Assembly (NCBI RefSeq): GCF_024506395.1 | Contig: NZ_JANIBO010000001.1 | Coordinates: 620,001-684,000, forward strand | Source of the DNA: Cetobacterium sp. NK01 | GTDB taxonomy: Bacteria; Fusobacteriota; Fusobacteriia; Fusobacteriales; Fusobacteriaceae | Direction: 5' to 3' | Length of the DNA: 64,000 nucleotides | Shown here: piece after piece, positions 1 through 64,000 of the stretch | How the letters are laid out: each line of letters begins with the position of its first letter | Position numbering within the stretch: position 1 is the first letter of the stretch | Made by a program: the position numbers and the translations under genes | Notes under the pieces: generated by a model | Told to the model about the DNA's origin: nothing | What the model saw: the letters and a program-made list of their open reading frames with translations, nothing else | Database searches by the model: none

Positions 1-541
1 TTTTCATTAATTCAGAAGCTACTAAAAAAGTTTTATCTGTTACATTACTATGTGCAAAGTTTCCAGTATCATTAACTAGTCCTAAATAAATCGCTTCACC
101 CATTTCTAAAGATATTTTTATATCTAAATCCTTTAAAATAGAATACATTATTTCAGATGTTGAAGATATATCTTTTACTATATTTATGTCTCCATATTTT
201 GGGTTACTTATATGATGATCTATATTTATTTTAAATATATCTCCTATTAATTTTATAACCTTTCCTACTCTATCTATTGTAGCTGAATCAACAAATATTG
301 ATAAATCATAATTTGAATTTCTTACATCTTCTATTTTTTTTATTTTTTCACTACCCTTTAGAAAAGCTATATTTTTTGGAATATCATCTTGTAAGACAAA
401 ATCAATTCTTTTATTTGGATATTGTTTTTCTAATCCTAATAAAAGTGCTAATCCAGAACCTACAGTATCTCCATCAGGATTTACATGTCCTACAATAATT
501 ATATTATTGCTTTGCTCTATTTTTTCCTTTATTTCTTTCAT
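1..541 (-). CDS. nrnA: Bifunctional oligoribonuclease / PAP phosphatase (DHH family), 3' part beyond window
   Basis: The first 180 codons are visible and the rest lies beyond position 1. DHH-family phosphoesterases of the NrnA type degrade very short RNAs and, in several bacteria, dephosphorylate 3'-phosphoadenosine 5'-phosphate. The protein shows GHVNPDGD (residues 18-25), an Asp in FVDSA (about 85), the DHH triad at 108-110 and VNDTGNF (156-162), which are the ordered metal-binding motifs of the family. Its ATG overlaps the yitT stop codon by one base (TAATG), so it is probably translationally coupled to yitT. The DHHA1 domain that would confirm NrnA over other DHH enzymes is not in the window. 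Confidence 0.85.
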   Translation of the reverse strand, partial: MKEIKEKIEQSNNIIIVGHVNPDGDTVGSGLALLLGLEKQYPNKRIDFVLQDDIPKNIAFLKGSEKIKKIEDVRNSNYDLSIFVDSATIDRVGKVIKLIGDIFKINIDHHISNPKYGDINIVKDISSTSEIMYSILKDLDIKISLEMGEAIYLGLVNDTGNFAHSNVTDKTFLVASELMK

Positions 542-1440
542 TATTTTTCCTTTCTACTTTTAGTGCTTTCAATATCAAAAGTATAGCCTCTTCCTAATAC
601 TTCATGAACATCTGAAACAACTACAAAAGCTTCTTTATCAGCTTCAGTTATAAGATCCTTTAATAAATAAATCTCTCTATTTCTAAGAACGGTTGTTACA
701 ACATCTCTTCTATTTTTTGAATATAGTGCCTCTGCCTGATAATAATTCCCTGTTTTTCCTAAATCTTCTACAATTATTTTTCTAATTTTTTCGATTTCAG
801 AAGTTATAATATATACCATTTTTGCATTTCCTAAACCGTTTATTAATTTGTTTATTACAATTCCTGTTGCATATAGATTTATTAACGCATATAATGCTTT
901 TTCTGCACCAAAAATATATGCGGCTAATAAAACTACCGTAGAGTCTATTATTATTAAAGCTTGACCTATTGGAATCTTAAAAAATTTATTTATTATTCCT
1001 GAAACTATATCACTACCGCCTGTTGTTCCACCATTTTTTATTACTGTTCCTATTCCTATTCCCATTAATAATCCACCATAAAGTGTGCCTAAAAAAATAT
1101 TACTTGGGTTTGTAAAATCTATTATTTTATCAATTTCTGGTATTACTTTCTTTATTAATTCCACATTTAATGATAAAAAAGATATTCCTGCTAAAGTTTT
1201 AGCTCCATATGATCGCCCAAAAATTTTTACTCCTATTATAAATAGTGGAATATTTATTACAAATATCAATGTTCCTACAGGTATTCCTGTCATATAGTTT
1301 ATTAAGATTGAAAGACCTGTCGCACCACCTGGAGCTAAATTAGATGGAACTAAAAAAGCATTGATTGCTATTGAAGCAATTAAAGTTCCAATATAAATAT
1401 ATATATACTCTCCTAAAATCTTAATTTTTTTTCTTTTCAA
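541..1440 (-). CDS. YitT family membrane protein (DUF161 + DUF2179)
   Basis: A 299-aa integral membrane protein. The first roughly 200 residues hold several hydrophobic helices, including the Gly/Thr-rich stretch GGTTGGSDIVSG that is typical of YitT proteins. The last roughly 85 residues form a soluble DUF2179 domain with the family signature DVHEVLGRGY. The substrate is unknown for most members. The start is TTG at 1440, chosen because a GGGGGA Shine-Dalgarno sits six bases upstream and no better ATG precedes the conserved region. It lies 17 bp downstream of hprK and overlaps nrnA by one base, so the three genes look co-transcribed. Confidence 0.88.
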   Translation of the reverse strand: MKRKKIKILGEYIYIYIGTLIASIAINAFLVPSNLAPGGATGLSILINYMTGIPVGTLIFVINIPLFIIGVKIFGRSYGAKTLAGISFLSLNVELIKKVIPEIDKIIDFTNPSNIFLGTLYGGLLMGIGIGTVIKNGGTTGGSDIVSGIINKFFKIPIGQALIIIDSTVVLLAAYIFGAEKALYALINLYATGIVINKLINGLGNAKMVYIITSEIEKIRKIIVEDLGKTGNYYQAEALYSKNRRDVVTTVLRNREIYLLKDLITEADKEAFVVVSDVHEVLGRGYTFDIESTKSRKEK

Positions 1441-1457
1441 TTTAAATCCCCCGATTC

Positions 1458-3380
1458 TTAATTATTGTAATTTTTATTTTTTAATTCTCTTAAATAAACC
1501 TCTTCTGAATTATACCCCATTCTTTTAGCCATTAAGTTCATAACTGCTATTTCAACCATAGCTGCGGCATTTCTTCCTGAAGATATATATAGTTTTATTT
1601 TAGGAATCTCATTTCCTAATAAAACTTCTGTGGATTCTTGATAATCCATAGCAGTTAGATAATCTTCACTTTTCAACTCTTGAAGCTCAATTATCATATC
1701 TAACCTTTTACTTATTCTTACTGCTCCTACACCGTACAAAGCTTTAACATCTATTATTCCTAATCCACGTATTTCCATAAAATAAGGTAATTTTGAAGCT
1801 CGACCTGTGATATCTCCTATTACACCTTTTTCAAAACGAACAGAATCATCTGCTATTAGTCTATGACCTCTATGAATAAGCTCTAATGCTGTTTCACTTT
1901 TTCCTATACCGCTTTTTCCTGTTAATAAAACACCAAAACCATATAACTCTACAAAAACTCCATGGACTGATGTTGAAGGTGCAAAATAATTCTCTAAATA
2001 TGCACTAAATGTCGCAACTACATGACTAGGTCTATCTAATTTTGTTTCTAATAATATTATTTTTTTCTCAATAATTCTATTTAAAAAATAATCTGGAATA
2101 TTTTTTACCCCAGAAATTATTATAGCAGGAAAATCTTCATCTAAATATCTTTCTAAATTTCGTTCTCTATTTTCAATAGGAATGCTCTCTAAGTATTTAA
2201 ACTCTGTATCCGTAAATAACTGTAAACCTTTATATCCATCTTCTCCATACATATCAAAATATCCTGTTAAAGCTAATGATGGTCTATAAACACCTGTTGT
2301 TGTAATATATTTATTATCTAAAAATTCTTCTCCATTTAATACATTTAAATTAAATCTTGTTTTTATATATCTAACTGGCATACTCGTTTTATCGTTCACA
2401 ATTAGTCCTCGCTTTTTATTTTCTCTATTTTCTTCAATTAATTTTTTAGATTCTCTCCAAAAATATTCTGCTGAGTTTACTCCTGTTTTTTTCAGTCTAT
2501 AATTTATAGCTGCAGTTTCTATTATAATTGCTAAATTTCTTCCTTTTCTAACTGGTAAAGTCACTTTAGGTATTTTAAACCCTAGGAATTCCTCATAAAC
2601 CTCATCTAATCCTAAACGATCATAAAATTTTTTCTCATCCCATTTTTCAAGTTCAATTAGTAAAGTAATTTTTTTCTTTTTTCTTGTACTTTTTATTCCA
2701 AAATGAGTTGTCACATCTATATCATTTCCATCTTTTCCAAAAAGATAAAAATGACTATCTCCGCTTTCTTTATCTGCTGTATTAGATCCTAATATAAATC
2801 TATTTGCTATATTTTGAACCTTTAGTCTTGTATCTGTTATAAACTTATGACCTCTTTCTAAAAGCTCTACTGTTGCACCTAATCTAGCATCTTCATAACC
2901 TTTTAATAAAATTCCAACACCATATATATCCAATAATATACAATTATCAATTATAATTTCTTCTGCTAGAACTTTTTGTAGATAAAATTTTGCATTTCTT
3001 ATAAATTCAATAGTTTTATTATTTGATTTCAACACTGGTTTTTTATACTTTTTAGCTATTTCAACAATTTCATCTACTATATAGTTTTCTACAGTCACTA
3101 TTAATGTTGGAAATGGATAGCTTAAATATTTTTCAAGAATTTCTTTTCTTTTATTTTTTTCTATATGTGAAAGATATCCAACTTCTTTTCTTCCTAAAAC
3201 GTTTACATTACTATGTAGCTCTTCTCCCTCTGTAAAAAAACCGCTTAATTCATATCCAACTCTATAAACACTTTGAGTTTTAATCTCTCTCTCCATATTT
3301 ACATCTAAAAGTGGTACAAGTCCTAATACATTAGCTAAATCTTTAACTTTTGGAAATTTTCTTGCTATAATTTTTTCCAT
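1458..3380 (-). CDS. hprK: HPr kinase/phosphorylase, tandem two-copy form
   Basis: HprK phosphorylates Ser46 of HPr in the sugar phosphotransferase system and controls carbon catabolite repression. This protein has 640 residues, about twice the usual 310, because it carries two HprK units in tandem (about 1-325 and 326-640). The second unit has an intact P-loop GKSGIGKSE (488-496) and the family signature MEIRGLGIIDV (535-545). In the first unit the P-loop position reads KGYEDARLG (160-168) and cannot bind nucleotide in the usual way. However, the first unit keeps WDEKKFYDRLG (247-257) and PVRKGRNLA (276-284), which are degraded in the second. The start is ATG with GAGGAG upstream. It follows the small gene ending at 3392 and precedes yitT. 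Confidence 0.9.
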   Translation of the reverse strand: MEKIIARKFPKVKDLANVLGLVPLLDVNMEREIKTQSVYRVGYELSGFFTEGEELHSNVNVLGRKEVGYLSHIEKNKRKEILEKYLSYPFPTLIVTVENYIVDEIVEIAKKYKKPVLKSNNKTIEFIRNAKFYLQKVLAEEIIIDNCILLDIYGVGILLKGYEDARLGATVELLERGHKFITDTRLKVQNIANRFILGSNTADKESGDSHFYLFGKDGNDIDVTTHFGIKSTRKKKKITLLIELEKWDEKKFYDRLGLDEVYEEFLGFKIPKVTLPVRKGRNLAIIIETAAINYRLKKTGVNSAEYFWRESKKLIEENRENKKRGLIVNDKTSMPVRYIKTRFNLNVLNGEEFLDNKYITTTGVYRPSLALTGYFDMYGEDGYKGLQLFTDTEFKYLESIPIENRERNLERYLDEDFPAIIISGVKNIPDYFLNRIIEKKIILLETKLDRPSHVVATFSAYLENYFAPSTSVHGVFVELYGFGVLLTGKSGIGKSETALELIHRGHRLIADDSVRFEKGVIGDITGRASKLPYFMEIRGLGIIDVKALYGVGAVRISKRLDMIIELQELKSEDYLTAMDYQESTEVLLGNEIPKIKLYISSGRNAAAMVEIAVMNLMAKRMGYNSEEVYLRELKNKNYNN

Positions 3381-3391
3381 TTTAAGCTCCT

Positions 3392-3580
3392 CTAGTTGCT
3401 TTTATAAAACTCTTTATCTCTCTCTTTATAAGTTTTATCAATTTTTTCTAAAAATAAATTTTTTTGATTTTCTCTTTTTAAATATTCATTTTTTAATATA
3501 TTAATATGCTCATATAAAAAATATCCTATTATAAATGTTACTATAATAGTGAATATTTTAAAAAAAATATTACTTTTCAT
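3392..3580 (-). CDS. Small single-pass membrane protein, function unknown
   Basis: A 62-aa protein with one N-terminal transmembrane segment (about residues 7-24) followed by a charged, probably coiled-coil stretch rich in Lys and Glu. Its ATG lies inside the last codons of folC (11-bp overlap), with a GAGGAAG ribosome-binding site inside folC, and it ends 11 bp before hprK. The fold outline (short N-terminus, one TM, short coil) recalls FtsL/DivIC-type division proteins, but no diagnostic motif is present, so no function is assigned. The conserved packing between two real genes supports it being translated. Confidence 0.6.
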   Translation of the reverse strand: MKSNIFFKIFTIIVTFIIGYFLYEHINILKNEYLKRENQKNLFLEKIDKTYKERDKEFYKSN

Positions 3581-4814
3581 TAACTAATACTTCCTCTTTA
3601 AATTTACTTAATAAATAAAATGATCCACAAAATAATACAGCTTTTGTATTCCCTATGTTAGCTAAATTATATGCTTCATTTATATTTTCTTTATAATCTT
3701 TATCTTTTTTATTAGAGTTATTAAAAAGTTCAACAGCACTTTGTCCTCTTTTATTTTCAACTAAAGATGTGAATATTATTTTTCCAACCGTTTTTTCTAA
3801 AATTTCTAAAATCTTTTTATAGTCTTTATCTTTTAAAATTGAAACGATTGCTGTAATATCATCTTTTTTAAAACCTAATTTTAAAGTATCACAAAGTGTC
3901 TTCATTCCATCCTCATTATGTGCTCCATCTAAAATAATTATCTTATCTTTGGCATGTATAATTTCAAATCTACACTGCCATTTTACTTTTTCTACACCTT
4001 TTTTTATTATATCAACTGGAACTTTTAACTCTTTTAAGACTTCCAAAGCACATAAAAAATTTTTATATTGATAATCACCAAATAAAGAAAAATTATATAT
4101 ATCTTCATCTACTTCTACTATAGTTTTATATTTTTTAAAGTCTAAAAAATATCTTCCTTTTTTATATTTTTCGATTATATTTATATAATCTTTAGTTTTC
4201 TCCTCAATCCCTTTTAGAAACTCTAAATCAGAGCTCCCAACAATAACTTTGGAATCCTTCTTTATTATCCCTGCTTTTTCACAGGCTATATCATATATAG
4301 TTTTTCCTAAAAATTCTGTGTGGTCTAAACTAACATTTGTTATTACACAAATATCTGAATCTATAATATTTGTAGCATCATATCTTCCGCCCATTCCAAC
4401 TTCTATAACTGCATATTCTACTTTTTTATCTGAAAAATATTTAAACATCATAGCTGTAGTAACTTCAAAAAATGTTGGTGTTATTTTTAACTCTTCTATT
4501 ATATTTTTTACATAGGAATAGTAATATGCTATTTCCTCATCTGTTATTTCAATTCCGTTCACTGATATTCTTTCATTAAATCTTAAAATATGTGGTGATG
4601 TATACTTTCCAACTTTTTTCTCATGCTCTATTAATACTGTTTCTATTGTTGTTGAAGTTGATCCTTTTCCATTAGTTCCTGCCACATGAATTGTTTTATA
4701 ATTTTTTTGAGGATTATCCATCGCTTTACAAATATCTTCAATATTTTTTAAACCTAGTTTTATTCCATGAAGTGAATAGGAGTATAACTCATCTAATAAT
4801 TTTTCAATATTCAC
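3570..4814 (-). CDS. folC: Folylpolyglutamate synthase / dihydrofolate synthase
   Basis: A 414-aa Mur-ligase family enzyme that adds glutamate to dihydropteroate and to reduced folates using ATP. Visible motifs are the P-loop GTNGKGST (46-53), VIEVGMGGRYDATN in the middle of the catalytic domain, and LDGAHN at the start of the C-terminal domain. Length is normal for the family. The start is GTG at 4814 behind GGGGGA. The other visible folate genes (folE, folBK, folP) are in a separate plus-strand operon near 41-43 kb, so the pathway is split within this window. Confidence 0.92.
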   Translation of the reverse strand: MNIEKLLDELYSYSLHGIKLGLKNIEDICKAMDNPQKNYKTIHVAGTNGKGSTSTTIETVLIEHEKKVGKYTSPHILRFNERISVNGIEITDEEIAYYYSYVKNIIEELKITPTFFEVTTAMMFKYFSDKKVEYAVIEVGMGGRYDATNIIDSDICVITNVSLDHTEFLGKTIYDIACEKAGIIKKDSKVIVGSSDLEFLKGIEEKTKDYINIIEKYKKGRYFLDFKKYKTIVEVDEDIYNFSLFGDYQYKNFLCALEVLKELKVPVDIIKKGVEKVKWQCRFEIIHAKDKIIILDGAHNEDGMKTLCDTLKLGFKKDDITAIVSILKDKDYKKILEILEKTVGKIIFTSLVENKRGQSAVELFNNSNKKDKDYKENINEAYNLANIGNTKAVLFCGSFYLLSKFKEEVLVNEK

Positions 4815-4834
4815 ACAATTCCCCCTTTAATTAT

Positions 4835-5530
4835 TTATATCTCTTTTAACATTCCTTCTATTATTAATTTTGAATTTTGAGCAGCTAATTTAACAAATTC
4901 ATCAAAGTTCATATTAGCATCATGATTAGCCTTATCAGAAATAGATCTTATTATAACAAATGGCTTTCCTAAAACATAACAAACATGAGCTACTGCTGCT
5001 CCCTCCATCTCGGTACACTCACCTTTAAATGTATCTCTTAACCATTTTATTTTATCATTTGATGCAACAAAAGTATCTCCACTAACAATTGTTCCTACAA
5101 AAACTCTCTCTGAACCAAAATTATTTGCCGCAACTCTTTTTGCTAAATTAACTAATGTTTCATCAGCTTTAAAAGTTGAATTCTCCATTCTAGGAATTAC
5201 TCCATAATCATATCCAAAAGCTGTACAATCAAAATCATGTTCAACCAAATCTGTAGAGATAACGATATCTCCTATATTTATTTCTGGATTTAATCCTCCT
5301 GCAACTCCTGTAAATAAAACTTTATCTACTTTAAATTCTTGTATCAACAATGTTGAACAAATTGCTGCATTTACTTTTCCTATTCCGCACTCAACTAATA
5401 CAACCTCTTTATTAAGTAATGTCCCTTTAAAGAAATTATATCCACCAATTTCTTTTGTTTCCAATAGATTCATTACTTCTTTTAATTGAATTACCTCTTC
5501 ATTCATTGCACCTATTATACCTAATAACAT
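4835..5530 (-). CDS. mtnN: 5'-methylthioadenosine / S-adenosylhomocysteine nucleosidase
   Basis: A 231-aa enzyme that cleaves adenine from methylthioadenosine, S-adenosylhomocysteine and 5'-deoxyadenosine, clearing by-products of SAM use. The N-terminal GAMNEE motif holds the catalytic Glu, TEMEGAAVAHV is the substrate-binding segment, and ISDKAN near the C-terminus carries the catalytic Asp. Length matches the family. The ATG is preceded by AGGAGGAG. It sits 9 bp after the lpxL-like gene and 20 bp before folC. It complements metK at 26.6 kb, which makes the SAM consumed upstream of this step. Confidence 0.94.
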   Translation of the reverse strand: MLLGIIGAMNEEVIQLKEVMNLLETKEIGGYNFFKGTLLNKEVVLVECGIGKVNAAICSTLLIQEFKVDKVLFTGVAGGLNPEINIGDIVISTDLVEHDFDCTAFGYDYGVIPRMENSTFKADETLVNLAKRVAANNFGSERVFVGTIVSGDTFVASNDKIKWLRDTFKGECTEMEGAAVAHVCYVLGKPFVIIRSISDKANHDANMNFDEFVKLAAQNSKLIIEGMLKEI

Positions 5531-5539
5531 TTTCTCCTC

Positions 5540-6415
5540 CTATTTTTTTATCTCATTTTTATCTATTTTTTTTGAAAGTTTCCATCTATCGTGAAACCAC
5601 ATCCATTGATCTGGATAATTTTTTATTATATTTTCAATAGTACTCATCAGTAATTGAGTATTTTCTTTTACGTCATCTTTAAAAGAGGCAGTTCTTACTA
5701 AATCTAACTCTCTTGTAAAATAAGTTGTGCATGTGTTATCTTCATGCATTACATTATACCCTATAACTAAAGGAAAGTTATGTTTTAGAGCTATATTTAT
5801 AACTCCTGTTGGAGATACAGTTTCCTCTCCAAAAAATTCAACTGTTGATCCTTTATCTCTATGATCTGTAAATAACGCAATTACATTTTTTTCTTCTATT
5901 TGTTCCAATAACTCTCTTGATGTTTGTTTAGATTTCTTTAATAAAGTTACATTGAGTTGTTTTCTAGCTTCTGTTATAAATTTATCAATATACGGATTTC
6001 TTTGAGCTTTAGCTACTGTTACAATTCTATAGGTTTCTCCCGCTTTTAAACTAGCTTCCATATTTCCCATATGAATAAGAGCTACTACTATACCATTTCC
6101 TCTCTCTTTTATTGAAACTACTCTATTAAAATCTTCTAAATCAACATTTGTTTTTAAGTAGTCTTCAAACCATAAGGTTGAAAGAAATGCTTTTGACATT
6201 ATTTTATATGATTCTTTTGCTATTTTTTTTCTCTCATCATACGTCTTATCTGGAAAAGCTAGTTTTAAATTTGCCAATGCTATTAATCTTCTTTTTTTTA
6301 TAAGATAATATCCTATAATTCCTAACTTTTCAGCAAATTTAAATCTTGTTTTTTCTGAAAATAAAAGTAAAATACGCCGAAAAATTTTAAATATAAAAAA
6401 CTGAAATTTATACAT
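5540..6415 (-). CDS. Lipid A biosynthesis acyltransferase (LpxL/HtrB family)
   Basis: A 291-aa membrane-associated acyltransferase that adds a secondary acyl chain to lipid A at the cytoplasmic face of the inner membrane. The N-terminal hydrophobic region is followed by HMGNMEASLKAG, the HX4E active-site motif of the family, then FTDHRDKGS and WMWFHDRWK near the C-terminus. The open frame can be extended to a GTG at 6427, but that GTG lies within the AGGTGA ribosome-binding site, so ATG at 6415 is the better start. It shows that the organism has a Gram-negative outer membrane. It appears to be the first gene of the lpxL-mtnN-folC-hprK-yitT-nrnA run. Confidence 0.9.
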   Translation of the reverse strand: MYKFQFFIFKIFRRILLLFSEKTRFKFAEKLGIIGYYLIKKRRLIALANLKLAFPDKTYDERKKIAKESYKIMSKAFLSTLWFEDYLKTNVDLEDFNRVVSIKERGNGIVVALIHMGNMEASLKAGETYRIVTVAKAQRNPYIDKFITEARKQLNVTLLKKSKQTSRELLEQIEEKNVIALFTDHRDKGSTVEFFGEETVSPTGVINIALKHNFPLVIGYNVMHEDNTCTTYFTRELDLVRTASFKDDVKENTQLLMSTIENIIKNYPDQWMWFHDRWKLSKKIDKNEIKK

Positions 6416-6491
6416 TCTTTTTATCACCTATCTCAATTAATTTAACAAATTTATTATATCATAGAATAAAAAGTTATGCTATTTTTATAAC

Positions 6492-6517
6492 AAAGGGTGA
6501 GCTCTCGCTCACCCTTT
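6492..6517 (-). terminator. Hairpin terminator after the L,D-transpeptidase-like gene
   Basis: An 11-bp perfect stem (6492-6502 with 6507-6517) and a 4-base loop directly follow the stop codon at 6517. The downstream T-tract on the minus strand is short and broken (TTTGTTAT), so termination may be partial. It separates the 16.2-6.5 kb gene run from lpxL. Confidence 0.75.
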
Positions 6518-7701
6518 TAAAATACTATAACCATTACATTTTCATCTGGTCTTTGTTCATTAGATTTTCTATTAACTTTTCCATTAGTTACCCAATCAAA
6601 AAGAAACTTAATATGTGATTCCATATTTCTAATACATTTTCTAGTTCCTTCAACTGTTCCTAATGTTCCATCTTTCTCTCTTAAGAAAAAGTCTCTATTT
6701 ATATTTTCTTCAAAGTTAATTGGAGTCCCGTGAATATATCCACCACCAGAAAAACGTATTGCATATTTAGCCATTCCAGCAGCATTATTATATTCATCTC
6801 TATAACCCATCTCATATTTTAAAACTGGCACAATGAAATATCCTCTTGGCGTATCAAATCCTAAAGTACTTTCCATTCCAGTTTTATTTAAAGTATAAGA
6901 TATTAACTCCCATTGCCCTTCAGAATTCTTCTGAAATATTCCCTGATTCTCATTTTCTAAATCAATAACAATAGCTTTTCTAAAGTTTGCATTAACAGCT
7001 GGATATCTTGTAATGACATTTTTACTAACTTTTAATGGTTTTTCAGCAATTGAAAGCGCATTAACATAAACATCATTTCCTTTTGTTGATTCAACTGACA
7101 TTAAAGATCTATCTGGTATAAATATTGTTTCTCCGTTATAGTTCGCTCTTGCATTTTGATCTGCTGAAACTCCATATTTATCCTTTATTCTACTCATATT
7201 CTGATTACTTGGATTTGGAACATATGTATTTATAGATACTAATTCCTTACCTTTTGCTGACTCAGATTGTAAAAATTGTGTCAACTTGTGAACTTTATTG
7301 TTCATCTCTTCAAATCTGAATCTTCTTAATGTAACTAGCATTGCAGAAATATATCCTTGAACTTTATTTCCATTTCTGTCTTTTAGCTCAACTTTATACC
7401 ACTCATTTCCATTAGACTCAACTTTTTCTATAACTTTTAGTTTTGTATTAAAAGGAAATCTTACAATTTCTTTTGAGTATATCGACGAATCCTCTCTTAT
7501 AGGAGCATCTACACTTTTTATAAAGACATAGTTTAAATATTCTGGTTCAGCCTCGTTATTCATTATATTTACGTGAACACTCATTGGTATTACGTTTTCG
7601 TACTTTTCTTTTAATTTTTTAGTAACTGCATGAAGTGGCTGCGATAAAAAAGTAAGTCCAAATACCATAATCCCCAAAGAGATTAATTTGCTTTTTTTCA
7701 T
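6517..7701 (-). CDS. Exported SH3-domain protein with C-terminal YkuD (L,D-transpeptidase) fold
   Basis: A 394-aa protein with a signal peptide (about 1-25, ending PLHA), a bacterial SH3-like domain (about 60-130) and a C-terminal YkuD-type domain (about 235-394). YkuD enzymes cross-link peptidoglycan or attach lipoproteins to it through a catalytic Cys. The pattern HGTP (324) followed by KCIRN (Cys 356) fits the catalytic His and Cys. However, the residue before Cys is Lys where the family usually has Gly, so activity is likely but not certain. It lies 10 bp downstream of gatB and ends at a hairpin. A periplasmic cell-wall role is inferred. Confidence 0.8.
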   Translation of the reverse strand: MKKSKLISLGIMVFGLTFLSQPLHAVTKKLKEKYENVIPMSVHVNIMNNEAEPEYLNYVFIKSVDAPIREDSSIYSKEIVRFPFNTKLKVIEKVESNGNEWYKVELKDRNGNKVQGYISAMLVTLRRFRFEEMNNKVHKLTQFLQSESAKGKELVSINTYVPNPSNQNMSRIKDKYGVSADQNARANYNGETIFIPDRSLMSVESTKGNDVYVNALSIAEKPLKVSKNVITRYPAVNANFRKAIVIDLENENQGIFQKNSEGQWELISYTLNKTGMESTLGFDTPRGYFIVPVLKYEMGYRDEYNNAAGMAKYAIRFSGGGYIHGTPINFEENINRDFFLREKDGTLGTVEGTRKCIRNMESHIKFLFDWVTNGKVNRKSNEQRPDENVMVIVF

Positions 7702-7711
7702 TATAACCCAC

Positions 7712-9157
7712 CTATTTTAATTTTGATTCCATAAGCTCTGTAACTATCTTCGGATTTGCTTTTCCTTTTGATAATTTCATAACTTGTCCTATTAATCCCT
7801 TTAAAACTCTTGGCTTTCTACCTTCATCTGAGTTTTTAAAGTCTTCTACCATCTTAGGATTATCTGATAAAACTTGGTTTACTATTCCTTCTATTTCTCC
7901 TAAGTCAACAACTTGTACCATACCTTCTTCTTTTACAATAACTTCAGGATCTCTACTGTCATTTAATTTTATAGTAAATAATTCCTTAGCTATTTTCGAT
8001 GAAATTATATCTTTTTGAATTAGATTTATTATCTTTCCTAAATCTTCTGAAGATATTTTAGACTCTTCAATCGTTTTTCCACTTTCCTTCAGCTCTCTTA
8101 AAACTTCAGTCATTATCCAGTTTGATGAAAGTTTAGCATTATTAGTAACTTTTACCACTCTTTCAAAATAGTCAGCTAACTCAATCTCATCTGTTAATAT
8201 ATTTGCATCATATTCTGGCAATGCATAAGTTTCAATAAATCTTTTTAATTTTTCCGATTTTGATTCAGGCATTAATTCTTTTACTCTTTCAATTTCTTCA
8301 TCTTTTATAACAAGCTTTGGAAGATCTGGTTCAGCAAAGTATCTATAGTCCATTGCATCCTCTTTGCTTCTCATTATTCTTGTTACTTGAGCATCATCAT
8401 CCCAAAGTCTAGTTTCTTGATCAATAGTTCCACCGTTTTCGATAGCCTCAATCTGTCTTCCTATCTCATAGTCAATAGCTCTTGCAACTGCTTTAAATGA
8501 GTTTAAGTTTTTTACTTCAACTCTTGTACCAAAAACTTTACTTCCTTTTTCCATAACAGATATATTTGCATCACATCTTAGAGATCCTAATTCCATTGAT
8601 ACATCACTTATTCCAGTATATTTTATTGTACTTTTTAAAAGGTTTAAATACTCATAAGCTTCTTCAGAACTTCTTAAATCTGGTTCAGATATTATTTCTA
8701 AAAGAGGCATTGATGCTCTATTGAAGTTTATTAATGATTCAGACCCTGCATGTATAGATTTTCCTGCATCCTCTTCTATTTGTATTCTAGTAATTCCAAC
8801 AGTGAACTCTCTACCTGAATTTAACTTTACATCTAAAAATCCTTTTTCACAATATGGTTTTTCAAATTGAGTAATTTGATAATTTTTAGGAGTATCTGGG
8901 TAGAAATAATTTTTTCTATCAAATCCACTTACATTATTGATTTTACAATTTAAAGCTAATGCCGCTTTTACAGCATATTCAACTACTTTTTTATTTAACT
9001 TTGGTAACGCTCCTGGATGTCCTAAACATATTGGACATGTATGCGTATTTGTTGGTGAATTATCATAGTCTGCACTACATCCACACCAAACTTTTGTTCC
9101 TGTTTTTAATTGAAGGTGTACTTCAAGTCCTATTACCGATTCCCACTGTCTCGCCAT
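7712..9157 (-). CDS. gatB: Aspartyl/glutamyl-tRNA amidotransferase subunit B
   Basis: A 481-aa kinase-like subunit of GatCAB, which converts mischarged Glu-tRNA(Gln) and/or Asp-tRNA(Asn) to the amide form. The N-terminus WESVIGLEVHLQLKTGTKVW and the segment DRKNYFYPDTPKNYQITQ are hallmark GatB sequences, and the C-terminal YqeY-like tail is present (about 340-481). Length is standard. The start codon overlaps the gatA stop by one base (TAATG). The operon order gatC-gatA-gatB is classical, and the complex suggests that at least one of GlnRS or AsnRS is absent from the genome. Confidence 0.96.
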   Translation of the reverse strand: MARQWESVIGLEVHLQLKTGTKVWCGCSADYDNSPTNTHTCPICLGHPGALPKLNKKVVEYAVKAALALNCKINNVSGFDRKNYFYPDTPKNYQITQFEKPYCEKGFLDVKLNSGREFTVGITRIQIEEDAGKSIHAGSESLINFNRASMPLLEIISEPDLRSSEEAYEYLNLLKSTIKYTGISDVSMELGSLRCDANISVMEKGSKVFGTRVEVKNLNSFKAVARAIDYEIGRQIEAIENGGTIDQETRLWDDDAQVTRIMRSKEDAMDYRYFAEPDLPKLVIKDEEIERVKELMPESKSEKLKRFIETYALPEYDANILTDEIELADYFERVVKVTNNAKLSSNWIMTEVLRELKESGKTIEESKISSEDLGKIINLIQKDIISSKIAKELFTIKLNDSRDPEVIVKEEGMVQVVDLGEIEGIVNQVLSDNPKMVEDFKNSDEGRKPRVLKGLIGQVMKLSKGKANPKIVTELMESKLK

Positions 9158-10602
9158 TACACTCTCTCCTTTATCGCTTTTTCAAAAGCATCTCCTGCTT
9201 TTAAGATATCTTTTTCTCCAAATGCTTTTCCTAATAATTGTATTCCAACTGGTAATCCTTCAGTCATTCCTGCTGGTATTGAAATTCCTGGTATTCCTGC
9301 TAGGTTTGCTGGTATCGTAAAGATATCCTCTAAGTATAACTCTACTGGAGTCTTTTTAGCATCCAATCTAAAAGCAGGTCCTGGTGTTACTGGAGTGAAT
9401 ATAATATCAACCTTTTCAAAAGCTTTATCAAAGTCATTTTTTATTAATCTTCTAACTTTTTGAGCCTTCTTAAAATATGCATCAAAGAATCCAGCACTTA
9501 AAACATATGTTCCTATCATAATTCTTCTTTTTACTTCATCTCCAAATCCTTCACTTCTAGATTTTGTATATAACTCATCTATATTTGAAGCATTTTTTGT
9601 TCTATGTCCATATCTAACACCATCGAATCTAGCTAAATTTGAACTAGCTTCTGCTGGAGCTAATACATAGTATGTCGGAGCTGCATATTTTGTATGTGGT
9701 AATGATATTTCTACTATCTCTGCACCTAAAGATTTAAAAGTTTCTAAAGCTTCATCTACAACCTTTTTTACTCCTGGATTTAGTCCCTCTATGAAGTATT
9801 CTTTCGGCACACCAATCTTCATTCCTTTTATATCTCCAGTTAAATAATCTAAATAATTTGGAACTTCTACTTCTTCAACTGTAGAATCATAATCATCTAC
9901 TCCTGCTAATGTATTTAAAGCTAAAGCTACATCTTTAACCGTTTTAGCAAATGGACCAATCTGATCTAGAGATGAGGCAAATGCCATAAGACCATATCTA
10001 GAAATTCTTCCATAAGTTGGTTTTAATCCAACTACTCCACAAAATGATGCTGGTTGTCTAATACTTCCACCTGTATCTGACCCTAGAGATATATAACATT
10101 GGTTTGAAGCAACTGATGTAGCTCCTCCTCCACTACTCCCTCCAGGAACTCTATCTAAATCCCAAGGGTTTTTAGTTGTTTTTTCATAAGCAGATGTTGT
10201 TGTTGTTGAACCCATAGCGAATTCGTCCATGTTTGTTTTTCCTATTATTATTGCATCTGCATCTTTTAATTTTTTTACAACTGTAGCGTCATATATTCCT
10301 TCATATCCTTCTAATATCTTAGAAGCTGATTGTGATGGTTCTCCAATTGATACCATGTTATCTTTTATGGCTACTGGAATTCCTGCTAAAGCTCCTACAG
10401 TTTCTCCATTTTGTATTTTATAATCAACGGCTTTTGCTTCTTCTATCGCTTTTTCTTTTCTAAGAGATACAAAACTTCCAATCTCACCATCAGTTTCTTC
10501 TATTCTATCAAAAATAGCTTTAACAACCTCTTCAGATGTTAATTCTCTATTTAATATTTTTTCTTTTATTTCAAAAGCTGTTAACTCGTATATCTTTTTC
10601 AC
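9157..10602 (-). CDS. gatA: Aspartyl/glutamyl-tRNA amidotransferase subunit A
   Basis: A 481-aa amidase-signature enzyme that releases ammonia from Gln or Asn for the GatB reaction. The Ser-cisSer-Lys triad is visible as the Lys in AIKDNM, the cis-Ser within GGSSGGGATS, and the nucleophilic Ser within GSDTGGSIRQPA. Family length is normal. It lies 21 bp downstream of gatC and overlaps gatB by one base. Confidence 0.97.
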   Translation of the reverse strand: MKKIYELTAFEIKEKILNRELTSEEVVKAIFDRIEETDGEIGSFVSLRKEKAIEEAKAVDYKIQNGETVGALAGIPVAIKDNMVSIGEPSQSASKILEGYEGIYDATVVKKLKDADAIIIGKTNMDEFAMGSTTTTSAYEKTTKNPWDLDRVPGGSSGGGATSVASNQCYISLGSDTGGSIRQPASFCGVVGLKPTYGRISRYGLMAFASSLDQIGPFAKTVKDVALALNTLAGVDDYDSTVEEVEVPNYLDYLTGDIKGMKIGVPKEYFIEGLNPGVKKVVDEALETFKSLGAEIVEISLPHTKYAAPTYYVLAPAEASSNLARFDGVRYGHRTKNASNIDELYTKSRSEGFGDEVKRRIMIGTYVLSAGFFDAYFKKAQKVRRLIKNDFDKAFEKVDIIFTPVTPGPAFRLDAKKTPVELYLEDIFTIPANLAGIPGISIPAGMTEGLPVGIQLLGKAFGEKDILKAGDAFEKAIKERV

Positions 10603-10623
10603 AGAAAAATCCTCCTTTAAAAT

Positions 10624-10914
10624 TTATTCTCCAACTACCTTAGGTACTATTAGTGCTCCATCCTCTGAAGCAGGTGCATTTTTCATAGCTTCCTGAACAG
10701 TTAAAGACTCTCTTATTATATCTTCTCTTAACTTAACTCCAGTTTCATGAATTTGTACTAATGGTTCAACCTCATCAGTATTTATTTCACCTAAAACATC
10801 TATATACTCTAATATATTATTTAGGTCTGCTTGGAATCTTGTAATTTCCTCTTCATTAAATTCTAATCTTGCCAATTTAGCTACATTCAGAACCTCTTCT
10901 TTTGTTAAAGACAT
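10624..10914 (-). CDS. gatC: Aspartyl/glutamyl-tRNA amidotransferase subunit C
   Basis: A 96-aa accessory subunit that wraps around GatA and stabilises the complex. The N-terminal VAKLARLEF segment and the downstream motif DLNNILEYIDVL are typical of GatC, and length matches. The start ATG is preceded by AGGAGG. First gene of the gatCAB set, 18 bp downstream of the pseudouridine synthase gene. Confidence 0.94.
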   Translation of the reverse strand: MSLTKEEVLNVAKLARLEFNEEEITRFQADLNNILEYIDVLGEINTDEVEPLVQIHETGVKLREDIIRESLTVQEAMKNAPASEDGALIVPKVVGE

Positions 10915-10932
10915 ATATCTTCCTCCTATATT

Positions 10933-11646
10933 CTATAATGATTTTAAATACTTTATCTCTTGAGAAGTTAATTTTCTATACTTCCCTATTTCTAAATTTC
11001 CTAAATTTATTTTCCCAATAGCTTCTCTTCTTAAATAAACTACTGGATGTTTAACAGCATCAAACATTCTTCTAACTTGACGATTTTTTCCCTCTCTTAT
11101 AGCTATTATAACTTCACTTCTTCCTTGAGCTCTCTTTAATATCTTTGTCTTAGCAGGTAATGTTTGCCCATCTTCTAAGTTTATACCTTTTGCTAATTTT
11201 GAAAGATCTTTATCTCTTATTTCACCTTTTACAATTGCAAAATATTCCTTATAAACTTCTCCTTTTGGATGTATAACTTTATTAAAGATATCTCCATCAT
11301 TTGTCAAGATTATAGCTCCTTCTGTGTCAGCATCTAATCTTCCTATTGGATATAATCTTTCTTTAGTATCTATTAAATCTGTAACTGTCTTTCTTCCTCT
11401 ATCATCTTTTGAAGCACTTAAAACACCTTTGGGTTTATTTAGCAAAAAATAAACTTTATTTTCTGATTTTGGTTTTTCAAATAGCTGTCCCTTTATATAG
11501 ATCTTATCCTTATCCGTAACTTTTTGTCCTGGTGTCACATCTAAACCATTTACTTTTATATCACCATTCTCAACAAGCTTATCTATCTCTCTTCTAGATG
11601 CATATCCATTTTGAGCAAGATATTTATTTATTCTCATTGCTTCCAT
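10933..11646 (-). CDS. RsuA/RluB family pseudouridine synthase
   Basis: A 237-aa enzyme with an N-terminal S4 RNA-binding domain (RINKYLAQNGYASRR, about 4-60) and a catalytic domain containing GRLDADTEGAIILTNDGD with the catalytic Asp, plus EGKNRQVRRMF. It modifies a uridine in rRNA; RluB (23S) or RsuA (16S) cannot be separated by eye, although the scpB neighbourhood is typical for RluB. The ATG at 11646 has AGGAG at 7-base spacing, so the Met-Glu-Ala-Met start is kept. It overlaps the scpB 3' end by 23 bp. Confidence 0.9.
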   Translation of the reverse strand: MEAMRINKYLAQNGYASRREIDKLVENGDIKVNGLDVTPGQKVTDKDKIYIKGQLFEKPKSENKVYFLLNKPKGVLSASKDDRGRKTVTDLIDTKERLYPIGRLDADTEGAIILTNDGDIFNKVIHPKGEVYKEYFAIVKGEIRDKDLSKLAKGINLEDGQTLPAKTKILKRAQGRSEVIIAIREGKNRQVRRMFDAVKHPVVYLRREAIGKINLGNLEIGKYRKLTSQEIKYLKSL

Positions 11647-12175
11647 TTAATTTCTCCTTCATATCTTCATATTGTGGTAATTCTTCTACTGATGAAATTC
11701 CTAAATAACCTAAAAATTTATCTGTTATCTCATATAGGTTAGGTCTTCCTATACTCTCTTTTTTTCCGCATATACGAACAAACTTTCTCTCTTCTAAAGT
11801 TTGAATAACTCTATCGGTTGAAACTCCTCTAACAGCCTCGATTTCACTCTTAGTTATAGGTTGACGATAAGCTATTATTGAAAGAGTTTCCAAAGCTGCA
11901 TTAGATAGTTTTTTAGGTTTTACATCTTGTTTAAAATATGTATTTACTATCTCTCCACATCTAGGATTTGTTATTAAATAAACAACTTCTTGATCTATCT
12001 CAAGATTTATTCCCGTATTAAAACGTTCTCTTTTTAAAATTTCTAAAATTTCTAAAATTTTTTCTATAGATACTGAAAAAAATTTACTCAAATCTCTTAT
12101 CTTTATTTCATCTCCACCTAATAGTAGTATAGATTCTATTTGTTCTTTTATTCCTATTGTATCATTTTTTATCAT
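11624..12175 (-). CDS. scpB: Segregation and condensation protein B
   Basis: A 183-aa protein with two winged-helix domains. The segment ALETLSIIAYRQPITKSEIE followed by RGV.TDRVIQTLEER is the diagnostic ScpB core, and GRPNLYEITDKFL closes the second domain. With SMC and ScpA it forms the bacterial condensin that organises the chromosome. No scpA is adjacent here, which is unusual because scpA and scpB are often paired. Its ATG overlaps the stop of the upstream unknown gene (ATGA). Confidence 0.94.
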   Translation of the reverse strand: MIKNDTIGIKEQIESILLLGGDEIKIRDLSKFFSVSIEKILEILEILKRERFNTGINLEIDQEVVYLITNPRCGEIVNTYFKQDVKPKKLSNAALETLSIIAYRQPITKSEIEAVRGVSTDRVIQTLEERKFVRICGKKESIGRPNLYEITDKFLGYLGISSVEELPQYEDMKEKLNGSNENK

Positions 12176-13680
12176 ATTAATCCCCTATATTGTATATTTC
12201 TTAAATATAAGTAAGTTTCTTCTAACTCTGTTCCCGTATAATTTTTGTCTGAATTTATGAAGTAATCTATATTATAAAATATTTTATCACTCTCAACTAT
12301 ATTATTATTTTCATATAATAATAATGCTAATCTTAAATTAGCAATTTTATTTATAATACCTTTTTCTTGCAGTAATCCAAATCTATTTTTAGTATTTCTT
12401 AAAAGATACTCTATATTTTTATTTCTTACATTTTCCGGTAGTATTTTTAAATATTCAATATATTCATAGTTTTTAATTATTCCTGAACTATTCAAAATAG
12501 AGTGCCCTATACTTAAACTTAATTCTTTTTTTAATAGTTCAATATCATCTATATATATTTTATTTAATTGAAGCTCCTCTAACTTTGACAATAAATCATA
12601 AAATATTACACTGTTCTCTAACCAATTACCTTCTTTATTTAATATACTTGTATAATATTTTTTCATTTCTACCTTTAAATTCGAAAGATTACCTATAATT
12701 ATTTGATCTTGATTTATTTTTTTATTCTTCAACTCGCATAACTGTATATAAAAATAATATGTATATATATTTTGAACACTATCATCCCTATAAAAATTAA
12801 ATTCAGGTATTAACTCTTCTTTATTTAATATACCATTTAAATATATTACTTTCAATTGTTCCATGTACTTAACTCTACTCATGTTCATATTTAATATACT
12901 TTGAGCATAATTTCCAATTGATAAGAGGTATAATTTTTTTATTTGATCAACAACATTTTCTTTTAAAAAATAATATTTTTTATTAAAGTTTTTCCAGAAT
13001 GTTTTTTCCATGCTAAAAATCTCTAAAAATGAATATTTTTTTAAAGTTGGACTTTTTTTATTAAACACAATTTTTAAAAAATCATTTTTTTTTTCTTGGG
13101 AAATGTTTTTTACTAAATACAATCGCTCATTTAATCCTTTTAGTAGAGTATTTTCTAAAACTTTCACTTTAAAATTTTCAAAGTCATTTTCTGTTGCCAC
13201 AAGAATTTGTGAGTCTTTATCTTTTGAAATATTAATCATATCATACTTATAATACTCATCTTTATTTTCAATATTACCTTCTAATATTAAAGGTGAAAAC
13301 TTATATACTAACTTATATGGATTTTTCCATCTTATTTTCTCTAAATTTGTGTAAATATATAGCGTATCCCTATCATTATTTGAAGGAATTACATACGTTT
13401 CTAAAATTTCACCATTTATATTACTTTTTAGGTAGAAAATATTTGTTCCATCTATAAATTTTGTTTCTGTATAATAATTTCTCGCTCTATATATCTTATA
13501 ATCTTTTATCAATAATATTTGTAAATTTGATAATATGTCATTTTTAGATTGCTTAACATGTAGATCTTTTAAAATATTATTTTTCCCATCATAAAAAAGA
13601 GCTATCTCACCATTGGTGATGAGATAGTCTGCCTTTAATATTGAAAATACAAATATAAATAATAGTGTTATTTTTTTCAT
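12172..13680 (-). CDS. Exported protein of unknown function, 502 aa
   Basis: I do not recognise this protein with confidence. It has a signal peptide (about 1-17), then an N-terminal half rich in beta-strand-like segments (YLITNGEIALFYDGKNNILK) and a C-terminal half (about 235-502) that looks largely alpha-helical. The outline of a beta-sandwich followed by a helical domain, and the opening words of the N-terminus, loosely recall GH15 glucoamylase-type proteins. I see no catalytic motif, so this is only a hint. It is Lys/Asn/Ile-rich like its neighbours. It sits 11 bp after mreB and overlaps scpB by 4 bp, so it is co-expressed with shape and chromosome genes. Confidence 0.8.
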   Translation of the reverse strand: MKKITLLFIFVFSILKADYLITNGEIALFYDGKNNILKDLHVKQSKNDILSNLQILLIKDYKIYRARNYYTETKFIDGTNIFYLKSNINGEILETYVIPSNNDRDTLYIYTNLEKIRWKNPYKLVYKFSPLILEGNIENKDEYYKYDMINISKDKDSQILVATENDFENFKVKVLENTLLKGLNERLYLVKNISQEKKNDFLKIVFNKKSPTLKKYSFLEIFSMEKTFWKNFNKKYYFLKENVVDQIKKLYLLSIGNYAQSILNMNMSRVKYMEQLKVIYLNGILNKEELIPEFNFYRDDSVQNIYTYYFYIQLCELKNKKINQDQIIIGNLSNLKVEMKKYYTSILNKEGNWLENSVIFYDLLSKLEELQLNKIYIDDIELLKKELSLSIGHSILNSSGIIKNYEYIEYLKILPENVRNKNIEYLLRNTKNRFGLLQEKGIINKIANLRLALLLYENNNIVESDKIFYNIDYFINSDKNYTGTELEETYLYLRNIQYRGLI

Positions 13681-13691
13681 AATTTCCTCTT

Positions 13692-14738
13692 TTAATAATC
13701 GCTTTCAGGTGAAATTAAAACTCTCTTATATTTATCAAACTCTTTTAAAAGTTGTTGAATTCCATTAACAACAGCATTTAAAGGATCTTCAGCAACAGTA
13801 ACTTCTAAACTTAAACTTTCAGCTATTCTTTTATCAATTCCTCTCAACAGAGCTCCACCCCCTGCTAAATAAATACCTTTTCTCTTTATATCAGACGATA
13901 GTTCTGGTGGCGTTTTCTCTAAAATACCTTTAATCTCTTCTATCACTTGTACTACAGCTTCTTCTAAAGCCTCTGCAATCTCTGAAGAATATACCTTTAC
14001 ATTCTTAGGTAGTCCGCTTAATGCGTTTCTTCCACTAATTTCTATAAAAATATCTTCTTCTAATTCAGTTACTGCTCCCACTGCTATTTTTATTTCTTCT
14101 GCTGTTTTTTCTCCTATAAATAGATTATGTTTTTGTCTAATATAATCTATAATTAATGAATCAAATTTATCTCCAGCTATTTTTAATGATGATGTTTTTA
14201 CAATACCAGCTAATGATATAACTCCTATTTCAGTAGTTCCTCCCCCTATATCTACCACCATATTTCCTTCAGGTTCAAATATATTTAATCCTATTCCTAT
14301 TGCAGCAGCCATTGGTTCTTCTATTAAATATGCTTCTCTTGCTCCTGCTTCTCTTGTTACATCCATAACTGCTCTTTTTTCAACTTGAGTTACTCCTGCA
14401 GGAACACAAATTATAACTCTTGGACTTGATAAACTTTTCCCTCTATTTACAACTTTATAAAATTCTCTTAACATTTTTTCAGTTATTTCATAATCTGCAA
14501 TAACTCCATTTTTCAAAGGTCTAATAGCTTCTACGGTATGAGGAGTTCTTCCTATCATTTGCTTTGCTTTATCTCCAACTTCAAAAATCTCTTTTGTTTT
14601 AGTATTGATAGCCACTACTGATGGTGCATTCATTATTATCCCTTTATTTTTAACACAGATTAATGTGTTTGAAGTTCCTAAATCTATTCCTAAATCATCT
14701 GAAAATATTCCCAAAACTTTTCCAAATATTTTTTTCAT
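13692..14738 (-). CDS. mreB: Rod-shape-determining actin homologue MreB
   Basis: A 348-aa actin-like ATPase that forms membrane-associated filaments directing elongation of the side wall. Visible nucleotide-binding motifs are DLGIDLGTSNTLI (phosphate 1), VVDIGGGTTEIGVISLAG (phosphate 2) and IYLAGGGALLRGID (adenosine). The N-terminal Lys/Phe-rich amphipathic stretch fits membrane attachment. Length is normal. mreC and mreD are not adjacent. It lies between maf and an unknown exported protein, and its presence suits a rod-shaped cell. Confidence 0.95.
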   Translation of the reverse strand: MKKIFGKVLGIFSDDLGIDLGTSNTLICVKNKGIIMNAPSVVAINTKTKEIFEVGDKAKQMIGRTPHTVEAIRPLKNGVIADYEITEKMLREFYKVVNRGKSLSSPRVIICVPAGVTQVEKRAVMDVTREAGAREAYLIEEPMAAAIGIGLNIFEPEGNMVVDIGGGTTEIGVISLAGIVKTSSLKIAGDKFDSLIIDYIRQKHNLFIGEKTAEEIKIAVGAVTELEEDIFIEISGRNALSGLPKNVKVYSSEIAEALEEAVVQVIEEIKGILEKTPPELSSDIKRKGIYLAGGGALLRGIDKRIAESLSLEVTVAEDPLNAVVNGIQQLLKEFDKYKRVLISPESDY

Positions 14739-14759
14739 TACAACTCTCCTTAAATTAAT

Positions 14760-15347
14760 TTATATTTTACTTAAACTTTCTACTGTTATACCTAATGTAT
14801 TTAAAGTTTTTATAAAATGATTTATTGGAAACCCCATAATCGAAAAGAAATCTCCATCTATTTTATCTACAAAAATTGATCCTAACCCTTGGATTCCATA
14901 AGCTCCTGCTTTATCCATTGGTTCACCACTATCTAAGTACCAATTTATTTCTTTATCACTTATTTTTTTAAAGTAAACTAAACTTTCAACATGATTAGTT
15001 ATATTTATTTCTTTTTCTAAATTCATAAATGTATAAGCTGTGATTACTTTATGAGTTTTTCCAGAAAGTGATTTTAACATAATTTCGGCATCTTTTCTAT
15101 CTTTTGGCTTTCCCAAAACTTTTCCATCTATCTCTACTAATGTATCAGCTCCAACAACATATTCTTTGGGATTTTCCAGTGCTACAACTAAAACTTTTTT
15201 AAAAGATATATCTTTTATTTGTTCTACAATACTTTCTTTATTACTTATTTCTTCAATTTCTTTACTTTTAATTTGTAATTGAAATCCCAGATGTGTTAAT
15301 ATCTCTTTTCTCCTCGGAGATTTGGATGCTAATATCATTGTCTTCAT
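14760..15347 (-). CDS. maf: Maf family nucleoside triphosphate pyrophosphatase
   Basis: A 195-aa housekeeping nucleotide pyrophosphatase that hydrolyses dTTP/UTP and modified nucleotides. It carries the family signature SKSPRRKEIL at the N-terminus, VVGADTLV with the catalytic Asp, and LSGKTHKVITAY. The ATG at 15347 has AAGGGA four bases upstream; an alternative ATG at 15338 would give MILASKSPRR. Either way the conserved N-terminus lies inside the upstream gene: the two frames overlap by about 80 bp (see the finding at 15268). It is followed 21 bp later by mreB. Confidence 0.93.
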   Translation of the reverse strand: MKTMILASKSPRRKEILTHLGFQLQIKSKEIEEISNKESIVEQIKDISFKKVLVVALENPKEYVVGADTLVEIDGKVLGKPKDRKDAEIMLKSLSGKTHKVITAYTFMNLEKEINITNHVESLVYFKKISDKEINWYLDSGEPMDKAGAYGIQGLGSIFVDKIDGDFFSIMGFPINHFIKTLNTLGITVESLSKI

Positions 15348-16188
15348 CTTTCCCTTCTATCTTTTCTTCTTCATGCACTTCTTTATTATCATTCTCTTTT
15401 TCAAACACTTCTTTAAAAGTTATCATCTCTAAAGTTGTAATTTCTTCTTTGTATATTGTTTCTGAAATTTGATTATCTGATTCTTCTTCAGTGATTTTTT
15501 CTTCATCAATCATGCTTTCTTCTAATATATTTCCCTTTTCTTTTTCTTCGTATATTTTTTGAATATTACAAATTTCATCATATATATCTTTTTCTAATTT
15601 AGCTTGCTTTTCTAATCGAATTCGTTCTTCTTTTAATCTTCGTTCCTCTTTTATATGAATAATATACTTTTTGAATAGATTTACAATTGTCATAATCAAT
15701 CCTCTTACCATTTTTCCACAAATGATGATAAGAGAAATAAAAATCACAAAAATTAAAATTCCTGTAAATACATCAACTCTTATTCGAGAAAATATTTTTA
15801 AAAAAGTATACAGTTCAATATATCCTAAGTTAATATTTAACAATCCAACTTGAATAACAAACTCTTGAACTTTTTCTAATGATATTTCTCCCAAATTTTT
15901 CAAATTATCTAGCAAATAAAGATATCCCGTAGCAACACCTAAAATGACCATAAAAAATAATCTTGTTTTTAGAACTATTCTTTTATTAGGATTTTGCATA
16001 CACATAGAAAATCCATATCCTATAAGAAATACCCACAATAATTTTTCATATATTCCAAGGTATTCTTGAATATACAAATATATATTGTTTATTTGCAAAA
16101 AGTTAGGATAAAAGTATCCTAAGAAAAAGTAAATCAATAAAATCATGTATATATTTTTAAAACTTAATAACCACTTTATTCTTTTCAT
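15268..16188 (-). CDS. Multi-pass membrane protein with long acidic C-terminal tail, function unknown
   Basis: A 306-aa protein with about five hydrophobic helices in the first 175 residues (around 13-30, 45-62, 75-92, 100-125 and 140-170). A charged coil follows (about 175-225), and then a tail very rich in Glu, Asp, Ile and Lys. The last 26 codons are read in a different frame from the start of maf. No family is recognised. It is the first gene behind the promoter at 16222-16250, heading the long run towards gatB. A role in envelope biology near MreB is possible but is only inferred from position. Confidence 0.75.
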   Translation of the reverse strand: MKRIKWLLSFKNIYMILLIYFFLGYFYPNFLQINNIYLYIQEYLGIYEKLLWVFLIGYGFSMCMQNPNKRIVLKTRLFFMVILGVATGYLYLLDNLKNLGEISLEKVQEFVIQVGLLNINLGYIELYTFLKIFSRIRVDVFTGILIFVIFISLIIICGKMVRGLIMTIVNLFKKYIIHIKEERRLKEERIRLEKQAKLEKDIYDEICNIQKIYEEKEKGNILEESMIDEEKITEEESDNQISETIYKEEITTLEMITFKEVFEKENDNKEVHEEEKIEGKDEDNDISIQISEEKRDINTSGISITN

Positions 16189-16221
16189 TCAAGCACCTTT
16201 TATTAAACTTTTTTTCATATT

Positions 16222-16250
16222 ATTGTACCATAGAGATATAGAGTTTTCAA
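16222..16250 (-). promoter_or_regulatory. Promoter for the 16.2-6.5 kb gene run
   Basis: On the minus strand TTGAAA (16250-16245), a 17-bp spacer and TACAAT (16227-16222) lie about 34 bp upstream of the membrane-protein start at 16188. Confidence 0.7.
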
Positions 16251-16266
16251 GCAATTAACATTTGAG

Positions 16267-16299
16267 TAAAAAAAAAAGTAGACTTCTTTGAAGTCTACT
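16267..16299 (-). terminator. Strong intrinsic terminator of the seven-tRNA cluster
   Basis: A 10-bp perfect stem (16277-16286 with 16290-16299) and a 3-base loop are followed on the minus strand by an uninterrupted run of about ten T. Confidence 0.93.
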
Positions 16300-16315
16300 G
16301 TTATTAGTCATAAAA

Positions 16316-16398
16316 TGGTGCGAGAGGAGGGACTTGAACCCTCACGTCGAAACGCCAGATCCTAAGTCTGGTGCGTCTGCCAATTCCGCCACCCTCGC
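16316..16398 (-). tRNA. tRNA-Leu (anticodon UAG)
   Basis: Cloverleaf with long variable arm and CCA encoded at 16316-16318. The anticodon stem CCAGA/TCTGG encloses the loop CTTAGGA, giving anticodon UAG. Last gene of the cluster. Confidence 0.95.
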
Positions 16399-16400
16399 AG

Positions 16401-16476
<76 letters not shown>

Positions 16477-16501
16477 TTTTATTTACTTTATAAAAAATTA
16501 A

Positions 16502-16578
16502 TGGCGGGAGTGACGAGGGTCGAACTCGCGACCTCATGCGTGACAGGCATGCGCTCTAACCAACTGAGCTACACCCCC
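16502..16578 (-). tRNA. tRNA-Asp (anticodon GUC)
   Basis: Acceptor stem GGGGGTG pairs with CACTCCC, with CCA encoded. The anticodon stem CATGC/GCATG encloses CTGTCAC. Confidence 0.96.
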
Positions 16579-16583
16579 ATTAA

Positions 16584-16659
16584 TGGTGGAAACAACTGGA
16601 CTTGAACCAGTGACCCCCTGCTTGTAAGGCAGGTGCTCTCCCAACTGAGCTATGCTTCC
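16584..16659 (-). tRNA. tRNA-Val (anticodon UAC), copy 1
   Basis: Cloverleaf with encoded CCA and anticodon loop CTTACAA. Identical in sequence to the copy at 25987-26062. Confidence 0.96.
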
Positions 16660-16662
16660 AAA

Positions 16663-16737
16663 TGGTACCCCGTAGGGGAATCGAACCCCTGTTTATAGAG
16701 TGAAAATCTATTGTCCTTACCACTGAACGAACGGGGC
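16663..16737 (-). tRNA. tRNA-Glu (anticodon UUC), copy 1
   Basis: Cloverleaf with encoded CCA and anticodon stem ATAGA/TCTAT around TTTTCAC. Identical to the copy at 26066-26140. The first acceptor pair appears to be G-U. Confidence 0.96.
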
Positions 16738-16746
16738 AGTGGTAAA

Positions 16747-16822
16747 TGGTGCGTCATACTGGGCTCGAACCAGTGACAACACGATTAAAAGTCGTGTGCT
16801 CTACCATCTGAGCTAATGACGC
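16747..16822 (-). tRNA. tRNA-Lys (anticodon UUU)
   Basis: Acceptor GCGTCAT/ATGACGC, encoded CCA, and anticodon stem CACGA/TCGTG around CTTTTAA. Confidence 0.96.
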
Positions 16823-16831
16823 ATCTTTGTA

Positions 16832-16907
16832 TGGAGCGGGAGACGAGGGTCGAACTCGCGACATTCAGCTTGGAAGGCTGACGCTCTACCAACTGAGCTA
16901 CTCCCGC
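16832..16907 (-). tRNA. tRNA-Gly (anticodon UCC)
   Basis: Acceptor GCGGGAG/CTCCCGC, encoded CCA, and anticodon stem TCAGC/GCTGA around CTTCCAA. First gene of the cluster, directly downstream of the promoter. Confidence 0.96.
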
Positions 16908-16922
16908 ATCACTTACAAAGAT

Positions 16923-16951
16923 ATAGTACCACAATTTATACTGTTTGTCAA
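16923..16951 (-). promoter_or_regulatory. Promoter of the seven-tRNA cluster
   Basis: Minus-strand TTGACA (16951-16946), a 17-bp spacer and TACTAT (16928-16923), about 16 bp before the 5' end of tRNA-Gly. The -35 is a perfect consensus match, as expected for a stable-RNA operon. Confidence 0.88.
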
Positions 16952-16961
16952 TAAACTTTTT

Positions 16962-18473
16962 TTATTTTTTTAAAATAATTTTTTCTTTTATATCTCCTTG
17001 ATTATGAACTCTATCTACTGGAGCTATTTTATAATAATAAGTCTTATTTTTTTCAATATTTTTATCTAAATACTTTAGTCCATATTTTCTTTTTACAGTA
17101 GCTAAAAGATACTCAGAATTTTTTTCGTCAAAATCTTTATCTGTACTTCTATATACAGCATAATAATCAGCAAAATTATTAGCTGGATCATCCCAAGTCA
17201 AAAGAACTCCCTCTTTTATAATTTTTGCTTTTATATTAGTCACTGGTTTTGGAGCTACAATATCTATCCATGGACTTGTCGGAGGTAATATTTGCGTCTT
17301 ATAAACTTTTTCTTTTAAATTTGTTTTAATATTCAAGCTATTTTTTTGAATCTTATCAAATCCAAAAAATACACTTCCATGAACATTATCAAAATTTCTA
17401 TTATACCTTATTTGATCTATAAGTTCATCTTCATTTTTCCAAGCTTTATTGCTTCCTATCTTATAAGCTGCATGACCTATATACAAATGTACATTACTAT
17501 TCTTAACTTCATTTATCCACCAATTAACTAAAATATCGTACTGAGCAACTTTTAAATTAAAATCCCAATATATTTGTGGAACTATATAATCTATCCATTC
17601 ATTTTGTATCCATGTTCTTGTATCTGCATATAAAGTATCATAATTTTCTGCACCTGCTCTTGTTGCAGATCCAGTTGAGTCTTTATCGTTGTTTCTCCAA
17701 ACTCCAAAAGGACTTATTCCAAACTTCACATAAGGCTTTGTCTTCTTTATTTTTTTCGATAATTCCATCACAAAAGTATCTGTATTTTTTCTTCTCCAAT
17801 CCTCAAGTTTCATTCCTTTTCCATATAGTTTATAAGATTTAGTATCTCCAAAAGGAACAACTTTTTTGTTTTTATCTAACACTGGATATGGATAAAAATA
17901 ATCATCCATATGAACACCATCTATATTATAATTTTTTACAACATCAACTATAACATCCTCTGTAAACTCCCTAGCTTTTGGATTTCCAGGATCATAATAA
18001 TATTTGCCACCATATTCAATAACCCAGTTAGGATTTTTTTTAGCTATATGATTTTCAGGAATTTTTTCATTATTTTTTAATGTTATTCTATATGGATTAA
18101 ACCATGCATGAAATTCTAAATTTCTTTTGTGAGCTTCCTCTACAAAAAATTCTAAAGGATCATATCCTGGATCTTTACCGCTTTCTCCAGTTATATATTT
18201 AGACCATGGCTCTTTATTAACTTTTTTATAAAATCTATCTGCTGTAGGTCTTACCTGCATTATTATAGCATTCATATTCAAACTTTTTATCTCATCTAAA
18301 ATATCAATATACTCTTGCTTTTGTTCTTCAACAGTCAATCCTTGTTTAGAAGGCCAGTTTATATTGTCAACTGTCGCTATCCAAACACCTCTAAACTCTC
18401 GCTTATTATCTTTACTAAAACCAAAAGAAAAACTTATTAAAAACACACAAAGTAAAAAAGTTAATTTTTTCAT
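16962..18473 (-). CDS. Exported GHL10 family (YddW-like) glycoside hydrolase
   Basis: A 503-aa exported protein with a signal peptide (about 1-20), a GHL10/DUF187 TIM-barrel domain (about 25-400) and a C-terminal fibronectin type III-like domain (about 405-500). Diagnostic segments are EFRGVWIATVDNINWPS at the mature N-terminus, AIIMQVRPTADRFY, FHAWFNPYRITLK and DGVHMDDYFYPYP, where the paired Asp residues are likely catalytic. Family members act on peptidoglycan-like or surface glycans, and the exact substrate here is unknown. It lies 10 bp downstream of a small membrane protein and ends shortly before the tRNA promoter. Confidence 0.9.
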   Translation of the reverse strand: MKKLTFLLCVFLISFSFGFSKDNKREFRGVWIATVDNINWPSKQGLTVEEQKQEYIDILDEIKSLNMNAIIMQVRPTADRFYKKVNKEPWSKYITGESGKDPGYDPLEFFVEEAHKRNLEFHAWFNPYRITLKNNEKIPENHIAKKNPNWVIEYGGKYYYDPGNPKAREFTEDVIVDVVKNYNIDGVHMDDYFYPYPVLDKNKKVVPFGDTKSYKLYGKGMKLEDWRRKNTDTFVMELSKKIKKTKPYVKFGISPFGVWRNNDKDSTGSATRAGAENYDTLYADTRTWIQNEWIDYIVPQIYWDFNLKVAQYDILVNWWINEVKNSNVHLYIGHAAYKIGSNKAWKNEDELIDQIRYNRNFDNVHGSVFFGFDKIQKNSLNIKTNLKEKVYKTQILPPTSPWIDIVAPKPVTNIKAKIIKEGVLLTWDDPANNFADYYAVYRSTDKDFDEKNSEYLLATVKRKYGLKYLDKNIEKNKTYYYKIAPVDRVHNQGDIKEKIILKK

Positions 18474-18483
18474 AGAATCACTC

Positions 18484-18978
18484 CTATCCCTTTATTATTG
18501 AAAACTTACCCTTTAGTTCATCCTTTAAAGTACAGATAAAGTCAATTTTATTTCCCATAATTAAAGGGATAATTATCTCTCTTTTATCAATTGTTACTAT
18601 TCTTATTATAACTTGTAATCTATTTCCTTTTCCTACTACTCCTTCTTTCATAGTACATGTATCTATTTCATCAAAAGATAGATTCAATCCTTGACCTAAA
18701 ATCTTTTTATTTTCACAATCTAAAATTATTTTATATTTAAAAAGATTTTTTAAATGTTTAAATCCTAAAAACAATAGTAATGCAGCTATTCCTATATATG
18801 GTATACTAAAATTCTTTGTATATCCTATATATCCTTGAAGAGCTCCAATTAATATAAGTGGTACTCCTGTTCCTAACCATACAATCATTTTTTTACCTTC
18901 AAGCCTATACTTCTTTAATGGTTTATATTGTACTTTTGTCTTTTCTATTTTTTTTATAAAATCATCATAAAAAAACAT
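18484..18978 (-). CDS. Two-TM membrane protein with PH-like C-terminal part, function unknown
   Basis: A 164-aa protein with a basic N-terminus, two adjacent hydrophobic helices (about 33-50 and 58-73), then a soluble part with alternating strands (KIILDCENKKILGQGLNLSF and IIRIVTIDKREIIIPL). This resembles the layout of small bacterial proteins with PH-like or DUF domains on the cytoplasmic face, but I do not recognise a specific family. The ATG has AGGAGGA upstream. It is packed 10 bp ahead of the GHL10 gene, so the two are probably co-expressed. No clear promoter was found in the 70 bp before it. Confidence 0.75.
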   Translation of the reverse strand: MFFYDDFIKKIEKTKVQYKPLKKYRLEGKKMIVWLGTGVPLILIGALQGYIGYTKNFSIPYIGIAALLLFLGFKHLKNLFKYKIILDCENKKILGQGLNLSFDEIDTCTMKEGVVGKGNRLQVIIRIVTIDKREIIIPLIMGNKIDFICTLKDELKGKFSIIKG

Positions 18979-19002
18979 TTATCCTCCTCATTTAATAATG
19001 AA

Positions 19003-19030
19003 GAAAAGTAGAGAATATTCTCTACTTTTC
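19003..19030 (-). terminator. Palindromic terminator after glpX
   Basis: A perfect 13-bp stem (19003-19015 with 19018-19030) around a minimal AT centre, 19 bp after the glpX stop. The T-tract on the minus strand is interrupted (CTTTTCTTCATT), so some read-through into the 18978 gene is plausible. Confidence 0.7.
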
Positions 19031-19048
19031 TATTCAATTATTATTTAA

Positions 19049-20074
19049 TTATTTTACTAATTCCATTATATCTTCAGGTTTATAATCTAGGTTATGAACA
19101 GCATTTATATATCTAACTGTTTTACTTTTTCCTCTTATAACTAAAGTTTGAGTTCTAGCTATATTCCCTTTTCTTTTTACACCTTCTAAAAGATCTCCAC
19201 TTGTTATTCCTGTTGCTGAGAAAATAACTTCATCATCTTTTACAAGATCATCCATTTTTAAAACATCTCCTACTCTTAGACCCATCTCTTCACATCTAGA
19301 CTTTTCATATGCAGATATTTTATCATTTTCCAATGACACACCTTTTACTTCACTTCTTAATTTTAATCTAGCTTGCATATCTCCACCTAAAGCCTTGATT
19401 ACAGCAGCTGATATAACACCTTCTGGAGCTCCACCTATACCGTAAAGCACATCTACATCTGAATCTACAACTGATGTTAGTATTGATCCTGCTACATCTC
19501 CATCTGGCAAAGCATAAACTTTAATATTTAAATCTTGTAAATCTTTTATTATAGTTTTATGTCTTGGTTTGTCTAATACTACTACAGTTAACTCATTTAA
19601 TGGTTTATTTAAGGCTTTACATATATTATCTATATTTTCCATTAAAGGTTTTGATAAATCAATTACACCTTTTGCTTCAGGTCCTACTATTAATTTTTCC
19701 ATATACATATCTGGAGCTTTTAAAAAGCTACCTTTATTCCCTACTGCTAAAACTGCAATTGCATTAGCTTGACCTTGTGCTGTCATTCTTGTTCCTTCAA
19801 CTGGATCTACAGCGATATCCACTTGTGAATATCTTTCTTTATCAGGAGAATCTATTCCTACCTTTTCACCGATGTATAACATAGGAGCTTCATCAATCTC
19901 TCCCTCTCCTATTACAATCTCCCCTTGAATTTTTATCCCATTTAGTACAGTTCTCATAGCGTCTACCGCTGCTTGATCTGCTGCCTCCTTATCTCCTCTA
20001 CCTACCCATTTGTAAGCTGCTAAGGCTGCTGCTTCTGTAACTCTAGCAAACTCTAAAGCTAACTCTCTTTTCAT
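19049..20074 (-). CDS. glpX: Class II fructose-1,6-bisphosphatase
   Basis: A 341-aa metal-dependent phosphatase that converts fructose 1,6-bisphosphate to fructose 6-phosphate in gluconeogenesis. The metal and substrate motifs GEGEIDEAPMLYIGE and VDPVEGTRMTA are clear, and the C-terminal GGAPEGVISAAVIKALGG is conserved in GlpX. Length is standard. It is the last gene of the ftsI-priA-def-divIC-glpX run, 9 bp after divIC, and is followed by a hairpin. Confidence 0.95.
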   Translation of the reverse strand: MKRELALEFARVTEAAALAAYKWVGRGDKEAADQAAVDAMRTVLNGIKIQGEIVIGEGEIDEAPMLYIGEKVGIDSPDKERYSQVDIAVDPVEGTRMTAQGQANAIAVLAVGNKGSFLKAPDMYMEKLIVGPEAKGVIDLSKPLMENIDNICKALNKPLNELTVVVLDKPRHKTIIKDLQDLNIKVYALPDGDVAGSILTSVVDSDVDVLYGIGGAPEGVISAAVIKALGGDMQARLKLRSEVKGVSLENDKISAYEKSRCEEMGLRVGDVLKMDDLVKDDEVIFSATGITSGDLLEGVKRKGNIARTQTLVIRGKSKTVRYINAVHNLDYKPEDIMELVK

Positions 20075-20082
20075 TTTTCCTC

Positions 20083-20352
20083 CTACTTTGTTTCAATTAA
20101 TCTATAAATTTTTTCTCCTGGTAAAACCATTTGGAGTTGATTCCTAGCTACTTTTTCTCTGTAAAAGGGATTATTTATATTCTCAATCATTTCATCATAT
20201 CTAACAATTAAGCTTTCAATCTCTTTTTTTTGTTTAATCTTTATCTCTTGCTCCATTTTTAACTTATCGATTTTAACAAATGATCTAAATATATTTTGTC
20301 CTAAAAATGCAAAATGTATAACTAACGGGACTATCCAAAGTAGATTTTTCAT
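20083..20352 (-). CDS. Septum formation initiator family protein (DivIC/FtsB-like)
   Basis: An 89-aa protein with one N-terminal TM helix (about 3-20), a coiled coil (about 28-58) and the C-terminal segment REKVARNQLQMVLPGEKIYR, which closely matches the conserved end of DivIC/FtsB proteins. These bind FtsL and link early division proteins to FtsI and FtsW. Its ATG overlaps the def stop by one base (TAATG). Having it in the same operon as ftsI supports a division role. Confidence 0.82.
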   Translation of the reverse strand: MKNLLWIVPLVIHFAFLGQNIFRSFVKIDKLKMEQEIKIKQKKEIESLIVRYDEMIENINNPFYREKVARNQLQMVLPGEKIYRLIETK

Positions 20353-20855
20353 TAGTTTTTACCTACCTCTTTTTTCAAAAGTTGTAATTTTTTAGATACC
20401 ATTCTTTTAGCTACTGGTGATATTTTATCTACAAATAAAATAGCTTCTAAATGGTCATATTCATGTTGAAAAGCTCTTCCTAAAAGTTCTGTTCCCTCTT
20501 CTATTACTTCTTCACCCTTTTCATTTAAATACTTTATCTTTACTGTCACTGATCTTTTTACAGGTTTATAAATTCCTGGAACACTTAAACATCCTTCATC
20601 TATATTTTCAACAGTATCTGATAACTCTATTAATTCTGGATTTATAATTTTTCTTACAATTCCATCACCAACGTCAATTACAAACATTCTCTTGCTTATT
20701 CCAACTTGTGGTGCTGCAAGTCCTACTCCATTAGCTTCGTGCATTGTTTCTACCATATTATCTAAAATTTCAAGTATCTCTGGCGTTATTTCTGTTACTG
20801 GTTCAGCTACAGTTCTTAAACATTCATTTCCATATATTTTTATGTCGTATAACAT
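20352..20855 (-). CDS. def: Peptide deformylase
   Basis: A 167-aa metalloenzyme that removes the formyl group from the initiator Met of new proteins. All three motifs are present: GVGLAAPQVG, EGCLSVPG and QHEYDHLE, which provide the metal-binding Cys and two His. The open frame extends upstream to 20885, but the extra codons contain the GGAGG ribosome-binding site of the ATG at 20855 (MLYDIKIYG), which is therefore the start. It lies between priA and the divIC-like gene. Confidence 0.95.
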   Translation of the reverse strand: MLYDIKIYGNECLRTVAEPVTEITPEILEILDNMVETMHEANGVGLAAPQVGISKRMFVIDVGDGIVRKIINPELIELSDTVENIDEGCLSVPGIYKPVKRSVTVKIKYLNEKGEEVIEEGTELLGRAFQHEYDHLEAILFVDKISPVAKRMVSKKLQLLKKEVGKN

Positions 20856-20896
20856 GTATTTTCCTCCAATTCTCTTTTTTTTCAATATATATTATA

Positions 20897-23179
20897 TCAT
20901 ATTAGATTAATCGGGTCTACATCAACAACTATTCTATATTTTTTATTCTCTATTTTTTTCAATTTATTTTCTAAAAATATTTTATACTCATTGATTTCTC
21001 TTCTGTCCCCTTTTATAAATATATTACATCTGTATCTTCCTTTTACTTTATAAACTAATGATTTCATAGGTCCATAAAGCTCTACCTTCTTATGTTCAAT
21101 CTCTTTAAATACCAAATGACAATACTCTTCTAATCCATACTCCTCATTTGAAGATATTCCAATATTTATTATTTTTGAAAACGGTGGATAATAAAGTATC
21201 TCTCTTTTCTCTATCTCTTTTTCATAAAAATTTATATAACTATTTTCCTGAATTTTTTCTATTATATAATTTTCAGGTTGATAAGTCTGAATTATAACTT
21301 TCCCCTTTTTCTCTCCTCTTCCAGCTCTTCCTGCTACTTGAGTTATCATTTGATATGTTCTTTCACCTGATCTAAAATCAGGGATACTCATAATTGTATC
21401 TGCATTTATTACTCCAACTAAAGTTACATTGGGAAAATGTAATCCTCTAGATATCATTTGAGTTCCAATCATAATATCGTATTTACCACCTAAAAAATCA
21501 TTATACATATTTTCATAAAAATTCTTTTCTTTTGAAACATCTCCATCAACTCTAATTATGTTTACAGGAAATCTTTTTCTAAGTTCCTCTTCTACTCTTT
21601 CAACTCCACGTCCACTAAAGGATATATTTTTACTTCCACACTTGGAACAATGACCTAAAAATCTTTTTGATATACCACAATAGTTGCACTTTAAGCTATT
21701 ATTACTTGCATAATAGTTTAATTTTATAGAACAATGCTCACACTCTTCCATATGTCCACACTCTTGGCATTGAACTAATGTAGAATATCCTTTTCTATTT
21801 AGAAGAAGTATTATTTGTTCTTTTCTTAAAAGTGCTCCTCTTATCTCCTCTAAAAGTTTTTCACTGAAAAAGCTATCTTTTTCCTCTTTCATATCCACAA
21901 TCTCTATCTCTGGTAATTTTGCATCCTTATATCTGTGATCTATCTCAAAAAGTTGAAATATCCCTTTTTTAGCATAGTAGTAACTTTCAATCGATGGTGT
22001 TGCTGAACCTAAAACTACTTTTGCATTTTCTAATTCAGCTTTTTTTATAGCTACATACTTCGCATTGTATCTTGGTGTACTATCTTGTTTATAACTATTT
22101 TCGTGCTCTTCATCCACAATAATATATTCGAGATTTTTTACAGGAGCAAAAATTGCTGAACGAACTCCTAAAACAACTCTTTTATCACCTGTATATATGC
22201 TATACCACTCTTTAGCTCTTTCTATATTAGATAATCTACTATGAAGTATTGCCACCTCTTCTCCAAATTCTTTTTTAAATCTTTTTACCATTTGAGGGGT
22301 TAAAGATATTTCTGGAACTAAAAATATTGATCCTTTTCCATTTTCTAAAGCTCTCTTTATAAGTTGTATATATATCTCAGTTTTTCCAGATCCTGTTACT
22401 CCTCTTATTAAAAAATGTCTTTTATTTGAAGTTTCAATACCACTTTTTATTCTCTCTTGCTCTGAATTTAATTTAGTATCTTCTTTATATACCTCTTTTT
22501 CAATATCTTTTTTCAATTTCTCTTCATTAAAACTTTTTATTTTTCTTTCAAGTATTAATGTTCCGTTCTTCAAATGATTTTCAATAGTTTTTTTGTCAAA
22601 TTTCTTTTCTAAAGTTACTTTTCCAATTTCTACTCTCTCTTGAAAATATAATTTCAGTTCTAAATCAACATCTTCGACATCTTCTTGAAGACCATACCAA
22701 CTATCTTGAACTTTTAAATAATTATTATCTAGATATTCCTGTATTTTATTTTTTGAGAATCTATCAACCAATGTTTTTTTTCTGACTAAACTCTTTTTCA
22801 AAAAATATTCTAAAATCTCATCTTTAATTAAAGTGCCACTAAGATTTTTAGGTCGATAAATATCCTCATACTTTATTTTTACTCCTGAAGGCACTGCTGT
22901 AGAAAAAACTTGATCAAAAGGACTCATATAGTAATCTCTTATCCATAACAACAATTTTATAAATTTTTTAGAAAAACTTAACTCCTCATATAATACTTTT
23001 TTTATTTTTAAAACTTTAAAAGTATACTCTTTATCTTTTTCTTCTTCAATAATTAGTCCCACTTTATCCTTATTTCTAAAAGATACCAAGACTCTATCTC
23101 CAACGTTTATACTCTCTTCATCACTGGCATAAGTATAGAAATCTTTTGTCTTTTCTATATAGACACTATAATATCTCAT
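20897..23179 (-). CDS. priA: Primosomal replication restart helicase PriA
   Basis: A 760-aa SF2 helicase that reloads the replisome at stalled forks. It shows the Walker A motif RGVTGSGKTEIYI, the DEEH box in IIVDEEHENSYKQ, and the cysteine cluster CQECGHMEECEHC plus CNYCG and CSKCG that binds two zinc ions. The helicase C-terminal motif QVAGRAGRGEKKGKVIIQT follows. Length is normal. The ATG has AGGAG upstream, inside the tail of the ftsI stop region (9-bp gap). Confidence 0.97.
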   Translation of the reverse strand: MRYYSVYIEKTKDFYTYASDEESINVGDRVLVSFRNKDKVGLIIEEEKDKEYTFKVLKIKKVLYEELSFSKKFIKLLLWIRDYYMSPFDQVFSTAVPSGVKIKYEDIYRPKNLSGTLIKDEILEYFLKKSLVRKKTLVDRFSKNKIQEYLDNNYLKVQDSWYGLQEDVEDVDLELKLYFQERVEIGKVTLEKKFDKKTIENHLKNGTLILERKIKSFNEEKLKKDIEKEVYKEDTKLNSEQERIKSGIETSNKRHFLIRGVTGSGKTEIYIQLIKRALENGKGSIFLVPEISLTPQMVKRFKKEFGEEVAILHSRLSNIERAKEWYSIYTGDKRVVLGVRSAIFAPVKNLEYIIVDEEHENSYKQDSTPRYNAKYVAIKKAELENAKVVLGSATPSIESYYYAKKGIFQLFEIDHRYKDAKLPEIEIVDMKEEKDSFFSEKLLEEIRGALLRKEQIILLLNRKGYSTLVQCQECGHMEECEHCSIKLNYYASNNSLKCNYCGISKRFLGHCSKCGSKNISFSGRGVERVEEELRKRFPVNIIRVDGDVSKEKNFYENMYNDFLGGKYDIMIGTQMISRGLHFPNVTLVGVINADTIMSIPDFRSGERTYQMITQVAGRAGRGEKKGKVIIQTYQPENYIIEKIQENSYINFYEKEIEKREILYYPPFSKIINIGISSNEEYGLEEYCHLVFKEIEHKKVELYGPMKSLVYKVKGRYRCNIFIKGDRREINEYKIFLENKLKKIENKKYRIVVDVDPINLI

Positions 23180-23188
23180 TACTTTCTC

Positions 23189-25297
23189 CTAGTTTAATTT
23201 TATTTTTATTTTTTTTATATCTACTAAATCCTTTTGCGGCTCTATACTTTGACTTTCAACTACACCTGTTCCAACTAATTCAATTTCTATATCACTGCCT
23301 TTAAATATCTCTATTACTTCTCTAGCACTTAATCCTTTTAAGTCTGGCATTATAAGCAATTCTTCATTATTCTCAACACTTTTTAAACTTTTTTTTCCTT
23401 GAACTCTTATATTTTCAATTTTTTGAGAATATATATTTTTTATTTTAGTAACTCTTTTTACAACTTCACCTAAAACTGGTGCTGCTGCTGTTCCTCCATA
23501 CTTATCGTATAACACATCTCCTTGTGGTTTAAAAAACATTGCTAAAAGTATATATTGTGGTTTATCTACAGGAAAAAATCCCATAACTGATGATAAATAT
23601 TCATGTTTTACATATCTACCATGCTCACTATACTGAGCAGTTCCAGTTTTACCTCCTATTCTATAATCGTCTACGTGCGCTTTTTTTACTGTTCCTTCTA
23701 AAACTGCTAACTCCATTATTGCTCTCATTTCTTTAGAAACCTGATCTGTTAAAACTTTCCTTTTTTCTATAGGTAAATTTCTTCTTATAACTAATCCATC
23801 TTTATCAGTTATTTTATCAACTATATATGGTTGATACATTATCCCACCATTAATTACAGCAGAAAATGCCGTTATCATTTGAATAGGAGTTACTGCAATT
23901 CCTTGTCCAAAACTCATTGTACTTTTCTTTAGACCATTCCATCTTTTAACAGCTTCTCTTCTTGGTTTTTTTTCATAAGGATAGTCAACTCCAGTTCTAT
24001 CATATAATCCAAATTTTTCTAAATATTCATCAAATTCTTCATTTGTAAACTTATCACTAATCAATACCATTCCAACATTACTTGATTTTTTTAAAATCTC
24101 TTCTGTTGTCAATATACCTTTTACACTTCTACTACTTTCTTTTATAGTATGTTTATATCTTTTAATCGTACCGTCACCTATATCAAAATTAGTATTTCTT
24201 CTTATTTTTTTATCTTGCATCGCTGCTGCTATTACTAAAGGTTTAAAAATAGAACCTGGTTCTACTTGAGATTGGAATATTGGATTTGCCACATTTTTCT
24301 TATTTTTTCTAAAAAATGATGTTGCTAAAATTTTACCATTATTGGGATCCATCATAACTGCATAAGCTTCTTCGGCATTGGTTTTTTTAAATTGTTTTTC
24401 CATTTCATCATTCAATATATATTGTAAATCATTATCTATGGTTAAATATACGTCCATTCCCTCTAGATTAACTTTTGTCCTAGCTCCAGATGTTGGCAAA
24501 CCAATTCCTAAACTTCTTATACTTGGAATTATTTTTGACGTTTTATCACCTTTTAAATATTTTTCATAAAAAAGTTCTATTCCAAATACCCCTTCTTTCT
24601 CAGTTCCTTTTTTAAATCCGATATTTCCTACTAAAAAGAAATATTGATCAGGTTTATAGTATCTTCTCTCTTTCCTTCCACTTAAAAATATAATATTTTT
24701 CCCTTTTATTTTATATTTTTCAAGGATTTCTTCAATCTCTTTCTTTTCAACATCATCTATATTTCTATTTAATCTTTTATATATCCTCTCTTCTTTTCCA
24801 AGCTTATTTATTGTATTTAAAAGAGGTTTATAATTATCTTTAATATATCTTTTATTTACTAGTTCTTTTAATACTTCAGGAGCAACATCTGATTTTACAA
24901 ATCTTTTAGGATCTACAGATAATTCATACATATTTATACTATATGCCAGTCCTTTACCTTTAGAGTCGTATATATTTCCTCTTTCTCCCCCTTCCTTTCT
25001 TTCAACATTTACTTGTTTATTTACAGCTTCTTTATAATTATTTGAATCAAATAGTTGTATCTGAATCATTCTAAAAATTAAAATAAAAAAACAAAATAAA
25101 ATTATATCTGATACTATAAAAGATCTTAGTATAAAATTGTTTTTCATTTTTATTTTTTTCCATTTAAAAAAAATATATAAATTATATACTAACATCAATA
25201 CAACTGCCACTGTTAATAAAAATTTTTTATAGTATAAAGAAAGTCCTATACCCAACATTTGTATTAAAAGTAAGAATATTTTTAGTTTTTTATTCAA
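23189..25297 (-). CDS. ftsI: Class B penicillin-binding protein with PASTA domain (FtsI/PBP2-like)
   Basis: A 702-aa peptidoglycan transpeptidase of the division septum. It starts with two hydrophobic helices (about 5-38 and 58-80), then a dimerisation domain. The transpeptidase domain shows SIFK in EPGSIFKPLV (SxxK), KSSNVGM (SxN) and GGKTGTAQYS (KTGT). A C-terminal PASTA-like domain (about 640-702, from IMPDLKGLSAREVIEIF) is more typical of Firmicutes and Fusobacteria than of E. coli. The start is TTG at 25297 behind GAGGGTGG. Being first in an operon with priA, def and divIC is an uncommon setting for it. Confidence 0.92.
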   Translation of the reverse strand: MNKKLKIFLLLIQMLGIGLSLYYKKFLLTVAVVLMLVYNLYIFFKWKKIKMKNNFILRSFIVSDIILFCFFILIFRMIQIQLFDSNNYKEAVNKQVNVERKEGGERGNIYDSKGKGLAYSINMYELSVDPKRFVKSDVAPEVLKELVNKRYIKDNYKPLLNTINKLGKEERIYKRLNRNIDDVEKKEIEEILEKYKIKGKNIIFLSGRKERRYYKPDQYFFLVGNIGFKKGTEKEGVFGIELFYEKYLKGDKTSKIIPSIRSLGIGLPTSGARTKVNLEGMDVYLTIDNDLQYILNDEMEKQFKKTNAEEAYAVMMDPNNGKILATSFFRKNKKNVANPIFQSQVEPGSIFKPLVIAAAMQDKKIRRNTNFDIGDGTIKRYKHTIKESSRSVKGILTTEEILKKSSNVGMVLISDKFTNEEFDEYLEKFGLYDRTGVDYPYEKKPRREAVKRWNGLKKSTMSFGQGIAVTPIQMITAFSAVINGGIMYQPYIVDKITDKDGLVIRRNLPIEKRKVLTDQVSKEMRAIMELAVLEGTVKKAHVDDYRIGGKTGTAQYSEHGRYVKHEYLSSVMGFFPVDKPQYILLAMFFKPQGDVLYDKYGGTAAAPVLGEVVKRVTKIKNIYSQKIENIRVQGKKSLKSVENNEELLIMPDLKGLSAREVIEIFKGSDIEIELVGTGVVESQSIEPQKDLVDIKKIKIKLN

Positions 25298-25394
25298 GTT
25301 TCCACCCTCTTTTTATTTTTCTTTTAAATATTATATCAAATATTAACAAAATAATGTATAATAAGAATAAAATTCCACAAAAAGGAGTAATTAT

Positions 25395-25901
25395 ATGAAT
25401 GTTTTATTTCTATTGCTTTTTATAACCACTTCAGCCTTTGCACTCAATATTGGAGTTATTGACTCTGAATATATCTTTAGTCAATACAACAAACGTTTTG
25501 AAATGGAAGATAAACTTGAAAGTAAAAGAATAGAGTTGAATTCAGAAATTGAAGGGCTTAGACAAAGTCTATTAGAACAAGAAAAAATTATAAAATCAAA
25601 ATCAAAAATAACAGAGGATGACAAAAAAAAATTATTAGATTTAAAAAAACAATTTCAAGAAAAAATTGAAACCTCTGAAAGAGCTTTTCAAGAAGATCAA
25701 CAAAATTTTATATACGATATAAAATTTGAAATTGATTCTGTCGCCATTTTAATTGGAAAACAAAAAAATTTAGAAATGGTTATTGAAAAAAGTGCAACAA
25801 TTTATGGTGGTGTAGATTTAACGGAAGATGTAATTAATTTTTTAAATAATAAAGAATCTTATAAATTAGATACAACTAATCTTTTAAAAAAGCAACTGTA
25901 A
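25395..25901 (+). CDS. OmpH/Skp family periplasmic chaperone-like protein
   Basis: A 168-aa exported protein with a signal peptide (about 1-17, ending TSAFA), the family N-terminal strand NIGVIDSEYIFSQYNK, and a long charged coiled coil (about 40-120), matching the jellyfish-like Skp layout. Skp holds unfolded outer-membrane proteins in the periplasm. It is a single plus-strand gene between minus-strand operons, away from bamA or lpx genes where skp usually lies. A -10 TATAAT is at 25357-25362 with a poor -35. The ATG has AAAGGAG at good spacing. Confidence 0.82.
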   Translation: MNVLFLLLFITTSAFALNIGVIDSEYIFSQYNKRFEMEDKLESKRIELNSEIEGLRQSLLEQEKIIKSKSKITEDDKKKLLDLKKQFQEKIETSERAFQEDQQNFIYDIKFEIDSVAILIGKQKNLEMVIEKSATIYGGVDLTEDVINFLNNKESYKLDTTNLLKKQL

Positions 25902-25904
25902 AAG

Positions 25905-25936
25905 AGGTTATAAATATAATTATAGCCTTTTTTATT
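25905..25936 (+). terminator. Terminator of the skp-like gene
   Basis: A 9-bp stem with one G-T pair (25905-25913 with 25920-25928), followed by a T-rich tract. Confidence 0.75.
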
Positions 25937-25950
25937 TTTTTATAAAAAAT

Positions 25951-25975
25951 AAAAAAAAAGCACTAACGTGCTTTT
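25951..25975 (-). terminator. Terminator of the Val-Glu tRNA pair
   Basis: The stem AAAAGCAC/GTGCTTTT (25956-25963 with 25968-25975) is followed on the minus strand by a long T-run. Confidence 0.88.
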
Positions 25976-25986
25976 AATAACTTATA

Positions 25987-26062
25987 TGGTGGAAACAACT
26001 GGACTTGAACCAGTGACCCCCTGCTTGTAAGGCAGGTGCTCTCCCAACTGAGCTATGCTTCC
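25987..26062 (-). tRNA. tRNA-Val (anticodon UAC), copy 2
   Basis: Identical to the gene at 16584-16659, including encoded CCA and the spacer to tRNA-Glu. Confidence 0.96.
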
Positions 26063-26065
26063 AAA

Positions 26066-26140
26066 TGGTACCCCGTAGGGGAATCGAACCCCTGTTTATA
26101 GAGTGAAAATCTATTGTCCTTACCACTGAACGAACGGGGC
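26066..26140 (-). tRNA. tRNA-Glu (anticodon UUC), copy 2
   Basis: Identical to the gene at 16663-16737. Its leader (26141-26163) can form a small hairpin around TTTT. Confidence 0.96.
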
Positions 26141-26171
26141 AACTGCGCTTTTGCGTTGTTGCTACATAACT

Positions 26172-26200
26172 ATAATACCATTTTTTTTATAAAATGTCAA
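26172..26200 (-). promoter_or_regulatory. Promoter of the Val-Glu tRNA pair
   Basis: Minus-strand TTGACA (26200-26195), a 17-bp spacer and TATTAT (26177-26172), unrelated in spacer sequence to the promoter of the larger cluster. Confidence 0.87.
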
Positions 26201-26208
26201 TAAGTTTT

Positions 26209-26565
26209 TTATTTTTTTAAAACTTCCCATTCTTTTTCTTTAAACCCTATTAAAACTACATCTTTACCCACCAACAACGGTCTTTTTACTAACATTCCAT
26301 TTGTAGATAAAATATCTAAAAGCTCATTCTCATTATTCTCTGCTACCTTTTCTTTTAAATTCATTTCTCTATAAAGAATTCCACTTGTGTTAAAAAATTT
26401 TTTTATGGGTTGTTTACTTAGTTCTATCCATTTTTTTAACTCTTCTTTAGTTGGGTTATTTTCAACAATATGTCTTGATTCAAATTCAACTCCATTTTCC
26501 TCTAACCATTTCCTAGCTTTTATACATGTTGAGCACTTTGGATAATTAACAAATAAATATTTCAT
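26209..26565 (-). CDS. ArsC/Spx family (YffB-like) thioredoxin-fold protein
   Basis: A 118-aa protein of the arsenate reductase-like family. The N-terminus YPKCSTCIKARKWLEE has a CxxC pair like Spx, rather than the single-Cys C-terminal resolving pattern of true arsenate reductases. PIKKFFNTSG and MLVKRPLLVG are the usual family motifs. The function may be redox-linked transcription control (Spx) or glutathione-type reduction, and the sequence does not decide. It stands alone, between the tRNA pair promoter and the metK terminator. Confidence 0.85.
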   Translation of the reverse strand: MKYLFVNYPKCSTCIKARKWLEENGVEFESRHIVENNPTKEELKKWIELSKQPIKKFFNTSGILYREMNLKEKVAENNENELLDILSTNGMLVKRPLLVGKDVVLIGFKEKEWEVLKK

Positions 26566-26607
26566 ATTATTTCACCTCTTTTTTCTATAGCTTACCATTA
26601 AAATGAA

Positions 26608-26636
26608 AAAAAAGGAAGTTAATTCCTTCCTTTTTT
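26608..26636 (-). terminator. Terminator of metK
   Basis: An 11-bp stem (26608-26618 with 26626-26636) and a 7-base loop lie 8 bp after the metK stop, with a run of T on the minus strand. Confidence 0.88.
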
Positions 26637-26644
26637 GTATAGTT

Positions 26645-27799
26645 TTATCTATTTAAATATTTTTTTAATTCTTCAGCTTTATTTACTCTTTCCCAAGGTA
26701 AATCTAAATCTGTTCTTCCTATATGACCAAAAGCAGCTAAATCTTGATAATTAAACTTTCCGCTTCTAAGTTCTAAATCTCTCTCAATTCCTCTTGGAGT
26801 TAAATCAAATACTTTTTTTACAGCTTCTGCTAATTTTATCTCATCTACTTTTCCTGTTCCAAAAGTTTCAACTTTTATAGACGTTGGTTCTACTACTCCA
26901 ATTGCGTAAGATAATTGGATTTCACATTTATCTGCTAAATCTGCAGCAACTATATTTTTAGCTACCCATCTTGCTGCATAAGCTGCAGATCTATCAACTT
27001 TTGATGGATCCTTTCCAGAAAATGCTCCACCACCATGTCTAAAGAATCCTCCATAAGTATCTACGATTATTTTTCTTCCAGTTAATCCTGTATCACCATG
27101 AGGACCACCAATTACAAATCTTCCTGTTGGATTTATATGATAGTTTTTAACATCTTCAGCATTTAAATTATATGATTCTAAAACCGGCTTTATAACTAAC
27201 TCTTTAACATCTTGGTGGATTTCTTCTTGAGTTGCATCTGGATTATGTTGAACCGATACAACTACAGTATCTACACCTATTATTTTTCCATTTTCATCAT
27301 AAGCTAACGTCACTTGTGATTTTGCATCTGGTCTCGCCCACATTAAATCCTTCGATCTTGTTAATCTTGTTAATTTAACGATAATTTCTCTTGCTAAAAC
27401 TAATGCTAATGGCATTAATTCTGGTGTTTCTTTAACCGCTCCACCAAACATAATACCTTGGTCTCCTGCTCCTCCAATATCAACACCCATAGCTATATCT
27501 GGTGATTGTGAATGAATTGCATTTAATACACCACAATCTGCATCAAATCCCATTCCATTTTTATATCCTATTTCATTAATTTTATTTCTAACTATATCTT
27601 GTATATCTATATAAGTTGTAGTTGTAATTTCTCCACCAACTACTACTTGTCCTGTTGTACAAAACACTTCACAAGCTACTCTTGCTGATGGATCATTTTT
27701 TATACACGCATCTAATACCGCATCTGATATTTGATCTGCTATTTTATCTGGATGTCCTGGTGATACACACTCCGATGTGAAATAAATTAAATTTTTCAT
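26645..27799 (-). CDS. metK: S-adenosylmethionine synthetase
   Basis: A 384-aa enzyme that makes SAM from methionine and ATP. The signatures [30 protein letters not shown] and [16 protein letters not shown] are all present, giving the ATP, metal and phosphate contacts. Length is standard. It is a single gene between its own riboswitch and its own terminator. Transcription should be turned off when SAM is plentiful. It works upstream of methylation reactions and of mtnN in this window. Confidence 0.98.
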
Positions 27800-27831
27800 T
27801 GTTTCCTCCTAAATATTTATCAAAAGAGATA

Positions 27832-27965
27832 AAAAAAGCCTTTTATCTCTCCAGAAAGATAAAAGGCTTGTATCCTCTATAAGTCATCTTTCTGGAATTA
27901 GCACCACACCCTTTCGGTAGGTTGCTGAAACGTCATAGGGCCAGTCCCTCAGTCTCTCTTGATGA
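27832..27965 (-). promoter_or_regulatory. SAM-I (S-box) riboswitch with intrinsic terminator, controlling metK
   Basis: On the minus strand the leader carries the S-box core: AAGAGAG, then GAGGGACTGGCCC, GACGTTTCAGCAACC and GGTGCTAATTCC. A short P1 helix (TCATC/GATGA, 27961-27965 with 27884-27888) closes the aptamer. A 12-bp terminator stem (27837-27848 with 27857-27868) and T-run follow. CCAGAAAGAT at 27886-27895 is perfectly complementary to the ATCTTTCTGG read from 27851-27860, giving a clear antiterminator. SAM binding would free the terminator and stop metK transcription. Confidence 0.96.
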
Positions 27966-27986
27966 TTTTGTTTTTTTTGTAATTAA

Positions 27987-28015
27987 ATTATATATTATTT
28001 GTATTAATTAGTCAA
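27987..28015 (-). promoter_or_regulatory. Promoter of the metK leader
   Basis: Minus-strand TTGACT (28015-28010), a 17-bp spacer and TATAAT (27992-27987), directly upstream of the riboswitch and just after the glyS stop. Confidence 0.88.
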
Positions 28016-28022
28016 TATTTTT

Positions 28023-30098
28023 TTATTTTTTCTCTTCAATTAATGTTAGATTGACCATTTTATTAAAGATTGTCGCAATATAATTAAGTTGTGATAATCT
28101 ATTATTTTTTATAACCTCATCTTTGTCCATTACCATTATAGATTCAAAGTATCTATTGATAATATCTTCAGTTGATAAAAGTACATTTAAGTATCCTATA
28201 TAATTTTTAGCAACTAACATCTCTTTTGCATCTCTTGCAACTTCTTGAGATTTATCAAATAGTTCTTTCTCTATCTCTTCTTTTAAAAGGTTCGGATCTA
28301 CCATAACTCCTTCAAATCCTTTAGAGATATTTCCAACTCTTTTCATTAATGAAACTAAGTTATTAAAGCTATCCATTTTTGTAAATTCATCAACTGCTTT
28401 TATTCTTAATAAAGTATCAACCAAGTTGTCAAAACTCTTATCTACAACTGCAGATACAATATCCTTTGAATATCCCATTTCTGTAAATACATTTAGTGCT
28501 CTTTGCTTAAAGAACTCCATTACTTCATTTAAAACTTCAGCTTTATCTCTTTTTAATACTCCTGCAGCAGCAAGTGTGTCTAAAGCTCTTTCTACTAAAG
28601 CCTTTAAAGAAATATTTAAATTTGAATCTAAAACAATATTTACAATACCTAAAGCTGCTCTTCTTAAAGCAAACGGATCTTTAGAACCACTTGGAATTAT
28701 TCCAACACCAAAACATCCACAAAGAGTATCTATTCTATCAGATATTCCTGCTATAATTCCTTCTACACCTTTTGGTAAAAAATCTCCTTGATATCTTGGA
28801 TAATAGTGTTCTTCAATTCCTTTTGCTACTAATTCAGACTCTCCTGATTTTAGTGCGTAGTCTGCTCCCATAAATCCTTGAAGTTTTGTAAACTCTTTTT
28901 CTCCAATCATATTAGAAACTAAATCAGCTTTTGCTAGTAAAATTGTTCTATCAATCGTTTCTTTTCTAGTTTCCATTCCTGTAGCTTCTATTAAATAATC
29001 TGCTATTTTTTGAGATCTTTCAATTTTGTTATATATAGTTCCTAAATCTTTTTGGAATACAACTTGTTTTAATTTCTCAACATTTTCTACTAGAGGCTTC
29101 TTTAAATCTTCGTGGTAGAAGAATCTTGCATCAGCAAGTCTCGCAGATAAAACCTTCTCATTTCCTTTTCTAACTTGTTCAGAATCTTCAATACCATTTC
29201 TAATTACAACAAATTTAGGTAAAAGTTTTCCTTCTAAATCTAAAATAGGAAAATATCTTTGGTGAACTTGCATAGATATAATTAAAACATCTTGAGGTAC
29301 TTCTAAGAAATCAGAATTAAATGTTCCAACTATTGGATATGGATATTCAACTAAGTTTGCAACCTCTTTTAATAAATCTTCATCTACTAAAACTTGCTCA
29401 TTAGAATCCTCGCATTTTTCTTTTATAAGTTTCTTAATTAAGTTCTTTCTCTCTTCAACATCTATAATTACATTATTTTCTTTTATTTTTTCAAAATATT
29501 CATCAATAGTAGAAACCTCAAAATTACTTCCAAAGAATCTATGTCCTCTAGATGCTCTTCCACTTTTTATTCCTTCTATTTCAAAATTTACTATTTCTCC
29601 ATCTACTAAAGCTAAAAACCATTGAATTGGTCTAGCAAACTTTAATTTTTTCATTCCCCACTTCATTGATTTAGGGAAGTTTATCTCTAGTACCAATTCT
29701 TTTAAAAGATCAGAAAGTAGAGCTTTTGTACATTCACCTTTTAAAAACTTTCTAACTGCTATATACTCCCCTTTAGGAGTTTCTATGATTTCTAAATCTG
29801 TAGCTTCTACGCCTTGAGATTTAGCAAATCCTAATCCTGCTCTTGAAATCTCTCCATTTTCACCAAAAGCAACTTGCTTTGCAGGTCCCATATTTAAGAT
29901 ATCTAAGTTTTCTTGAGTTTCTGCCAATCCCTCTACTAAAACAACCAGTCTTCTTGGTGTTCCAAAAGTTTTTATTTCATCAAATTTTATTCTTTTTTCA
30001 TTTAACTTACCTTCTAAGTTCTCTTTCATCTCTTTTAGAGTTTGAACAAGGAATCTTGCAGGTAACTCTTCCATTCCTATTTCAAAAAGTAATCTCAC
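28023..30098 (-). CDS. glyS: Glycine-tRNA ligase beta subunit
   Basis: A 691-aa beta subunit of the alpha2beta2 bacterial-type GlyRS, which binds and helps charge tRNA-Gly. The N-terminus LLFEIGMEELPARFL is diagnostic, and DADFAL-like core segments (GAYDRIDTLCG region) and the C-terminal anticodon-binding helices follow. Length is standard. It lies 25 bp downstream of glyQ, the usual order. Confidence 0.96.
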   Translation of the reverse strand: MRLLFEIGMEELPARFLVQTLKEMKENLEGKLNEKRIKFDEIKTFGTPRRLVVLVEGLAETQENLDILNMGPAKQVAFGENGEISRAGLGFAKSQGVEATDLEIIETPKGEYIAVRKFLKGECTKALLSDLLKELVLEINFPKSMKWGMKKLKFARPIQWFLALVDGEIVNFEIEGIKSGRASRGHRFFGSNFEVSTIDEYFEKIKENNVIIDVEERKNLIKKLIKEKCEDSNEQVLVDEDLLKEVANLVEYPYPIVGTFNSDFLEVPQDVLIISMQVHQRYFPILDLEGKLLPKFVVIRNGIEDSEQVRKGNEKVLSARLADARFFYHEDLKKPLVENVEKLKQVVFQKDLGTIYNKIERSQKIADYLIEATGMETRKETIDRTILLAKADLVSNMIGEKEFTKLQGFMGADYALKSGESELVAKGIEEHYYPRYQGDFLPKGVEGIIAGISDRIDTLCGCFGVGIIPSGSKDPFALRRAALGIVNIVLDSNLNISLKALVERALDTLAAAGVLKRDKAEVLNEVMEFFKQRALNVFTEMGYSKDIVSAVVDKSFDNLVDTLLRIKAVDEFTKMDSFNNLVSLMKRVGNISKGFEGVMVDPNLLKEEIEKELFDKSQEVARDAKEMLVAKNYIGYLNVLLSTEDIINRYFESIMVMDKDEVIKNNRLSQLNYIATIFNKMVNLTLIEEKK

Positions 30099-30123
30099 TT
30101 TCTATTCCTCCTCTTTTTTCCTT

Positions 30124-30996
30124 TTACTTTTTTTTCAGTAAAGGGTATCCTAGTTCTTTTCTATTTTGTACAAATACTTCTGCACATCTCTTAGCTAGGT
30201 TTCTAACTCTTAAAATATAAGCCATTCTCTCTGTTGTAGAGATTGCTCCTCTTGAGTCTAGAACGTTGAATGTGTGAGAACATTTTAAAACATAGTCATA
30301 TGCTGGCATTACTAAATTTTCATTTAATGCTCTATCAGCTTCTTTTTCATAATCATCAAACCATCTAAAGTGACTCTCTAAGTCTGCTACTTCAAATGAA
30401 TATTTTGAATTTTCATACTCATACTGATATCTCATATCTCCATATTTAATTCCTGGTGCCCACTCTAAATCATACACATTTTCTTTATTTTGAATATATA
30501 ATGCCAATCTTTCTAATCCGTATGTTATTTCAACAGGAACAACTTCTAACTCTAATCCTCCAACCTGTTGGAAATATGTAAACTGAGTTACTTCCATTCC
30601 ATCTAACCATACTTCCCATCCTAATCCCCATGCTCCTAATGTTGGTGACTCCCAATCATCTTCAACAAAACGAATATCATGTTTTAAAGGATCGATTCCT
30701 AAAACTTTTAGTGATTCTAAATAAAGTTCTTGAATATTATCTGGTGATGGCTTCATTACAACTTGAAATTGATGGTGTTGATAAACTCTATTTGGATTTT
30801 CTCCATATCTACCATCCTTTGGTCTTCTTGATGGCTCAACATATGCTACATTCCATGGTTCTGGTCCTAAAGACATTAAAAATGTATTCGGATTAAATGT
30901 TCCAGCTCCTGTTTCTATATCGTATGGATTCCCAATGATACACCCTTTTGAACTCCAATACTGCTGAAGAGCAAATATCATCTCTTGAAATGTCAT
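30124..30996 (-). CDS. glyQ: Glycine-tRNA ligase alpha subunit
   Basis: A 290-aa class II catalytic subunit that activates glycine. [18 protein letters not shown] at the N-terminus and the class II motifs [19 protein letters not shown] and [10 protein letters not shown] are clear. Length matches the family. It forms an operon with lspA upstream (11 bp) and glyS downstream. Confidence 0.97.
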
Positions 30997-31007
30997 TTCA
31001 CTTCCTC

Positions 31008-31466
31008 CTAATCTTTCTTTTTCCTTTTACTATCTAGCAAGCTATCTATTATTATTAAAATAACTCCTATATTTATCCAAATATCAGCTAAATTAAATAC
31101 AAATACCCATATACCTCTAAAGTCAATCATATCAATAACAAAACCTCTATAAATTCTGTCTATTATATTTCCGATCGCTCCACCTAAAATAAATGAATAC
31201 CCTAACCTCTCTATAACTGATAACTTTTTTCTATTTTTAAAAAAATAAAATCCTAATCCAATTATTACTAAAACAGTTAAAATAGAGATTATATCTAATT
31301 TACCTTGAAACATTCCAAAAGCAATACCTCTATTTTTTACATATGTAAGATGGAAAAACTCTCCCACAATTGGGAAAGTTTGACCTTCTACTAACCATGT
31401 ATCGACTTCATATTTGGATATTTGATCTAGAAAAACTAATAAAAATATTATCCCTATATATAACAC
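31008..31466 (-). CDS. lspA: Lipoprotein signal peptidase
   Basis: A 152-aa inner-membrane aspartyl protease that cleaves signal peptides of lipoproteins. It has four hydrophobic helices and both catalytic Asp segments, [14 protein letters not shown] and [12 protein letters not shown]. The start is GTG at 31466, with GAGGTG upstream. It sits 19 bp after ileS, the common ileS-lspA pairing, and precedes glyQS. Confidence 0.96.
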
Positions 31467-31485
31467 AGCTCACCTCTTTGAATAA

Positions 31486-34281
31486 TTAATCAGCTAGTGC
31501 TGTCGTACATCTTGGACACACTGTTGGATGCTCTGGATTAGTTCCTAACTCTGTCGAGTATTTCCAACATCTTTCACACTTCTCTCCATCTGCATGCTCA
31601 ACTTTTACAAATAAAGCTTCTTGCTCCTCACCTTTTACAAATGAATCATCTTTTTCATTAGCAATTACTAATTGAGAAACGATAAATACCTCTTCTAAAA
31701 TCTCTTTATTATCTTCTAAGAATTTTACTAACTCTGCATTATCTGCACTTAAAATAACTTTTGCATCTAAAGAGTTTCCTATTATCTTATTTTCACCTTG
31801 TCTTGCTAACTCTAATGTTTTATTAACATCTTTTCTTAACTTTACAATCTCTTCCCACTTTGTATCTAATTCATCATTTAAGTATTGATCATTGTTTACA
31901 TACCAATCAGTTAATAATACTGACTCAGAATCCTTTAATGATTCTGGTAAAGTTTCCCAAATCTCTTCAGCTGTAAATGATAATATAGGTGCTACCATTT
32001 TAGTTAATGTTACTAAAACTTCTGACATTACTGTCTGTGCTGCTCTTCTTTCTTTAGAATCAGCTTTTTCAGCATATAATCTATCTTTGATTATATCTAA
32101 ATAGAATGCTGACATATCAATTCCTGAGAAATAGTGAATTTCTTGGAATAAATTATAGAACTCATATTTTTCATATGATTCTGTTACTACCCTTTTTAAT
32201 CTTTCTAACTTATTTAATGCCCACTTATCAATTTCCATTAAGTCCTCATAAGCTACTGCATCTGTTAACGGATTAAAATCTGCTGAGTTTCCTAATATAT
32301 ATCTAGCTGTATTTCTTACTCTTCTGTAAGCTTCTGCCATTTGTTTTAAAATATTATCAGATATTTTTACATCTTCTCTATAATCAACTGATGCACACCA
32401 TAATCTTAGTATATCTGCTCCATAAACTTTGATTATATCTTGCGGAGCCACAACATTTCCTACAGATTTTGACATTTTCTTACCTTCTCCGTCATTTACA
32501 AATCCGTGAGTTAATAACATTTTAAATGGTGCATCTCCTGTTGATCCAACTGATGTCAATAGTGATGTTTGGAACCATCCTCTATGTTGATCTGATCCTT
32601 CTAAATATAAGTCAGCCGGTCTGTGTAATCCCTCTCTAGTCTCTAAAACCGATCTATGAGATACTCCTGAGTCAAACCAAACGTCCATTATATTTGTTTC
32701 TTTTCTTAATTCTAATCCTTTTAGATTATACTTAACTAATAGATCTTCTCCAATTAATTCCTCAGCCGAATATTTTACCCAAGCTGCTGACCCTTCTTTT
32801 TTAACAAGTTCAATAACTCTATCTAAAATTTCTCTTTCGAATATCTCTTTTCCTGTTGCTTCATTATAGAATACAGGAATTGGTACTCCCCATGTTCTTT
32901 GTCTTGAGATACACCAGTCAGGTCTTGTCTCTAACATAGAACCTATTCTATTTCTTCCCCACTCTGGAACAAATTTAACATCATCTAAAGCTCTTAATGC
33001 CTTTTCTCTTAAATCTGAACCTTCACATCTTATAAACCACTGCTCAGTTGCTCTAAAGATTACTGGAGTTTTTGATCTCCAGTCATGAGGATAAGAGTGC
33101 TCAAACTCTTTGTAGCTTAATAAGTGCCCTGTTTCTGTTAAGTGCTCTGCTATAACTTTATTTGCTTTTTTATAGAATAATCCAGCAAATTGTCCAGCTT
33201 CCTCTGTTAATACACCTTTATTATTAATTGGAGAAATGATTGGTAATCCGTATCTAACTCCTACAACATAGTCATCTTGACCATGTCCTGGTGCAGTATG
33301 TACAACTCCTGTTCCTGCTTCAGCAGTTACATGTGTTCCTAGTACCACTTTTCCTGTTCTATCTAAGAATGGATGTTTATATGTTAAGTTCTCTAAGTCA
33401 GCTCCAACAAACTCCTTTACTAGCTCCATCTCTTTTATTCCCATGTCGCTAAATGCCTTATCTGCTAAAACTTTTGCTAAAATTAGATTTCCTTTTTCTG
33501 TTTTATATATTCCGTACTCAAACTCTCCATTTAAAGCAATTCCTGTATTTGCAGGTAAAGTCCATGGAGTAGTTGTCCAAATAACTAGATATAATGGTTC
33601 TGTCATTCCTAACTTATCCATAATCTCTTTGTTTGCTTCCATTTTTACATAAATAGATGGAGAAACATGATTTTTATACTCAATTTCAGCTTCTGCTAAA
33701 GCTGTTTCTGTTACTGGCGACCAGTAAATTGGCTTTAATCCTTTAAAAATATATCCATTTTCATAAAGCTCACCAAATACTTCTAATTGCTTTGCTTCAT
33801 ACTCAGGGTTTAAAGTTAAGTATGGCTTATCCCACTCTCCTAAAACTCCTAATCTTTGGAATCCTTCTTTTTGAATTTCTACCCATTTTTTAGCGTACTC
33901 TGTACATTTCTCTCTGATTTCAAGAGGTGACATCTCTTTCATTTTTGCACCTAATTCTTCACTTACCTTTAATTCTATCGGTAATCCATGAGTATCCCAT
34001 CCTGGAACGTAAGGCACTGTGTATCCAGATAATCTTTTATACTTTAAAATTATATCTTTTAATATTTTATTTAAAGCATGACCTATATGGATTCCACCGT
34101 TTGCGTATGGAGGTCCATCGTGAAGTATAAATGTTTTACTTCCCTTTTGTAATCCCTTTTCATAAATTTTTTCGTCATCCCATTTTTTTAAGATGTTTGG
34201 TTCCTTCGTTGGTAAGTTTGCCCTCATTTGGAAACTTGTTTTCGGAAGGTTCAACGTTTTCCCGTAATCTCTTTCTTCCAT
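31486..34281 (-). CDS. ileS: Isoleucine-tRNA ligase
   Basis: A 931-aa class I synthetase. It has the HIGH motif in [24 protein letters not shown] for the second signature, the CP1 editing domain between them ([10 protein letters not shown]), and a C-terminal zinc finger (CERCWKYS and CPRC). Length is normal for the bacterial type. Its ATG overlaps the stop of the sensor gene by one base (TAATG). Confidence 0.98.
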
Positions 34282-36620
34282 TAGACTTCCTCCTTATATG
34301 CATTTAAAGTTATTTTTACTTCTGTATTGCTACCCTCTTCTGAAAAATGTTTTATTACCCCACCATGATCTTTAATTATTTTATGAGTAAAAAATAATCC
34401 TAATCCTAATGTTTGTGGAGAATAGCTTATAAACGGTTCGTATATCTCTTCTAATTGTTTTGGTGATAGCCCTATACCGTTATCAATAATTTTTAATTCT
34501 ATTTTTTCATTAATTTTTCTCTTTGATAAAATTATATCAATTCTTCTGTTACTCTCTTTATTTAATAAAGCGTTATACGCATTATCTATAAGTTCTTTTA
34601 TTACTTTTTGAAGTTTTCGTTTACTACCTAAAACTGTTCCACTTGTAGCATTAAAAAAAGATACTGAAATATTTGCACTTTTAAATTTCTTACTATATTG
34701 AATAATCGTTTCATTTATTATTTTATCTAAACAAACTCTCTCATACGTGTCTTCAATTTCTTCAGAATAAGCTTTTAATGATTCATTATCCTCTTTAATT
34801 CTAGCTAGATAAGGCTTAATTATAGTTAATTCCTCTATTATCTTTTCGCCAGGATTTTCAGAATCAACACACTCCAATAATTTCTCAACAACTTCACCTC
34901 TTAATCTCAAGAACCGTGTTGCTAATTTTTCTATTGTCGTAACTCTTTGACTCTCTAAAGTATCTAAAATCGTTTCTTTATTATTTATTCCTATAGAGAA
35001 ATTCATCGAAAGAAGATTTAGTAATTCTAACTCTTCTTGATTTATTCTAATATCCTTAGTATAGTTATCTACAACTATCACTCCTGAAAATTTTCCAGCT
35101 CCATGAATTGGAAAAATAAAAAAGTTTTTTAATCCAATTGCTTTAAGAACATCATTCCCTAAATCATACTTATATCCAGCGTCATTTTTATAAATTATTT
35201 TTTGCTCTTTGAAGGACTTAGCTAATAAATTTTCAGTATTAATTGGAACTTTTGTAAATAAAACTAACTCTTTTAAATTTTTTAATTGAAATTTAAAACC
35301 TTTTTTACTTTCTTCTGCTAAAGTTCGATTGATAGAAATTTCTTCTCCTATCAAATAATCATTTTCTCTACTATAACGAAAATACATTGCTCTACTATAA
35401 CCTAAACCAACCTCTGATGTAAATCCTGAAACTAGTTTTTTAATAGTCTTAAACGTATCTTGCTCTATATTCATTCCCATTAAAAGCTTATCAATAGCTT
35501 CGATCCTCTCAATATTTCTAACTAGTTCTTTATTTTGTATAGTTAAATCTTCTTGAGCAATATTTAATTTTTCAATCATCTCTTTAAAAGAAATTGATAA
35601 AGATCTTATTTCTCCTTGACCAACTACCTTTATGTCCTCAACTTTTTCTCCTTTTGAGATTTGGTCTGCTAAATCTGCAATTTGAGTAAGAGGCATTAGT
35701 AATTTTCTAAACACTTTGCTTGAAATTGTTGAACTTATAATCATAATTAACAAGACTAAAATTCCAATATAAATAGATGTCATTAATTTTTCTTCTGTTA
35801 ATCTCTCTTTAGAAAGAGAAAGTATAAAACTTCCTAAATAACTATCATTATAACCTATTAAATTATAAATTCCAACATAATATGATAAACCATTTATTTT
35901 TTTATTCAAATAATAGTTTTTATAGTCTTTTTTTAAAATTTCCCTATACGTTCTATTTGAAAAGAAAAACTTAGCTTGAAGTTCCTCTTTATCTGGACTA
36001 TTTGTCACAAAATATACTCTATCTTTTGAACTTAATTCTAATCCATCTGTTAAAGAAGTTAAAAAATCTCTATTTATTGGAATCGAAACCACTAAATAAT
36101 ATGTTGTAGTTTCATTTCCATAAGGAATTACAACTCTTGCATATATTTTATTATCAACACTAGCTAAATAATAACCTGTTTCTTCAAATTCTTTTTTACT
36201 AGAAGTCTCGAGTAAAATATGAATATTATCTTCATTTAAAGTACCTAAATTACCTCGATTTCCATACTCTCCTAGCAATTCTCCATCCGAAGAAATAATA
36301 GTTATTACTGAATTATAATAATTTCTGAAATCTTCTTTTAATAAGTTGTACTTTAGCATTTCTGCTATTTGTTGATTCCCTTCACTAATTCTATATTTTC
36401 CAATTTCTTTATAAACATCATTTCTTATCTCTCCAAAATAGGATTTATAGTTTCCCATCAAAAGATTCATTTTATTTTTAGTTGTATCTTCTATCCTTTG
36501 TTCCATATCTTGAAAAGAGGTCAAGATAACAACTATAGCAATTAAAATTGAAGTTAAGAATATTGCTATATCATTGTAAAAAATTATTTTTATTAACAAG
36601 GAATCTTTTCTTATTTTCAT
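34281..36620 (-). CDS. Membrane sensor with HAMP, GAF and histidine-kinase-type ATPase domains, no visible H-box
   Basis: A 779-aa protein with an N-terminal TM helix (about 10-32), an extracytoplasmic sensing region (about 33-270), a second TM (about 275-298) and a HAMP-like linker (about 300-355). A GAF-like domain (about 385-545) follows, and then a HATPase_c domain (about 640-779). ATP-site motifs are intact: [11 protein letters not shown] (N box), IDNGIGL (G1) and [17 protein letters not shown] (G2). The stretch between GAF and ATPase, where the phospho-acceptor His should lie, contains no His. No response regulator is adjacent. It begins 3 bp after tex and is coupled to ileS. Confidence 0.88.
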
Positions 36621-36623
36621 CCT

Positions 36624-38789
36624 CTAAAGCCCCTTTTTAGTTAGTCCAACTCTTTCCCTTTCTTTATCTATATCCTTTATTTTTACCTTTATAATTTGTC
36701 CCACTGATAGAACTTTACCTGGATCATCTATAAATCTATCTGAAATTTCTGAAATATGAAGTAAAGCATCATTTTTTAGTCCAATATCTATAAAAGCTCC
36801 AAATTTCACAACATTTCTTACTGTTCCTTCTAACTCCATTCCTGGTTGAAGATTATCAATTTTTAAAATATCAGATTTTAAAAGTGGTTTTTGAATACTA
36901 TCTCTAGGATCTCTTCTCTCTTTAACTAAAGCATCGTAAATATCTTTTACTGTTTCATACCCACAGTCATTTTCTTGAGCAAATTTTTTATAATCAAAAT
37001 TTGCCAATATTTCTTTAGCTTTATTTAATTCATCAGCATAATTTTTTAAAGATAGACCTATTGATTTCAAGATTTTTTCAGCAGTATTATATGATTCTGG
37101 ATGTATTATTGTGTTATCTAAGGTATTTTCACCATCTAAAATAATTAAAAATCCAGCCATTTGTTCATATGCCTTGGCTCCTAAACCTTTTACTTTCAAT
37201 AGCTCTTTTCTATTTTTAAAATTACCATTTTCTTTTCTATAATCTACAATACTCTTTGCCACACTTTTTTTAACTCCCGATACATATGACAATAATGCCC
37301 ATGATGCAGTATTTACATTAACTCCTACACTATTTACAACAAGCTCTATTACTTCAGTCAATGATTGATCTAATCTTTTTTGATTAACATCATGTTGATA
37401 CATTCCCACACCTATTGATTTTGGGTCAATTTTTACTAGCTCTGCTAAAGGATCTTGGATTCTTCTTCCTATTGAAATCGCTCCTCTAACGGTTACATCT
37501 AAATCTGGAAATTCCTCTACTGCTATCTTAGAAGCTGAATATATTGAAGCTCCTGCTTCATTTCCTATTAAGTATTTCACATCTCTATCTACAGTTTTTA
37601 AAACTTCTGCAACAAAACTTTCTGTTTCTCTTGATGCAGTTCCATTTCCAATAACAATTATATCAATTTCATATTTTTTTATAAAATCTTTCATTTTTCT
37701 TTCTGCATCTTTCAGTTGATTTTCATGATGCATCTCTTTTACTAGATAAAACACTGTATTTTCTCTAAAAAAACCATTCTTATCTATAACTGCAACCTTG
37801 CATCCTGTTCTATAACCCGGATCTAAAGCAAGTATATTTTTTTCATAAAGTGGTGGTTGCATTAAAAGATTTTTTAAATTTTCTTTAAATACAATAATTG
37901 CTTCATCCTCTGCTTTTTCTGTTAAAATATTTCTAACTTCTCTTTCAATAGAAGGTAAAATCAATCTATCTAAAGCATCTATTACAATCTCTTTATGGAA
38001 AAAATTCAACTCTTTATTTACAAAGTCTTTTAAAAGATATCTTTCTAGAATTTCTCTATCTTTTTCTTCAAAATTTAAAGAGATCGTTAATACTCCCTCA
38101 TTTTCTCCTCTATTTAAAGCTAAAATTCTATGAGATAAAGCTTTATTTACAGGTTCTGTATATTCATAATAATCTTTATACACATGCTTTACATCTAATT
38201 CATCTGCTTTTTTACTTTTTTTAGCCACAATAATAGCTTTTTTCAACATTTCTTCTCTTAATTTTTCTCTATACTCTAATGTTTCAGATAAATTTTGAGC
38301 TACAATTAGTTTAGCTCCTTCAATAGCTTTTTCAATACTTTCTACTTCGTCTGTTATAAACTTTTGAGCTTCTTTTTCAAGATCAGCTATTGTTTTTAAC
38401 TCATAAATTTTTTGTGCTAATGGTTCTAATCCTTGCTCTTTTGCTGTATCAGCTTTAGTTTTTCTTTTTTTCTTAAAAGGAAAATATAAATCTTCTACAT
38501 TTTGTAACTTTTCAGCTAACTGTATTTGCTTTTTTAATTCTTCAGTTAATTTTCCTTGCTCTTCAATTAACCTTATAACTTCTTCTTTTCTTGTTTCTAA
38601 ATTTCTTAAGTAAACTATTAATTCAGATATTTTCAAAATATTTGTTTCGTCTAAATTTCCAGTAACTTCTTTTCTATATCTTGCTATAAACGGAACAGTT
38701 GAACCTTCATCTAAAAGTTTTATTGTATTAGTTATTTGTTCAATATTTAATCCAGTTTCTTTAGCAATTCTATTAAAGAGTGTATCCAT
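36624..38789 (-). CDS. Tex family S1 RNA-binding transcription accessory protein
   Basis: A 721-aa cytoplasmic protein with an N-terminal helical Tex domain, a YqgF/RNase H-like fold (ILALDPGYRTGCKVAVID), a helix-hairpin-helix segment (SYVSGVKKSVAKSIVDYR) and a C-terminal S1 domain (LEGTVRNVVKFGAFIDIGLK). Tex binds RNA and affects transcription and toxin gene expression in some species. Its motifs and length are typical. It has its own promoter and is followed 3 bp later by the sensor gene. Confidence 0.95.
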   Translation of the reverse strand: MDTLFNRIAKETGLNIEQITNTIKLLDEGSTVPFIARYRKEVTGNLDETNILKISELIVYLRNLETRKEEVIRLIEEQGKLTEELKKQIQLAEKLQNVEDLYFPFKKKRKTKADTAKEQGLEPLAQKIYELKTIADLEKEAQKFITDEVESIEKAIEGAKLIVAQNLSETLEYREKLREEMLKKAIIVAKKSKKADELDVKHVYKDYYEYTEPVNKALSHRILALNRGENEGVLTISLNFEEKDREILERYLLKDFVNKELNFFHKEIVIDALDRLILPSIEREVRNILTEKAEDEAIIVFKENLKNLLMQPPLYEKNILALDPGYRTGCKVAVIDKNGFFRENTVFYLVKEMHHENQLKDAERKMKDFIKKYEIDIIVIGNGTASRETESFVAEVLKTVDRDVKYLIGNEAGASIYSASKIAVEEFPDLDVTVRGAISIGRRIQDPLAELVKIDPKSIGVGMYQHDVNQKRLDQSLTEVIELVVNSVGVNVNTASWALLSYVSGVKKSVAKSIVDYRKENGNFKNRKELLKVKGLGAKAYEQMAGFLIILDGENTLDNTIIHPESYNTAEKILKSIGLSLKNYADELNKAKEILANFDYKKFAQENDCGYETVKDIYDALVKERRDPRDSIQKPLLKSDILKIDNLQPGMELEGTVRNVVKFGAFIDIGLKNDALLHISEISDRFIDDPGKVLSVGQIIKVKIKDIDKERERVGLTKKGL

Positions 38790-38825
38790 TAATCCATCTC
38801 CTTTTCATAGTTGAATTTACCTCGT

Positions 38826-38855
38826 ATTATACCATATTTTAATAATCAATGTCTA
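38826..38855 (-). promoter_or_regulatory. Promoter of tex
   Basis: Minus-strand TAGACA (38855-38850), an 18-bp spacer and TATAAT (38831-38826), about 37 bp before the tex start. Confidence 0.68.
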
Positions 38856-38864
38856 ACACAAACA

Positions 38865-38892
38865 GAAAAAAAAGGTGCCTTTTCAGGCACCT
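38865..38892 (-). terminator. Terminator of the ylxM-ffh-rpsP operon
   Basis: An 8-bp stem AGGTGCCT/AGGCACCT (38873-38880 with 38885-38892) with a T-run on the minus strand, 13 bp after the rpsP stop. Confidence 0.93.
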
Positions 38893-38904
38893 AAAGTTAT
38901 GCAA

Positions 38905-39168
38905 TTAGTTTTTCTTTGCAGCTTCGAACTTTGCCCAAACTCCAGCTTTATCTAATAAAGACTTAACTGTTCTTGTTGGTTGTGCTCCGTTCATAAGGAA
39001 CTTAACGATCTCTTCCTCTTTAAGAGTTACTTTTCCTTCCTCTAATGGATAGTAGTTTCCTAAATAAGCTACTGCCTTTCCATCTCTTCTTGATAAAGCT
39101 TCCATTGCAGCTATTCTGTATACAGGTCTCTTTTTGCTTCCCATTCTAGTTAATCTTAATTTTAACAT
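38905..39168 (-). CDS. rpsP: 30S ribosomal protein S16
   Basis: An 87-aa ribosomal protein with the hallmark N-terminus MLKLRLTRMGSKKRPVYRI and the segment PTRTVKSLLDKAGVW. It stabilises the 16S 5' domain. ffh followed by rpsP is a widely conserved pair; rimM, trmD and rplS are not next to it here, because a terminator follows directly. Confidence 0.97.
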   Translation of the reverse strand: MLKLRLTRMGSKKRPVYRIAAMEALSRRDGKAVAYLGNYYPLEEGKVTLKEEEIVKFLMNGAQPTRTVKSLLDKAGVWAKFEAAKKN

Positions 39169-39231
39169 TTAAAATCACTTCTCCTTTTATATTTCTATTT
39201 TTTTATTTTTGGTAGTACTTCTAATCTCTAT

Positions 39232-40575
39232 TTAAAATGGAAACTTCATTCCACCTTTTCTTCCACCCATTCCAGGAAGTTGTGGGAACTTTCCAGTTGA
39301 GAACATCTTCATCATTTCTCTCATCTGCTCAAATTGCTTTAATAATTTATTTATATCAGCAACTTCTGTTCCACTACCCTTTGCTATTCTTTGTTTACGA
39401 CTAGCTTTTAAAATTTCAGGTTTTTTTCTTTCTTCTCTAGTCATAGATTGGATAATGGCTTCTACTTTTTTCATTTCTTTTTCAGCTGGTGCTAAATCAC
39501 CAATTTGTCCCATCCCAGGAATCATCTTTAAAATGCTTCCTAAAGAACCTAATTTTTTAATATTTTGTAATTGTTTTAAAAAATCATCTAAATCAAACTT
39601 TTGAGTTCTAATTTTTTCTTCAAGAGACTTTGCATCCTCTTCTCCTATTGCTTCTTGAGCTTTTTCAACTAAAGAAACAACATCTCCCATTCCTAAAATT
39701 CTTGATGCCAATCTTTCTGGATGGAATAATTCTAAGTCATCAATTTTCTCTCCTGTTCCAACAAATTTAATTGGTTTTCCTACTACCGATTTAACAGAAA
39801 GTGCTGCTCCACCTCTAGTATCCCCATCAAATTTTGTTAGTACTACTCCATCAATACTTAATGCATTATTAAACGACTGTGCAAGATTTACAGCATCTTG
39901 TCCAATCATAGCATCAACTACTAATAAAATTTCTTGAGGTCTAACTACTTTTTTAACCTCTTTTAATTCTTCCATTAATTTTTCATCTATATGTAATCTT
40001 CCTGCAGTATCTATTATTAAATATGTTGCTCCTGCTTCTTTGGCTTTTTGTAGTCCTCTTTCACAAATTCCTACAGCATCGTTACTTCCTAATTCAAAAT
40101 AAACATCTACTCCTATTTGTTGAGCTAAAACTTCTAATTGCTTCATAGCTGCAGGTCTATAGATATCCGCACCTATCAAGTAAGGTTTTTCCCCTTGCTT
40201 TTTTAAGTACTTTGCTAACTTACCAGCAAATGTTGTTTTTCCTGCTCCTTGAAGCCCTGCAAGCATTACTACAGTTGGATTTTTAGCACTTTTTGTAAGT
40301 CTCGAATTAGTTCCACCAAGTAGTTCTATCAATTCATCGTTTACTATTTTTATAAATTGTTGCCCAGGATTTATTCCAGTTAATACTTCAGATCCTATAG
40401 CTTTTTCTTGAATTTTTGCAACAAAATCTTTTACAACTTTGTAGTTTACATCGGCCTCTAGTAAAGACATTCTAACTTCACGTAAAGCCTCTTTTATATT
40501 ACTTTCGCTTAGTTTTCCATGACCTCTTACTTTTTTCATTATGTCTTGGAATCTATTTCCTAAATTTTCTAACAT
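39232..40575 (-). CDS. ffh: Signal recognition particle protein Ffh
   Basis: A 447-aa SRP54 GTPase that binds signal sequences and 4.5S RNA and delivers ribosomes to FtsY. GTPase motifs are AGLQGAGKTTFAGKLAKYL (G1), DTAGRL (G3) and TKFDGD (G4). The C-terminal M domain is Met-rich and ends with PGMGGRKGG. Length is normal. It lies 12 bp after ylxM. Confidence 0.98.
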   Translation of the reverse strand: MLENLGNRFQDIMKKVRGHGKLSESNIKEALREVRMSLLEADVNYKVVKDFVAKIQEKAIGSEVLTGINPGQQFIKIVNDELIELLGGTNSRLTKSAKNPTVVMLAGLQGAGKTTFAGKLAKYLKKQGEKPYLIGADIYRPAAMKQLEVLAQQIGVDVYFELGSNDAVGICERGLQKAKEAGATYLIIDTAGRLHIDEKLMEELKEVKKVVRPQEILLVVDAMIGQDAVNLAQSFNNALSIDGVVLTKFDGDTRGGAALSVKSVVGKPIKFVGTGEKIDDLELFHPERLASRILGMGDVVSLVEKAQEAIGEEDAKSLEEKIRTQKFDLDDFLKQLQNIKKLGSLGSILKMIPGMGQIGDLAPAEKEMKKVEAIIQSMTREERKKPEILKASRKQRIAKGSGTEVADINKLLKQFEQMREMMKMFSTGKFPQLPGMGGRKGGMKFPF

Positions 40576-40587
40576 TGGCCACCCCTA

Positions 40588-40899
40588 CTAAAAGTTTTTT
40601 TCGATTATTTTCTCTAGATTTTCAATTTTAAAATTTTTCTTTAAATCTTCTAACTGCGCTAAAAGTTCTAAATCTCTTTTATAAAATCCTATCTTTTTTT
40701 CATAATCTCTTAAAATCTTTATTCCTCTTTTTATGTTATCATAGACAGCTTGTCTACTTACATTATATTTCTTTCCAATCTCAGTTAGAGAAAGATCTTC
40801 CTCGAAGTGCTCTAACAAATATTCTTTTTGTCTATCACTCAAAAGATTTCTATAATAGTCAAGCAGAATAGAGACTTCTAACATCTCATTCAATTCCAT
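40588..40899 (-). CDS. ylxM: YlxM family helix-turn-helix SRP-associated protein
   Basis: A 103-aa protein with a sigma-70 region 4-like HTH: LLDYYRNLLSDRQKEYLLEH then SLTEIGKKYNVSRQAVYDNI. YlxM is found upstream of ffh in Firmicutes and Fusobacteria and interacts with the SRP. Gene order ylxM-ffh-rpsP and a perfect consensus promoter just upstream agree with this. Confidence 0.92.
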   Translation of the reverse strand: MELNEMLEVSILLDYYRNLLSDRQKEYLLEHFEEDLSLTEIGKKYNVSRQAVYDNIKRGIKILRDYEKKIGFYKRDLELLAQLEDLKKNFKIENLEKIIEKNF

Positions 40900-40913
40900 A
40901 ATATCACCAACAT

Positions 40914-40942
40914 ATTATATATAAGTTCACATTTTTTGTCAA
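40914..40942 (-). promoter_or_regulatory. Perfect consensus promoter of the ylxM operon
   Basis: Minus-strand TTGACA (40942-40937), a 17-bp spacer and TATAAT (40919-40914), only 14 bp before the ylxM ATG, so the leader is very short. Confidence 0.9.
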
Positions 40943-41027
40943 GCATTTTTTCTTTACAAAACTTTAAGTTTTTTTACCTCTCTCTCTATGTTATAATTAA
41001 TTTAAACAAAATATTTGAGGTGATTTA

Positions 41028-41582
41028 GTGAACTTAAAAGAAAATATAAAAAATATAATTCTTGAAATAAATAGAGAGAATAACTTAATTTCTAGTGAAG
41101 TTATTGAAAATACACCCAATCGAATAGAGTCTTTTTATAAAGAGATTTTCTCTGGACTTAATATAAATCCGTATGATTTTTTAAAAAGAACATTTCCTGT
41201 TAATAACAATGATTTAGTTATTGAAAAAAATGTTGCTTTTTACTCTATGTGCGAACACCATTTTTTACCATTTTTTGGAAAAATATCTGTAGGTTATATT
41301 CCAAATGGAGAAATAGTTGGGTTTGGAGATATCATAAAAATTATTGAAGCATATTCTAAAAGGCCTCAACTCCAAGAAAGGTTATGCAATGAAATTGCTG
41401 AAACTATTTTTGTTGGCTTGGAATGTCAAGGTGTTTATGTTGTTATAGAAGCTGAACATACTTGTATGACAATGAGAGGTGTAAAAGCAATTGGAAGTAA
41501 AGTTATCACAACTTCTTCTAAAGGTATTTTTAATTCTAATGAAAATTTAAAACATGAATTTTTAAATTTAATAAAAATATAA
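41028..41582 (+). CDS. folE: GTP cyclohydrolase I
   Basis: A 184-aa enzyme that makes dihydroneopterin triphosphate, the first step of folate synthesis. Zinc ligands appear in MCEHHFLPFFGK and EAEHTCMTMRGV, and NTPNRI near the N-terminus is conserved. The start is GTG at 41028 behind TGAGGTGA. A TATAAT lies at 40992-40997 with a poor -35, sharing the intergenic space with the divergent ylxM promoter. First gene of folE-folBK-folP. Confidence 0.96.
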   Translation: MNLKENIKNIILEINRENNLISSEVIENTPNRIESFYKEIFSGLNINPYDFLKRTFPVNNNDLVIEKNVAFYSMCEHHFLPFFGKISVGYIPNGEIVGFGDIIKIIEAYSKRPQLQERLCNEIAETIFVGLECQGVYVVIEAEHTCMTMRGVKAIGSKVITTSSKGIFNSNENLKHEFLNLIKI

Positions 41583-41595
41583 GAAAGGAAATTTT

Positions 41596-42417
41596 ATGGA
41601 TAAAATATATATTGAAAATTTAGAATTTATAGGAAATCATGGTGTTTTTCCAGAAGAAAAATTTCTTCAACAAAAATTTATTATCTGTGTTGAAATGGAA
41701 ACTTGTACTAGAAAAGCTGGTCTTGGAGATGATTTAACTTATTCAACTCACTACGGACTTGTAGCTGAAGATATAGAGAAAATATTTTTTTCAAAATCTT
41801 TCGATTTAATTGAAGCTCTTGCTGAAAATATTGCAGAAATGATTCTTTCAAAATATTATCTTATTAACAGTGTTAAAGTTACAGTAAAAAAACCTTGGGC
41901 ACCAATTCAAAAACACTTTGATTTTGTGGCAATAGAAGTTACTCGTTCTAGAAATATTTCGTATCTTTCTATTGGAACAAATATTGGTGATTTAAAGGCA
42001 AATTTAAATACAGCTATTACTTATATTTCAAACTTAAAAAATACAAAAATTTTAAAAACAAGTAATTTTTTAGAAACAGAACCATTTGGGGATATTATTC
42101 AAGATAATTTTTTAAATGCATGTCTTGAAATTGAAACACTCTTTACTCCTCAAGAACTTCTAAAAGAACTTTTAAATATCGAACTTCTAATGGGAAGAGT
42201 TCGAGATATAAAGTGGGGACCTCGAATTATTGATATAGACATTCTTCTCTTCAATAATTTAATTGTTCAAGATGAAAATTTAGCAATTCCTCATCCCTGG
42301 ATGTGTGAACGTTCATTTGTTTTAGATCCTTTGAATGAAATAGCACCAAATGTAGTTCATCCCTTAGAAAATAAGTATATCTCTGTACTAAAAAGAATCT
42401 TAGATAAGTCTATATAG
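41596..42417 (+). CDS. Bifunctional dihydroneopterin aldolase / HPPK (FolB-FolK fusion)
   Basis: A 273-aa fusion that performs two consecutive steps: FolB aldolase (about 1-118) and FolK pyrophosphokinase (about 120-273). FolB shows GNHGVFPEEK and the catalytic Lys region VKVTVKKPWAP. FolK shows YLSIGTNIGDL, ETEPFG and the ATP/pterin motif RDIKWGPRIIDIDILLF. It lies 13 bp after folE and 9 bp before folP. Fused FolBK is known in other anaerobes. Confidence 0.95.
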   Translation: MDKIYIENLEFIGNHGVFPEEKFLQQKFIICVEMETCTRKAGLGDDLTYSTHYGLVAEDIEKIFFSKSFDLIEALAENIAEMILSKYYLINSVKVTVKKPWAPIQKHFDFVAIEVTRSRNISYLSIGTNIGDLKANLNTAITYISNLKNTKILKTSNFLETEPFGDIIQDNFLNACLEIETLFTPQELLKELLNIELLMGRVRDIKWGPRIIDIDILLFNNLIVQDENLAIPHPWMCERSFVLDPLNEIAPNVVHPLENKYISVLKRILDKSI

Positions 42418-42426
42418 GAGGTTAAA

Positions 42427-43257
42427 ATGATTTTTTCTTCATTAGGAAAAAGTTTTTCTTTAAATAACGAAACTTTAATTATGGGAATCTTAAATGTTAC
42501 ACCAGATTCTTTTTCAGATGGCGGTTCTTTTAATTCATTAGATTTGGCTTTCGAACATGCTAAAACTCTTCTTTCTCAAGGGGCACATATTATAGATATA
42601 GGCGGACAATCAACTCGACCTGGTCACGCAGAAGTTGAATTAGATGTTGAACTGAATAGAGTTATTCCTATTATAAAAAAGATCTCAAAAGAACTAAATT
42701 GCATTATTTCTATCGACACTTATCGTCACCAAGTTGCCGAGGCAGCACTTAAAGCTGGAGCTCATATAATTAATGATATTTGGGGACTTCAAAAAGATAA
42801 TGGCGAAATGGCTAAAGTGGCAGCTAAGTATGATTGTGTTGTTATAGCTATGCACAATCAAGATTCTAAAATTTACCAAGATGATATAATTTTATCTATG
42901 AAGAAGTTTTTCAAAAAAACCTTCGAAATTGCTGAAAAAAATGGAGTTAATACAAATAAGATAATTATTGATCCTGGTATTGGTTTTGGAAAAGGGTATG
43001 ATGAAAATATTGAAGTTTTAAATAGATTAAATGAAATATCTTTCATAGCCCCTATTCTTTTAGGTGTATCAAAAAAAGGATTTATAGGTAAAGATTTAAA
43101 CCTATCTCCTCAGGAAAGAATCGAAGGAACTATTGCTGTTAATAGTTTAGGTATTTTAAATGGTGCTAAAATTATAAGAGTACACGATGTACTCGAGCAT
43201 AAAAAAGCTTTATCTATAGTTGATAAAATTGTGTATTTCAAAAAAAATATTTTATAA
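42427..43257 (+). CDS. folP: Dihydropteroate synthase
   Basis: A 276-aa TIM-barrel enzyme that joins the FolK product to p-aminobenzoate. Both pterin-binding signatures are present: MGILNVTPDSFSDGG and IDIGGQSTRPG, followed by IDTYRHQVAEAAL and IIIDPGIGFGKG. Length is standard. The ATG has AGGAGG upstream. The product feeds FolC, which is encoded at 3570-4814. Confidence 0.97.
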   Translation: MIFSSLGKSFSLNNETLIMGILNVTPDSFSDGGSFNSLDLAFEHAKTLLSQGAHIIDIGGQSTRPGHAEVELDVELNRVIPIIKKISKELNCIISIDTYRHQVAEAALKAGAHIINDIWGLQKDNGEMAKVAAKYDCVVIAMHNQDSKIYQDDIILSMKKFFKKTFEIAEKNGVNTNKIIIDPGIGFGKGYDENIEVLNRLNEISFIAPILLGVSKKGFIGKDLNLSPQERIEGTIAVNSLGILNGAKIIRVHDVLEHKKALSIVDKIVYFKKNIL

Positions 43258-43260
43258 TTA

Positions 43261-43284
43261 AGAGAGAGTGATACCACTCTCTCT
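43261..43284. terminator. Bidirectional terminator between folP and the nucleoside kinase gene
   Basis: A perfect 10-bp stem (43261-43270 with 43275-43284) around ATAC, placed between two convergent stops (43257 and 43298). Confidence 0.85.
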
Positions 43285-43297
43285 TTAACTATTTTTG

Positions 43298-44767
43298 TTA
43301 GTAATTATAAAAATAACTTCCTCCTATAAATTCTTTTAGTATAGATTCATCTGGCACGTATCTTTCTGAAATTGTTGTAAAATAGCTTAATAATCTTAAA
43401 AGTTTTCGAGCCTCATCATAGTGTGGACTCTCCATTTTTATTTTAATCAACTCTCTTTCTACAGCTGGCTTTAATACTCCAATTTCATAGGCTAAACTAG
43501 TATCAAAAATTATATCTGCATTTTCTTGATAAGGAAATATATTTTTACTCTCTCCCTTTCTTACTCTATCCCACATTTCTAGAGTTTCTTCAGCATCAAA
43601 ATTCCTTGAAATACTATCTCTAACTATTCTTCTCATTTTTCTGACAATACTAGTTTTTATCCTATTATGAGAGTCAATATTTAGTTGAGTTAAACAACTT
43701 ATATATATTTTAAAAATATGACTCTGAGATATTCCTTCAATCAAGGTATTATTTAAACCATGAATACCCTCTAAAATAATAACTGTATTCTTTGATATTT
43801 TTACATTCTCCCCTTTTTCTTTTCTTTGCCCACTTGTAAAATCATATTTTGGTAATTCTACTTCTTTTTCTAACATAAGATCTTTTAAATTTTTATTTAA
43901 AAGTTCTATATCCAAAGCTTTTATTGTTTCGAAATCTCTTTTTCCATCCTTATCTAATGGGATTTCATCTCTATTTACATAATAATCATCTAACGATATC
44001 ATTAGTGGTCTTATTTCAGAAGCCATTAAATGGAGTTTTAATCTATTACTAAATGTTGTTTTTCCAGAGGAACTTGGACCAGCTATTGTCACTATTTTTA
44101 TATCTCTATCCTCTAATATCTTTTCAGCTATTTTAGTAATTTTTTTATCATGTAAAGTTTCATTAACTCTTATTAATTCAACTATATCTCCTTGCAAATT
44201 TATTCTATTTAAACTTCCTACACATGATACTTGCATTATATCATTCCATTTAGAACTTTCCTTATAAACTTTAGCCAATTTTCTATCATCTATCATTGGT
44301 GGAATTTGAATAACTCCGTTAATATTCTTAGGCGTCTTAAAAATAAATCCTTCATCGTATGGGTACAAATCAAAAATATCTATATACTTTGTATTTTCAT
44401 ATAATTCTTCTATAAAATATGTTCTATAATTATCTAACTCATATACAAAAAATGATATTATTCCTGTCGTTTCTAAAAGTTCTTTTAAATCCTCTCTTAT
44501 ATTTTCCAAATGTTTTTTAGTTATAATTTCAGAACTAAAATTAATTTTTTTTATAGTTAGTGACTCTAAAACTATTTCACTCATTCTTACTTCTATTTTT
44601 TTTATTTCATCCTCTGTTATATATTTTTTTCCTTTTATAGTTATATACACTCCATTATTCAAAGAATTTCTAAAAGTCAATTGAAACTCTGGATAAATAT
44701 CATTTATAGCTTTTAATAAAATTAATTTTGCCGTCAAATGATATTTTCTACTTTCAAACTTCTCCAT
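43298..44767 (-). CDS. Uridine kinase-like nucleoside kinase with N-terminal extension
   Basis: A 489-aa protein whose C-terminal half (about 210-430) is a PRK/uridine kinase-type P-loop kinase: IAGPSSSGKTTFSNRLKLHL, LISLDDYYVNRDEIP and VIILEGIHGLNN. The N-terminal roughly 200 residues resemble the TGS and threonyl-tRNA synthetase-like second domain seen in long nucleoside kinases of Thermotoga, Clostridia and Fusobacteria. The substrate is probably uridine or cytidine, but this is inferred. It stands alone between terminators at 43261 and 44790. Confidence 0.87.
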   Translation of the reverse strand: MEKFESRKYHLTAKLILLKAINDIYPEFQLTFRNSLNNGVYITIKGKKYITEDEIKKIEVRMSEIVLESLTIKKINFSSEIITKKHLENIREDLKELLETTGIISFFVYELDNYRTYFIEELYENTKYIDIFDLYPYDEGFIFKTPKNINGVIQIPPMIDDRKLAKVYKESSKWNDIMQVSCVGSLNRINLQGDIVELIRVNETLHDKKITKIAEKILEDRDIKIVTIAGPSSSGKTTFSNRLKLHLMASEIRPLMISLDDYYVNRDEIPLDKDGKRDFETIKALDIELLNKNLKDLMLEKEVELPKYDFTSGQRKEKGENVKISKNTVIILEGIHGLNNTLIEGISQSHIFKIYISCLTQLNIDSHNRIKTSIVRKMRRIVRDSISRNFDAEETLEMWDRVRKGESKNIFPYQENADIIFDTSLAYEIGVLKPAVERELIKIKMESPHYDEARKLLRLLSYFTTISERYVPDESILKEFIGGSYFYNY

Positions 44768-44789
44768 ATTATCCCTCCTAATTATAAAA

Positions 44790-44827
44790 ATAACTCTAAA
44801 TTAGTATTTAATCTAATTTAGAGTTAT
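44790..44827 (-). terminator. Terminator of the opp operon
   Basis: A 15-bp perfect stem (44790-44804 with 44813-44827) with TTTTTAT following on the minus strand, just after the oppF stop. Confidence 0.85.
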
Positions 44828-44832
44828 CCTTT

Positions 44833-45807
44833 TTATTTTTCTATTTTTTTATCATCTTTACCTACTAAATGGCAAGCATAAAAATGTCCTGGTGATATCT
44901 CCCTTAATGCAGGTGTTGAATTTCCACACTCTGGAATAGCCATACTACATCTTTTTCTAAATCTGCATCCTACTCCTGGATTAACTGGTGATGTTATCTC
45001 TCCTTTTAATCGTTCTCTGTTCATTTTATATTTTATACTAGGAATAGGTATTGCTGATAATAATGCTTTTGTATATGGATGTACTGGATTTTTAAACAAC
45101 TCTTTTGCTGGAGCTTTTTCTACAAGTTCACCTAAATACATTACTGCTATATCATCAGAAAAATGTTTTACAACTGATAAATCATGAGTTATAAACATAT
45201 ATGTAAGTCCGAACTCCTCTTGTAAATCTTTCATAAGATTTAATACTTGAGCTTGAATAGAAACATCTAGAGCTGAAACAGGCTCATCACAAACTATAAA
45301 TTTTGGATTTAAAGCTAAAGCTCTTGCTATTCCTATTCTTTGTCTTCTTCCACCATCTAATTCATGAGGATATGTATTTGTTAACCTTTCACTTAAACCA
45401 ACAGTTTCCATCAATTTAGCTACTTTCTCTTGCAATTCTTGTTTATTCTTACATTTCTTATGTATAATCAATGGTTCTGCAATAATTTCACTAATTGTCA
45501 TTCTAGGATTTAAAGATGCATAAGGATCTTGAAATATTATTTGCATCTCTTCTCTTAGTCTAACCATTTCTGATTTTCCGTACTCTCTTATATTTTTACC
45601 TTCAAAAATAATCTCTCCATCCGTTGCTTCAAGAAGTCTTAATACAACCCTTCCTGTTGTAGACTTTCCACATCCAGATTCACCAACAACACCTAGTGTT
45701 TTTCCTCTTTCTATAGAAAATGAAACTCCATCTACTGCGTGTAAAAGTCCTTTTGGAGTATTAAAGTATTTTTTCAAATTCTTAACCTCTAATATTTTAT
45801 CTGCCAT
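44833..45807 (-). CDS. oppF: Oligopeptide/dipeptide ABC transporter ATP-binding protein, OppF/DppF type
   Basis: A 324-aa ATPase. Walker A is GVVGESGCGKSTTGR, the signature reads LDGGRRQRIGIARAL instead of the textbook LSGGQ, Walker B is KFIVCDEPVSALD, and the C-terminal oligopeptide-transporter domain has the Cys pattern GCRFRKRCSMAIPEC. The open frame extends to 45834, but ATG at 45807 directly follows GGGGGAG and begins MADKILEVKNL, so it is preferred. That leaves an 11-bp overlap with oppD. Confidence 0.94.
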   Translation of the reverse strand: MADKILEVKNLKKYFNTPKGLLHAVDGVSFSIERGKTLGVVGESGCGKSTTGRVVLRLLEATDGEIIFEGKNIREYGKSEMVRLREEMQIIFQDPYASLNPRMTISEIIAEPLIIHKKCKNKQELQEKVAKLMETVGLSERLTNTYPHELDGGRRQRIGIARALALNPKFIVCDEPVSALDVSIQAQVLNLMKDLQEEFGLTYMFITHDLSVVKHFSDDIAVMYLGELVEKAPAKELFKNPVHPYTKALLSAIPIPSIKYKMNRERLKGEITSPVNPGVGCRFRKRCSMAIPECGNSTPALREISPGHFYACHLVGKDDKKIEK

Positions 45808-46798
45808 TTCTCCCCCTTTGTAGCTCTGGTACATTGATTACCCCTTCATAAGCTAAACATTTTACTTTATGTCCATTTTCATCAGTTGTTCTAGGGCTTT
45901 GTTTTGAACATTCACTTTGAGCATATGGGCATCTAGGATGAAATCTACACCCTGATGGTAAATCTGTAGGATCAGGCATCAATCCTTTTATTGGTTTTAA
46001 TCTTGTTACTTCTTCATCTAAGCTTGGTATTGAGTCAAACAAACCATGTGTATATGGATGTTTTGGTTTTTCAAATATATCATATAGTGTTCCTGATTCT
46101 ACAATCTCTCCTGCATACATAATAGCCACTTTATCACATACTTGAGCAACAACACCCAAATCATGAGTTATTAATAACATTGATGTTTTTAATTTTTCTT
46201 TTAAATCATTCATTAAATCCAATACTTGAGCTTGAATTGTAACATCTAAAGCTGTTGTTGGTTCATCTGCTATTAAAAGTTTTGGATTACAAGCTAAAGC
46301 TATTGCTATTACAACTCTTTGCTTCATTCCACCTGAAAACTGATGAGGATAATCATTTAGTCTATTCCCAGGTATTCCTACTAATTCCAACATTTCACTA
46401 GCTTTTTCCATTGCATCTTTTGTAGAAAGCTTTTCATGTATTTGAATAACTTCTGCAATTTGATCTCCTACTGTTAATACCGGATTCAAAGATGTCATAG
46501 GATCTTGGAAAATCATACTTATTTGTCTACCTCTAATAGCCCTCATATCTTCTTCTGAAATAGTTAATAAGTTTCTACCTTGAAAATTTATTTCTCCTGA
46601 TAATATTTTCCCTGGTGGATTTGGAACTAGCCTCATTATTCCTAAAGCTGTCGTTGTTTTCCCCGCTCCAGTTTCACCAACTAATCCCAATGTTTCTCCT
46701 TCTCCTAATTCAATTTCTAAATCAGTAACAGCTAAAACCTTCTCTTCATTTGTCTCATAATTTATAGATAAATTTTTTATAGTTAATAATTTTTCCAT
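45797..46798 (-). CDS. oppD: Oligopeptide/dipeptide ABC transporter ATP-binding protein, OppD/DppD type
   Basis: A 333-aa ATPase with Walker A LVGETGAGKTTTALG, signature FSGGMKQRVVIAIAL, Walker B KLLIADEPTTALD, and the C-terminal Cys-rich motif GCRFHPRCPYAQSEC typical of peptide importers. It pairs with OppF to power the OppBC channel. It lies 23 bp after oppC. Confidence 0.96.
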   Translation of the reverse strand: MEKLLTIKNLSINYETNEEKVLAVTDLEIELGEGETLGLVGETGAGKTTTALGIMRLVPNPPGKILSGEINFQGRNLLTISEEDMRAIRGRQISMIFQDPMTSLNPVLTVGDQIAEVIQIHEKLSTKDAMEKASEMLELVGIPGNRLNDYPHQFSGGMKQRVVIAIALACNPKLLIADEPTTALDVTIQAQVLDLMNDLKEKLKTSMLLITHDLGVVAQVCDKVAIMYAGEIVESGTLYDIFEKPKHPYTHGLFDSIPSLDEEVTRLKPIKGLMPDPTDLPSGCRFHPRCPYAQSECSKQSPRTTDENGHKVKCLAYEGVINVPELQRGRNGR

Positions 46799-46821
46799 TT
46801 ACGTCCATCTCCCCACTGTAA

Positions 46822-47712
46822 TTATTGTTTTAATCTTGGATCTAGTGCATCTCTTAATCCATCCCCTAAAAGATTTAAAGATAATATCGTTATCATTATT
46901 GATACTCCTGGAAATGTTGTTACCCACCACGCGTATCTTAAGTATTGTCTTCCTCCTGATAACATTGATCCCCACTCAGGAGCTGGCGGTTGAATTCCTA
47001 ATCCGATAAAACTTAATCCTGCTGTTGATAATATTGCATTTGCAACTCCTAAAGTTCCTTGAACAATAACTGGAGCTAAAGAATTTGGAATAATATGTCT
47101 AAAAATTATTCTTGCGTCACTTGCTCCAATAGCTCTAGCAGCTTCGATAAATTCTTGGTCCCTTATAGATAAAACAGATGCTCTTACTATTCTAGCATAT
47201 CTAGGTACAGAAGATATACTAACAGCTATCATTAAATTTAAAAGATTTGGTCCTAATGCTGACACTATAGCAATTGCTAATAATATACTAGGCACAGCTA
47301 AAAATATATCCATTACTCTCATTATTATATTATCTAATTTACCACCATAATATCCTGCTATAGCTCCTAAAAAACCACCAATTACAATTGCTATCCCAAC
47401 TGCTATCAAACCAACTTTTAAAGAAACTCTAGCTCCATGAACTAATCTAGCAAAAATATCTCTTCCAAATTCATCAGTCCCTAACCAATGTTGTGCTGAA
47501 GGTGGTTTTAACCTCATTCTTAAATTTTGCTTTATTACAACTTGATCATAGTTTGCAATTTGATCTGCAAATATTGCTAGTAAAACTATAATCACTAGAA
47601 TTATTAATCCAAATAAAGCCATTTTATTTCTTTTTAAATTTTTCCATAACTCTGCCCATTGACTTCTTTTTTTCCCCACATTCTCATTCTTTGTCGTAGT
47701 CACTTTATTCAC
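46822..47712 (-). CDS. oppC: Oligopeptide/dipeptide ABC transporter permease, OppC/DppC type
   Basis: A 296-aa permease with a cytoplasmic N-terminus, one TM (about 34-54), the OppC_N segment GTDEFGRDIFARLVHGAR, and about five more TM helices. The EAA loop EAARAIGASDARIIFRHI contacts the ATPases. It lies 4 bp after oppB. Confidence 0.96.
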   Translation of the reverse strand: MNKVTTTKNENVGKKRSQWAELWKNLKRNKMALFGLIILVIIVLLAIFADQIANYDQVVIKQNLRMRLKPPSAQHWLGTDEFGRDIFARLVHGARVSLKVGLIAVGIAIVIGGFLGAIAGYYGGKLDNIIMRVMDIFLAVPSILLAIAIVSALGPNLLNLMIAVSISSVPRYARIVRASVLSIRDQEFIEAARAIGASDARIIFRHIIPNSLAPVIVQGTLGVANAILSTAGLSFIGLGIQPPAPEWGSMLSGGRQYLRYAWWVTTFPGVSIMITILSLNLLGDGLRDALDPRLKQ

Positions 47713-47716
47713 CCCT

Positions 47717-48643
47717 CTATTTGTATTGCGATTTTATTCTTGGGTCTACATAAGCGTATAGTATATCTACAGCTAGATTTACAACACTAAATGTCACTGC
47801 CAAGAAAATTACAGATGCTAAAACTGTTGGTGTATCCTTTTGTCTTATGGCATCAACCATCATTCTTCCTACACCTGGCCATGAATAAACTGATTCTGTT
47901 AATACAGCCCCACCTAAAAGTCCTCCAAACTGTAGTCCAACTACTGTTATTACGGGAATTAATGCATTTTTTAATGCATGTTTATTTATAACAACTTTTT
48001 CTGCTACACCTTTAGCTCTGGCTGTTCTTATATAATCTTGTCTTATAACTTCTAACATTGAAGAACGAGTCATACGAGTAATTATGGCTGCTGATCCTAC
48101 TCCCAAAGTAAGAGATGGTAAAATCAAACTTTTAAATCCATCAAATCCTCCAGAAGGTAACCATCTTAAATTAACTGAAAATGTTAAAATAAGCATTAAT
48201 CCTAGCCAAAAAACTGGCATGGACACACCTAATAAAGCTCCTATCATACTTACACTATCAATTAATGTGTACTGTTTTGTTGCAGAGATTATTCCCAATG
48301 GAATTCCAATGCAAACAGCTATAATTATTCCTAAGACTGCTAGTATTAATGTATTTGGAAATCTTGAAAATATCTCTCCAAACACTTCTCTTCCTGTTGT
48401 ATAAGATTGTCCAAAATTTCCTACTACTGCATTTTTAACAAATCTTAAGTATTGAACTATAAATGGATCATTTAATCCCATCTCCATTCTTAGTTGTGCT
48501 ACAGCTTCTTTTGGTGCACTTTCCCCTAATATAAGCTGTGCTGGATCTCCTGGTGTAAATGACATTATTGTAAATACTAAAAACGAAACACCTAACAGTA
48601 CAGGTATTAACAATAATATTCTCTTAATTATATATTTGTACAT
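47717..48643 (-). CDS. oppB: Oligopeptide/dipeptide ABC transporter permease, OppB/DppB type
   Basis: A 308-aa permease with six predicted TM helices. The N-terminal YIIKRILLLIPVLLGVSFLV and the EAA motif RTARAKGVAEKVVINKHALK are characteristic. It follows oppA after a 68-bp gap that holds a hairpin without a T-tract, and it precedes oppC. Confidence 0.96.
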   Translation of the reverse strand: MYKYIIKRILLLIPVLLGVSFLVFTIMSFTPGDPAQLILGESAPKEAVAQLRMEMGLNDPFIVQYLRFVKNAVVGNFGQSYTTGREVFGEIFSRFPNTLILAVLGIIIAVCIGIPLGIISATKQYTLIDSVSMIGALLGVSMPVFWLGLMLILTFSVNLRWLPSGGFDGFKSLILPSLTLGVGSAAIITRMTRSSMLEVIRQDYIRTARAKGVAEKVVINKHALKNALIPVITVVGLQFGGLLGGAVLTESVYSWPGVGRMMVDAIRQKDTPTVLASVIFLAVTFSVVNLAVDILYAYVDPRIKSQYK

Positions 48644-48671
48644 TGTGTGGCCCCCTTTATTTGCTTTATAC

Positions 48672-48703
48672 TAGAAAGGAAACCTAAATTGGTTTCCTTT
48701 CTA
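48672..48703 (-). other. Intercistronic stem-loop between oppA and oppB
   Basis: A 13-bp perfect stem (48672-48684 with 48691-48703) and 6-base loop lie 9 bp after the oppA stop. The minus-strand sequence after the stem is CTAGTATAAAGC-like, with no T-tract, so it does not look like an intrinsic terminator. It probably protects the oppA mRNA end or reduces read-through. Confidence 0.75.
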
Positions 48704-48711
48704 AAATATTC

Positions 48712-50214
48712 TTATTTTGTCTTATAAGTTCCATAAACTTTATGATGTCCTGCTGGATGCATTTTAAATCCTTCTACAGCTTTTTGCTCTCCAATATTTT
48801 GCGTTGGATAAACAAGTGTTAATACAGGCACTTCTTCTTGTACAATATCTTGAATTTCATAGTAATAAGTTTTTCTCTCTTCAGGATTTACACTACTTCT
48901 TCCTTTTACTAATAACTCATCTACTTTTGGATTTGAATAGAATGATCTATTTCCAGCTCCACCTTTATTTGCTGAGTTAAATAATGGATCTAATCCATAG
49001 TCTGCATCACCTGTTACAGATACCCATCCAAGAATATACAGATCATGATCTCCTCTTGCTGTTCCATCTAAAAATGCTCCCCACTCTAAAGTTTCAATTG
49101 TCACGTCTATTCCTACTTGCTTAAGTTGATCTTGAGCTATTACAGCTATATCTCTTCTTATAGGATTATCATTTATCCATAATTTTAATTTCAATCCTTT
49201 TTCATAACCAGCTTCTTTTAATAACTCCTTTGCTTTTTCTGGATTGTATTCATATGCTTTTGCATTTGGATTATACCCAAATACTTTTGGTCCAATTGAT
49301 GAGTTTGCAGTTTGTGCTGATCCTTGATAAACTGCATCTGCTATATCTTGAGTATTTAAGGCATATGCTATAGCTTGTCTAACTTTTTTATCTTTTAGAG
49401 AATCCTTTTCCATATTAAATCCTAAATATGTTGTTGATAGTGAAGGTTCTTCTATCAACTCTAATCTATCATTATCTCTCACCATATTCTTATCCACTGG
49501 ATCTATATCATAAGCTATATCAACTTCTCCAGTTTCTAATCCGATAGTTCTATTTGTTCCTTCTACAATACTTCTAAATATCACTTTTTCTGTAGGCGCT
49601 TTTCCTAAATAATAATCTGGATTCACCTCTAATGTTATTCTATCTCCCGCTTGCCAGCTAACAAATTTATACGGACCTGTTCCTACTGGATGCTGTCCAT
49701 ACGCTCCCCCTGCTTTTTCAACAGCTTCTTTATTTAAAATCCCCGCAGCATTGTGTGACAAATGGCTTAATAAAGGTCCAAATGGTGTCGATGTTCTTAC
49801 TCTTACCGTATGATCATCAACCACTTCTACAGAATCAACAGCTTTTATTATGTGTGAAACTTGTGGTGAAGCTTTCATTCTATCTAAGGAAAACTTAACA
49901 TCATCTGCAGTTAGTTCTTTTCCGTTATGAAATTTCACTCCTTTTCTTAATTTAAACTCTGTTGTTTTATCATCAACTTGAGTCCAACTTTCCGCTAATC
50001 CAGGTACTATATTCATATTTGTATCCTGCTTTACTAATGTATCATAAATTTGTCCTGAAACCTTTGCTGATGGTGCATCGTTTGTTGCGTGTATATCCAA
50101 TGTTTTTGCATCTGCACCATTAGCTATAACTAGGGTATTCTTATCAGCTTTTGCCTCAAAGTTAAAACCTAAAAAAACTGCTAAAGTACTTAATAAAAGT
50201 ATTTTTCTCTTCAT
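48712..50214 (-). CDS. oppA: Periplasmic peptide-binding protein of an ABC importer (OppA/DppA/GsiB type)
   Basis: A 500-aa solute-binding protein of family 5. The signal peptide (about 1-23, ending EAKA) has no lipobox Cys, so the mature protein is soluble in the periplasm, as expected with an outer membrane. Family features include LRKGVKFHNGKELTADDVKF and HPVGTGPYKFVSWQ. The substrate may be di- or oligopeptides or glutathione-like peptides; the sequence does not decide. First gene of oppABCDF with a good promoter upstream. Confidence 0.93.
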   Translation of the reverse strand: MKRKILLLSTLAVFLGFNFEAKADKNTLVIANGADAKTLDIHATNDAPSAKVSGQIYDTLVKQDTNMNIVPGLAESWTQVDDKTTEFKLRKGVKFHNGKELTADDVKFSLDRMKASPQVSHIIKAVDSVEVVDDHTVRVRTSTPFGPLLSHLSHNAAGILNKEAVEKAGGAYGQHPVGTGPYKFVSWQAGDRITLEVNPDYYLGKAPTEKVIFRSIVEGTNRTIGLETGEVDIAYDIDPVDKNMVRDNDRLELIEEPSLSTTYLGFNMEKDSLKDKKVRQAIAYALNTQDIADAVYQGSAQTANSSIGPKVFGYNPNAKAYEYNPEKAKELLKEAGYEKGLKLKLWINDNPIRRDIAVIAQDQLKQVGIDVTIETLEWGAFLDGTARGDHDLYILGWVSVTGDADYGLDPLFNSANKGGAGNRSFYSNPKVDELLVKGRSSVNPEERKTYYYEIQDIVQEEVPVLTLVYPTQNIGEQKAVEGFKMHPAGHHKVYGTYKTK

Positions 50215-50267
50215 TATTTTCCCCCTGCATCATATTTTTTATTTCAATAATTTAATATTGTTAATAA

Positions 50268-50296
50268 AATATAACCTTTTATATCGTACAAATCAA
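50268..50296 (-). promoter_or_regulatory. Promoter of the opp operon
   Basis: Minus-strand TTGATT (50296-50291), a 17-bp spacer and TATATT (50273-50268), leaving an untranslated leader of about 45 nt before oppA. Confidence 0.68.
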
Positions 50297-50390
50297 ATTT
50301 ATTTAATAAATCTTAACTATTCAATAAATAAATTTTTTTAATATTACCAAAAAAAGAAAAAATATTTTTATTTTGTTCTTTTTTTCAGTA

Positions 50391-50419
50391 TTGATTTATT
50401 GTATTACACCTGTTATAAT
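50391..50419 (+). promoter_or_regulatory. Promoter of the DUF2147 gene
   Basis: TTGATT (50391-50396), a 17-bp spacer and TATAAT (50414-50419), with GGAGGA just before the ATG at 50448. Confidence 0.8.
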
Positions 50420-50447
50420 ATAAAAATAAATATTTTGGAGGAACAAT

Positions 50448-50909
50448 ATGAAAAAAATAATTTTACTATTTATGTTAATTTTAACTGCCTTAACTTTCTC
50501 AAAAGAAGATGATATTCAAGGAAAATGGATAACAGAAAAGGCAAAAAATGGAAACCAAATAATTGTTGAGTTTTATAAAATCAATAATAAATATTTTGGA
50601 AAAATAAATCAATTAACTATCCCTACATATGAAAAGGGTCATAAGTTAGAAGGAAAAAATAAGATGGATTTAGCTAACCCTGATGAAAAACTAAAAACAA
50701 GACCTCTTGTTGGTATAAATTTTGTTAGTGATTTCACATACAATACTGAAAAAGATAGGTTTGAAAATGGATTTATTTATAATCCAGAAAATGGAAAAAC
50801 TTACTACTGTTCTATCTCTTTTAAAAATCCAAATACTATTGTTGTAAAAGGAAGTTTAGATAGATCTGGATTTATAGGTTCTAAACAAATTTGGAAAAAA
50901 ATTAAATAG
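50448..50909 (+). CDS. Exported DUF2147 family protein
   Basis: A 153-aa exported protein with a signal peptide (about 1-18, ending ALTFS). The DUF2147 core follows: IQGKWITEKAKNGNQIIVEF, a central DLANPDEKLKTRPLVG and the final RSGFIGSKQIWKKI. The lipocalin-like fold is known only as a domain of unknown function. It is a single gene with its own promoter and terminator, divergent from the opp operon. Confidence 0.9.
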   Translation: MKKIILLFMLILTALTFSKEDDIQGKWITEKAKNGNQIIVEFYKINNKYFGKINQLTIPTYEKGHKLEGKNKMDLANPDEKLKTRPLVGINFVSDFTYNTEKDRFENGFIYNPENGKTYYCSISFKNPNTIVVKGSLDRSGFIGSKQIWKKIK

Positions 50910-50918
50910 CTATAATAA

Positions 50919-50944
50919 AAACCTCCTAAAATATTAGGAGGTTT
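50919..50944. terminator. Bidirectional terminator between the DUF2147 gene and adhE
   Basis: An 11-bp stem (50919-50929 with 50934-50944) around AATA, with short T-tracts on both sides. The stem contains the anti-SD-like pair CCTCC/GGAGG. Confidence 0.85.
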
Positions 50945-50981
50945 CATTTTATACGACTAAATTTAATTAAGGTGGCTAATT

Positions 50982-53606
50982 TTATTTTGCTTTCTTTTCA
51001 GTTTTTTCTTCGTTTTTCTTTTGCATAGCTAAATATTTCTCTGGCCCATAGTAAGCTCTTAAGTACATTTCTCTTAAATCACTCATTAATGGATATCTTG
51101 GATTTGCTCCTGTACATTGATCATCAAAAGCATCCTCAACCATTTGATCTAACTTAGATAAAAACTCTTGTTCTGAAATTCCGTACTCAGCTATTGTTGA
51201 TTTTATTCCAATTTCAGCTTTTAATTCAGCAATCTTTTTTCTTAAAATTTTAGCTTTCTCTTCTGGTGTTTCATTTCCTTTTGTAAATCCTAAGTAGTCA
51301 GCTAACTTTGCGTAACACTCTTTTGCATGTGGATATTTATATTGTGCAAATCCTGCCATTTTAAATGGTCTATCTGTTGCGTTAAATCTAATTACTTCAT
51401 CTAGTAATAAGGCATTTGCTACTCCATGAGGTAAATGGAATGCTGCTCCTAATTTATGAGCCATTGAGTGACATATTCCTAAGAATGCATTTGAGAATGC
51501 CATTCCAGCCATACATGATGCATTTGCCATTTTTTCTTTAGCTTTTACTGCTAATGCTCCTCCTTTTACTGATTCAGGAAGATATTTAAATGTTAATCTT
51601 GTTGCTTCTAATGCTAATGGATTTGTAAATTCTGAAGCCATTATTGATACATATGCTTCTATAGCATGAGTTACTACGTCTATTCCTGATGCTGCTGTTA
51701 ATCCAGCTGGCATTGATAACATTAATTGAGGATCTACTACAGCTACATTTGGTGTAATTTCATAGTCAGCTAAAGGATATTTTACTCCTGTAGTATCATC
51801 TGTTATAACTGCAAATGGAGTTACTTCTGATCCTGTTCCTGCTGAAGTTGCAACTGCCCAGAATTCAGCTTTTTCTCCCATTTTAGGGAATTTAACTATT
51901 CTTTTTCTGATATCCATAAATGTCATTGCTAAATCCTTAAAGTTTACTTTTGGATGCTCATACATAACCCACATAATTTTAGCAGCGTCCATTGCTGAAC
52001 CTCCACCTAAAGCTATGATTACATCTGGATTATAACTTCTCATTAATTCTGCACCCTTTTCAACAACACTTAAAGTTGGATCAGCTTGAACATCTGAGAA
52101 CACTCTAAAATCTACTCCAATACTTTCTAAAACTGTAGTAATATGATCTGTATATCCTAAAGAAGCTAATTGTTGGTCTGTTACTATAACAGCTTTCTTC
52201 TTTCCTTTTAATTCTTCTAAAGCCACTGGAAGAGATCCGAATTTGAAGTATACTCTTTCAGGAATTCTAAACCATAGCATATTTTCTCTCCTTTTAGCAA
52301 CTGTCTTTATGTTTATTAAATGTTTAACTCCAACATTTTCAGAAACAGCGTTTCCTCCCCACGATCCACATCCTAATGTTAACGATGGTGCTAATTTGAA
52401 GTTAAATACATCTCCTATCGCTCCTTGAGCTGCTGGCATATTTATTAGAGTTCTACCAGTTTTCATTGTTTTTCCGAATAAATCAATTTTATCTTTTGCA
52501 ACTAACTCATCTGCATATAAAACTGATGTATGTCCCATTCCACCAAGCTCTATTAATCTATCAGCTTTCTTTAAAGCATCCTCAAAGTTTTTAGCTTTAT
52601 ACATTGCTAAAACTGGTGATAACTTTTCGTGTGAGAATGGTTCTTCTAACTCAACTGATTCAACTTCTCCTATAATAACTTTTGTATTTTCTGGAACATT
52701 TACTCCTGCCATCTGAGCTATTTTATAAGCTGATTGTCCTACGATATCTCCATTTAAATGTCCATCTATAACTATTGTTTTTCTTACTTTATCTACTTCT
52801 TCACCTTTTAAAATATAAGCATTTCTTGCTAAAAATTCTTCTTTTACTTTATCATAAATTGAAGTTGGAATTATTACAGCTTGCTCAGAAGCACATATAA
52901 CTCCATTATCAAAAGTTTTTGATAATAAGATTGAGTTTACTGCCATTTTTATATGTGCAGTTTCATCTATTATTACTGGTGTATTTCCTGCTCCAACTCC
53001 AATTGCTGGTGTTCCAGATGAATAAGCAGCTTTAACCATTCCTGGTCCTCCAGTTGCTAATATTAAATCTGCCATTTTCATTAGATCATTAGATGCTTGA
53101 ACTGATGGTTCTGCAATCCAACCTATTATATCTTTTGGAGCTCCTGCTTTTACTGCTGCCTCTAAAACTATTTTAGCTGCTTCAATTGTTGCATTTTTTG
53201 CTCTTGGATGTGGAGAAAATATAATTCCATTTCTTGTTTTTAAAGCCAATAGTGCTTTAAATATTGCTGTTGATGTTGGATTAGTTGTTGGTACAATACC
53301 TGCAATAACTCCAATTGGTTCAGCTATTTTTTCAACTCCATAAGCTGCGTCAACTTCTATAGTCCCACAAGTTTTTGTATCCTTGTATGAATTATATATA
53401 TATTCTGAAGCAAAGTGATTTTTTATAACTTTATCTTCAACAATTCCCATTCCAGTTTCTTCAACTGCCATTTTAGCTAATTTTATTCTAGCATTATTAG
53501 CTGCTAATGAAGCTTCTCTAAAAATTTCATCCACTTGTTCTTGAGTAAATTTTGAATACTCTTTTTGTGCTAATCTTACTTTTTCTATTGTATTTATTAA
53601 TGTCAT
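50982..53606 (-). CDS. adhE: Bifunctional acetaldehyde-CoA / alcohol dehydrogenase
   Basis: A roughly 874-aa fermentative enzyme that reduces acetyl-CoA to ethanol and forms spirosomes. The N-terminal aldehyde dehydrogenase half holds the catalytic Cys in NGVICASEQAVI. The C-terminal iron-dependent alcohol dehydrogenase half holds GGGSAMDAAKIMW and the metal-site segment HSMAHKLGAAFHLPHG. The frame opens at GTG 53615, but that base is part of the AGGAG site; ATG at 53606 has 8-base spacing and starts MTLINTIEKV. Regulation by redox state is likely, and three TTTTTAAC repeats lie upstream. Confidence 0.96.
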   Translation of the reverse strand: MTLINTIEKVRLAQKEYSKFTQEQVDEIFREASLAANNARIKLAKMAVEETGMGIVEDKVIKNHFASEYIYNSYKDTKTCGTIEVDAAYGVEKIAEPIGVIAGIVPTTNPTSTAIFKALLALKTRNGIIFSPHPRAKNATIEAAKIVLEAAVKAGAPKDIIGWIAEPSVQASNDLMKMADLILATGGPGMVKAAYSSGTPAIGVGAGNTPVIIDETAHIKMAVNSILLSKTFDNGVICASEQAVIIPTSIYDKVKEEFLARNAYILKGEEVDKVRKTIVIDGHLNGDIVGQSAYKIAQMAGVNVPENTKVIIGEVESVELEEPFSHEKLSPVLAMYKAKNFEDALKKADRLIELGGMGHTSVLYADELVAKDKIDLFGKTMKTGRTLINMPAAQGAIGDVFNFKLAPSLTLGCGSWGGNAVSENVGVKHLINIKTVAKRRENMLWFRIPERVYFKFGSLPVALEELKGKKKAVIVTDQQLASLGYTDHITTVLESIGVDFRVFSDVQADPTLSVVEKGAELMRSYNPDVIIALGGGSAMDAAKIMWVMYEHPKVNFKDLAMTFMDIRKRIVKFPKMGEKAEFWAVATSAGTGSEVTPFAVITDDTTGVKYPLADYEITPNVAVVDPQLMLSMPAGLTAASGIDVVTHAIEAYVSIMASEFTNPLALEATRLTFKYLPESVKGGALAVKAKEKMANASCMAGMAFSNAFLGICHSMAHKLGAAFHLPHGVANALLLDEVIRFNATDRPFKMAGFAQYKYPHAKECYAKLADYLGFTKGNETPEEKAKILRKKIAELKAEIGIKSTIAEYGISEQEFLSKLDQMVEDAFDDQCTGANPRYPLMSDLREMYLRAYYGPEKYLAMQKKNEEKTEKKAK

Positions 53607-53764
53607 AAACATCACTCCTATGTGAATTTTTATTTTATAATGCTAGTATACTTGTGTTTTAGTGTTTTTAAAAGTTTTTTTTCGCCTATTTTTAAAATTT
53701 TTAACCATCACTTTTTAACCATTTTTAACTTTTAGACCCATTATTCAAATTTATATCACCTTTA

Positions 53765-53794
53765 TTAGACTTTTTTCCATTATTGAGGTATAGT
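53765..53794 (+). promoter_or_regulatory. Promoter of the UvrD-like helicase gene
   Basis: TTAGAC (53765-53770), an 18-bp spacer and TATAGT (53789-53794), about 40 bp before the ATG at 53834. Confidence 0.55.
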
Positions 53795-53833
53795 CTATTA
53801 AGCTTTATTTTATTGAGAAGGAGAGATAATTTT

Positions 53834-55306
53834 ATGATAAAAAACTATTTAGATAACATATCTTTTAAAAATTTAAATTTATCGGAAGATTTCAAAAAAT
53901 TTCTAATTAATAATTTGAATTTTGATCAATTAATGGCCGTAATAAATTTAAATGGATATTTTTTAGTTCTTGCAGGAGCTGGTTCTGGTAAAACAAGAGT
54001 TATAATTTATAGAGCTCTTCTATTGCTTGAATTGCAAACTCCATCTAATAATATTCTAATTTTAACTTTTACTAGAAAAGCTATTATCGAAATTAATGAT
54101 AGAATTTTAACATTTTTACCAACCTCTAATATACATATAGAAACTTTTCATTCTTTAGCATATAAATTTTTAAAAAAATATAGTCAAAATAAATTTTTTA
54201 AACTATTAACTATTGATGAAATTATTACTTTAAGCAAAAAATCGATCTACTATAAAGATATTAAAAAATTATTTTGTCATGATTTTATAGTAAACTTTCT
54301 CTCTGTTTCAAAAGAAATATTTTTTAAAAGTTATACATTTAAAAAACTAGAAAAAAAACAACAATTAATTATTAAAATGTTTTTTCAAGATTTAGATAAT
54401 TTAAAAAAAATAGAAAATTTTTATACTTTTGACGATTTGCTTATTAATTTCTATAATTTATTAAAATTAGATTTATTGCCTTTAACATTTCAATATATTA
54501 TGGTTGATGAATATCAAGATACTGATAAAATTCAAGTGGATATTTTAAAATTACTTTCTAAAACAGGAAACTTAATGGTTGTTGGTGATGATTATCAAAG
54601 TATATACAGTTTTAAAGGAACCTTAATAGATAATATATTAAATTTTTACAATGATTTTTCTTCTGCTAAAACTATAACTTTAAAAAAAAATTATAGAAGT
54701 ACACATGAAATAGTGACTTTATCTAATGAATTTTCTAAAAATTTAAAGCAATGCTTCCATAAAAAACTAATATCTGAAAATATATCCTTAAAAAAACCTA
54801 CTTTAACTATTTTTAAAAATAGCTTAGATGAAATTAATTTTATTTACAATCAAATTAAAAATATTTTGAAAAAAGATAATAATATTACAATTGGAATTCT
54901 TTTTAGAAATTATATTTATATGGAAGATTTTATTAAATTTTTCAAATCTTTAAACTTAGAGTTTTATATATCACCAAATCCTTTTTTAGAAAATATTTTT
55001 AAAAATATAAATTTTTCATCTAATTCTAATGATAAAATAAGTTTTTTAACTATTCATAGCTCAAAAGGCCTTGAATGGGATTATGTTTTCATTCCACTTC
55101 TTCTTGATGGAATCATTCCAACATCTATAGGTAACTTTAATTATGAAGAAGAAAAAAGACTTTTCTATGTAGCTTTAACTCGTGCTAAAAAAGAGATATT
55201 TTTATCCTATCCTCTTTCTTATTATAATGATTTTGGATTCTTTAATGTACCCTCTCCATTTATAGAAACAATTTCTTCAAATTTTATTAATATTAAAAGA
55301 GGATAG
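53834..55306 (+). CDS. Compact UvrD/Rep-like SF1 DNA helicase
   Basis: A 490-aa helicase, shorter than UvrD/PcrA (about 700). Motifs in order: Q-motif NFDQLMAV, Walker A AGAGSGKTR (48-54), LTFTRKA (Ia), TFHSLAYKF (Ib), VDEYQDTD (II), GDDYQSIYSFKG (III), KKNYRSTHEI (IV), TIHSSKGLEWDYVF (V) and RLFYVALTRAKKE (VI). The region between IV and V is only about 130 residues, too short for a normal 2B subdomain, and nothing follows motif VI except about 35 residues. The frame extends to a TTG at 53783, which overlaps the promoter; ATG 53834 has GGAG. Very AT-rich and Lys/Asn-rich. Confidence 0.88.
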   Translation: MIKNYLDNISFKNLNLSEDFKKFLINNLNFDQLMAVINLNGYFLVLAGAGSGKTRVIIYRALLLLELQTPSNNILILTFTRKAIIEINDRILTFLPTSNIHIETFHSLAYKFLKKYSQNKFFKLLTIDEIITLSKKSIYYKDIKKLFCHDFIVNFLSVSKEIFFKSYTFKKLEKKQQLIIKMFFQDLDNLKKIENFYTFDDLLINFYNLLKLDLLPLTFQYIMVDEYQDTDKIQVDILKLLSKTGNLMVVGDDYQSIYSFKGTLIDNILNFYNDFSSAKTITLKKNYRSTHEIVTLSNEFSKNLKQCFHKKLISENISLKKPTLTIFKNSLDEINFIYNQIKNILKKDNNITIGILFRNYIYMEDFIKFFKSLNLEFYISPNPFLENIFKNINFSSNSNDKISFLTIHSSKGLEWDYVFIPLLLDGIIPTSIGNFNYEEEKRLFYVALTRAKKEIFLSYPLSYYNDFGFFNVPSPFIETISSNFINIKRG

Positions 55307-55329
55307 TCTATCTTGAACTATCCTCTTTT
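55295..55329. terminator. Convergent terminator that also encodes both C-termini
   Basis: A 13-bp perfect stem (55295-55307 with 55317-55329) and 9-base loop. Each arm includes the last codons AAA AGA GGA TAG of a different gene: the helicase on plus and holA on minus. Confidence 0.9.
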
Positions 55330-56307
55330 AAATTCTATTATAAATTTTTCTATTCCAATACTCTCTTCTATTCCACCATTTTTTATTAAAAATTCAACTT
55401 CTAAAAGGTCTTCAATTTTTTCTAATAAAAATAATTCATTAAATAATGAAGCATACTTTAACTTTAAAAAAATAGGATATTCTCTTATAAATCCTCTGTT
55501 ATTTTTAAAATATCTCTTTATTTTTTCATAGACATTTGCTTTAAAATCATTATAAGACATATTTTCTCCTAGTTCACCTATTTTCTTTAGACTTATTAGT
55601 TTTAGTATTAAATTTAACTCTTCTGAAACTAAATATAAAAATAGCATATATTCTTTAGTTTTTTTTAAATATTCTAATAATACACCTTTATTATCAGAAT
55701 TTAAAAATTCTTCAACAAGTTTTTTCAAATTGTATTCATCGCTTATTGATAAAATTGGTAACACTTGCTCTAATATGAAATTTTTTCCTCCAAGAAAATT
55801 CTTTATTTTTTCAACTTCATTTTTTACTTTAAAAAAATCATCTCCCAGTACCTCAGCTAATTTTTCCGCTTCATATTCAGATACTTCTAATTCTTTCTCT
55901 ATAAAAAATTGAACACCCTTTTTTTCCATAGATTTTCTTGCCACAATAATTTTTCCTAATTTTTCTGCATTTGTCAAAACTTTTTTACCAACTTCATTAA
56001 ATGCTTTGCCAAAATCATTTAATTCCTCTTCATAAGTAATTATGATTTCTTTTTTTCCTAAATCATAATCCCCAATTATTTTTAATAATTGATCCAATTT
56101 TTTATATTTTTCAGCTCTTTTTAAAACAAGCAACTCTTTCGATGCAAACATTGAATTTATTGAAATACTCTCTAAAAAATTTTCTTCCTCTCCTTGAGAA
56201 GCATCATAAATTTTTGTTGGAATATTAGGATTTGACTTTTTTATTTTCTCTAATAATTCTTCATATTTCAATGGAAGTGGTATATCACCATAAATAAAAT
56301 AAAACAT
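55318..56307 (-). CDS. holA: DNA polymerase III delta subunit
   Basis: A 329-aa clamp-loader subunit. The N-terminal AAA-like region (MFYFIYGDIPLPLKYEELL, then SMFASKELLVLKRAEKY) and the C-terminal all-helical region (ELNLILKLISLKKIGEL and KLKYASLFNELFLLE) fit HolA, with length close to the usual 330-345. It lacks ATPase motifs, as expected for delta. Sequence conservation in HolA is low, so this rests on pattern and length. It is convergent with the helicase gene. Confidence 0.8.
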   Translation of the reverse strand: MFYFIYGDIPLPLKYEELLEKIKKSNPNIPTKIYDASQGEEENFLESISINSMFASKELLVLKRAEKYKKLDQLLKIIGDYDLGKKEIIITYEEELNDFGKAFNEVGKKVLTNAEKLGKIIVARKSMEKKGVQFFIEKELEVSEYEAEKLAEVLGDDFFKVKNEVEKIKNFLGGKNFILEQVLPILSISDEYNLKKLVEEFLNSDNKGVLLEYLKKTKEYMLFLYLVSEELNLILKLISLKKIGELGENMSYNDFKANVYEKIKRYFKNNRGFIREYPIFLKLKYASLFNELFLLEKIEDLLEVEFLIKNGGIEESIGIEKFIIEFKRG

Positions 56308-56351
56308 CTCTTTCTCCCTCTTCTTTTTTAGAATATTATAACATAAAAAAG

Positions 56352-56374
56352 AAAAGAGAGCATAGCTCTCTTTT
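56352..56374 (-). terminator. Terminator of the P-type ATPase gene
   Basis: A 10-bp stem (56352-56361 with 56365-56374) that overlaps the stop codon region, with TTTTCTTTTTT following on the minus strand. Confidence 0.88.
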
Positions 56375-58505
56375 AATTGATAGATTTTTTAGTTAAAATT
56401 TTCGAAGCATTTAAAACAGCTAATACAGATACACCTACATCTGCAAAAATAGCTAGCCATAGATTAGCAATTCCTAAAACTCCTAATATCATAACAACAA
56501 TCTTAACACCTAAAGCAAATCCAACATTTTCTAAAACCACTTGGTTATTTCTTTTACCTAAATTTAAAGCTTCTATTATTTTATATGGATCATCATTCAT
56601 TAATACTATATCTGAACTTTCTATTGCAATATCGCTCCCTATCTTTCCCATAGATATTCCTATATCAGCCATTGCCAGAACTGGAGCATCGTTTATTCCA
56701 TCTCCTACAAATATAGTTCCTTTTTTACTTCTACTTTTTATTTCTTCTAATTTATTTACTTTATCTTGTGGGAGAAGATTAGTACAAATTTTATCCTCAT
56801 CAATTCCCAATATTTCTCCTATATGTTTTCCAGTTTTTTTATTATCTCCTGTTAACATATAGACATTAATTCCCTGTCCCTTCAATTCATCAACAGTCTT
56901 TCTAGACGTTTCCTTTATTTCATCTTCCACAAAAATTCTTCCTATAAGTATAGAATCTACTGCTACATAAACCACCGTTCCAAAAGCTTCTAATATATTA
57001 ATCTCAATTTTATGACCTTCTAAAAATTTTTTACTCCCTACTAAAATCTCTTTACCATTATATAATGCATTTATACCATAACCTGCTTTTTCATTATGTC
57101 CTTGAATATCCCATTCAAAAACTTTTATATCACCATAATTTAATATTGCCTTTCCTATTGGGTGATTAGAATAAAACTCTCCTGCTTTAGCATACTCTAA
57201 AACTTCATTTTCTGTCCCTTTTATAACCTCAACCTTTGTAACTTTAAAACTACCTTTTGTCAATGTTCCTGTTTTATCAAATACTACTGTGTCTATATTT
57301 TTTAATCTTTCTAAATAATTACCACCTTTTATCAATATACCATCCTTAGATCCTTTACCAATTGAACTAAAGAATGTTAATGGTACAGATAAAACTAAAG
57401 CACAAGGACAAGAGATTACCAAAAATATTAAAGCTCTACTGAACCATAATTTAAAATTTCCATCATATAACAACGGTGTTCCAAATCCTATAATAATAGC
57501 TAATAAAACAACTATTGGAGTATAGTATCTTGCAAACTTTGTTATAAACTTTTCTGCTTGAGCTTTTTTACTTCCCGCACTTTCTACCATTTCTATTATT
57601 CTATTAACTGTAGATTGAGAGTACATCTTAGTAACTTTAAATTCTATTGTTCCATCTATATTTATAGATCCACTTAAAATTTCAGTTCCAATCTCAGCCA
57701 TAATAGGAATCGATTCTCCTGTTAATGCTGATTTATCTAGTGTTGTTGTACCTGAAATTATTACACCATCTAACGGAACCCTTTCTCCAGGTTTCACAAC
57801 TAATATATCCCCTATATTTACTTCAGAGGGATCTACTATTTCTATAGAACCATTTTTATTTTTTAAATTAGCAAAATCTGGCTTTATACTCATTAGCTTT
57901 TCAATAGATTTTTTAGAATTATTTACTGCCATATCTTGGAAAAACTCTCCAATCTTATAAAAAATCATAACTCCAGCAGCTTCTCCAAAATCTCCTAATC
58001 CTAAGGCTCCAACTGTAGCAATACTCATTAAAAAGTTTTCATCTAAAAATTTGCCTCTTTTTATATTTTTTAAAGCATTCAATAAAATATCATAACCAGA
58101 TAAACCATAAGCTATAATTAAAATTATATCTTTTTGTAAACTTTTCGACAATGTTAATCCTACTACAAAAAGTGTTATTCCTACTGTTAAAATTATTAAA
58201 TCAATTTTTGATATTAATTCTTCACCATGAGTATGATTATCTTCATTTTTATTTAAATGATTGCTAACTGTAGAATCATCATCAACTTTTTTAAAATATG
58301 TTCCTGGTTCAACTTTATCTGCAATTTTATTTAGCTTTTCAATAAGATCTTTTTCCTCTATATCTTTTTCTAAAGTAAACTTTAATTTTTTAGAATAAAA
58401 ATCTACATTAACATCTTTTAAATTTTCCACTCTATCTAATTCATATTGAATTTTTGAAGCACATCCGCCACAATGTAGATTTACAATTTCATACTCTTTT
58501 TTCAT
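56373..58505 (-). CDS. Heavy-metal P1B-type ATPase, probably Zn/Cd/Pb exporter
   Basis: A 710-aa metal-exporting ATPase. It has an N-terminal HMA domain with CGGC (C12, C15) and a His-containing linker (about 85-97, NHTHGEE). A membrane CPC motif lies in VISCPCALVLSVPLTFFSS, the phosphorylation site is FDKTGTLTKG, and GDGINDAPVLAMADIG closes the P domain. The last TM pair reads LWLAIFADVGVSVLAVLNAS, a Zn/Cd-type signature with a membrane Asp, so Zn/Cd/Pb is preferred over copper. The ATG has GAGGAG upstream. A TATA-CCCCC-TATA site lies just after its promoter. Confidence 0.93.
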   Translation of the reverse strand: MKKEYEIVNLHCGGCASKIQYELDRVENLKDVNVDFYSKKLKFTLEKDIEEKDLIEKLNKIADKVEPGTYFKKVDDDSTVSNHLNKNEDNHTHGEELISKIDLIILTVGITLFVVGLTLSKSLQKDIILIIAYGLSGYDILLNALKNIKRGKFLDENFLMSIATVGALGLGDFGEAAGVMIFYKIGEFFQDMAVNNSKKSIEKLMSIKPDFANLKNKNGSIEIVDPSEVNIGDILVVKPGERVPLDGVIISGTTTLDKSALTGESIPIMAEIGTEILSGSINIDGTIEFKVTKMYSQSTVNRIIEMVESAGSKKAQAEKFITKFARYYTPIVVLLAIIIGFGTPLLYDGNFKLWFSRALIFLVISCPCALVLSVPLTFFSSIGKGSKDGILIKGGNYLERLKNIDTVVFDKTGTLTKGSFKVTKVEVIKGTENEVLEYAKAGEFYSNHPIGKAILNYGDIKVFEWDIQGHNEKAGYGINALYNGKEILVGSKKFLEGHKIEINILEAFGTVVYVAVDSILIGRIFVEDEIKETSRKTVDELKGQGINVYMLTGDNKKTGKHIGEILGIDEDKICTNLLPQDKVNKLEEIKSRSKKGTIFVGDGINDAPVLAMADIGISMGKIGSDIAIESSDIVLMNDDPYKIIEALNLGKRNNQVVLENVGFALGVKIVVMILGVLGIANLWLAIFADVGVSVLAVLNASKILTKKSIN

Positions 58506-58524
58506 ACTCTCATCTCCTCAAAGA

Positions 58525-58545
58525 GGTATACCTATACCCCCTATA
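58525..58545. promoter_or_regulatory. Candidate metalloregulator operator for the P-type ATPase
   Basis: The palindrome GGTATACC (58525-58532) is joined to TATACCCCCTATA (58533-58545). A C-tract flanked by inverted TATA repeats resembles operators of the CsoR/RcnR/FrmR repressor family. It lies about 5-25 bp downstream of the predicted transcription start. Confidence 0.5.
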
Positions 58546-58556
58546 TCTATAATCTT

Positions 58557-58585
58557 AAAATACCATAATTTACCATTTTTGTCAA
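58557..58585 (-). promoter_or_regulatory. Promoter of the P-type ATPase gene
   Basis: Minus-strand TTGACA (58585-58580), a 17-bp spacer and TATTTT (58562-58557). Confidence 0.72.
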
Positions 58586-58592
58586 AAATTTT

Positions 58593-58621
58593 TTGAATAT
58601 TTTTCTCTTACAGAGTATAAT
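58593..58621 (+). promoter_or_regulatory. Promoter of the methyltransferase gene
   Basis: TTGAAT (58593-58598), a 17-bp spacer and TATAAT (58616-58621). It is divergent from and only 7 bp away from the ATPase promoter. Confidence 0.78.
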
Positions 58622-58649
58622 ATAGATTATTGAAAATAAGGAGTTTAAT

Positions 58650-59852
58650 ATGAAATACCTAAAAAATGATATTTTAAATATTTTTAAAGATAGTATTAAT
58701 GATAATAATTTTATAAAAGGAATTTTTTCAAATCCTACAAAAGAAAGTTCTTATAAAAAAATAAATTTAAAACCTGTTCAAATAAAAGAAGATTTTTTTA
58801 TACAGTTCGAAAGTTTTGTAAATAATAAGGCTTTTCATAAAAATGAACCTTTAGCTGATAGCTTTAACATTTTAGATGAAATTATTGATACATTTAAACA
58901 AATTTTAATAGTTACATCTAATCAAGAGATTCAAGTTTTACAAAATAAAAAAGGTTTTTCTATAAAAAGAAAAAATACTGAAAGTAAAACATTAGAACTT
59001 TCACACAATAAACAAAAAAATTATATTTTACAAGATAACACACCTATCCCATTTTTAATTAGACTTGGAGTTATGTCTGAAGCTGGAAAAGTTAGTAAAG
59101 AAAAATTTAATAAATTTAGACAAATAAATAGATATTTAGAATTTATTGAAGATACACTAAAAGAATTACAAGAAAAAAAACTTATTGGTAATTCAATGAA
59201 AATAATTGATTTTGGATGTGGTAAATCATACTTAACTTTTGCTTTGTATCATTATTTAAAAAATATTAAAAATTTAAATATTGATATTATCGGCTTAGAT
59301 TTAAAAGAGGATGTTATCAACCATTGTAATATCATTGCTAAAGATTTAAATTTTAATAATTTACAGTTCTTAAAAGGAGATATTAAAGATTTTGATATTT
59401 TTAAAGATGTTGACTTAATATTCTCACTACATGCTTGTAATAATGCTACTGACTACTCTATTCTTAAAGGATTAGAATTAGGTGCTAAAGCTATTTTAGC
59501 TGTACCTTGCTGTCAGTCAGAAATAAATCAAAAAATAGATAAATCCCCAACAACAGAATTAAAAGGAGTTCTATCGCCTTTTGGGAATCATGGTATTTTA
59601 CAAGAACGATTTAGTTCTTTAGCTACAGATGCACTAAGAGCTCTTTCTTTAGAACTTTGTGGTTATAATACAAAAGTTATGGAATTCATAGATATGGAAC
59701 ATACTCCTAAAAATATTCTAATCAAGGCTATTTTAGGTTCTCCTTCAGAAGAGAAACTAGAAGAAAAAAGAAAAGAATATGATAGATACTTACAATTTTT
59801 AGGTGTTAATCCGCTTTTAGATAGTTTACTTAAAAATTATTTTAAAAAATAA
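58650..59852 (+). CDS. SAM-dependent methyltransferase (Methyltransf_32-like)
   Basis: A 400-aa protein. The first roughly 165 residues form a Lys-rich N-terminal domain of unknown fold. A Rossmann methyltransferase domain (about 180-345) follows, with the SAM motif KIIDFGCGKSYLTFALYH, then IDIIGLDLKED, FSLHACNNATDYSI and AILAVPCCQSEIN. The CC pair and HACNNATD segment are seen in a family related to predicted rRNA or tRNA methyltransferases of the GSTCD C-terminal type. The substrate is unknown. It is followed 20 bp later by a small gene. Confidence 0.85.
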   Translation: MKYLKNDILNIFKDSINDNNFIKGIFSNPTKESSYKKINLKPVQIKEDFFIQFESFVNNKAFHKNEPLADSFNILDEIIDTFKQILIVTSNQEIQVLQNKKGFSIKRKNTESKTLELSHNKQKNYILQDNTPIPFLIRLGVMSEAGKVSKEKFNKFRQINRYLEFIEDTLKELQEKKLIGNSMKIIDFGCGKSYLTFALYHYLKNIKNLNIDIIGLDLKEDVINHCNIIAKDLNFNNLQFLKGDIKDFDIFKDVDLIFSLHACNNATDYSILKGLELGAKAILAVPCCQSEINQKIDKSPTTELKGVLSPFGNHGILQERFSSLATDALRALSLELCGYNTKVMEFIDMEHTPKNILIKAILGSPSEEKLEEKRKEYDRYLQFLGVNPLLDSLLKNYFKK

Positions 59853-59872
59853 TATATCAGGAGATGATTTTT

Positions 59873-60196
59873 ATGAACAAATTACTGCAAGACAAAATTT
59901 TTAGAGAACTTCTAAAGTTTCATTCTCAAGGAGATATCTTTGAAGAAAAAGAGATTATAACTCTTGGATGTATGGCTAATGGAAGCACAAAAGAACTACA
60001 AAAAAAAATCTTAACAACAATTGACTTACAGAATCTTTTACAAGACTATTCTTTAAATGAAATAAATGAAAACGCCTCTATCTTAGCAGATAAAGATCTT
60101 ATAAAAATTAATCGAGTAACTACTACTACAAATAAAAATTATTTAGAACTTCTAGAACCTTTAGTTTCATTAGAAGATTTTTTAGATGAAATTTAA
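59873..60196 (+). CDS. Small protein of unknown function, 107 aa
   Basis: I do not recognise this acidic, soluble, probably helical protein. It has no signal peptide, TM helix or Cys cluster. The frame extends to an ATG at 59864, but that ATG touches the AGGAG site; ATG 59873 (MNKLLQDKIF) has proper spacing. It is co-transcribed with the methyltransferase and ends at the shared hairpin at 60203. Confidence 0.65.
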   Translation: MNKLLQDKIFRELLKFHSQGDIFEEKEIITLGCMANGSTKELQKKILTTIDLQNLLQDYSLNEINENASILADKDLIKINRVTTTTNKNYLELLEPLVSLEDFLDEI

Positions 60197-60202
60197 ACTA
60201 AT

Positions 60203-60231
60203 AAAGCAGATGGTCATAGACCATCTGCTTT
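60203..60231. terminator. Bidirectional terminator between the 107-aa gene and the 10TM exporter gene
   Basis: A perfect 13-bp stem (60203-60215 with 60219-60231) around ATA, between two convergent stops. Confidence 0.9.
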
Positions 60232-61401
60232 TTAAGTTTCTAATAAATATAAAAAACCTCCAATTAATAAAGCTGGAATTACATTATATAAAGTAACTAG
60301 TAAAGCTGACTTTTTACTTAACGCTAACAATGGAAATAATGCATCTCCATCATTACAGATTGCATTAGCTACCAACGCTGAAAATGGAATTCCACCTGAT
60401 ATATAGATAGCAGCTAATAATATTTGAGGTCCACAACCTGGTATTAAACCAATAATGACTGCCCCAATTACTACTAAAAAACCCTTATTTTCTAAAAATA
60501 GTTTTAAGCCTTCAACTCCACCTATATATCTCAATAATATCTCATACCCTAAAAATGCCACAAAAACCCAACTTACTAAAAATGCAACCTCTTCTGCTGT
60601 GTGTATTAAAGTTTCTTTTATCGATCCTAATTTACTTTCAGTTTTATCAAAGTTACTACCTTGTATTCCTTTTCTGCTTAATAAAGTGTATAAAATACAT
60701 AAAACTGTTCCTATACTTCCACTTATATTCATATATTCAATTACAAAATGACTTTCATTCATATGAGCATCCAATAAATGTTCTAAAGCAAAAGGAAAAG
60801 AGATTATCACCAAAAACCAAAAAACTTCATACCATATATTATGAGTTATTAAATATACATATTTAATATCTGTTCTTCTGTGTAAAATTTTATCAACTAT
60901 ATCCCCTTTTTTATGCGCTATATGTTTATGATGTTTATGTCCACTTTCTTCATTTACATATTCCTTCCCTTTTTCCATTTGCTTATTTTTATTTATAACT
61001 ATGTTTTCACCAATCTTAAAATAATCTATAAATAAACCACAAATTACTCCAGTTATCCCACTTATTATTAATACTTTAAAGTATGCAGTTATATCTCCCA
61101 CAATTAAAATAAAGGCAGCATCTCCCATTGTTGTTATAAAAGCTGCAACTAAACTTCCAAAAGTTACTTTTCCTAAAATATACATTGGAACTACAACTAT
61201 TGCCCCTCCACAACCTGGAACTAGCCCTAATAACGCTGAAAAATAAACTTGATTTTTCCTATCTTTTTCTAATAGTTTTATTATTATTCCATTAAATTTG
61301 TAATCTATTAAACCAATTAATAATAAAGATATTGATACAAAAACACCAACTTTATAAAAAGTTTCTACAGTAACATTATAAAAAAGATAAATCCACTCCA
61401 T
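60232..61401 (-). CDS. Putative 10TM heavy-metal exporter (ArsP_2 / putative manganese transporter family)
   Basis: A 389-aa membrane protein with about ten hydrophobic helices in two repeated halves. Each half carries a Pro-Gly-Cys-Gly motif: GLVPGCGGAIVVVPMYILG and GLIPGCGPQILLAAIYISGG, each followed by an Asp-containing helix (TTMGDAAF and NDGDALF). A His-rich cytoplasmic loop (HKHHKHIAHKKGD, about 152-166) suggests metal binding. The family has been annotated as arsenic or manganese efflux without firm proof. The ATG has GAGGTGA upstream. Single gene between hairpins. Confidence 0.85.
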   Translation of the reverse strand: MEWIYLFYNVTVETFYKVGVFVSISLLLIGLIDYKFNGIIIKLLEKDRKNQVYFSALLGLVPGCGGAIVVVPMYILGKVTFGSLVAAFITTMGDAAFILIVGDITAYFKVLIISGITGVICGLFIDYFKIGENIVINKNKQMEKGKEYVNEESGHKHHKHIAHKKGDIVDKILHRRTDIKYVYLITHNIWYEVFWFLVIISFPFALEHLLDAHMNESHFVIEYMNISGSIGTVLCILYTLLSRKGIQGSNFDKTESKLGSIKETLIHTAEEVAFLVSWVFVAFLGYEILLRYIGGVEGLKLFLENKGFLVVIGAVIIGLIPGCGPQILLAAIYISGGIPFSALVANAICNDGDALFPLLALSKKSALLVTLYNVIPALLIGGFLYLLET

Positions 61402-61477
61402 TCTTTCACCTCGTATTACAAATTCTTATTATCTAATCTTGTTATACTTATTTTTTCTCTTATTCTTTTTTATAAAA

Positions 61478-61503
61478 AAAACCAGTGCTCTCACACTGGT
61501 TTT
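61478..61503 (-). terminator. Terminator of argS
   Basis: A 10-bp stem AAAACCAGTG/CACTGGTTTT (61478-61487 with 61494-61503) with a T-run on the minus strand, 5 bp after the argS stop. Confidence 0.93.
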
Positions 61504-61507
61504 AATT

Positions 61508-63220
61508 CTACATTCTCTCTAATGTGTTTATTCCTAAAAGGTTTAATCCCTCTTTCAATACTGCTGCCGTTCTTTCAGCTAATAACAATCTTGAATATAA
61601 AGTTTCATCTTCTTGATTTAATATTGGACATGCATTGTAGAAGCTATTGAATTTTTTTGATAACTCAAATAAATAATCAGCTATTAAATTTGGTCTACAA
61701 CTATCAGCTGCTTTCAATATAACTCCTGGGAATTGTGTTAAATGATGAGCTAAAGTTCTTTCTGTTTTATCTACAAACTTTATTGTAACATCCTCTTTAA
61801 CATCTTTATTCTGCTCTTTTGCTCTTCTTAATATAGATTTAATTCTTGCATAAGAGTATTGTAAATATGGAGCCGTATTTCCTTCAAAGCTTAAAATTTT
61901 ATCCCATTCAAAAATAACTGCTGTTTGTCTATTTTGTGATAAATCAGCATACTTTATAGCTCCTGTTCCTACAACTTCTGCTATATTATCTTTTTCCTCT
62001 TCTGATAATTCTGGATTTTTCTCATTTACAATTTCATAAGCTCTTCTCTTACCTTCATCTAAAAGTTCCTCTAATCTAATTACATTTCCTTTTCTAGTAG
62101 AGAACACTCCATCAGCAAATCTCATTATTCCAAACCAAACATGTTGCTTTTCAACATTCCATCCTAACATATCTGTAATTCTAAAAAATTGTCTAAAGTG
62201 ATCTTGCTGTCTCTCATCTGTTACATATATTAATTTATTTACATTATAATTAGCTAATCTAAATTTAACAGTTGCTATATCTGAAGTTGCATATAAAAAT
62301 GCTCCATCTTTCTTTTGAACAATACAAGGATGTAGTTTCTCTTCCTCTGGGAAAAATACAACTTTTGCTCCTTGATCTTCAACTGCTATTTTCTTATTTT
62401 CTAACTCTTCAACTACTCCTGGCATTAAATCATGATAAAAAGATTCACCATAATATGTATCAAAGTTTATTCCCATTCTATTATATAACTTTGCATATTC
62501 ATCTAGAGAAACTTTTATAAATTCTTGCCATAATCTATAATTTTCCTTATCACCATCTTGAAGTTTTTTTAACTCTTCTCTAGCTTGATCTTCAAGTTCT
62601 GGATTTTCCTCACTTTGTCTTGTAAACTCAACATAAACTCTTTCTAATTCTTCAATAGCATTTTCTTTATAAGCCTCTTGATTAAGCCAGTTTCTGTATC
62701 CTATTATTAGTTTTCCAAATTGAGTTCCCCAATCTCCAATGTGGTTATCTGCCACAACATTATAACCTAAATACTTATACATTCTTTTAATCGAATCTCC
62801 GATTATAGTTGATCTTAAATGACCAATATGCATTCTTTTTGCTATATTCGGTGAAGAGTAATCTATTATTACATCTCCTTCTATATTAAGGCCTTTAAAT
62901 TCATAATCTTCTTTTGAAATCTTTTTAACTAAATCTCCTAAATATGAATCTTTTAAAAATATATTTAAAAATCCTGGTCCTGCAATCTCTATTTTATCAA
63001 TTACACTATTTTCAACTATGTTATTTACAACATTCTCGGCAATAGCTCTTGGATTACCACCAATTATTTTAGAATTCATCATAGCAAAATTTGATTGAAA
63101 ATCTCCAAATTTTTCATTTGTTGCTACAGTTATCTCTATTGGTTTTAAATCTTTATCTGGATAAAGATTATTTACTGTTTCTAATAAAATTATTTCTATT
63201 TGTTTTTCAATAGTTAACAT
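61508..63220 (-). CDS. argS: Arginine-tRNA ligase
   Basis: A 570-aa class I synthetase. The HIGH-like motif is in MHIGHLRSTIIGDS and the KMSKS position reads FSTRKGNVIRLEELL, the usual degenerate form in ArgRS. The N-terminal Add-1 domain and the C-terminal DALR anticodon-binding domain (from about 450) are present. The ATG has AAAGGAG upstream. No promoter is visible in the 25 bp between it and the terminator of the upstream RNA, so expression probably depends on read-through. Confidence 0.97.
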   Translation of the reverse strand: MLTIEKQIEIILLETVNNLYPDKDLKPIEITVATNEKFGDFQSNFAMMNSKIIGGNPRAIAENVVNNIVENSVIDKIEIAGPGFLNIFLKDSYLGDLVKKISKEDYEFKGLNIEGDVIIDYSSPNIAKRMHIGHLRSTIIGDSIKRMYKYLGYNVVADNHIGDWGTQFGKLIIGYRNWLNQEAYKENAIEELERVYVEFTRQSEENPELEDQAREELKKLQDGDKENYRLWQEFIKVSLDEYAKLYNRMGINFDTYYGESFYHDLMPGVVEELENKKIAVEDQGAKVVFFPEEEKLHPCIVQKKDGAFLYATSDIATVKFRLANYNVNKLIYVTDERQQDHFRQFFRITDMLGWNVEKQHVWFGIMRFADGVFSTRKGNVIRLEELLDEGKRRAYEIVNEKNPELSEEEKDNIAEVVGTGAIKYADLSQNRQTAVIFEWDKILSFEGNTAPYLQYSYARIKSILRRAKEQNKDVKEDVTIKFVDKTERTLAHHLTQFPGVILKAADSCRPNLIADYLFELSKKFNSFYNACPILNQEDETLYSRLLLAERTAAVLKEGLNLLGINTLERM

Positions 63221-63244
63221 TTATTCTCCTTTCATCGTGAAATA

Positions 63245-63474
63245 AAAAAAAAGGACTCGAAAGTCCTAAAAAGAATAACTCCAGTCTACCGCCTTCCTTA
63301 CGGTTTTGGTCGCCATTTCTTATAAGTGGTAACCAGATATTATCTATACACAGGGTCCGTGAAACAAGGGTTTCCGTGACTTTTCTGAACTATAAATAAC
63401 AGCGCCAATCCCAATAGCGACCTTAGGCCCAAAACCTCCAGATAATAGCGAGTAGACCAGAAATATTTATTCTT
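63245..63474 (-). ncRNA. Structured non-coding RNA of about 230 nt, candidate 6S RNA
   Basis: Transcribed on the minus strand from a consensus promoter (63481-63509) to a clear terminator (stem 63252-63257 with 63262-63267, loop TTCG, then nine T). The ends pair: AAGAATAA with TTATTCTT, and CTGGTCTAC with GTAGACTGG, then CGC/GCG, GGTTTT/AAAACC and GGTCGC/GCGACC, then TTATTTATA with TATAGATAA, and a terminal GAAAC/GTTTC hairpin. This is one long rod with internal loops and an asymmetric central bubble, the layout of 6S RNA. I see no T-box, SRP, RNase P or tmRNA core motif. The RNA call is strong; the 6S identity is tentative. Confidence 0.78.
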
Positions 63475-63480
63475 AAGACA

Positions 63481-63509
63481 ATTATATCACTTCTATATTA
63501 TTTTTTCAA
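63481..63509 (-). promoter_or_regulatory. Promoter of the structured RNA (and probably argS)
   Basis: Minus-strand TTGAAA (63509-63504), a 17-bp spacer and TATAAT (63486-63481). The start site is expected near 63474. Confidence 0.87.
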
Positions 63510-63544
63510 TTAAAAAATCCTTATGAATAGTATATTTTTTATAA

Positions 63545-64000
63545 CTAAACTATTTCTGAATTATATGTTGAATCTAAATAAAGCTCTTCTAATTGCTTAT
63601 CATCAACTTTACTTGGTGCTTCTGTCATTAAACATTGACCTTTATTTGTTTTAGGGAATGGGATTACATCTCTTATTGATTGCTCTTTTAACATTACCAT
63701 TAACCATCTATCAATACCAAAAGCCAATCCTCCATGTGGTGGTGCTCCATATTTAAATGCATCCACAAAGAATCCAAACTTCTCTTGTGCTTCCTCTTTA
63801 GATAAACCTAACTTTTCAAATACTTTACTTTGAATTTCAGGATTAAATATTCTTATTGATCCTCCACCAATTTCAGATCCATTTAATACCAAGTCATATG
63901 AGTTGGTTCTAACTTCATCCATTTCTCCATCTAAGAATAACTGCATATCTTCAGCTTTTATTGATGTGAATGGGTGATGTTGAGCCTTATATCTTTGTTC
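63545..64000 (-). CDS. aspS: Aspartate-tRNA ligase, C-terminal part (start beyond window)
   Basis: The last 151 codons of a class II synthetase; the open frame runs off the window at 64000. The visible part starts in the bacterial insertion/catalytic junction ([14 protein letters not shown]) and contains class II motif 3 [13 protein letters not shown] and the family end segment [16 protein letters not shown]. This matches the bacterial (AspRS, possibly non-discriminating) type, which would fit with the presence of GatCAB. Its stop lies about 35 bp upstream of the structured RNA promoter. Confidence 0.95.

What the first reader, a model, noticed from the sequence alone, without database searches (positions are those of the whole stretch)
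1458..3380. Double-length HPr kinase with complementary loss of active-site parts
The protein holds two HprK units. The second keeps the P-loop GKSGIGKSE and MEIRGLGIIDV but has lost the WD..K.YDRLG segment. The first keeps WDEKKFYDRLG and PVRKGRNLA but has KGYEDARLG in place of the P-loop. HprK normally works as a homohexamer in which neighbouring subunits contribute to the active site. A fused pair with split duties would be an obligate pseudo-heterodimer, with one half perhaps only structural or regulatory.
Basis: partly seen in the sequence, partly recalled or inferred. Interest (0 to 1): 0.72.

Follow-up and report, generated by a model that had tools for sequence, protein, structure and literature searches.

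The report
Fused kinase with split active site
In a whole bacterial phylum the enzyme that switches sugar use on and off is two fused copies of an ordinary kinase, each of which has lost the half of the active site that the other keeps, so the two copies probably have to complete one another to work.

Summary
ORF 1458-3380 (-) of a Cetobacterium-like genome (Fusobacteriota) encodes 640 aa: two complete HPr kinase/phosphorylase (HprK) units in tandem. The tandem itself is known: a 2008 paper reports it for F. nucleatum. The split is the new part. In 65 of 65 tandems read, unit 1 keeps Arg245, Leu246, Gly247 and Pro266 (L. casei numbering) and has no P-loop. In 65 of 65, unit 2 keeps His140, Lys161-Ser162-Glu163, Asp178-Asp179, Glu204 and Arg206; Arg245 is gone in 61 of 65 and Pro266 in 65 of 65. 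Published structures put these two sets on opposite subunits of one shared active site, so the fused copies have divided the site along the natural subunit interface. One relative has lost both N-terminal domains and kept only the two complementary catalytic pieces. The fusion looks alive: 68 of 68 HprK-bearing genomes whose SIMG-type HPr was read keep the target Ser46. In one family HprK was lost at least twice, and Ser46 became Asn in 20 of 21 HprK-less genomes. Best reading: one live, asymmetric HPr Ser46 kinase/phosphorylase site per fused pair, unit 1 donating in trans to unit 2. Biochemistry and domain placement are untested.

The parts
1458..3380 (-). Tandem HPr kinase/phosphorylase, 640 aa, two HprK units in one chain
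2406..3380 (-). Unit 1 (residues 1-325): HPrK_N + HPrK_C-like domain without a P-loop; proposed in-trans donor
   Evidence: AF2 model of this half vs 1knx Z 19.1, 1kkm Z 13.2
2877..2903 (-). KGYEDARLG in place of the P-loop in unit 1 (residues 160-168)
2610..2642 (-). WDEKKFYDRLG, the Arg245 loop, kept in unit 1 (residues 247-257)
   Evidence: R245, L246, G247 each 65 of 65
2529..2555 (-). PVRKGRNLA, the K3 loop, kept in unit 1 (residues 276-284)
   Evidence: P266 65 of 65 in unit 1, 0 of 65 in unit 2
1458..2405 (-). Unit 2 (residues 326-640): HPrK_N + HPrK_C with a complete P-loop; proposed nucleotide-binding, catalytic half
1962..1964 (-). His140 equivalent (H473), unit 2 only
   Evidence: 65 of 65 in unit 2, 0 of 65 in unit 1
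1893..1919 (-). P-loop GKSGIGKSE in unit 2 (residues 488-496)
   Evidence: G160, K161, S162, E163 each 65 of 65 in unit 2
1845..1850 (-). Asp178-Asp179 equivalents (D511 D512) in unit 2
   Evidence: each 65 of 65
1746..1778 (-). MEIRGLGIIDV, HprK signature with Glu204 and Arg206, in unit 2 (residues 535-545)
   Evidence: E204, R206, G207, G209 each 65 of 65
1644..1676 (-). Degenerate counterpart of the Arg245 loop in unit 2 (residues 569-579, LKSEDYLTAMD)
   Evidence: Arg245 in only 4 of 65 unit-2 copies
1569..1589 (-). YISSGRN, partly degenerate K3 loop of unit 2 (residues 598-604)
3392..3580 (-). 62-aa ORF with a hydrophobic N-terminus just upstream of hprK, overlapping the end of folC
   Evidence: translation; no function tested

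Best explanation
The gene encodes the cell's HPr Ser46 kinase/phosphorylase as an asymmetric fused pair. In ordinary HprK every active site is built from two subunits: one gives the nucleotide side (His140, P-loop, Asp179, Glu204), the neighbour gives the Arg245 loop, the K3 loop and the C-terminal helix. After an internal duplication in an ancestor of the Fusobacteriota the two fused copies decayed in complementary ways. Unit 2 became the nucleotide-binding, acid/base half. Unit 1 became the donor that reaches into the site of unit 2 with Arg245 and the K3 loop. Each fused pair then has one live composite site and one dead site, so a trimer of fused chains (the equivalent of the homohexamer) would have three live sites instead of six. 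Shown: the tandem, the complementary conservation, its age, the link to HPr Ser46. From the literature: which residues face each other across the interface. Inferred: that unit 1 serves unit 2, within one chain or between chains, and that both kinase and phosphorylase activity survive.
For: (1) Alignment of 65 unit-1, 65 unit-2 and 58 single-unit HprKs: of 61 columns at least 80% conserved in single units, 24 are kept only by unit 2, 12 only by unit 1, 19 by both, 6 by neither; in the catalytic domain all 19 unit-2-only columns lie at 140-210 and all 10 unit-1-only columns at 217-294. Of 29 columns at least 90% conserved, 15 are kept by both, 10 by unit 2 only, 4 by unit 1 only, none lost in both. 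(2) PMC9399212 (passages) lists the substrate site as Arg245, Thr294, Leu301, Ile305 of one subunit plus His140', Ser157', Asp179', Arg180', Ile198', Leu199', Glu204' of the other, and says an adjacent subunit's K3 loop fills the place next to the P-loop: the tandem is split along that line. (3) G067, an orthologue by gene order (mtnN upstream), is 269 aa without N-terminal domains; its first unit keeps NWNKEEHFDRLG and PIKKGRD and has no P-loop, its second keeps GKSGVGKSE, ADD and MEVRGLGI and lacks the donor loops. (4) HPr: Ser46 in 68 of 68 HprK-bearing genomes read, Asn46 in 20 of 21 HprK-less genomes with that HPr type; the GatB tree needs two HprK losses and two changes at residue 46. 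(5) Units 1 and 2 are each one clade in two trees.
Against: No structure or assay. The AF2 tandem model has pTM 0.49, so it neither supports nor contradicts the pairing. Four unit-2 copies (G030, G032, G033, G036, one genus) have Arg at the 245 column; unit-1 copies keep Asp178 in 56 of 65, and by chance or descent Asp179 in 8-9 and Glu204 in 11 of 65. Gly270-Arg271-Asn272 of the K3 loop persist in both units. Leu301, named among the donor-side residues, is not kept by unit 1 (Ser/Thr). Complementarity by counts alone is not significant: with 10 unit-1 losses and 4 unit-2 losses among 29 columns, no double loss is expected by chance about one time in six (my hand calculation); the case rests on where the losses fall. 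The compact form is one draft genome (88% complete). In the first tree the unit-2 clade fell among single units rather than beside unit 1.
Confidence: 0.8

Rival explanations
1. Unit 1 is a pseudokinase that only scaffolds or regulates unit 2; unit 2 does all catalysis by itself and has found a substitute for Arg245.
For: Unit 1 has no P-loop in 65 of 65. Zea mays PDRP is a precedent: two like domains, one active site, the other proposed allosteric (PMC9138534, passages).
Against: A mere scaffold should not keep exactly the donor-side catalytic residues: Arg245, Leu246, Gly247, Pro266 are each 65 of 65, and the YDRLG loop is less variable in unit 1 (0.79 bits) than in single-unit HprKs (2.08 bits). 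The stripped-down G067 protein lost nearly everything else in unit 1 but kept these loops.
Confidence: 0.1
2. The fused protein no longer acts on HPr; it is a diverged paralogue with another substrate, or is decaying.
For: 29 of 98 genomes of the phylum have no HprK at all, so the system is dispensable in some lineages.
Against: It is the only HprK in its own genome. HPr Ser46 is kept in 68 of 68 genomes with HprK and is Asn in 20 of 21 without it, through two independent losses. Catalytic residues of unit 2 are invariant.
Confidence: 0.06
3. Unit 1 and unit 2 come from two different HprK genes that were fused, not from an internal duplication.
For: In the 62-row tree the unit-2 clade sits among single-unit HprKs and away from unit 1.
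Against: That tree has long branches joined. After leaving out the longest rows, units 1 and 2 together are one side of a branch, support 89, not starred. This concerns origin only and leaves the mechanism unchanged.
Confidence: 0.2
4. Assembly or annotation artefact.
For: None.
Against: Same architecture in 64 full-length tandem frames from separate genomes, with matching gene neighbours.
Confidence: 0.01

Closest known systems
HPr kinase/phosphorylase (HprK/P), homohexameric, e.g. L. casei, S. xylosus, M. pneumoniae, B. subtilis
   Same: Same domains (Pfam HPrK_N + HPrK_C, TIGR00679), same residues taken over both units, same partner (HPr with Ser46)
   Different: Two units in one chain, each missing the active-site side that the other keeps; in the single-unit enzyme every subunit carries both sides
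Tandem HprK of Fusobacterium nucleatum, mentioned in PMC2405797 (2008)
   Same: Same tandem fusion; the same family in a relative
   Different: The passages I saw say only that two HPrK domains lie in tandem; they do not mention loss of active-site parts (the words 'active site' and 'Ser46' do not occur in its main text)
PDRP / PpsR regulatory protein (Zea mays)
   Same: Bifunctional Ser/Thr kinase and phosphorylase with two like domains and one active site, structurally comparable with HprK (passage in PMC9138534)
   Different: Different family; its N-terminal domain is proposed to be allosteric, not a donor of catalytic residues
Fused pseudo-heterodimers with one live and one dead site, e.g. 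mammalian adenylyl cyclase C1/C2 (recalled, from no call)
   Same: Gene duplication turned a symmetric two-site dimer into an asymmetric chain with one live site
   Different: Unrelated fold and chemistry

Membership tests
HPr(Ser) kinase/phosphorylase (TIGR00679; PF02603 + PF07475) | Curated profile score over cut-off | tested here: met
   TIGR00679 505.6 vs 240; PF07475 310.9 vs 33.3; PF02603 164.3 vs 24
HPr(Ser) kinase/phosphorylase (TIGR00679; PF02603 + PF07475) | P-loop with Lys161-Ser162, Asp179, Glu204/Arg206 | tested here: met
   Met by unit 2 in 65 of 65; not met by unit 1
HPr(Ser) kinase/phosphorylase (TIGR00679; PF02603 + PF07475) | Arg245 loop and K3 loop (PVRxGRN) | tested here: met
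   Met by unit 1 in 65 of 65 for R245, P266, G270, R271; unit 2 keeps only GRN
HPr(Ser) kinase/phosphorylase (TIGR00679; PF02603 + PF07475) | HprK fold in both halves | tested here: met
   Unit 2 in the tandem model vs 1ko7 Z 25.0, 282 aligned, rmsd 3.0; unit 1 model vs 1knx Z 19.1, 273 aligned, rmsd 7.8, and 1kkm Z 13.2, 142 aligned, rmsd 2.9
HPr(Ser) kinase/phosphorylase (TIGR00679; PF02603 + PF07475) | Substrate HPr with Ser46 in the same genome | tested here: met
   SIMG-type HPr with Ser46 in the window's genome and in 68 of 68 HprK-bearing genomes read
HPr(Ser) kinase/phosphorylase (TIGR00679; PF02603 + PF07475) | One unit per chain (usual, not in the profile definition) | tested here: not met
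   Two units per chain in 64 full-length frames; 54 of 54 relatives read from outside the phylum have one P-loop unit per frame
HPr(Ser) kinase/phosphorylase (TIGR00679; PF02603 + PF07475) | Hexameric assembly (32 symmetry) | not testable with these tools
   AF2 single chain, pTM 0.49
HPr(Ser) kinase/phosphorylase (TIGR00679; PF02603 + PF07475) | ATP-dependent phosphorylation and Pi-dependent dephosphorylation of HPr Ser46 | not testable with these tools
   Only indirect evidence: HPr Ser46/HprK co-occurrence
HprK-related kinase A / B (TIGR04352, TIGR04355) | Curated profile score over cut-off 200 | tested here: not met
   16.1 and 25.7 bits

The most novel reading that the evidence does not exclude
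The Fusobacteriota HprK is an obligate, asymmetric split enzyme: exactly one live composite site per fused pair, with the kinase half and the donor (Arg245/K3, dephosphorylation) half on separate units that evolution can tune independently. Because an odd ring of three cannot alternate two kinds of unit, the split implies that HprK's composite site lies across the two-fold, not the three-fold, interface. The 269-aa G067 form would be the smallest natural HprK, reduced to two complementary half-sites on the way to loss of the system.
Probability: 0.6. Interest if true: 0.72.

Novelty: new variant of a known kind. Interest (0 to 1): 0.64.

Why it matters
HprK is the switch of carbon catabolite repression and an antibacterial target, but in a homohexamer every mutation hits all six sites, so the roles of the two sides of the shared site cannot be separated. 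Here evolution separated them in one chain, across a phylum that includes F. nucleatum. Each side can be mutated alone, one live site can be studied without its mirror image, and the trans-donation model for Arg245 and the K3 loop becomes directly testable. The paired loss of HprK and HPr Ser46 gives a second, independent readout of function.

Tried and rejected
AF2 of the whole tandem with 11 sequences gave good folds per domain but pTM 0.49, and no coordinates are handed out, so the distance between the unit-1 Arg255 loop and the unit-2 P-loop could not be measured. AF2 of unit 1 alone has mean pLDDT 70 and is fit only for a fold comparison. A plain contingency test of complementary loss is not significant by counts (computed by hand); I rely on where the losses fall. 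The first tree did not join units 1 and 2; the second, built after I left out the longest and some near-duplicate rows, did, support 89 without a star, so internal duplication is likely, not shown. The primary HprK structure papers and a review are not held; the interface residues come from PMC9399212, which builds on 1KKM. Whether that interface is two-fold or three-fold I could not read anywhere; [quoted passage not shown] The plasmid search listed 15 records, one of them a Fusobacterium; I did not read these sequences. Literature searches bearing on the split: (with Fusobacterium terms) returned only PMC2405797 as relevant; the library lacks most subscription journals. Of the papers, I saw passages only: PMC2405797, PMC9399212, PMC8004850, PMC11204831, PMC9138534.

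Full report
What is there. The window lies in a Cetobacterium-like genome: its nearest named relatives are Cetobacterium records of 65-94% protein identity. ORF 1458-3380 (-) encodes 640 aa that hold two complete HprK units, each an HPrK_N followed by an HPrK_C domain. Both halves match solved HprK structures by sequence on their own. AF2 models of both halves match them by fold: unit 2 against 1ko7 Z 25.0 over 282 residues; unit 1 against 1knx Z 19.1 over 273 and against 1kkm Z 13.2 over 142 residues, rmsd 2.9. It is the only HprK in its genome.

How widespread. Of 98 genomes of the phylum, 69 have HprK: 64 as a full-length tandem in one frame, 4 cut by contig ends or broken (G012, G056, G060, G061), and 1 compact form (G067). 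All 61 genomes of the window's own family have it; in family f4 only 5 of 33 do; the other 4 families have one genome each, 3 with it and 1 (G001) without. Outside the phylum, 105 of the 193 other genomes searched had a match; I read 54 of these 105 and all 54 are single-unit. Gene order mtnN-(folC)-hprK-(yitT) is shared widely, including f4 genomes with the tandem, G067 (mtnN) and the most distant genome G097 (mtnN), which supports orthology. The tandem itself is in print: PMC2405797 says F. [quoted passage not shown]

The split. I aligned 65 unit-1 copies, 65 unit-2 copies and 58 single-unit HprKs and numbered columns by L. casei HprK. Unit 1: Arg245, Leu246, Gly247, Pro266, Gly270 and Arg271 in 65 of 65, Trp237 in 64 of 65; His140, Ser162 and Gly160 in 0 of 65. 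Unit 2: His140, Gly155, Ser157, Gly160, Lys161, Ser162, Glu163, Asp178, Asp179, Glu204, Arg206, Gly207 and Gly209 in 65 of 65; Arg245 in 4 of 65; Pro266 in 0 of 65. Of 61 columns conserved in at least 80% of single units, 24 survive only in unit 2, 12 only in unit 1, 19 in both, 6 in neither. At 90% conservation there are 29 columns and none is lost in both. Within the catalytic domain the change-over is clean: every unit-2-only column lies at 140-210 and every unit-1-only column at 217-294. The YDRLG loop is less variable in unit 1 than in single-unit enzymes (mean 0.79 against 2.08 bits), and the signature region is less variable in unit 2 than in them (0.37 against 1.31 bits).

Why this split makes sense. 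In L. casei HprK each HPr touches two subunits. PMC9399212 (passages) gives the substrate site as Arg245, Thr294, Leu301 and Ile305 of one subunit and His140', Ser157', Asp179', Arg180', Ile198', Leu199' and Glu204' of the other, and notes that the K3 loop (266-271) of an adjacent subunit sits beside the P-loop. The fused copies have lost opposite sides of exactly this site. Unit 1 also keeps Ile305 (65 of 65) and Ala294, the commonest residue of single units there (52 of 65), while unit 2 loses both; Leu301 is not kept by unit 1, which is against a perfect match.

The stripped-down relative. G067 (f4; 1.2 Mb draft, 88% complete) has at the same locus a 269-aa ORF without any HPrK_N domain recognisable in the sequence. 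Its first piece has NWNKEEHFDRLG and PIKKGRD but no P-loop; its second has SVHGV, GKSGVGKSE, IADD and MEVRGLGI but no Arg245 loop and no PVRxGRN. Pfam's HPrK_C profile is matched in the order 98-169, then 6-118. Reduction kept the two complementary halves and little else.

Is it alive? The window's genome has two HPr proteins. One, in a cluster with a PtsI-like gene, carries the HprK target motif (GKSIMGLM); the other has TSLLKLLS. In the phylum, 68 of the 69 HprK-bearing genomes gave the first type (G060, incomplete, did not), and Ser46 is present in 68 of 68. Of the 28 HprK-less genomes of f4, 21 gave an HPr that I took as this type, and residue 46 is Asn in 20 of 21; the exception, G081, is a divergent copy whose orthology is doubtful; in the other 7 none was found. 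A GatB tree of f4 with six genomes from outside it shows that HprK was lost at least twice, on either side of the branches that hold G087-G090 and G067, and that the change at residue 46 also needs two steps. GatB is one marker, and the G067 sequence in it is partial. A protein whose substrate keeps its target serine only where the protein is present, through two separate losses, is very likely the Ser46 kinase, and G067 behaves like the full-length tandems.

Origin. Units 1 and 2 are each one clade with G097 inside, so the fusion predates the spread of the phylum's sampled families. With long rows left out the two clades join (support 89, not starred); in the fuller tree they do not.

How it most likely works. 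Unit 2 binds ATP or Pi/PPi, carries the acid/base Asp179 and Mg-binding Ser162/Glu204; unit 1 reaches over with the Arg245 loop and K3 loop and its C-terminal helix to hold HPr and complete both reactions. The mirror site, made of the dead P-loop of unit 1 and the dead donor loops of unit 2, is lost. [quoted passage not shown] xylosus pairs its N-terminal domains in the dimer of the asymmetric unit (PMC8004850). A ring of three cannot alternate two kinds of unit, so the split argues for a composite site across a two-fold axis; this step is inference. Alternatives in which unit 1 only regulates do not explain why precisely its catalytic donor residues are invariant.

Verdict. Real, conserved through the phylum, functionally coherent, and as far as my searches reach not described beyond the bare tandem. 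It is a new variant of a known enzyme, not a new kind of system.

Noticed in passing
f4 genomes of the phylum, e.g. L235-L247, L255-L264: HPr Ser46 changed to Asn in 20 of 21 HprK-less genomes with the SIMG-type HPr, in two independent HprK-loss lineages, while much of the rest of the motif (KNVMGLM and the like) is kept; part of the evidence here, but worth a study of its own.
   Followed up: yes
L073:2112-2921: 269-aa compact HprK without N-terminal domains, possibly the smallest natural HprK; one draft genome only.
   Followed up: partly
window 3392-3580 (-): 62-aa ORF with a hydrophobic N-terminus between folC and hprK; G067 has at the same place a 199-aa ORF with a hydrophobic stretch near its N-terminus (L073:1495-2094).
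   Followed up: no
L111 (G056:C33:10000-13500): Tandem hprK interrupted by stop codons in a 62% complete draft genome; decay or assembly error.
   Followed up: no
L134 (G148:C1:6680700-6682300): A genome outside the phylum with two hprK matches (C1:149163 and C1:6681091); the one read has Glu at the Arg245 column, so an unlinked donor/acceptor pair might exist elsewhere.
   Followed up: no
L112 (G030:C1:104500-107200): Weak extra match to the HPrK_C profile (below cut-off) in two genomes of one genus (G030, G032); probably another P-loop kinase.
   Followed up: no

Follow-up and report, generated by a model that had tools for sequence, protein, structure and literature searches.

The promoter of a predicted zinc/cadmium exporter gene in Cetobacterium sp. 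NK01 carries a two-tract site that is very probably the operator of the cell's only CsoR-family repressor. This repressor would keep the gene of the P1B-2 ATPase silent until it is loaded with metal, and such control was probably acquired through a single regulator swap. The site lies in a stretch of 64,000 nucleotides that was analysed as a whole and is called the window here. Conservation across species decides the matter and confirms the predicted operator as a real site.

The features are listed in Table 1. The operator reads TATACCTATACCCCCTATA on the forward strand of the window and TATAGGGGGTATAGGTATA on the pump strand (58545-58527). The first-pass annotation had described an operator-like site after the promoter of the metal ATPase, at about +5 to +25. 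This description was upheld, as orthologous pumps of several genera have the site in their upstream regions. The promoter hexamers place it at about +5 to +24 of a start site predicted from them. The operator unit is the two-tract 19-mer, which is more than TATA-C5-TATA alone. A neighbouring palindrome, GGTATACC, had been counted as part of the pattern; it proved peculiar to the window's genome and was found in one of 11 same-genus upstream regions, the window's own. In the pump promoter, TG precedes the second hexamer and 10 of 12 letters agree with the consensus. A likely ribosome-binding site lies on the pump strand between the operator and the pump start.

In the sections of PMC3902906 drawn on here, type 2 CsoR operators consist of two short tracts separated by 2-4 bases, with outer AT-rich inverted repeats typically 11 bp apart and a 5'-TAC/GTA-3' dyad spanning 9 bp. 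In the window, GGGGG-TATA-GG gives two short G/C tracts with a gap in this range, both on one strand, and TATA-N11-TATA occupies 58527-58545. The copA site and other pump sites share this spacing. The sites studied here carry GTA and TAC between the tracts, not outside them; an inverse orientation of the dyad is mentioned for M. tuberculosis in the same sections of PMC3902906. The predicted architecture of the window site fits the type 2 CsoR operators published there.

Table 1. Positions of the operator, promoters and genes (in the window unless a locus is named)
Feature	Position	Strand	Remarks
P1B-2 heavy-metal ATPase gene, ZntA/CadA type	56373..58505	(-)	710 aa; one HMA domain; CPC in TM6, K668, D689
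Predicted CsoR-type operator, TATA-GGGGG-TATA-GG-TATA	58527..58545	(-)	two G tracts; 11 bases separate the outer TATA elements; profile match 11.8 bits; kept at same-genus and other-genus pump promoters
Pump promoter	58557..58585	(-)	TTGACA 58585-58580, 17-bp spacer, TATTTT 58562-58557
Divergent promoter-like site of the methyltransferase gene, TTGAAT-N17-TATAAT	58593..58621	(+)	operator on the pump side only
Methyltransferase gene	58650-59852	opposite to pump	Methyltransf_32 domain
Tandem CsoR-domain gene of g4	L316:510-1088	(-)	two PF02583 stretches confirmed
Tandem CsoR-domain gene of g4	L317:3513-4088	(+)	
Tandem CsoR-domain gene of g4	L321:3328-3885	(+)	
Tandem CsoR-domain gene of g4	L325:3470-4048	(+)	

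The pump scored 498 bits against the Zn/Cd model TIGR01512 (cut-off 313.5) and 395 bits against the copper model TIGR01511, just under the cut-off of 397. The nearest solved structure was ZntA (4umv) with 357 bits, followed by a Cd pump (291 bits) and copper pumps (at most 275 bits). C366-P-C368 in TM6, K668 in TM7 and D689 in TM8 align with ZntA 4umv, and we take these positions to have the roles assigned to them in ZntA. The strict NCBIfam cut-off for ZntA was not reached (436 of 1240 bits). TIGR01512, the ZntA structure and the residue alignment together bear out the initial reading of the pump as Zn/Cd-type, not copper-type. It is predicted to be a P1B-2 ATPase of the Zn/Cd/Pb type, nearer to the Zn/Cd than to the Cu families. 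Its gene neighbours are holA and the methyltransferase gene. A further gene near the pump, at 60232-61401 on the reverse strand, matches PF11449 (ArsP_2), a putative 10TM heavy-metal exporter; NCBIfam names it an arsenic efflux protein.

A search of the window's genome for CsoR/RcnR-family genes found a single one (PF02583; 101 bits, cut-off 22.8). It starts 14 bp after copA (626 bits against TIGR01511-Cu, cut-off 397), and the locus is about 0.8 Mb from the pump site. The protein has copper-type Cys-His-Cys ligands (AYC...NHLRKC). Its best NCBIfam model was the copper repressor RicR with 70 of 175 bits, short of the cut-off, and the cut-offs for RcnR (52 of 138 bits) and FrmR (52 of 133 bits) were missed as well. 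The site had been described as typical of CsoR/RcnR/FrmR-type repressors. The CsoR part of this claim is supported; RcnR and FrmR were rejected and need not be invoked, since the sole PF02583 gene encodes a C-H-C protein. An ArsR-family regulator was also rejected, as none of the seven PF01022 matches in the genome is near the pump by coordinates; the loci of four of them were inspected. The SmtB-type pattern ATATGAACANNNNTTCATAT had no match in this genome with up to one mismatch. Because the pump is of the Zn/Cd type and the only PF02583 protein has copper-type ligands, the suspicion of the first-pass annotation that the regulator-metal pairing is unusual holds at the level of sequence. The copA operator, TATAGGGGTGTACCCTATA, has no second match in the genome (up to two mismatches; one match for the reversed control). 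It scores 27.5 bits versus 11.8 for the pump site, and it belongs to the training set of the profile.

By its letters alone, the window site stands barely above chance. The 13-mer TATACCCCCTATA has one exact match in the 3.1-Mb genome. With up to one mismatch it has eight matches versus 12 for the reversed pattern, and with up to two mismatches as many matches as in the window arose in 46 of 100 shuffles of the window. One of the eight genome matches is the site, one (57804) falls within the pump gene, and the remaining six are located in or before further genes, none of which was recognised by eye as a metal gene. The 19-mer occurs once exactly and its two next best matches have three mismatches; up to three mismatches gave three matches versus five for the reversed pattern. 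The profile score of the site was reached in one of 100 shuffles of its own upstream region, and therefore the support from the window site alone is modest. Thus, the case for an operator rests on comparison across species.

The family set consisted of 61 genomes from 14 genera, and each of 54 genomes had a single pump match at E 1e-100 or better. The site is present in all 11 genomes of the window's genus that have the pump, with an A for one G in G008, and the tracts of these same-genus pump sites are uneven (5+2). In an alignment of eight of these 11 regions, TTGACA, TATTTT, TATAGGGGGTA and then GGTAT are invariant, and the stretch up to the ribosome-binding site varies; the mean column identity is 76%. 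The 19-base frame recurs in other genera with differently arranged tracts (TATAGGGTATAGGGGTATA, TATAGGGTATACCCCTATA and TATAGGGGTATACCCTATA). The site is present across genera whose pumps are 49-61% identical to the window's pump. The absence of a CsoR-family gene, or of the site before orthologous pumps, had been named in advance as speaking against an operator; the gene is present and the site is conserved in several genera.

The pattern TATAGGGGTGTACCCTATA, scanned over the family with up to two mismatches, was found 35 times, in 31 of the 61 genomes, versus 7 times for the reversed pattern. Within 900 bp upstream of a gene, 19 matches stand before copA, five before csoR (one heads a csoR-pump operon) and seven before the pump. 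By eye, the match in G044 precedes copZ-copA at a contig end and that in G051 precedes an HMA start taken as the pump's; the two remaining matches lie elsewhere on contigs bearing copA and csoR. The pattern ATAGGGTATRGGGGTATA, with up to one mismatch, gave 30 matches in 25 genomes versus one reversed. Fourteen are before pumps, nine before copA, one in G051, three before a small gene (SHOCT domain in one tested case), one before a CopZ-like gene (G041), one at the matching place in G042 (no frame of this kind was found there) and one elsewhere. Thus, the copA motif of some genera is found before the pump in other genera. The small gene was found in three g8 genomes (L297, L298 and L299), where a perfect CsoR-type site at about 1501-1518 is followed by a gene from 1546 that encodes a protein of 78-81 residues. 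This gene is a possible further member of the CsoR regulon.

An independent profile was trained on 20 copA/csoR sites alone and scored on 52 pump upstream regions; L082 and L097, at contig ends, were left out. At least 10 bits were reached in 32 of the 52 regions, G008 (4.4 bits) and G036 (2.4 bits) were weak, and the other 18 scored at most 0.3 bits, including G046, whose site precedes csoR. The 34 sites found with the profile begin 31-73 bp before the pump start codon. With G046 and G051 included, 36 genomes have the site and 17 do not, and G060 is outside this count; G051 was counted from an HMA start with the site on another contig, which we infer to be the start of its pump. A PF02583 gene is present in 36 of the 36 genomes with a pump-linked site. 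In G026 (L041), a break in the pump reading frame separates the HMA part from the core, and the CsoR-type site upstream is still present.

The arrangement of csoR, copA and the pump differs among genomes. In G046, csoR lies directly before the pump, apparently in one operon behind TATAGGGGTATACAGTATA. Its genus mate G047, from the same pump group, has neither a PF02583 match nor the site. In three genomes of the window's genus (G005, G006 and G009; G006 is only 67% complete), the csoR locus is found between the same neighbours without copA. In these genomes csoR stays behind its own palindrome TATAGGGTATACCCCTATA (one base off in G005), and the pump site is kept. G005 and G009 have a second PF02583 gene beside another copA. 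In G009 (L115:1029-3779 on the reverse strand, and L169), this second copA has its own divergent PF02583 gene directly upstream, and the coordinates indicate the same arrangement in G003 and G005. At the promoter before the second copA in L169, a different inverted repeat, made up of C and G tracts, was seen.

In genus g12, csoR is not beside copA and is preceded by a gene which we take to be galU from its appearance. At the threshold used, no copA match was obtained in one genome of g12 (G050, 92% complete). The genus retains the pump site (G049 and G050 by the profile, G051 by inference), and the profile found no such site before the csoR genes of g12 themselves. Among 46 fetched csoR loci, the CsoR ligands are C-H-C in 42, C-H-H in three (all of g12) and C-F-C in one. 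The C-F-C protein is encoded by a 207-residue frame (L107, G034) in which a rhodanese-looking domain (by eye) is fused to PF02583 and Phe replaces the ligand His. Such a fusion resembles sulfur-sensing CstR-like proteins. Many CsoRs of the family have N-terminal tails bearing Cys/His, including some from genomes whose pump is without a CsoR-type site. In the g4 genomes viewed (four), the gene after copA encodes two CsoR domains in tandem (185-192 aa), and the last ligand Cys is missing from the second domain in L321.

Before 12 of the 17 site-less pumps of the family, palindromes such as ATATGAACAATTATTCATAT were seen; we take them to be SmtB-like, by eye. An ArsR-family gene lies before four others, the pumps of G002 and of the three g3 genomes; this was checked with a profile for two of them. 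G047 has neither. The pattern ATATGAACANNNNTTCATAT, with up to one mismatch, was not enriched over the family genomes (36 matches versus 32 reversed), and its places include five pump promoters (G039, G040, G041, G043 and G052). The sister family was sampled with 20 pump loci from 19 of the 27 outside-family genomes with a pump match. No CsoR-type site was found in the 160 bp before the start at these 20 loci (best 1.7 bits; best within 1.4 kb, 7.9 bits). An SmtB-like palindrome was found by pattern at ten of them, an ArsR-like gene upstream was seen by eye at six (one profile-confirmed), and four had neither by pattern. Named comparison loci numbered 80 among the matches listed, none assigned to this phylum by its title, and a start could be found in 75. 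Among the matches listed, these 75 loci had no CsoR-type site beyond two likely ribosome-binding sites; the two flags (L173 and L185) adjoin the start and were rejected. An apparent ArsR gene was seen by eye before the pump in 11 of the first 13 named loci among the matches listed. Pumps of the sister family and of clostridia mostly have SmtB-like palindromes or ArsR-like genes.

Operator labels were placed on the pump trees by eye, before the profile was built. In the unrooted tree of the family, one change separates the two operator types (SH-aLRT 100). In the rooted tree, with 13 outgroup rows, the 16 sampled CsoR-type pumps form one group (100/100), and G002 and G047 are also inside it. 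This group lies within the family group (98/98), and the g3 pumps fall to the outgroup side. Earlier branching of SmtB-type pumps is seen for a single row (G043, 85/95); for the other SmtB-type rows, the branching order relative to the CsoR-type group is not resolved by the tree. An 81-residue fragment (L204) was excluded; in a tree with 22 outgroup rows it had fallen inside the CsoR-type group. The single operator change and the single group make it well supported that the predicted CsoR-type control was gained once, most likely at the base of one clade of the family. The swap was likely from SmtB/ArsR-type to CsoR-type control. In G002, an ArsR-family gene (L027:3587-3952, reverse strand) lies directly before the pump, the CsoR-type site is absent and the pump is inside the CsoR-type group. 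This is an apparent swap back to ArsR-type control.

In the mechanism predicted by analogy with CsoRs studied elsewhere, metal-free CsoR would bind the two-tract site, which directly follows the promoter, and block transcription of the pump gene. Metal-loaded CsoR would let go, and the pump would be made together with CopA. CsoR control would have replaced the SmtB/ArsR-type control seen in relatives. Binding, repression, the effector and the direction of the swap are predictions from sequence. Like the B. liaoningense csoR-cueA divergon and the S. lividans type 2 operators, as described in the sections used of PMC5057107 and PMC3902906, the predicted system has a C-H-C repressor of PF02583, linkage to a copper pump, two G/C tracts with flanking TA-rich repeats 11 bases apart, and a site at the promoter. 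Unlike those regulons, whose targets in these sections are P1B-1 copper pumps or copZA operons, it has a P1B-2 pump of the Zn/Cd type as an additional predicted target, and both tracts lie on one strand. ZntA/CadA pumps under SmtB/CadC (ArsR-family) control belong to the same pump family, and ArsR-like genes or SmtB-like palindromes occur in the phylum and in clostridial relatives. In contrast, no ArsR gene or SmtB-like palindrome was seen at the window's pump, and the predicted regulator belongs to a different family. PF02583 and G-tract operators are features that RcnR, FrmR, InrS and CstR have in common with the window's CsoR. The difference is that the window's genome has a single PF02583 gene, that its protein has the Cys-His-Cys set, and that this protein misses the RcnR and FrmR cut-offs. 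CsoR of Thermus thermophilus (TTHA1719) controls copZ-csoR-copA, according to the part of PMC10318464 drawn on. It has a broad metal response and its H-C-H-H ligands resemble the C-H-H set of g12, whereas the window's own CsoR is C-H-C.

Since its ligands are C-H-C, Cu(I) is a likely effector of CsoR. It is plausible that CsoR also responds to Zn/Cd, so that one sensor would serve both pumps. In the sections of PMC5057107 used here, Cu, Zn and Cd all induce the C-H-C system of B. liaoningense csoR-cueA, and the H-C-H-H CsoR of Thermus coordinates many metals, which makes a single sensor credible. We give nearly even chances to a reading in which this clade's CsoR senses soft metals (Cu, Zn, Cd) broadly or after retuning, and properly serves both the copper pump and the Zn/Cd pump. 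In addition to the Zn/Cd responses of these two CsoR systems, the three g12 CsoRs, all C-H-H and encoded apart from copA in genomes that keep the pump site, argue for it, as do the Cys/His-bearing tails of many family CsoRs. However, the window's CsoR keeps C-H-C, and such tails also occur where the pump is without a CsoR-type site. It is a real possibility, if short of even, that CsoR binds and represses but senses only Cu(I). Copper would then induce the Zn/Cd pump because it displaces zinc from thiol sites, or the pump would export another soft metal met with copper. This is consistent with the C-H-C set of the only PF02583 protein, with the linkage to copA, and with the response of CsoR from M. 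tuberculosis and L. monocytogenes to Cu alone, cited in the same sections of PMC5057107. The keeping of csoR where copA is absent from the locus fits less well, yet G005 and G009 have another copA; induction of the B. liaoningense system by Zn and Cd also speaks against Cu(I) as the only signal.

Other explanations concern the site itself. It is improbable that it belongs to another regulator with a liking for G tracts, or that it is a promoter element acting through DNA shape or leader RNA. The site does lie in the predicted leader and is near chance by letters, but the same 19-mer frame, with the tracts in either orientation, is shared by pumps and copA/csoR operons, the site co-occurs with csoR, and G046 has a csoR-pump operon. 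We consider it very improbable that the site is a non-functional chance match in AT-rich DNA kept by shared descent. The whole promoter region is conserved within the genus, with the mean column identity given above for eight sequences, but the distance between genera in pump identity, the position 31-73 bp from the start and the absence of the site before 17 other family pumps and 20 sister-family pump loci count against such a match. What counts against CsoR repression of the pump through this operator is the uneven tracts of the same-genus pump sites, the score of 11.8 bits versus 27.5 for the copA site, the substitution in G008, the siteless csoR genes of g12, the incompleteness of G006, the second PF02583 gene in G005 and G009, and the missed RicR and ZntA cut-offs. 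The metal logic is also odd, with a copper-type sensor for a Zn/Cd-type pump. A scenario that we put forward tentatively and with some doubt is that the Zn/Cd pump left SmtB/ArsR control for CsoR at the base of the clade, giving one repressor for two metal classes. CsoR would have been kept for the pump after copA left the csoR locus, and the change of the third ligand Cys to His in g12 may be a natural retuning toward the substrate of the remaining target. The C-H-H set of g12 would fit such retuning.

As a rule, a metal sensor matches its pump. In the clade described here, a copper-type repressor appears to be wired to a Zn/Cd-type exporter, and relatives are wired differently. This suggests that one bacterial group has put a Zn/Cd exporter under the control of a copper sensor. 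Among the top-ranked papers from searches of the open-access literature, outside which most subscription papers lie, we recognised no report of CsoR in fusobacteria or of a CsoR-controlled P1B-2 pump; the regulon predicted here for one clade, with a Zn/Cd-type pump as a member, appears to be new. Differently wired relatives, relatives whose csoR locus lacks copA and a genus with other sensor ligands form a comparative series for asking whether rewiring precedes or follows a change in the sensed metal. If the predicted control is true, copper exposure may change the handling of zinc and cadmium in these bacteria.

What the first reader, a model, noticed from the sequence alone, without database searches (positions are those of the whole stretch)
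63245..63509. Rod-shaped RNA with own promoter and terminator between aspS and argS
A consensus promoter, about 230 nt of self-complementary sequence and a strong terminator mark an abundant small RNA. Its end-to-end pairing and central bubble resemble 6S RNA, which binds RNA polymerase. If not 6S, it may be a new class.
Basis: partly seen in the sequence, partly recalled or inferred. Interest (0 to 1): 0.75.

Follow-up and report, generated by a model that had tools for sequence, protein, structure and literature searches.

The report
Fusobacterial 6S RNA missed by Rfam
The sequence encodes the 6S RNA of a Cetobacterium-type bacterium, a small RNA expected to imitate an open promoter and hold RNA polymerase in check; it is a known kind of RNA, but so diverged in this bacterial family that the standard database model does not recognise it.

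Summary
A near-consensus promoter (11/12, extended -10), about 204 nt of self-complementary RNA and an intrinsic terminator lie on the minus strand between aspS and argS. The fold is 3.5-3.7 SD below shuffles. Promoter, RNA and terminator are conserved across the Fusobacteriaceae, and the rod has strong covariation (29 of 61 pairs with double changes; 213 such cells against 62 in shuffles). Rfam's 6S model RF00013 does not detect it directly. Homology to 6S is nevertheless shown four ways. (1) A covariance model built only from RF00013-positive fusobacterial 6S RNAs hits this locus at 122.5 bits, as the only match in the 3.1 Mb genome. (2) The reverse model, built from RNAs like this one, lands on all 26 RF00013 sites in the phylum. 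(3) It also puts its best match in a 2.2 kb piece of E. coli on ssrS. (4) RF00013-positive relatives carry the RNA in the same place, directly after aspS. I conclude that it is a divergent 6S RNA, one copy per genome, most likely sequestering the housekeeping RNA polymerase and templating product RNAs. RNA polymerase binding, abundance and product RNAs are inferred, not shown.

The parts
63481..63509 (-). sigma-70-type promoter: -35 TTGAAA (63509-63504), 17 nt spacer with TG, -10 TATAAT (63486-63481)
   Evidence: conserved in 54 of 55 relatives at 9/12 or better
63271..63474 (-). 6S RNA body (ssrS), about 204 nt; inferred 5' end near 63474
   Evidence: R1 213.3 bits at 63271-63474 (by construction, its sequence is in the training set); R2, built only from RF00013-positive RNAs, 122.5 bits at 63269-63471
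63448..63461 (-). 5' strand of the closing stem (CUGGUCUACUCGC)
   Evidence: pairs with 63280-63292; 13 pairs, 7 with changes on both sides in relatives
63280..63292 (-). 3' strand of the closing stem (GCGGUAGACUGGA)
   Evidence: aligns with the E. coli ssrS end GCGGCAUCUCGGA
63426..63436 (-). 5' strand of the helix next to the bubble (P2/downstream helix), GGUUUUGGGCC; invariant block, likely product-RNA template
   Evidence: nearly invariant in 31 relatives; pairs with 63302-63314; 7 of 11 pairs never vary, so pairing rests on the homologous RF00013 helix rather than on covariation
63302..63314 (-). 3' strand of P2, GGCGACCAAAACC
63413..63425 (-). 5' strand of the central bubble; candidate product-RNA start opposite U at 63425 (product would read 5'-AGGCCCAAAACC on the + strand from 63425)
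   Evidence: unpaired in the consensus; start site is inference from the invariant GGGCCUA and pRNA hallmarks in PMC8414754
63315..63327 (-). 3' strand of the central bubble (AU-rich, contains UUAUAAG), the place where other 6S RNAs carry the -10-like element
   Evidence: unpaired in the consensus; role from PMC8876501
63328..63412 (-). apical arm (helices 4-7 and terminal loop), with the conserved UCACG/ACGGA loop-closing helix
   Evidence: helices 4-7, 17 pairs with changes on both sides
63245..63267 (-). intrinsic terminator AGGACUUUCGAGUCCU + U run
63545..64000 (-). aspS (C-terminal part), upstream neighbour
61508..63220 (-). argS, downstream neighbour

Best explanation
This is the single-copy 6S RNA gene (ssrS) of a Cetobacterium-type member of the Fusobacteriaceae, transcribed from its own sigma-70-type promoter and ended by its own terminator. 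Shown here: the gene parts, a conserved covarying rod with a central bubble, and homology to RF00013 6S RNA. Inferred from homology: the rod mimics an open promoter; it binds RNA polymerase carrying the housekeeping sigma factor and blocks promoters; and it is released when the polymerase copies the invariant GUUUUGGGCCUA strand into a short product RNA, probably starting 5'-AGGCCCAAAACC.
For: R2, built from 19 RF00013-positive RNAs of other families, finds this locus at 122.5 bits over its full length, as the only match in the 3.1 Mb genome, E 6e-26. R1, built from 31 Fusobacteriaceae RNAs none of which passed RF00013, gives one match per genome in 95 of 98 Fusobacteriota genomes, and its matches coincide with all 26 RF00013 places. 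R1's best match in a 2.2 kb E. coli stretch is ssrS, E 3e-4. Two Fusobacteriaceae members bridge the gap, scoring 43.2 and 35.5 bits with RF00013 over model positions 1-187. Covariation: 29 pairs and 213 cells with double changes against 19.7 and 62 in shuffles; 95.6% of cells paired against 35-44% when slid. Gene order aspS-RNA is shared with RF00013-positive genomes, and aspS-RNA-argS with one of them. Promoter conserved. A primary sigma factor is encoded.
Against: RF00013 itself gives no match at this locus even at E 10. No expression, RNA polymerase binding or product-RNA data are available here. The hairpin in the 3' bubble strand seen in Leptotrichiaceae and B. subtilis is not evident. 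The canonical GG at product positions 4/5 or 5/6 would fall at 2/3 for the best candidate start.
Confidence: 0.95

Rival explanations
1. A new class of rod-shaped RNA, unrelated to 6S, that regulates something else.
For: RF00013 does not detect it.
Against: Reciprocal covariance-model matches at RF00013 sites, near end-to-end blastn alignment with several RF00013-positive genes, and shared gene order.
Confidence: 0.02
2. A cis-acting leader or attenuator of argS (such as a T-box): the RNA controls readthrough into argS.
For: It lies just upstream of argS and ends in a terminator.
Against: No T-box or other leader match. The RNA is kept where argS is not adjacent, in several Fusobacteriaceae loci (L069-L073, L085, L086) and in Leptotrichiaceae. 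Conservation runs the whole length with the 6S structure.
Confidence: 0.02
3. An RNA of 6S descent that has changed partner, for instance binding core RNA polymerase as Ms1 does, or that no longer templates product RNAs.
For: Sequence is far from RF00013; the 3' bubble hairpin is missing and the product-RNA start context is shifted.
Against: The bubble strands and P2 are among the most conserved parts, as expected if polymerase binding and templating are retained. Length is about 204 nt, unlike Ms1 at about 300 nt (PMC9130861).
Confidence: 0.05

Closest known systems
6S / SsrS RNA, Rfam RF00013 (E. coli ssrS, B. subtilis 6S-1)
   Same: Length, rod fold, closing stem motif CUG...UUCGC / GCGG.A...CGG, P2 helix, central bubble, apical arm, own promoter, usually one copy
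   Different: Scores below RF00013 reporting; neighbours are aspS/argS rather than ygfA (fau); no evident 3' bubble hairpin; candidate product-RNA start two bases nearer P2
Leptotrichiaceae 6S RNA (RF00013-positive, e.g. L022, L021)
   Same: Near full-length blastn alignment at about 61-66% identity; reciprocal covariance-model matches; the related loci L076, L077 and L087-L090 are preceded by aspS
   Different: They carry a 3' bubble hairpin (CCUGUAAC...UUACAGG) and GGGCUUUA in place of GGGCCUA
Ms1 RNA of Actinobacteria
   Same: Rod with central bubble, binds RNA polymerase
   Different: About 300 nt with extra end hairpins, binds core enzyme (PMC9130861); no sequence link tested or found here

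Membership tests
6S RNA (RF00013) | About 180-200 nt rod: closing stem, central bubble, apical arm | tested here: met
   Consensus structure with 29 doubly changed pairs and 95.6% of cells paired
6S RNA (RF00013) | Common ancestry with accepted 6S RNAs | tested here: met
   R2 built only from RF00013-positive RNAs: 122.5 bits, only match in the genome; R1 hits all 26 RF00013 places; ssrS of E. coli E 3e-4
6S RNA (RF00013) | Operational database criterion (a detection threshold, not a biological property): RF00013 score of at least 46.4 bits at this locus | tested here: not met
   No match at E up to 10; relatives L074 35.5 and L075 43.2 bits
6S RNA (RF00013) | Independent gene with housekeeping-type promoter | tested here: met
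6S RNA (RF00013) | Binds RNA polymerase holoenzyme with the primary sigma factor | not testable with these tools
   Only the presence of an RpoD gene was checked
6S RNA (RF00013) | Serves as template for product RNAs | not testable with these tools
   Invariant template block identified; start site inferred only
6S RNA (RF00013) | High cellular abundance, rising in stationary phase in most species | not testable with these tools
   No RNA-seq data at hand
T-box / argS leader | Match to a leader family and fixed position upstream of argS | tested here: not met
   No Rfam match; RNA present without adjacent argS
Ms1 RNA | About 300 nt with additional end hairpins | tested here: not met
   About 204 nt, one rod plus terminator; definition from PMC9130861

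The most novel reading that the evidence does not exclude
The Fusobacteriaceae 6S RNA is a functionally distinct branch: without a 3' bubble hairpin and with a shifted product-RNA start at GGGCCUA, it is released from RNA polymerase by a different step from E. coli- and B. subtilis-type 6S RNAs.
Probability: 0.15. Interest if true: 0.5.

Novelty: new member of a known kind. Interest (0 to 1): 0.35.

Why it matters
Rfam's 6S model rings in only 26 of 98 Fusobacteriota genomes, while the model made here finds one copy in 95 of 98. Most of the Fusobacteriaceae would therefore be annotated as lacking a global RNA polymerase regulator that they evidently have. Fusobacterium nucleatum and its relatives are studied for disease links, and published RNA maps can be checked at once for this RNA and its product RNAs. 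The alignment could be added to RF00013.

Tried and rejected
RF00013 on the window at gathering and at E 10: nothing at the locus. Other weak Rfam matches there (sbrA, preQ1-II, snoRNAs, E about 1 or worse, far below gathering scores) are chance. Viral contigs searched with ArgS gave nothing. Plus-strand folding is weaker (z -2.6). An argS leader was rejected because the RNA is kept without argS. Literature: no held paper naming 6S RNA in fusobacteria was found. The F. nucleatum dRNA-seq and sRNA-interactor papers and the 6S surveys (Wehner 2014, Barrick 2005) are not in the library, so prior mention of a fusobacterial 6S RNA cannot be excluded.

Full report
What is there. The window lies in a Cetobacterium-type genome: the closest ArgS matches are 83-99% identical and come from records named Cetobacterium. 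On the minus strand, between the end of aspS (63545) and the start of argS (63220), there is a promoter TTGAAA-17-TATAAT with a TG extension (63509-63481), an RNA body of about 204 nt (63474-63271) and an intrinsic terminator (63267-63252 plus U run). The RNA folds end to end, 3.5-3.7 SD below dinucleotide shuffles. The plus strand is weaker.

Rfam at face value. RF00013 (6S) gives nothing at this place at the gathering score or up to E 10. Taken alone this would leave the 'new class' reading open.

Relatives. DNA similarity finds the RNA in nearly every Fusobacteriaceae genome held, from 100% down to about 66% identity. In 55 aligned loci the promoter is kept in 54 (9/12 or better), its TG in 47, and a T run near the end in all. 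The 200 nt between them are better conserved than the flanks: mean column identity is 0.61-0.79 in the body, against 0.41 upstream of the -35 element and 0.28 downstream.

Structure. Thirty-one non-redundant Fusobacteriaceae RNAs, chosen without the two that RF00013 can see, were aligned (A1). The consensus is a rod with 61 pairs. It has 29 pairs and 213 cells with changes on both sides, against 19.7 and 62 in shuffles; 95.6% of cells pair, against 35-44% when the partner strand is slid. The closing stem (CUGGUCUA/UAGACUGG, changing to CUGACCUA/UAGGUUGG and others) and the apical arm covary strongly. The helix next to the bubble, GGUUUUGGGCC/GGCGACYAAAAC, hardly varies, so its pairing rests on the same helix being part of the RF00013 consensus.

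Link to 6S RNA, tested in both directions. RF00013 finds 6S RNA in 26 of 98 Fusobacteriota genomes. Model R1, made from A1, finds exactly one place in each of 95 genomes and coincides with every one of those 26 places. Model R2, made only from 19 RF00013-positive RNAs of other families, finds the window locus at 122.5 bits over its full length and nothing else in the 3.1 Mb genome, E 6e-26. R1 on a 2.2 kb stretch of E. coli MG1655 puts its best match, E 3e-4, on ssrS. Two Fusobacteriaceae sequences lie between, scoring 43.2 and 35.5 bits with RF00013 over the whole model. Gene order agrees: RF00013-positive L075 has aspS-RNA-argS, and L076, L077 and L087-L090 have aspS directly upstream.

How it most likely works. 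By homology (PMC8876501) the rod imitates an open promoter, with the -10-like element in the 3' strand of the bubble; here that strand (63327-63315) is AU-rich. RNA polymerase with the housekeeping sigma factor would bind it and be kept from promoters; the genome encodes RpoD. Release would come from copying the 5' bubble strand and P2 into a product RNA. The block GUUUUGGGCCUA is nearly invariant. Known product RNAs carry GG at positions 4/5 or 5/6, and a conserved adenine lies immediately upstream of the start in the 6S RNA (PMC8414754). The U of GGGCCUA (63425) satisfies the second rule and gives 5'-AGGCCCAAAACC, but with GG at 2/3. I regard this start as the best guess, about 50%.

Rivals. 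A leader of argS is unlikely because the RNA persists where argS is not adjacent and no leader family matches. An Ms1-like RNA is unlikely by size and architecture. A new class is excluded by the reciprocal model matches.

Novelty. It is a member of a known family in a lineage where the standard model fails. Whether fusobacterial 6S RNA has been named before could not be settled: the key papers are not held and the open library shows no mention.

Noticed in passing
window 27881-27968 (-): SAM riboswitch (RF00162), 71.9 bits
   Followed up: no
window 16319-16907 and 25990-26140 (-): tRNA clusters (seven and two genes)
   Followed up: no
Fusobacteriota genomes G000-G097: RF00013 misses 6S RNA in about 70% of the phylum; models R1/R2 recover it. 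No match in G001, G056 and G066 (G056 is only 62% complete, G066 86%).
   Followed up: partly
L069-L073, L085, L086: A Fusobacteriaceae genus (g14) keeps the 6S RNA with a consensus TTGACA -35 element but without aspS or argS next to it: the gene neighbourhood has changed
   Followed up: partly
L011: A Fusobacteriaceae argS locus (DDQV01000111.1) without a detectable RNA upstream of argS by blastn
   Followed up: no
L044, L053, L057 apical loop: One group of Fusobacteriaceae carries about 10 extra nt in the apical loop (around CUUAAAGCUUAAG), a lineage-specific hairpin extension
   Followed up: no
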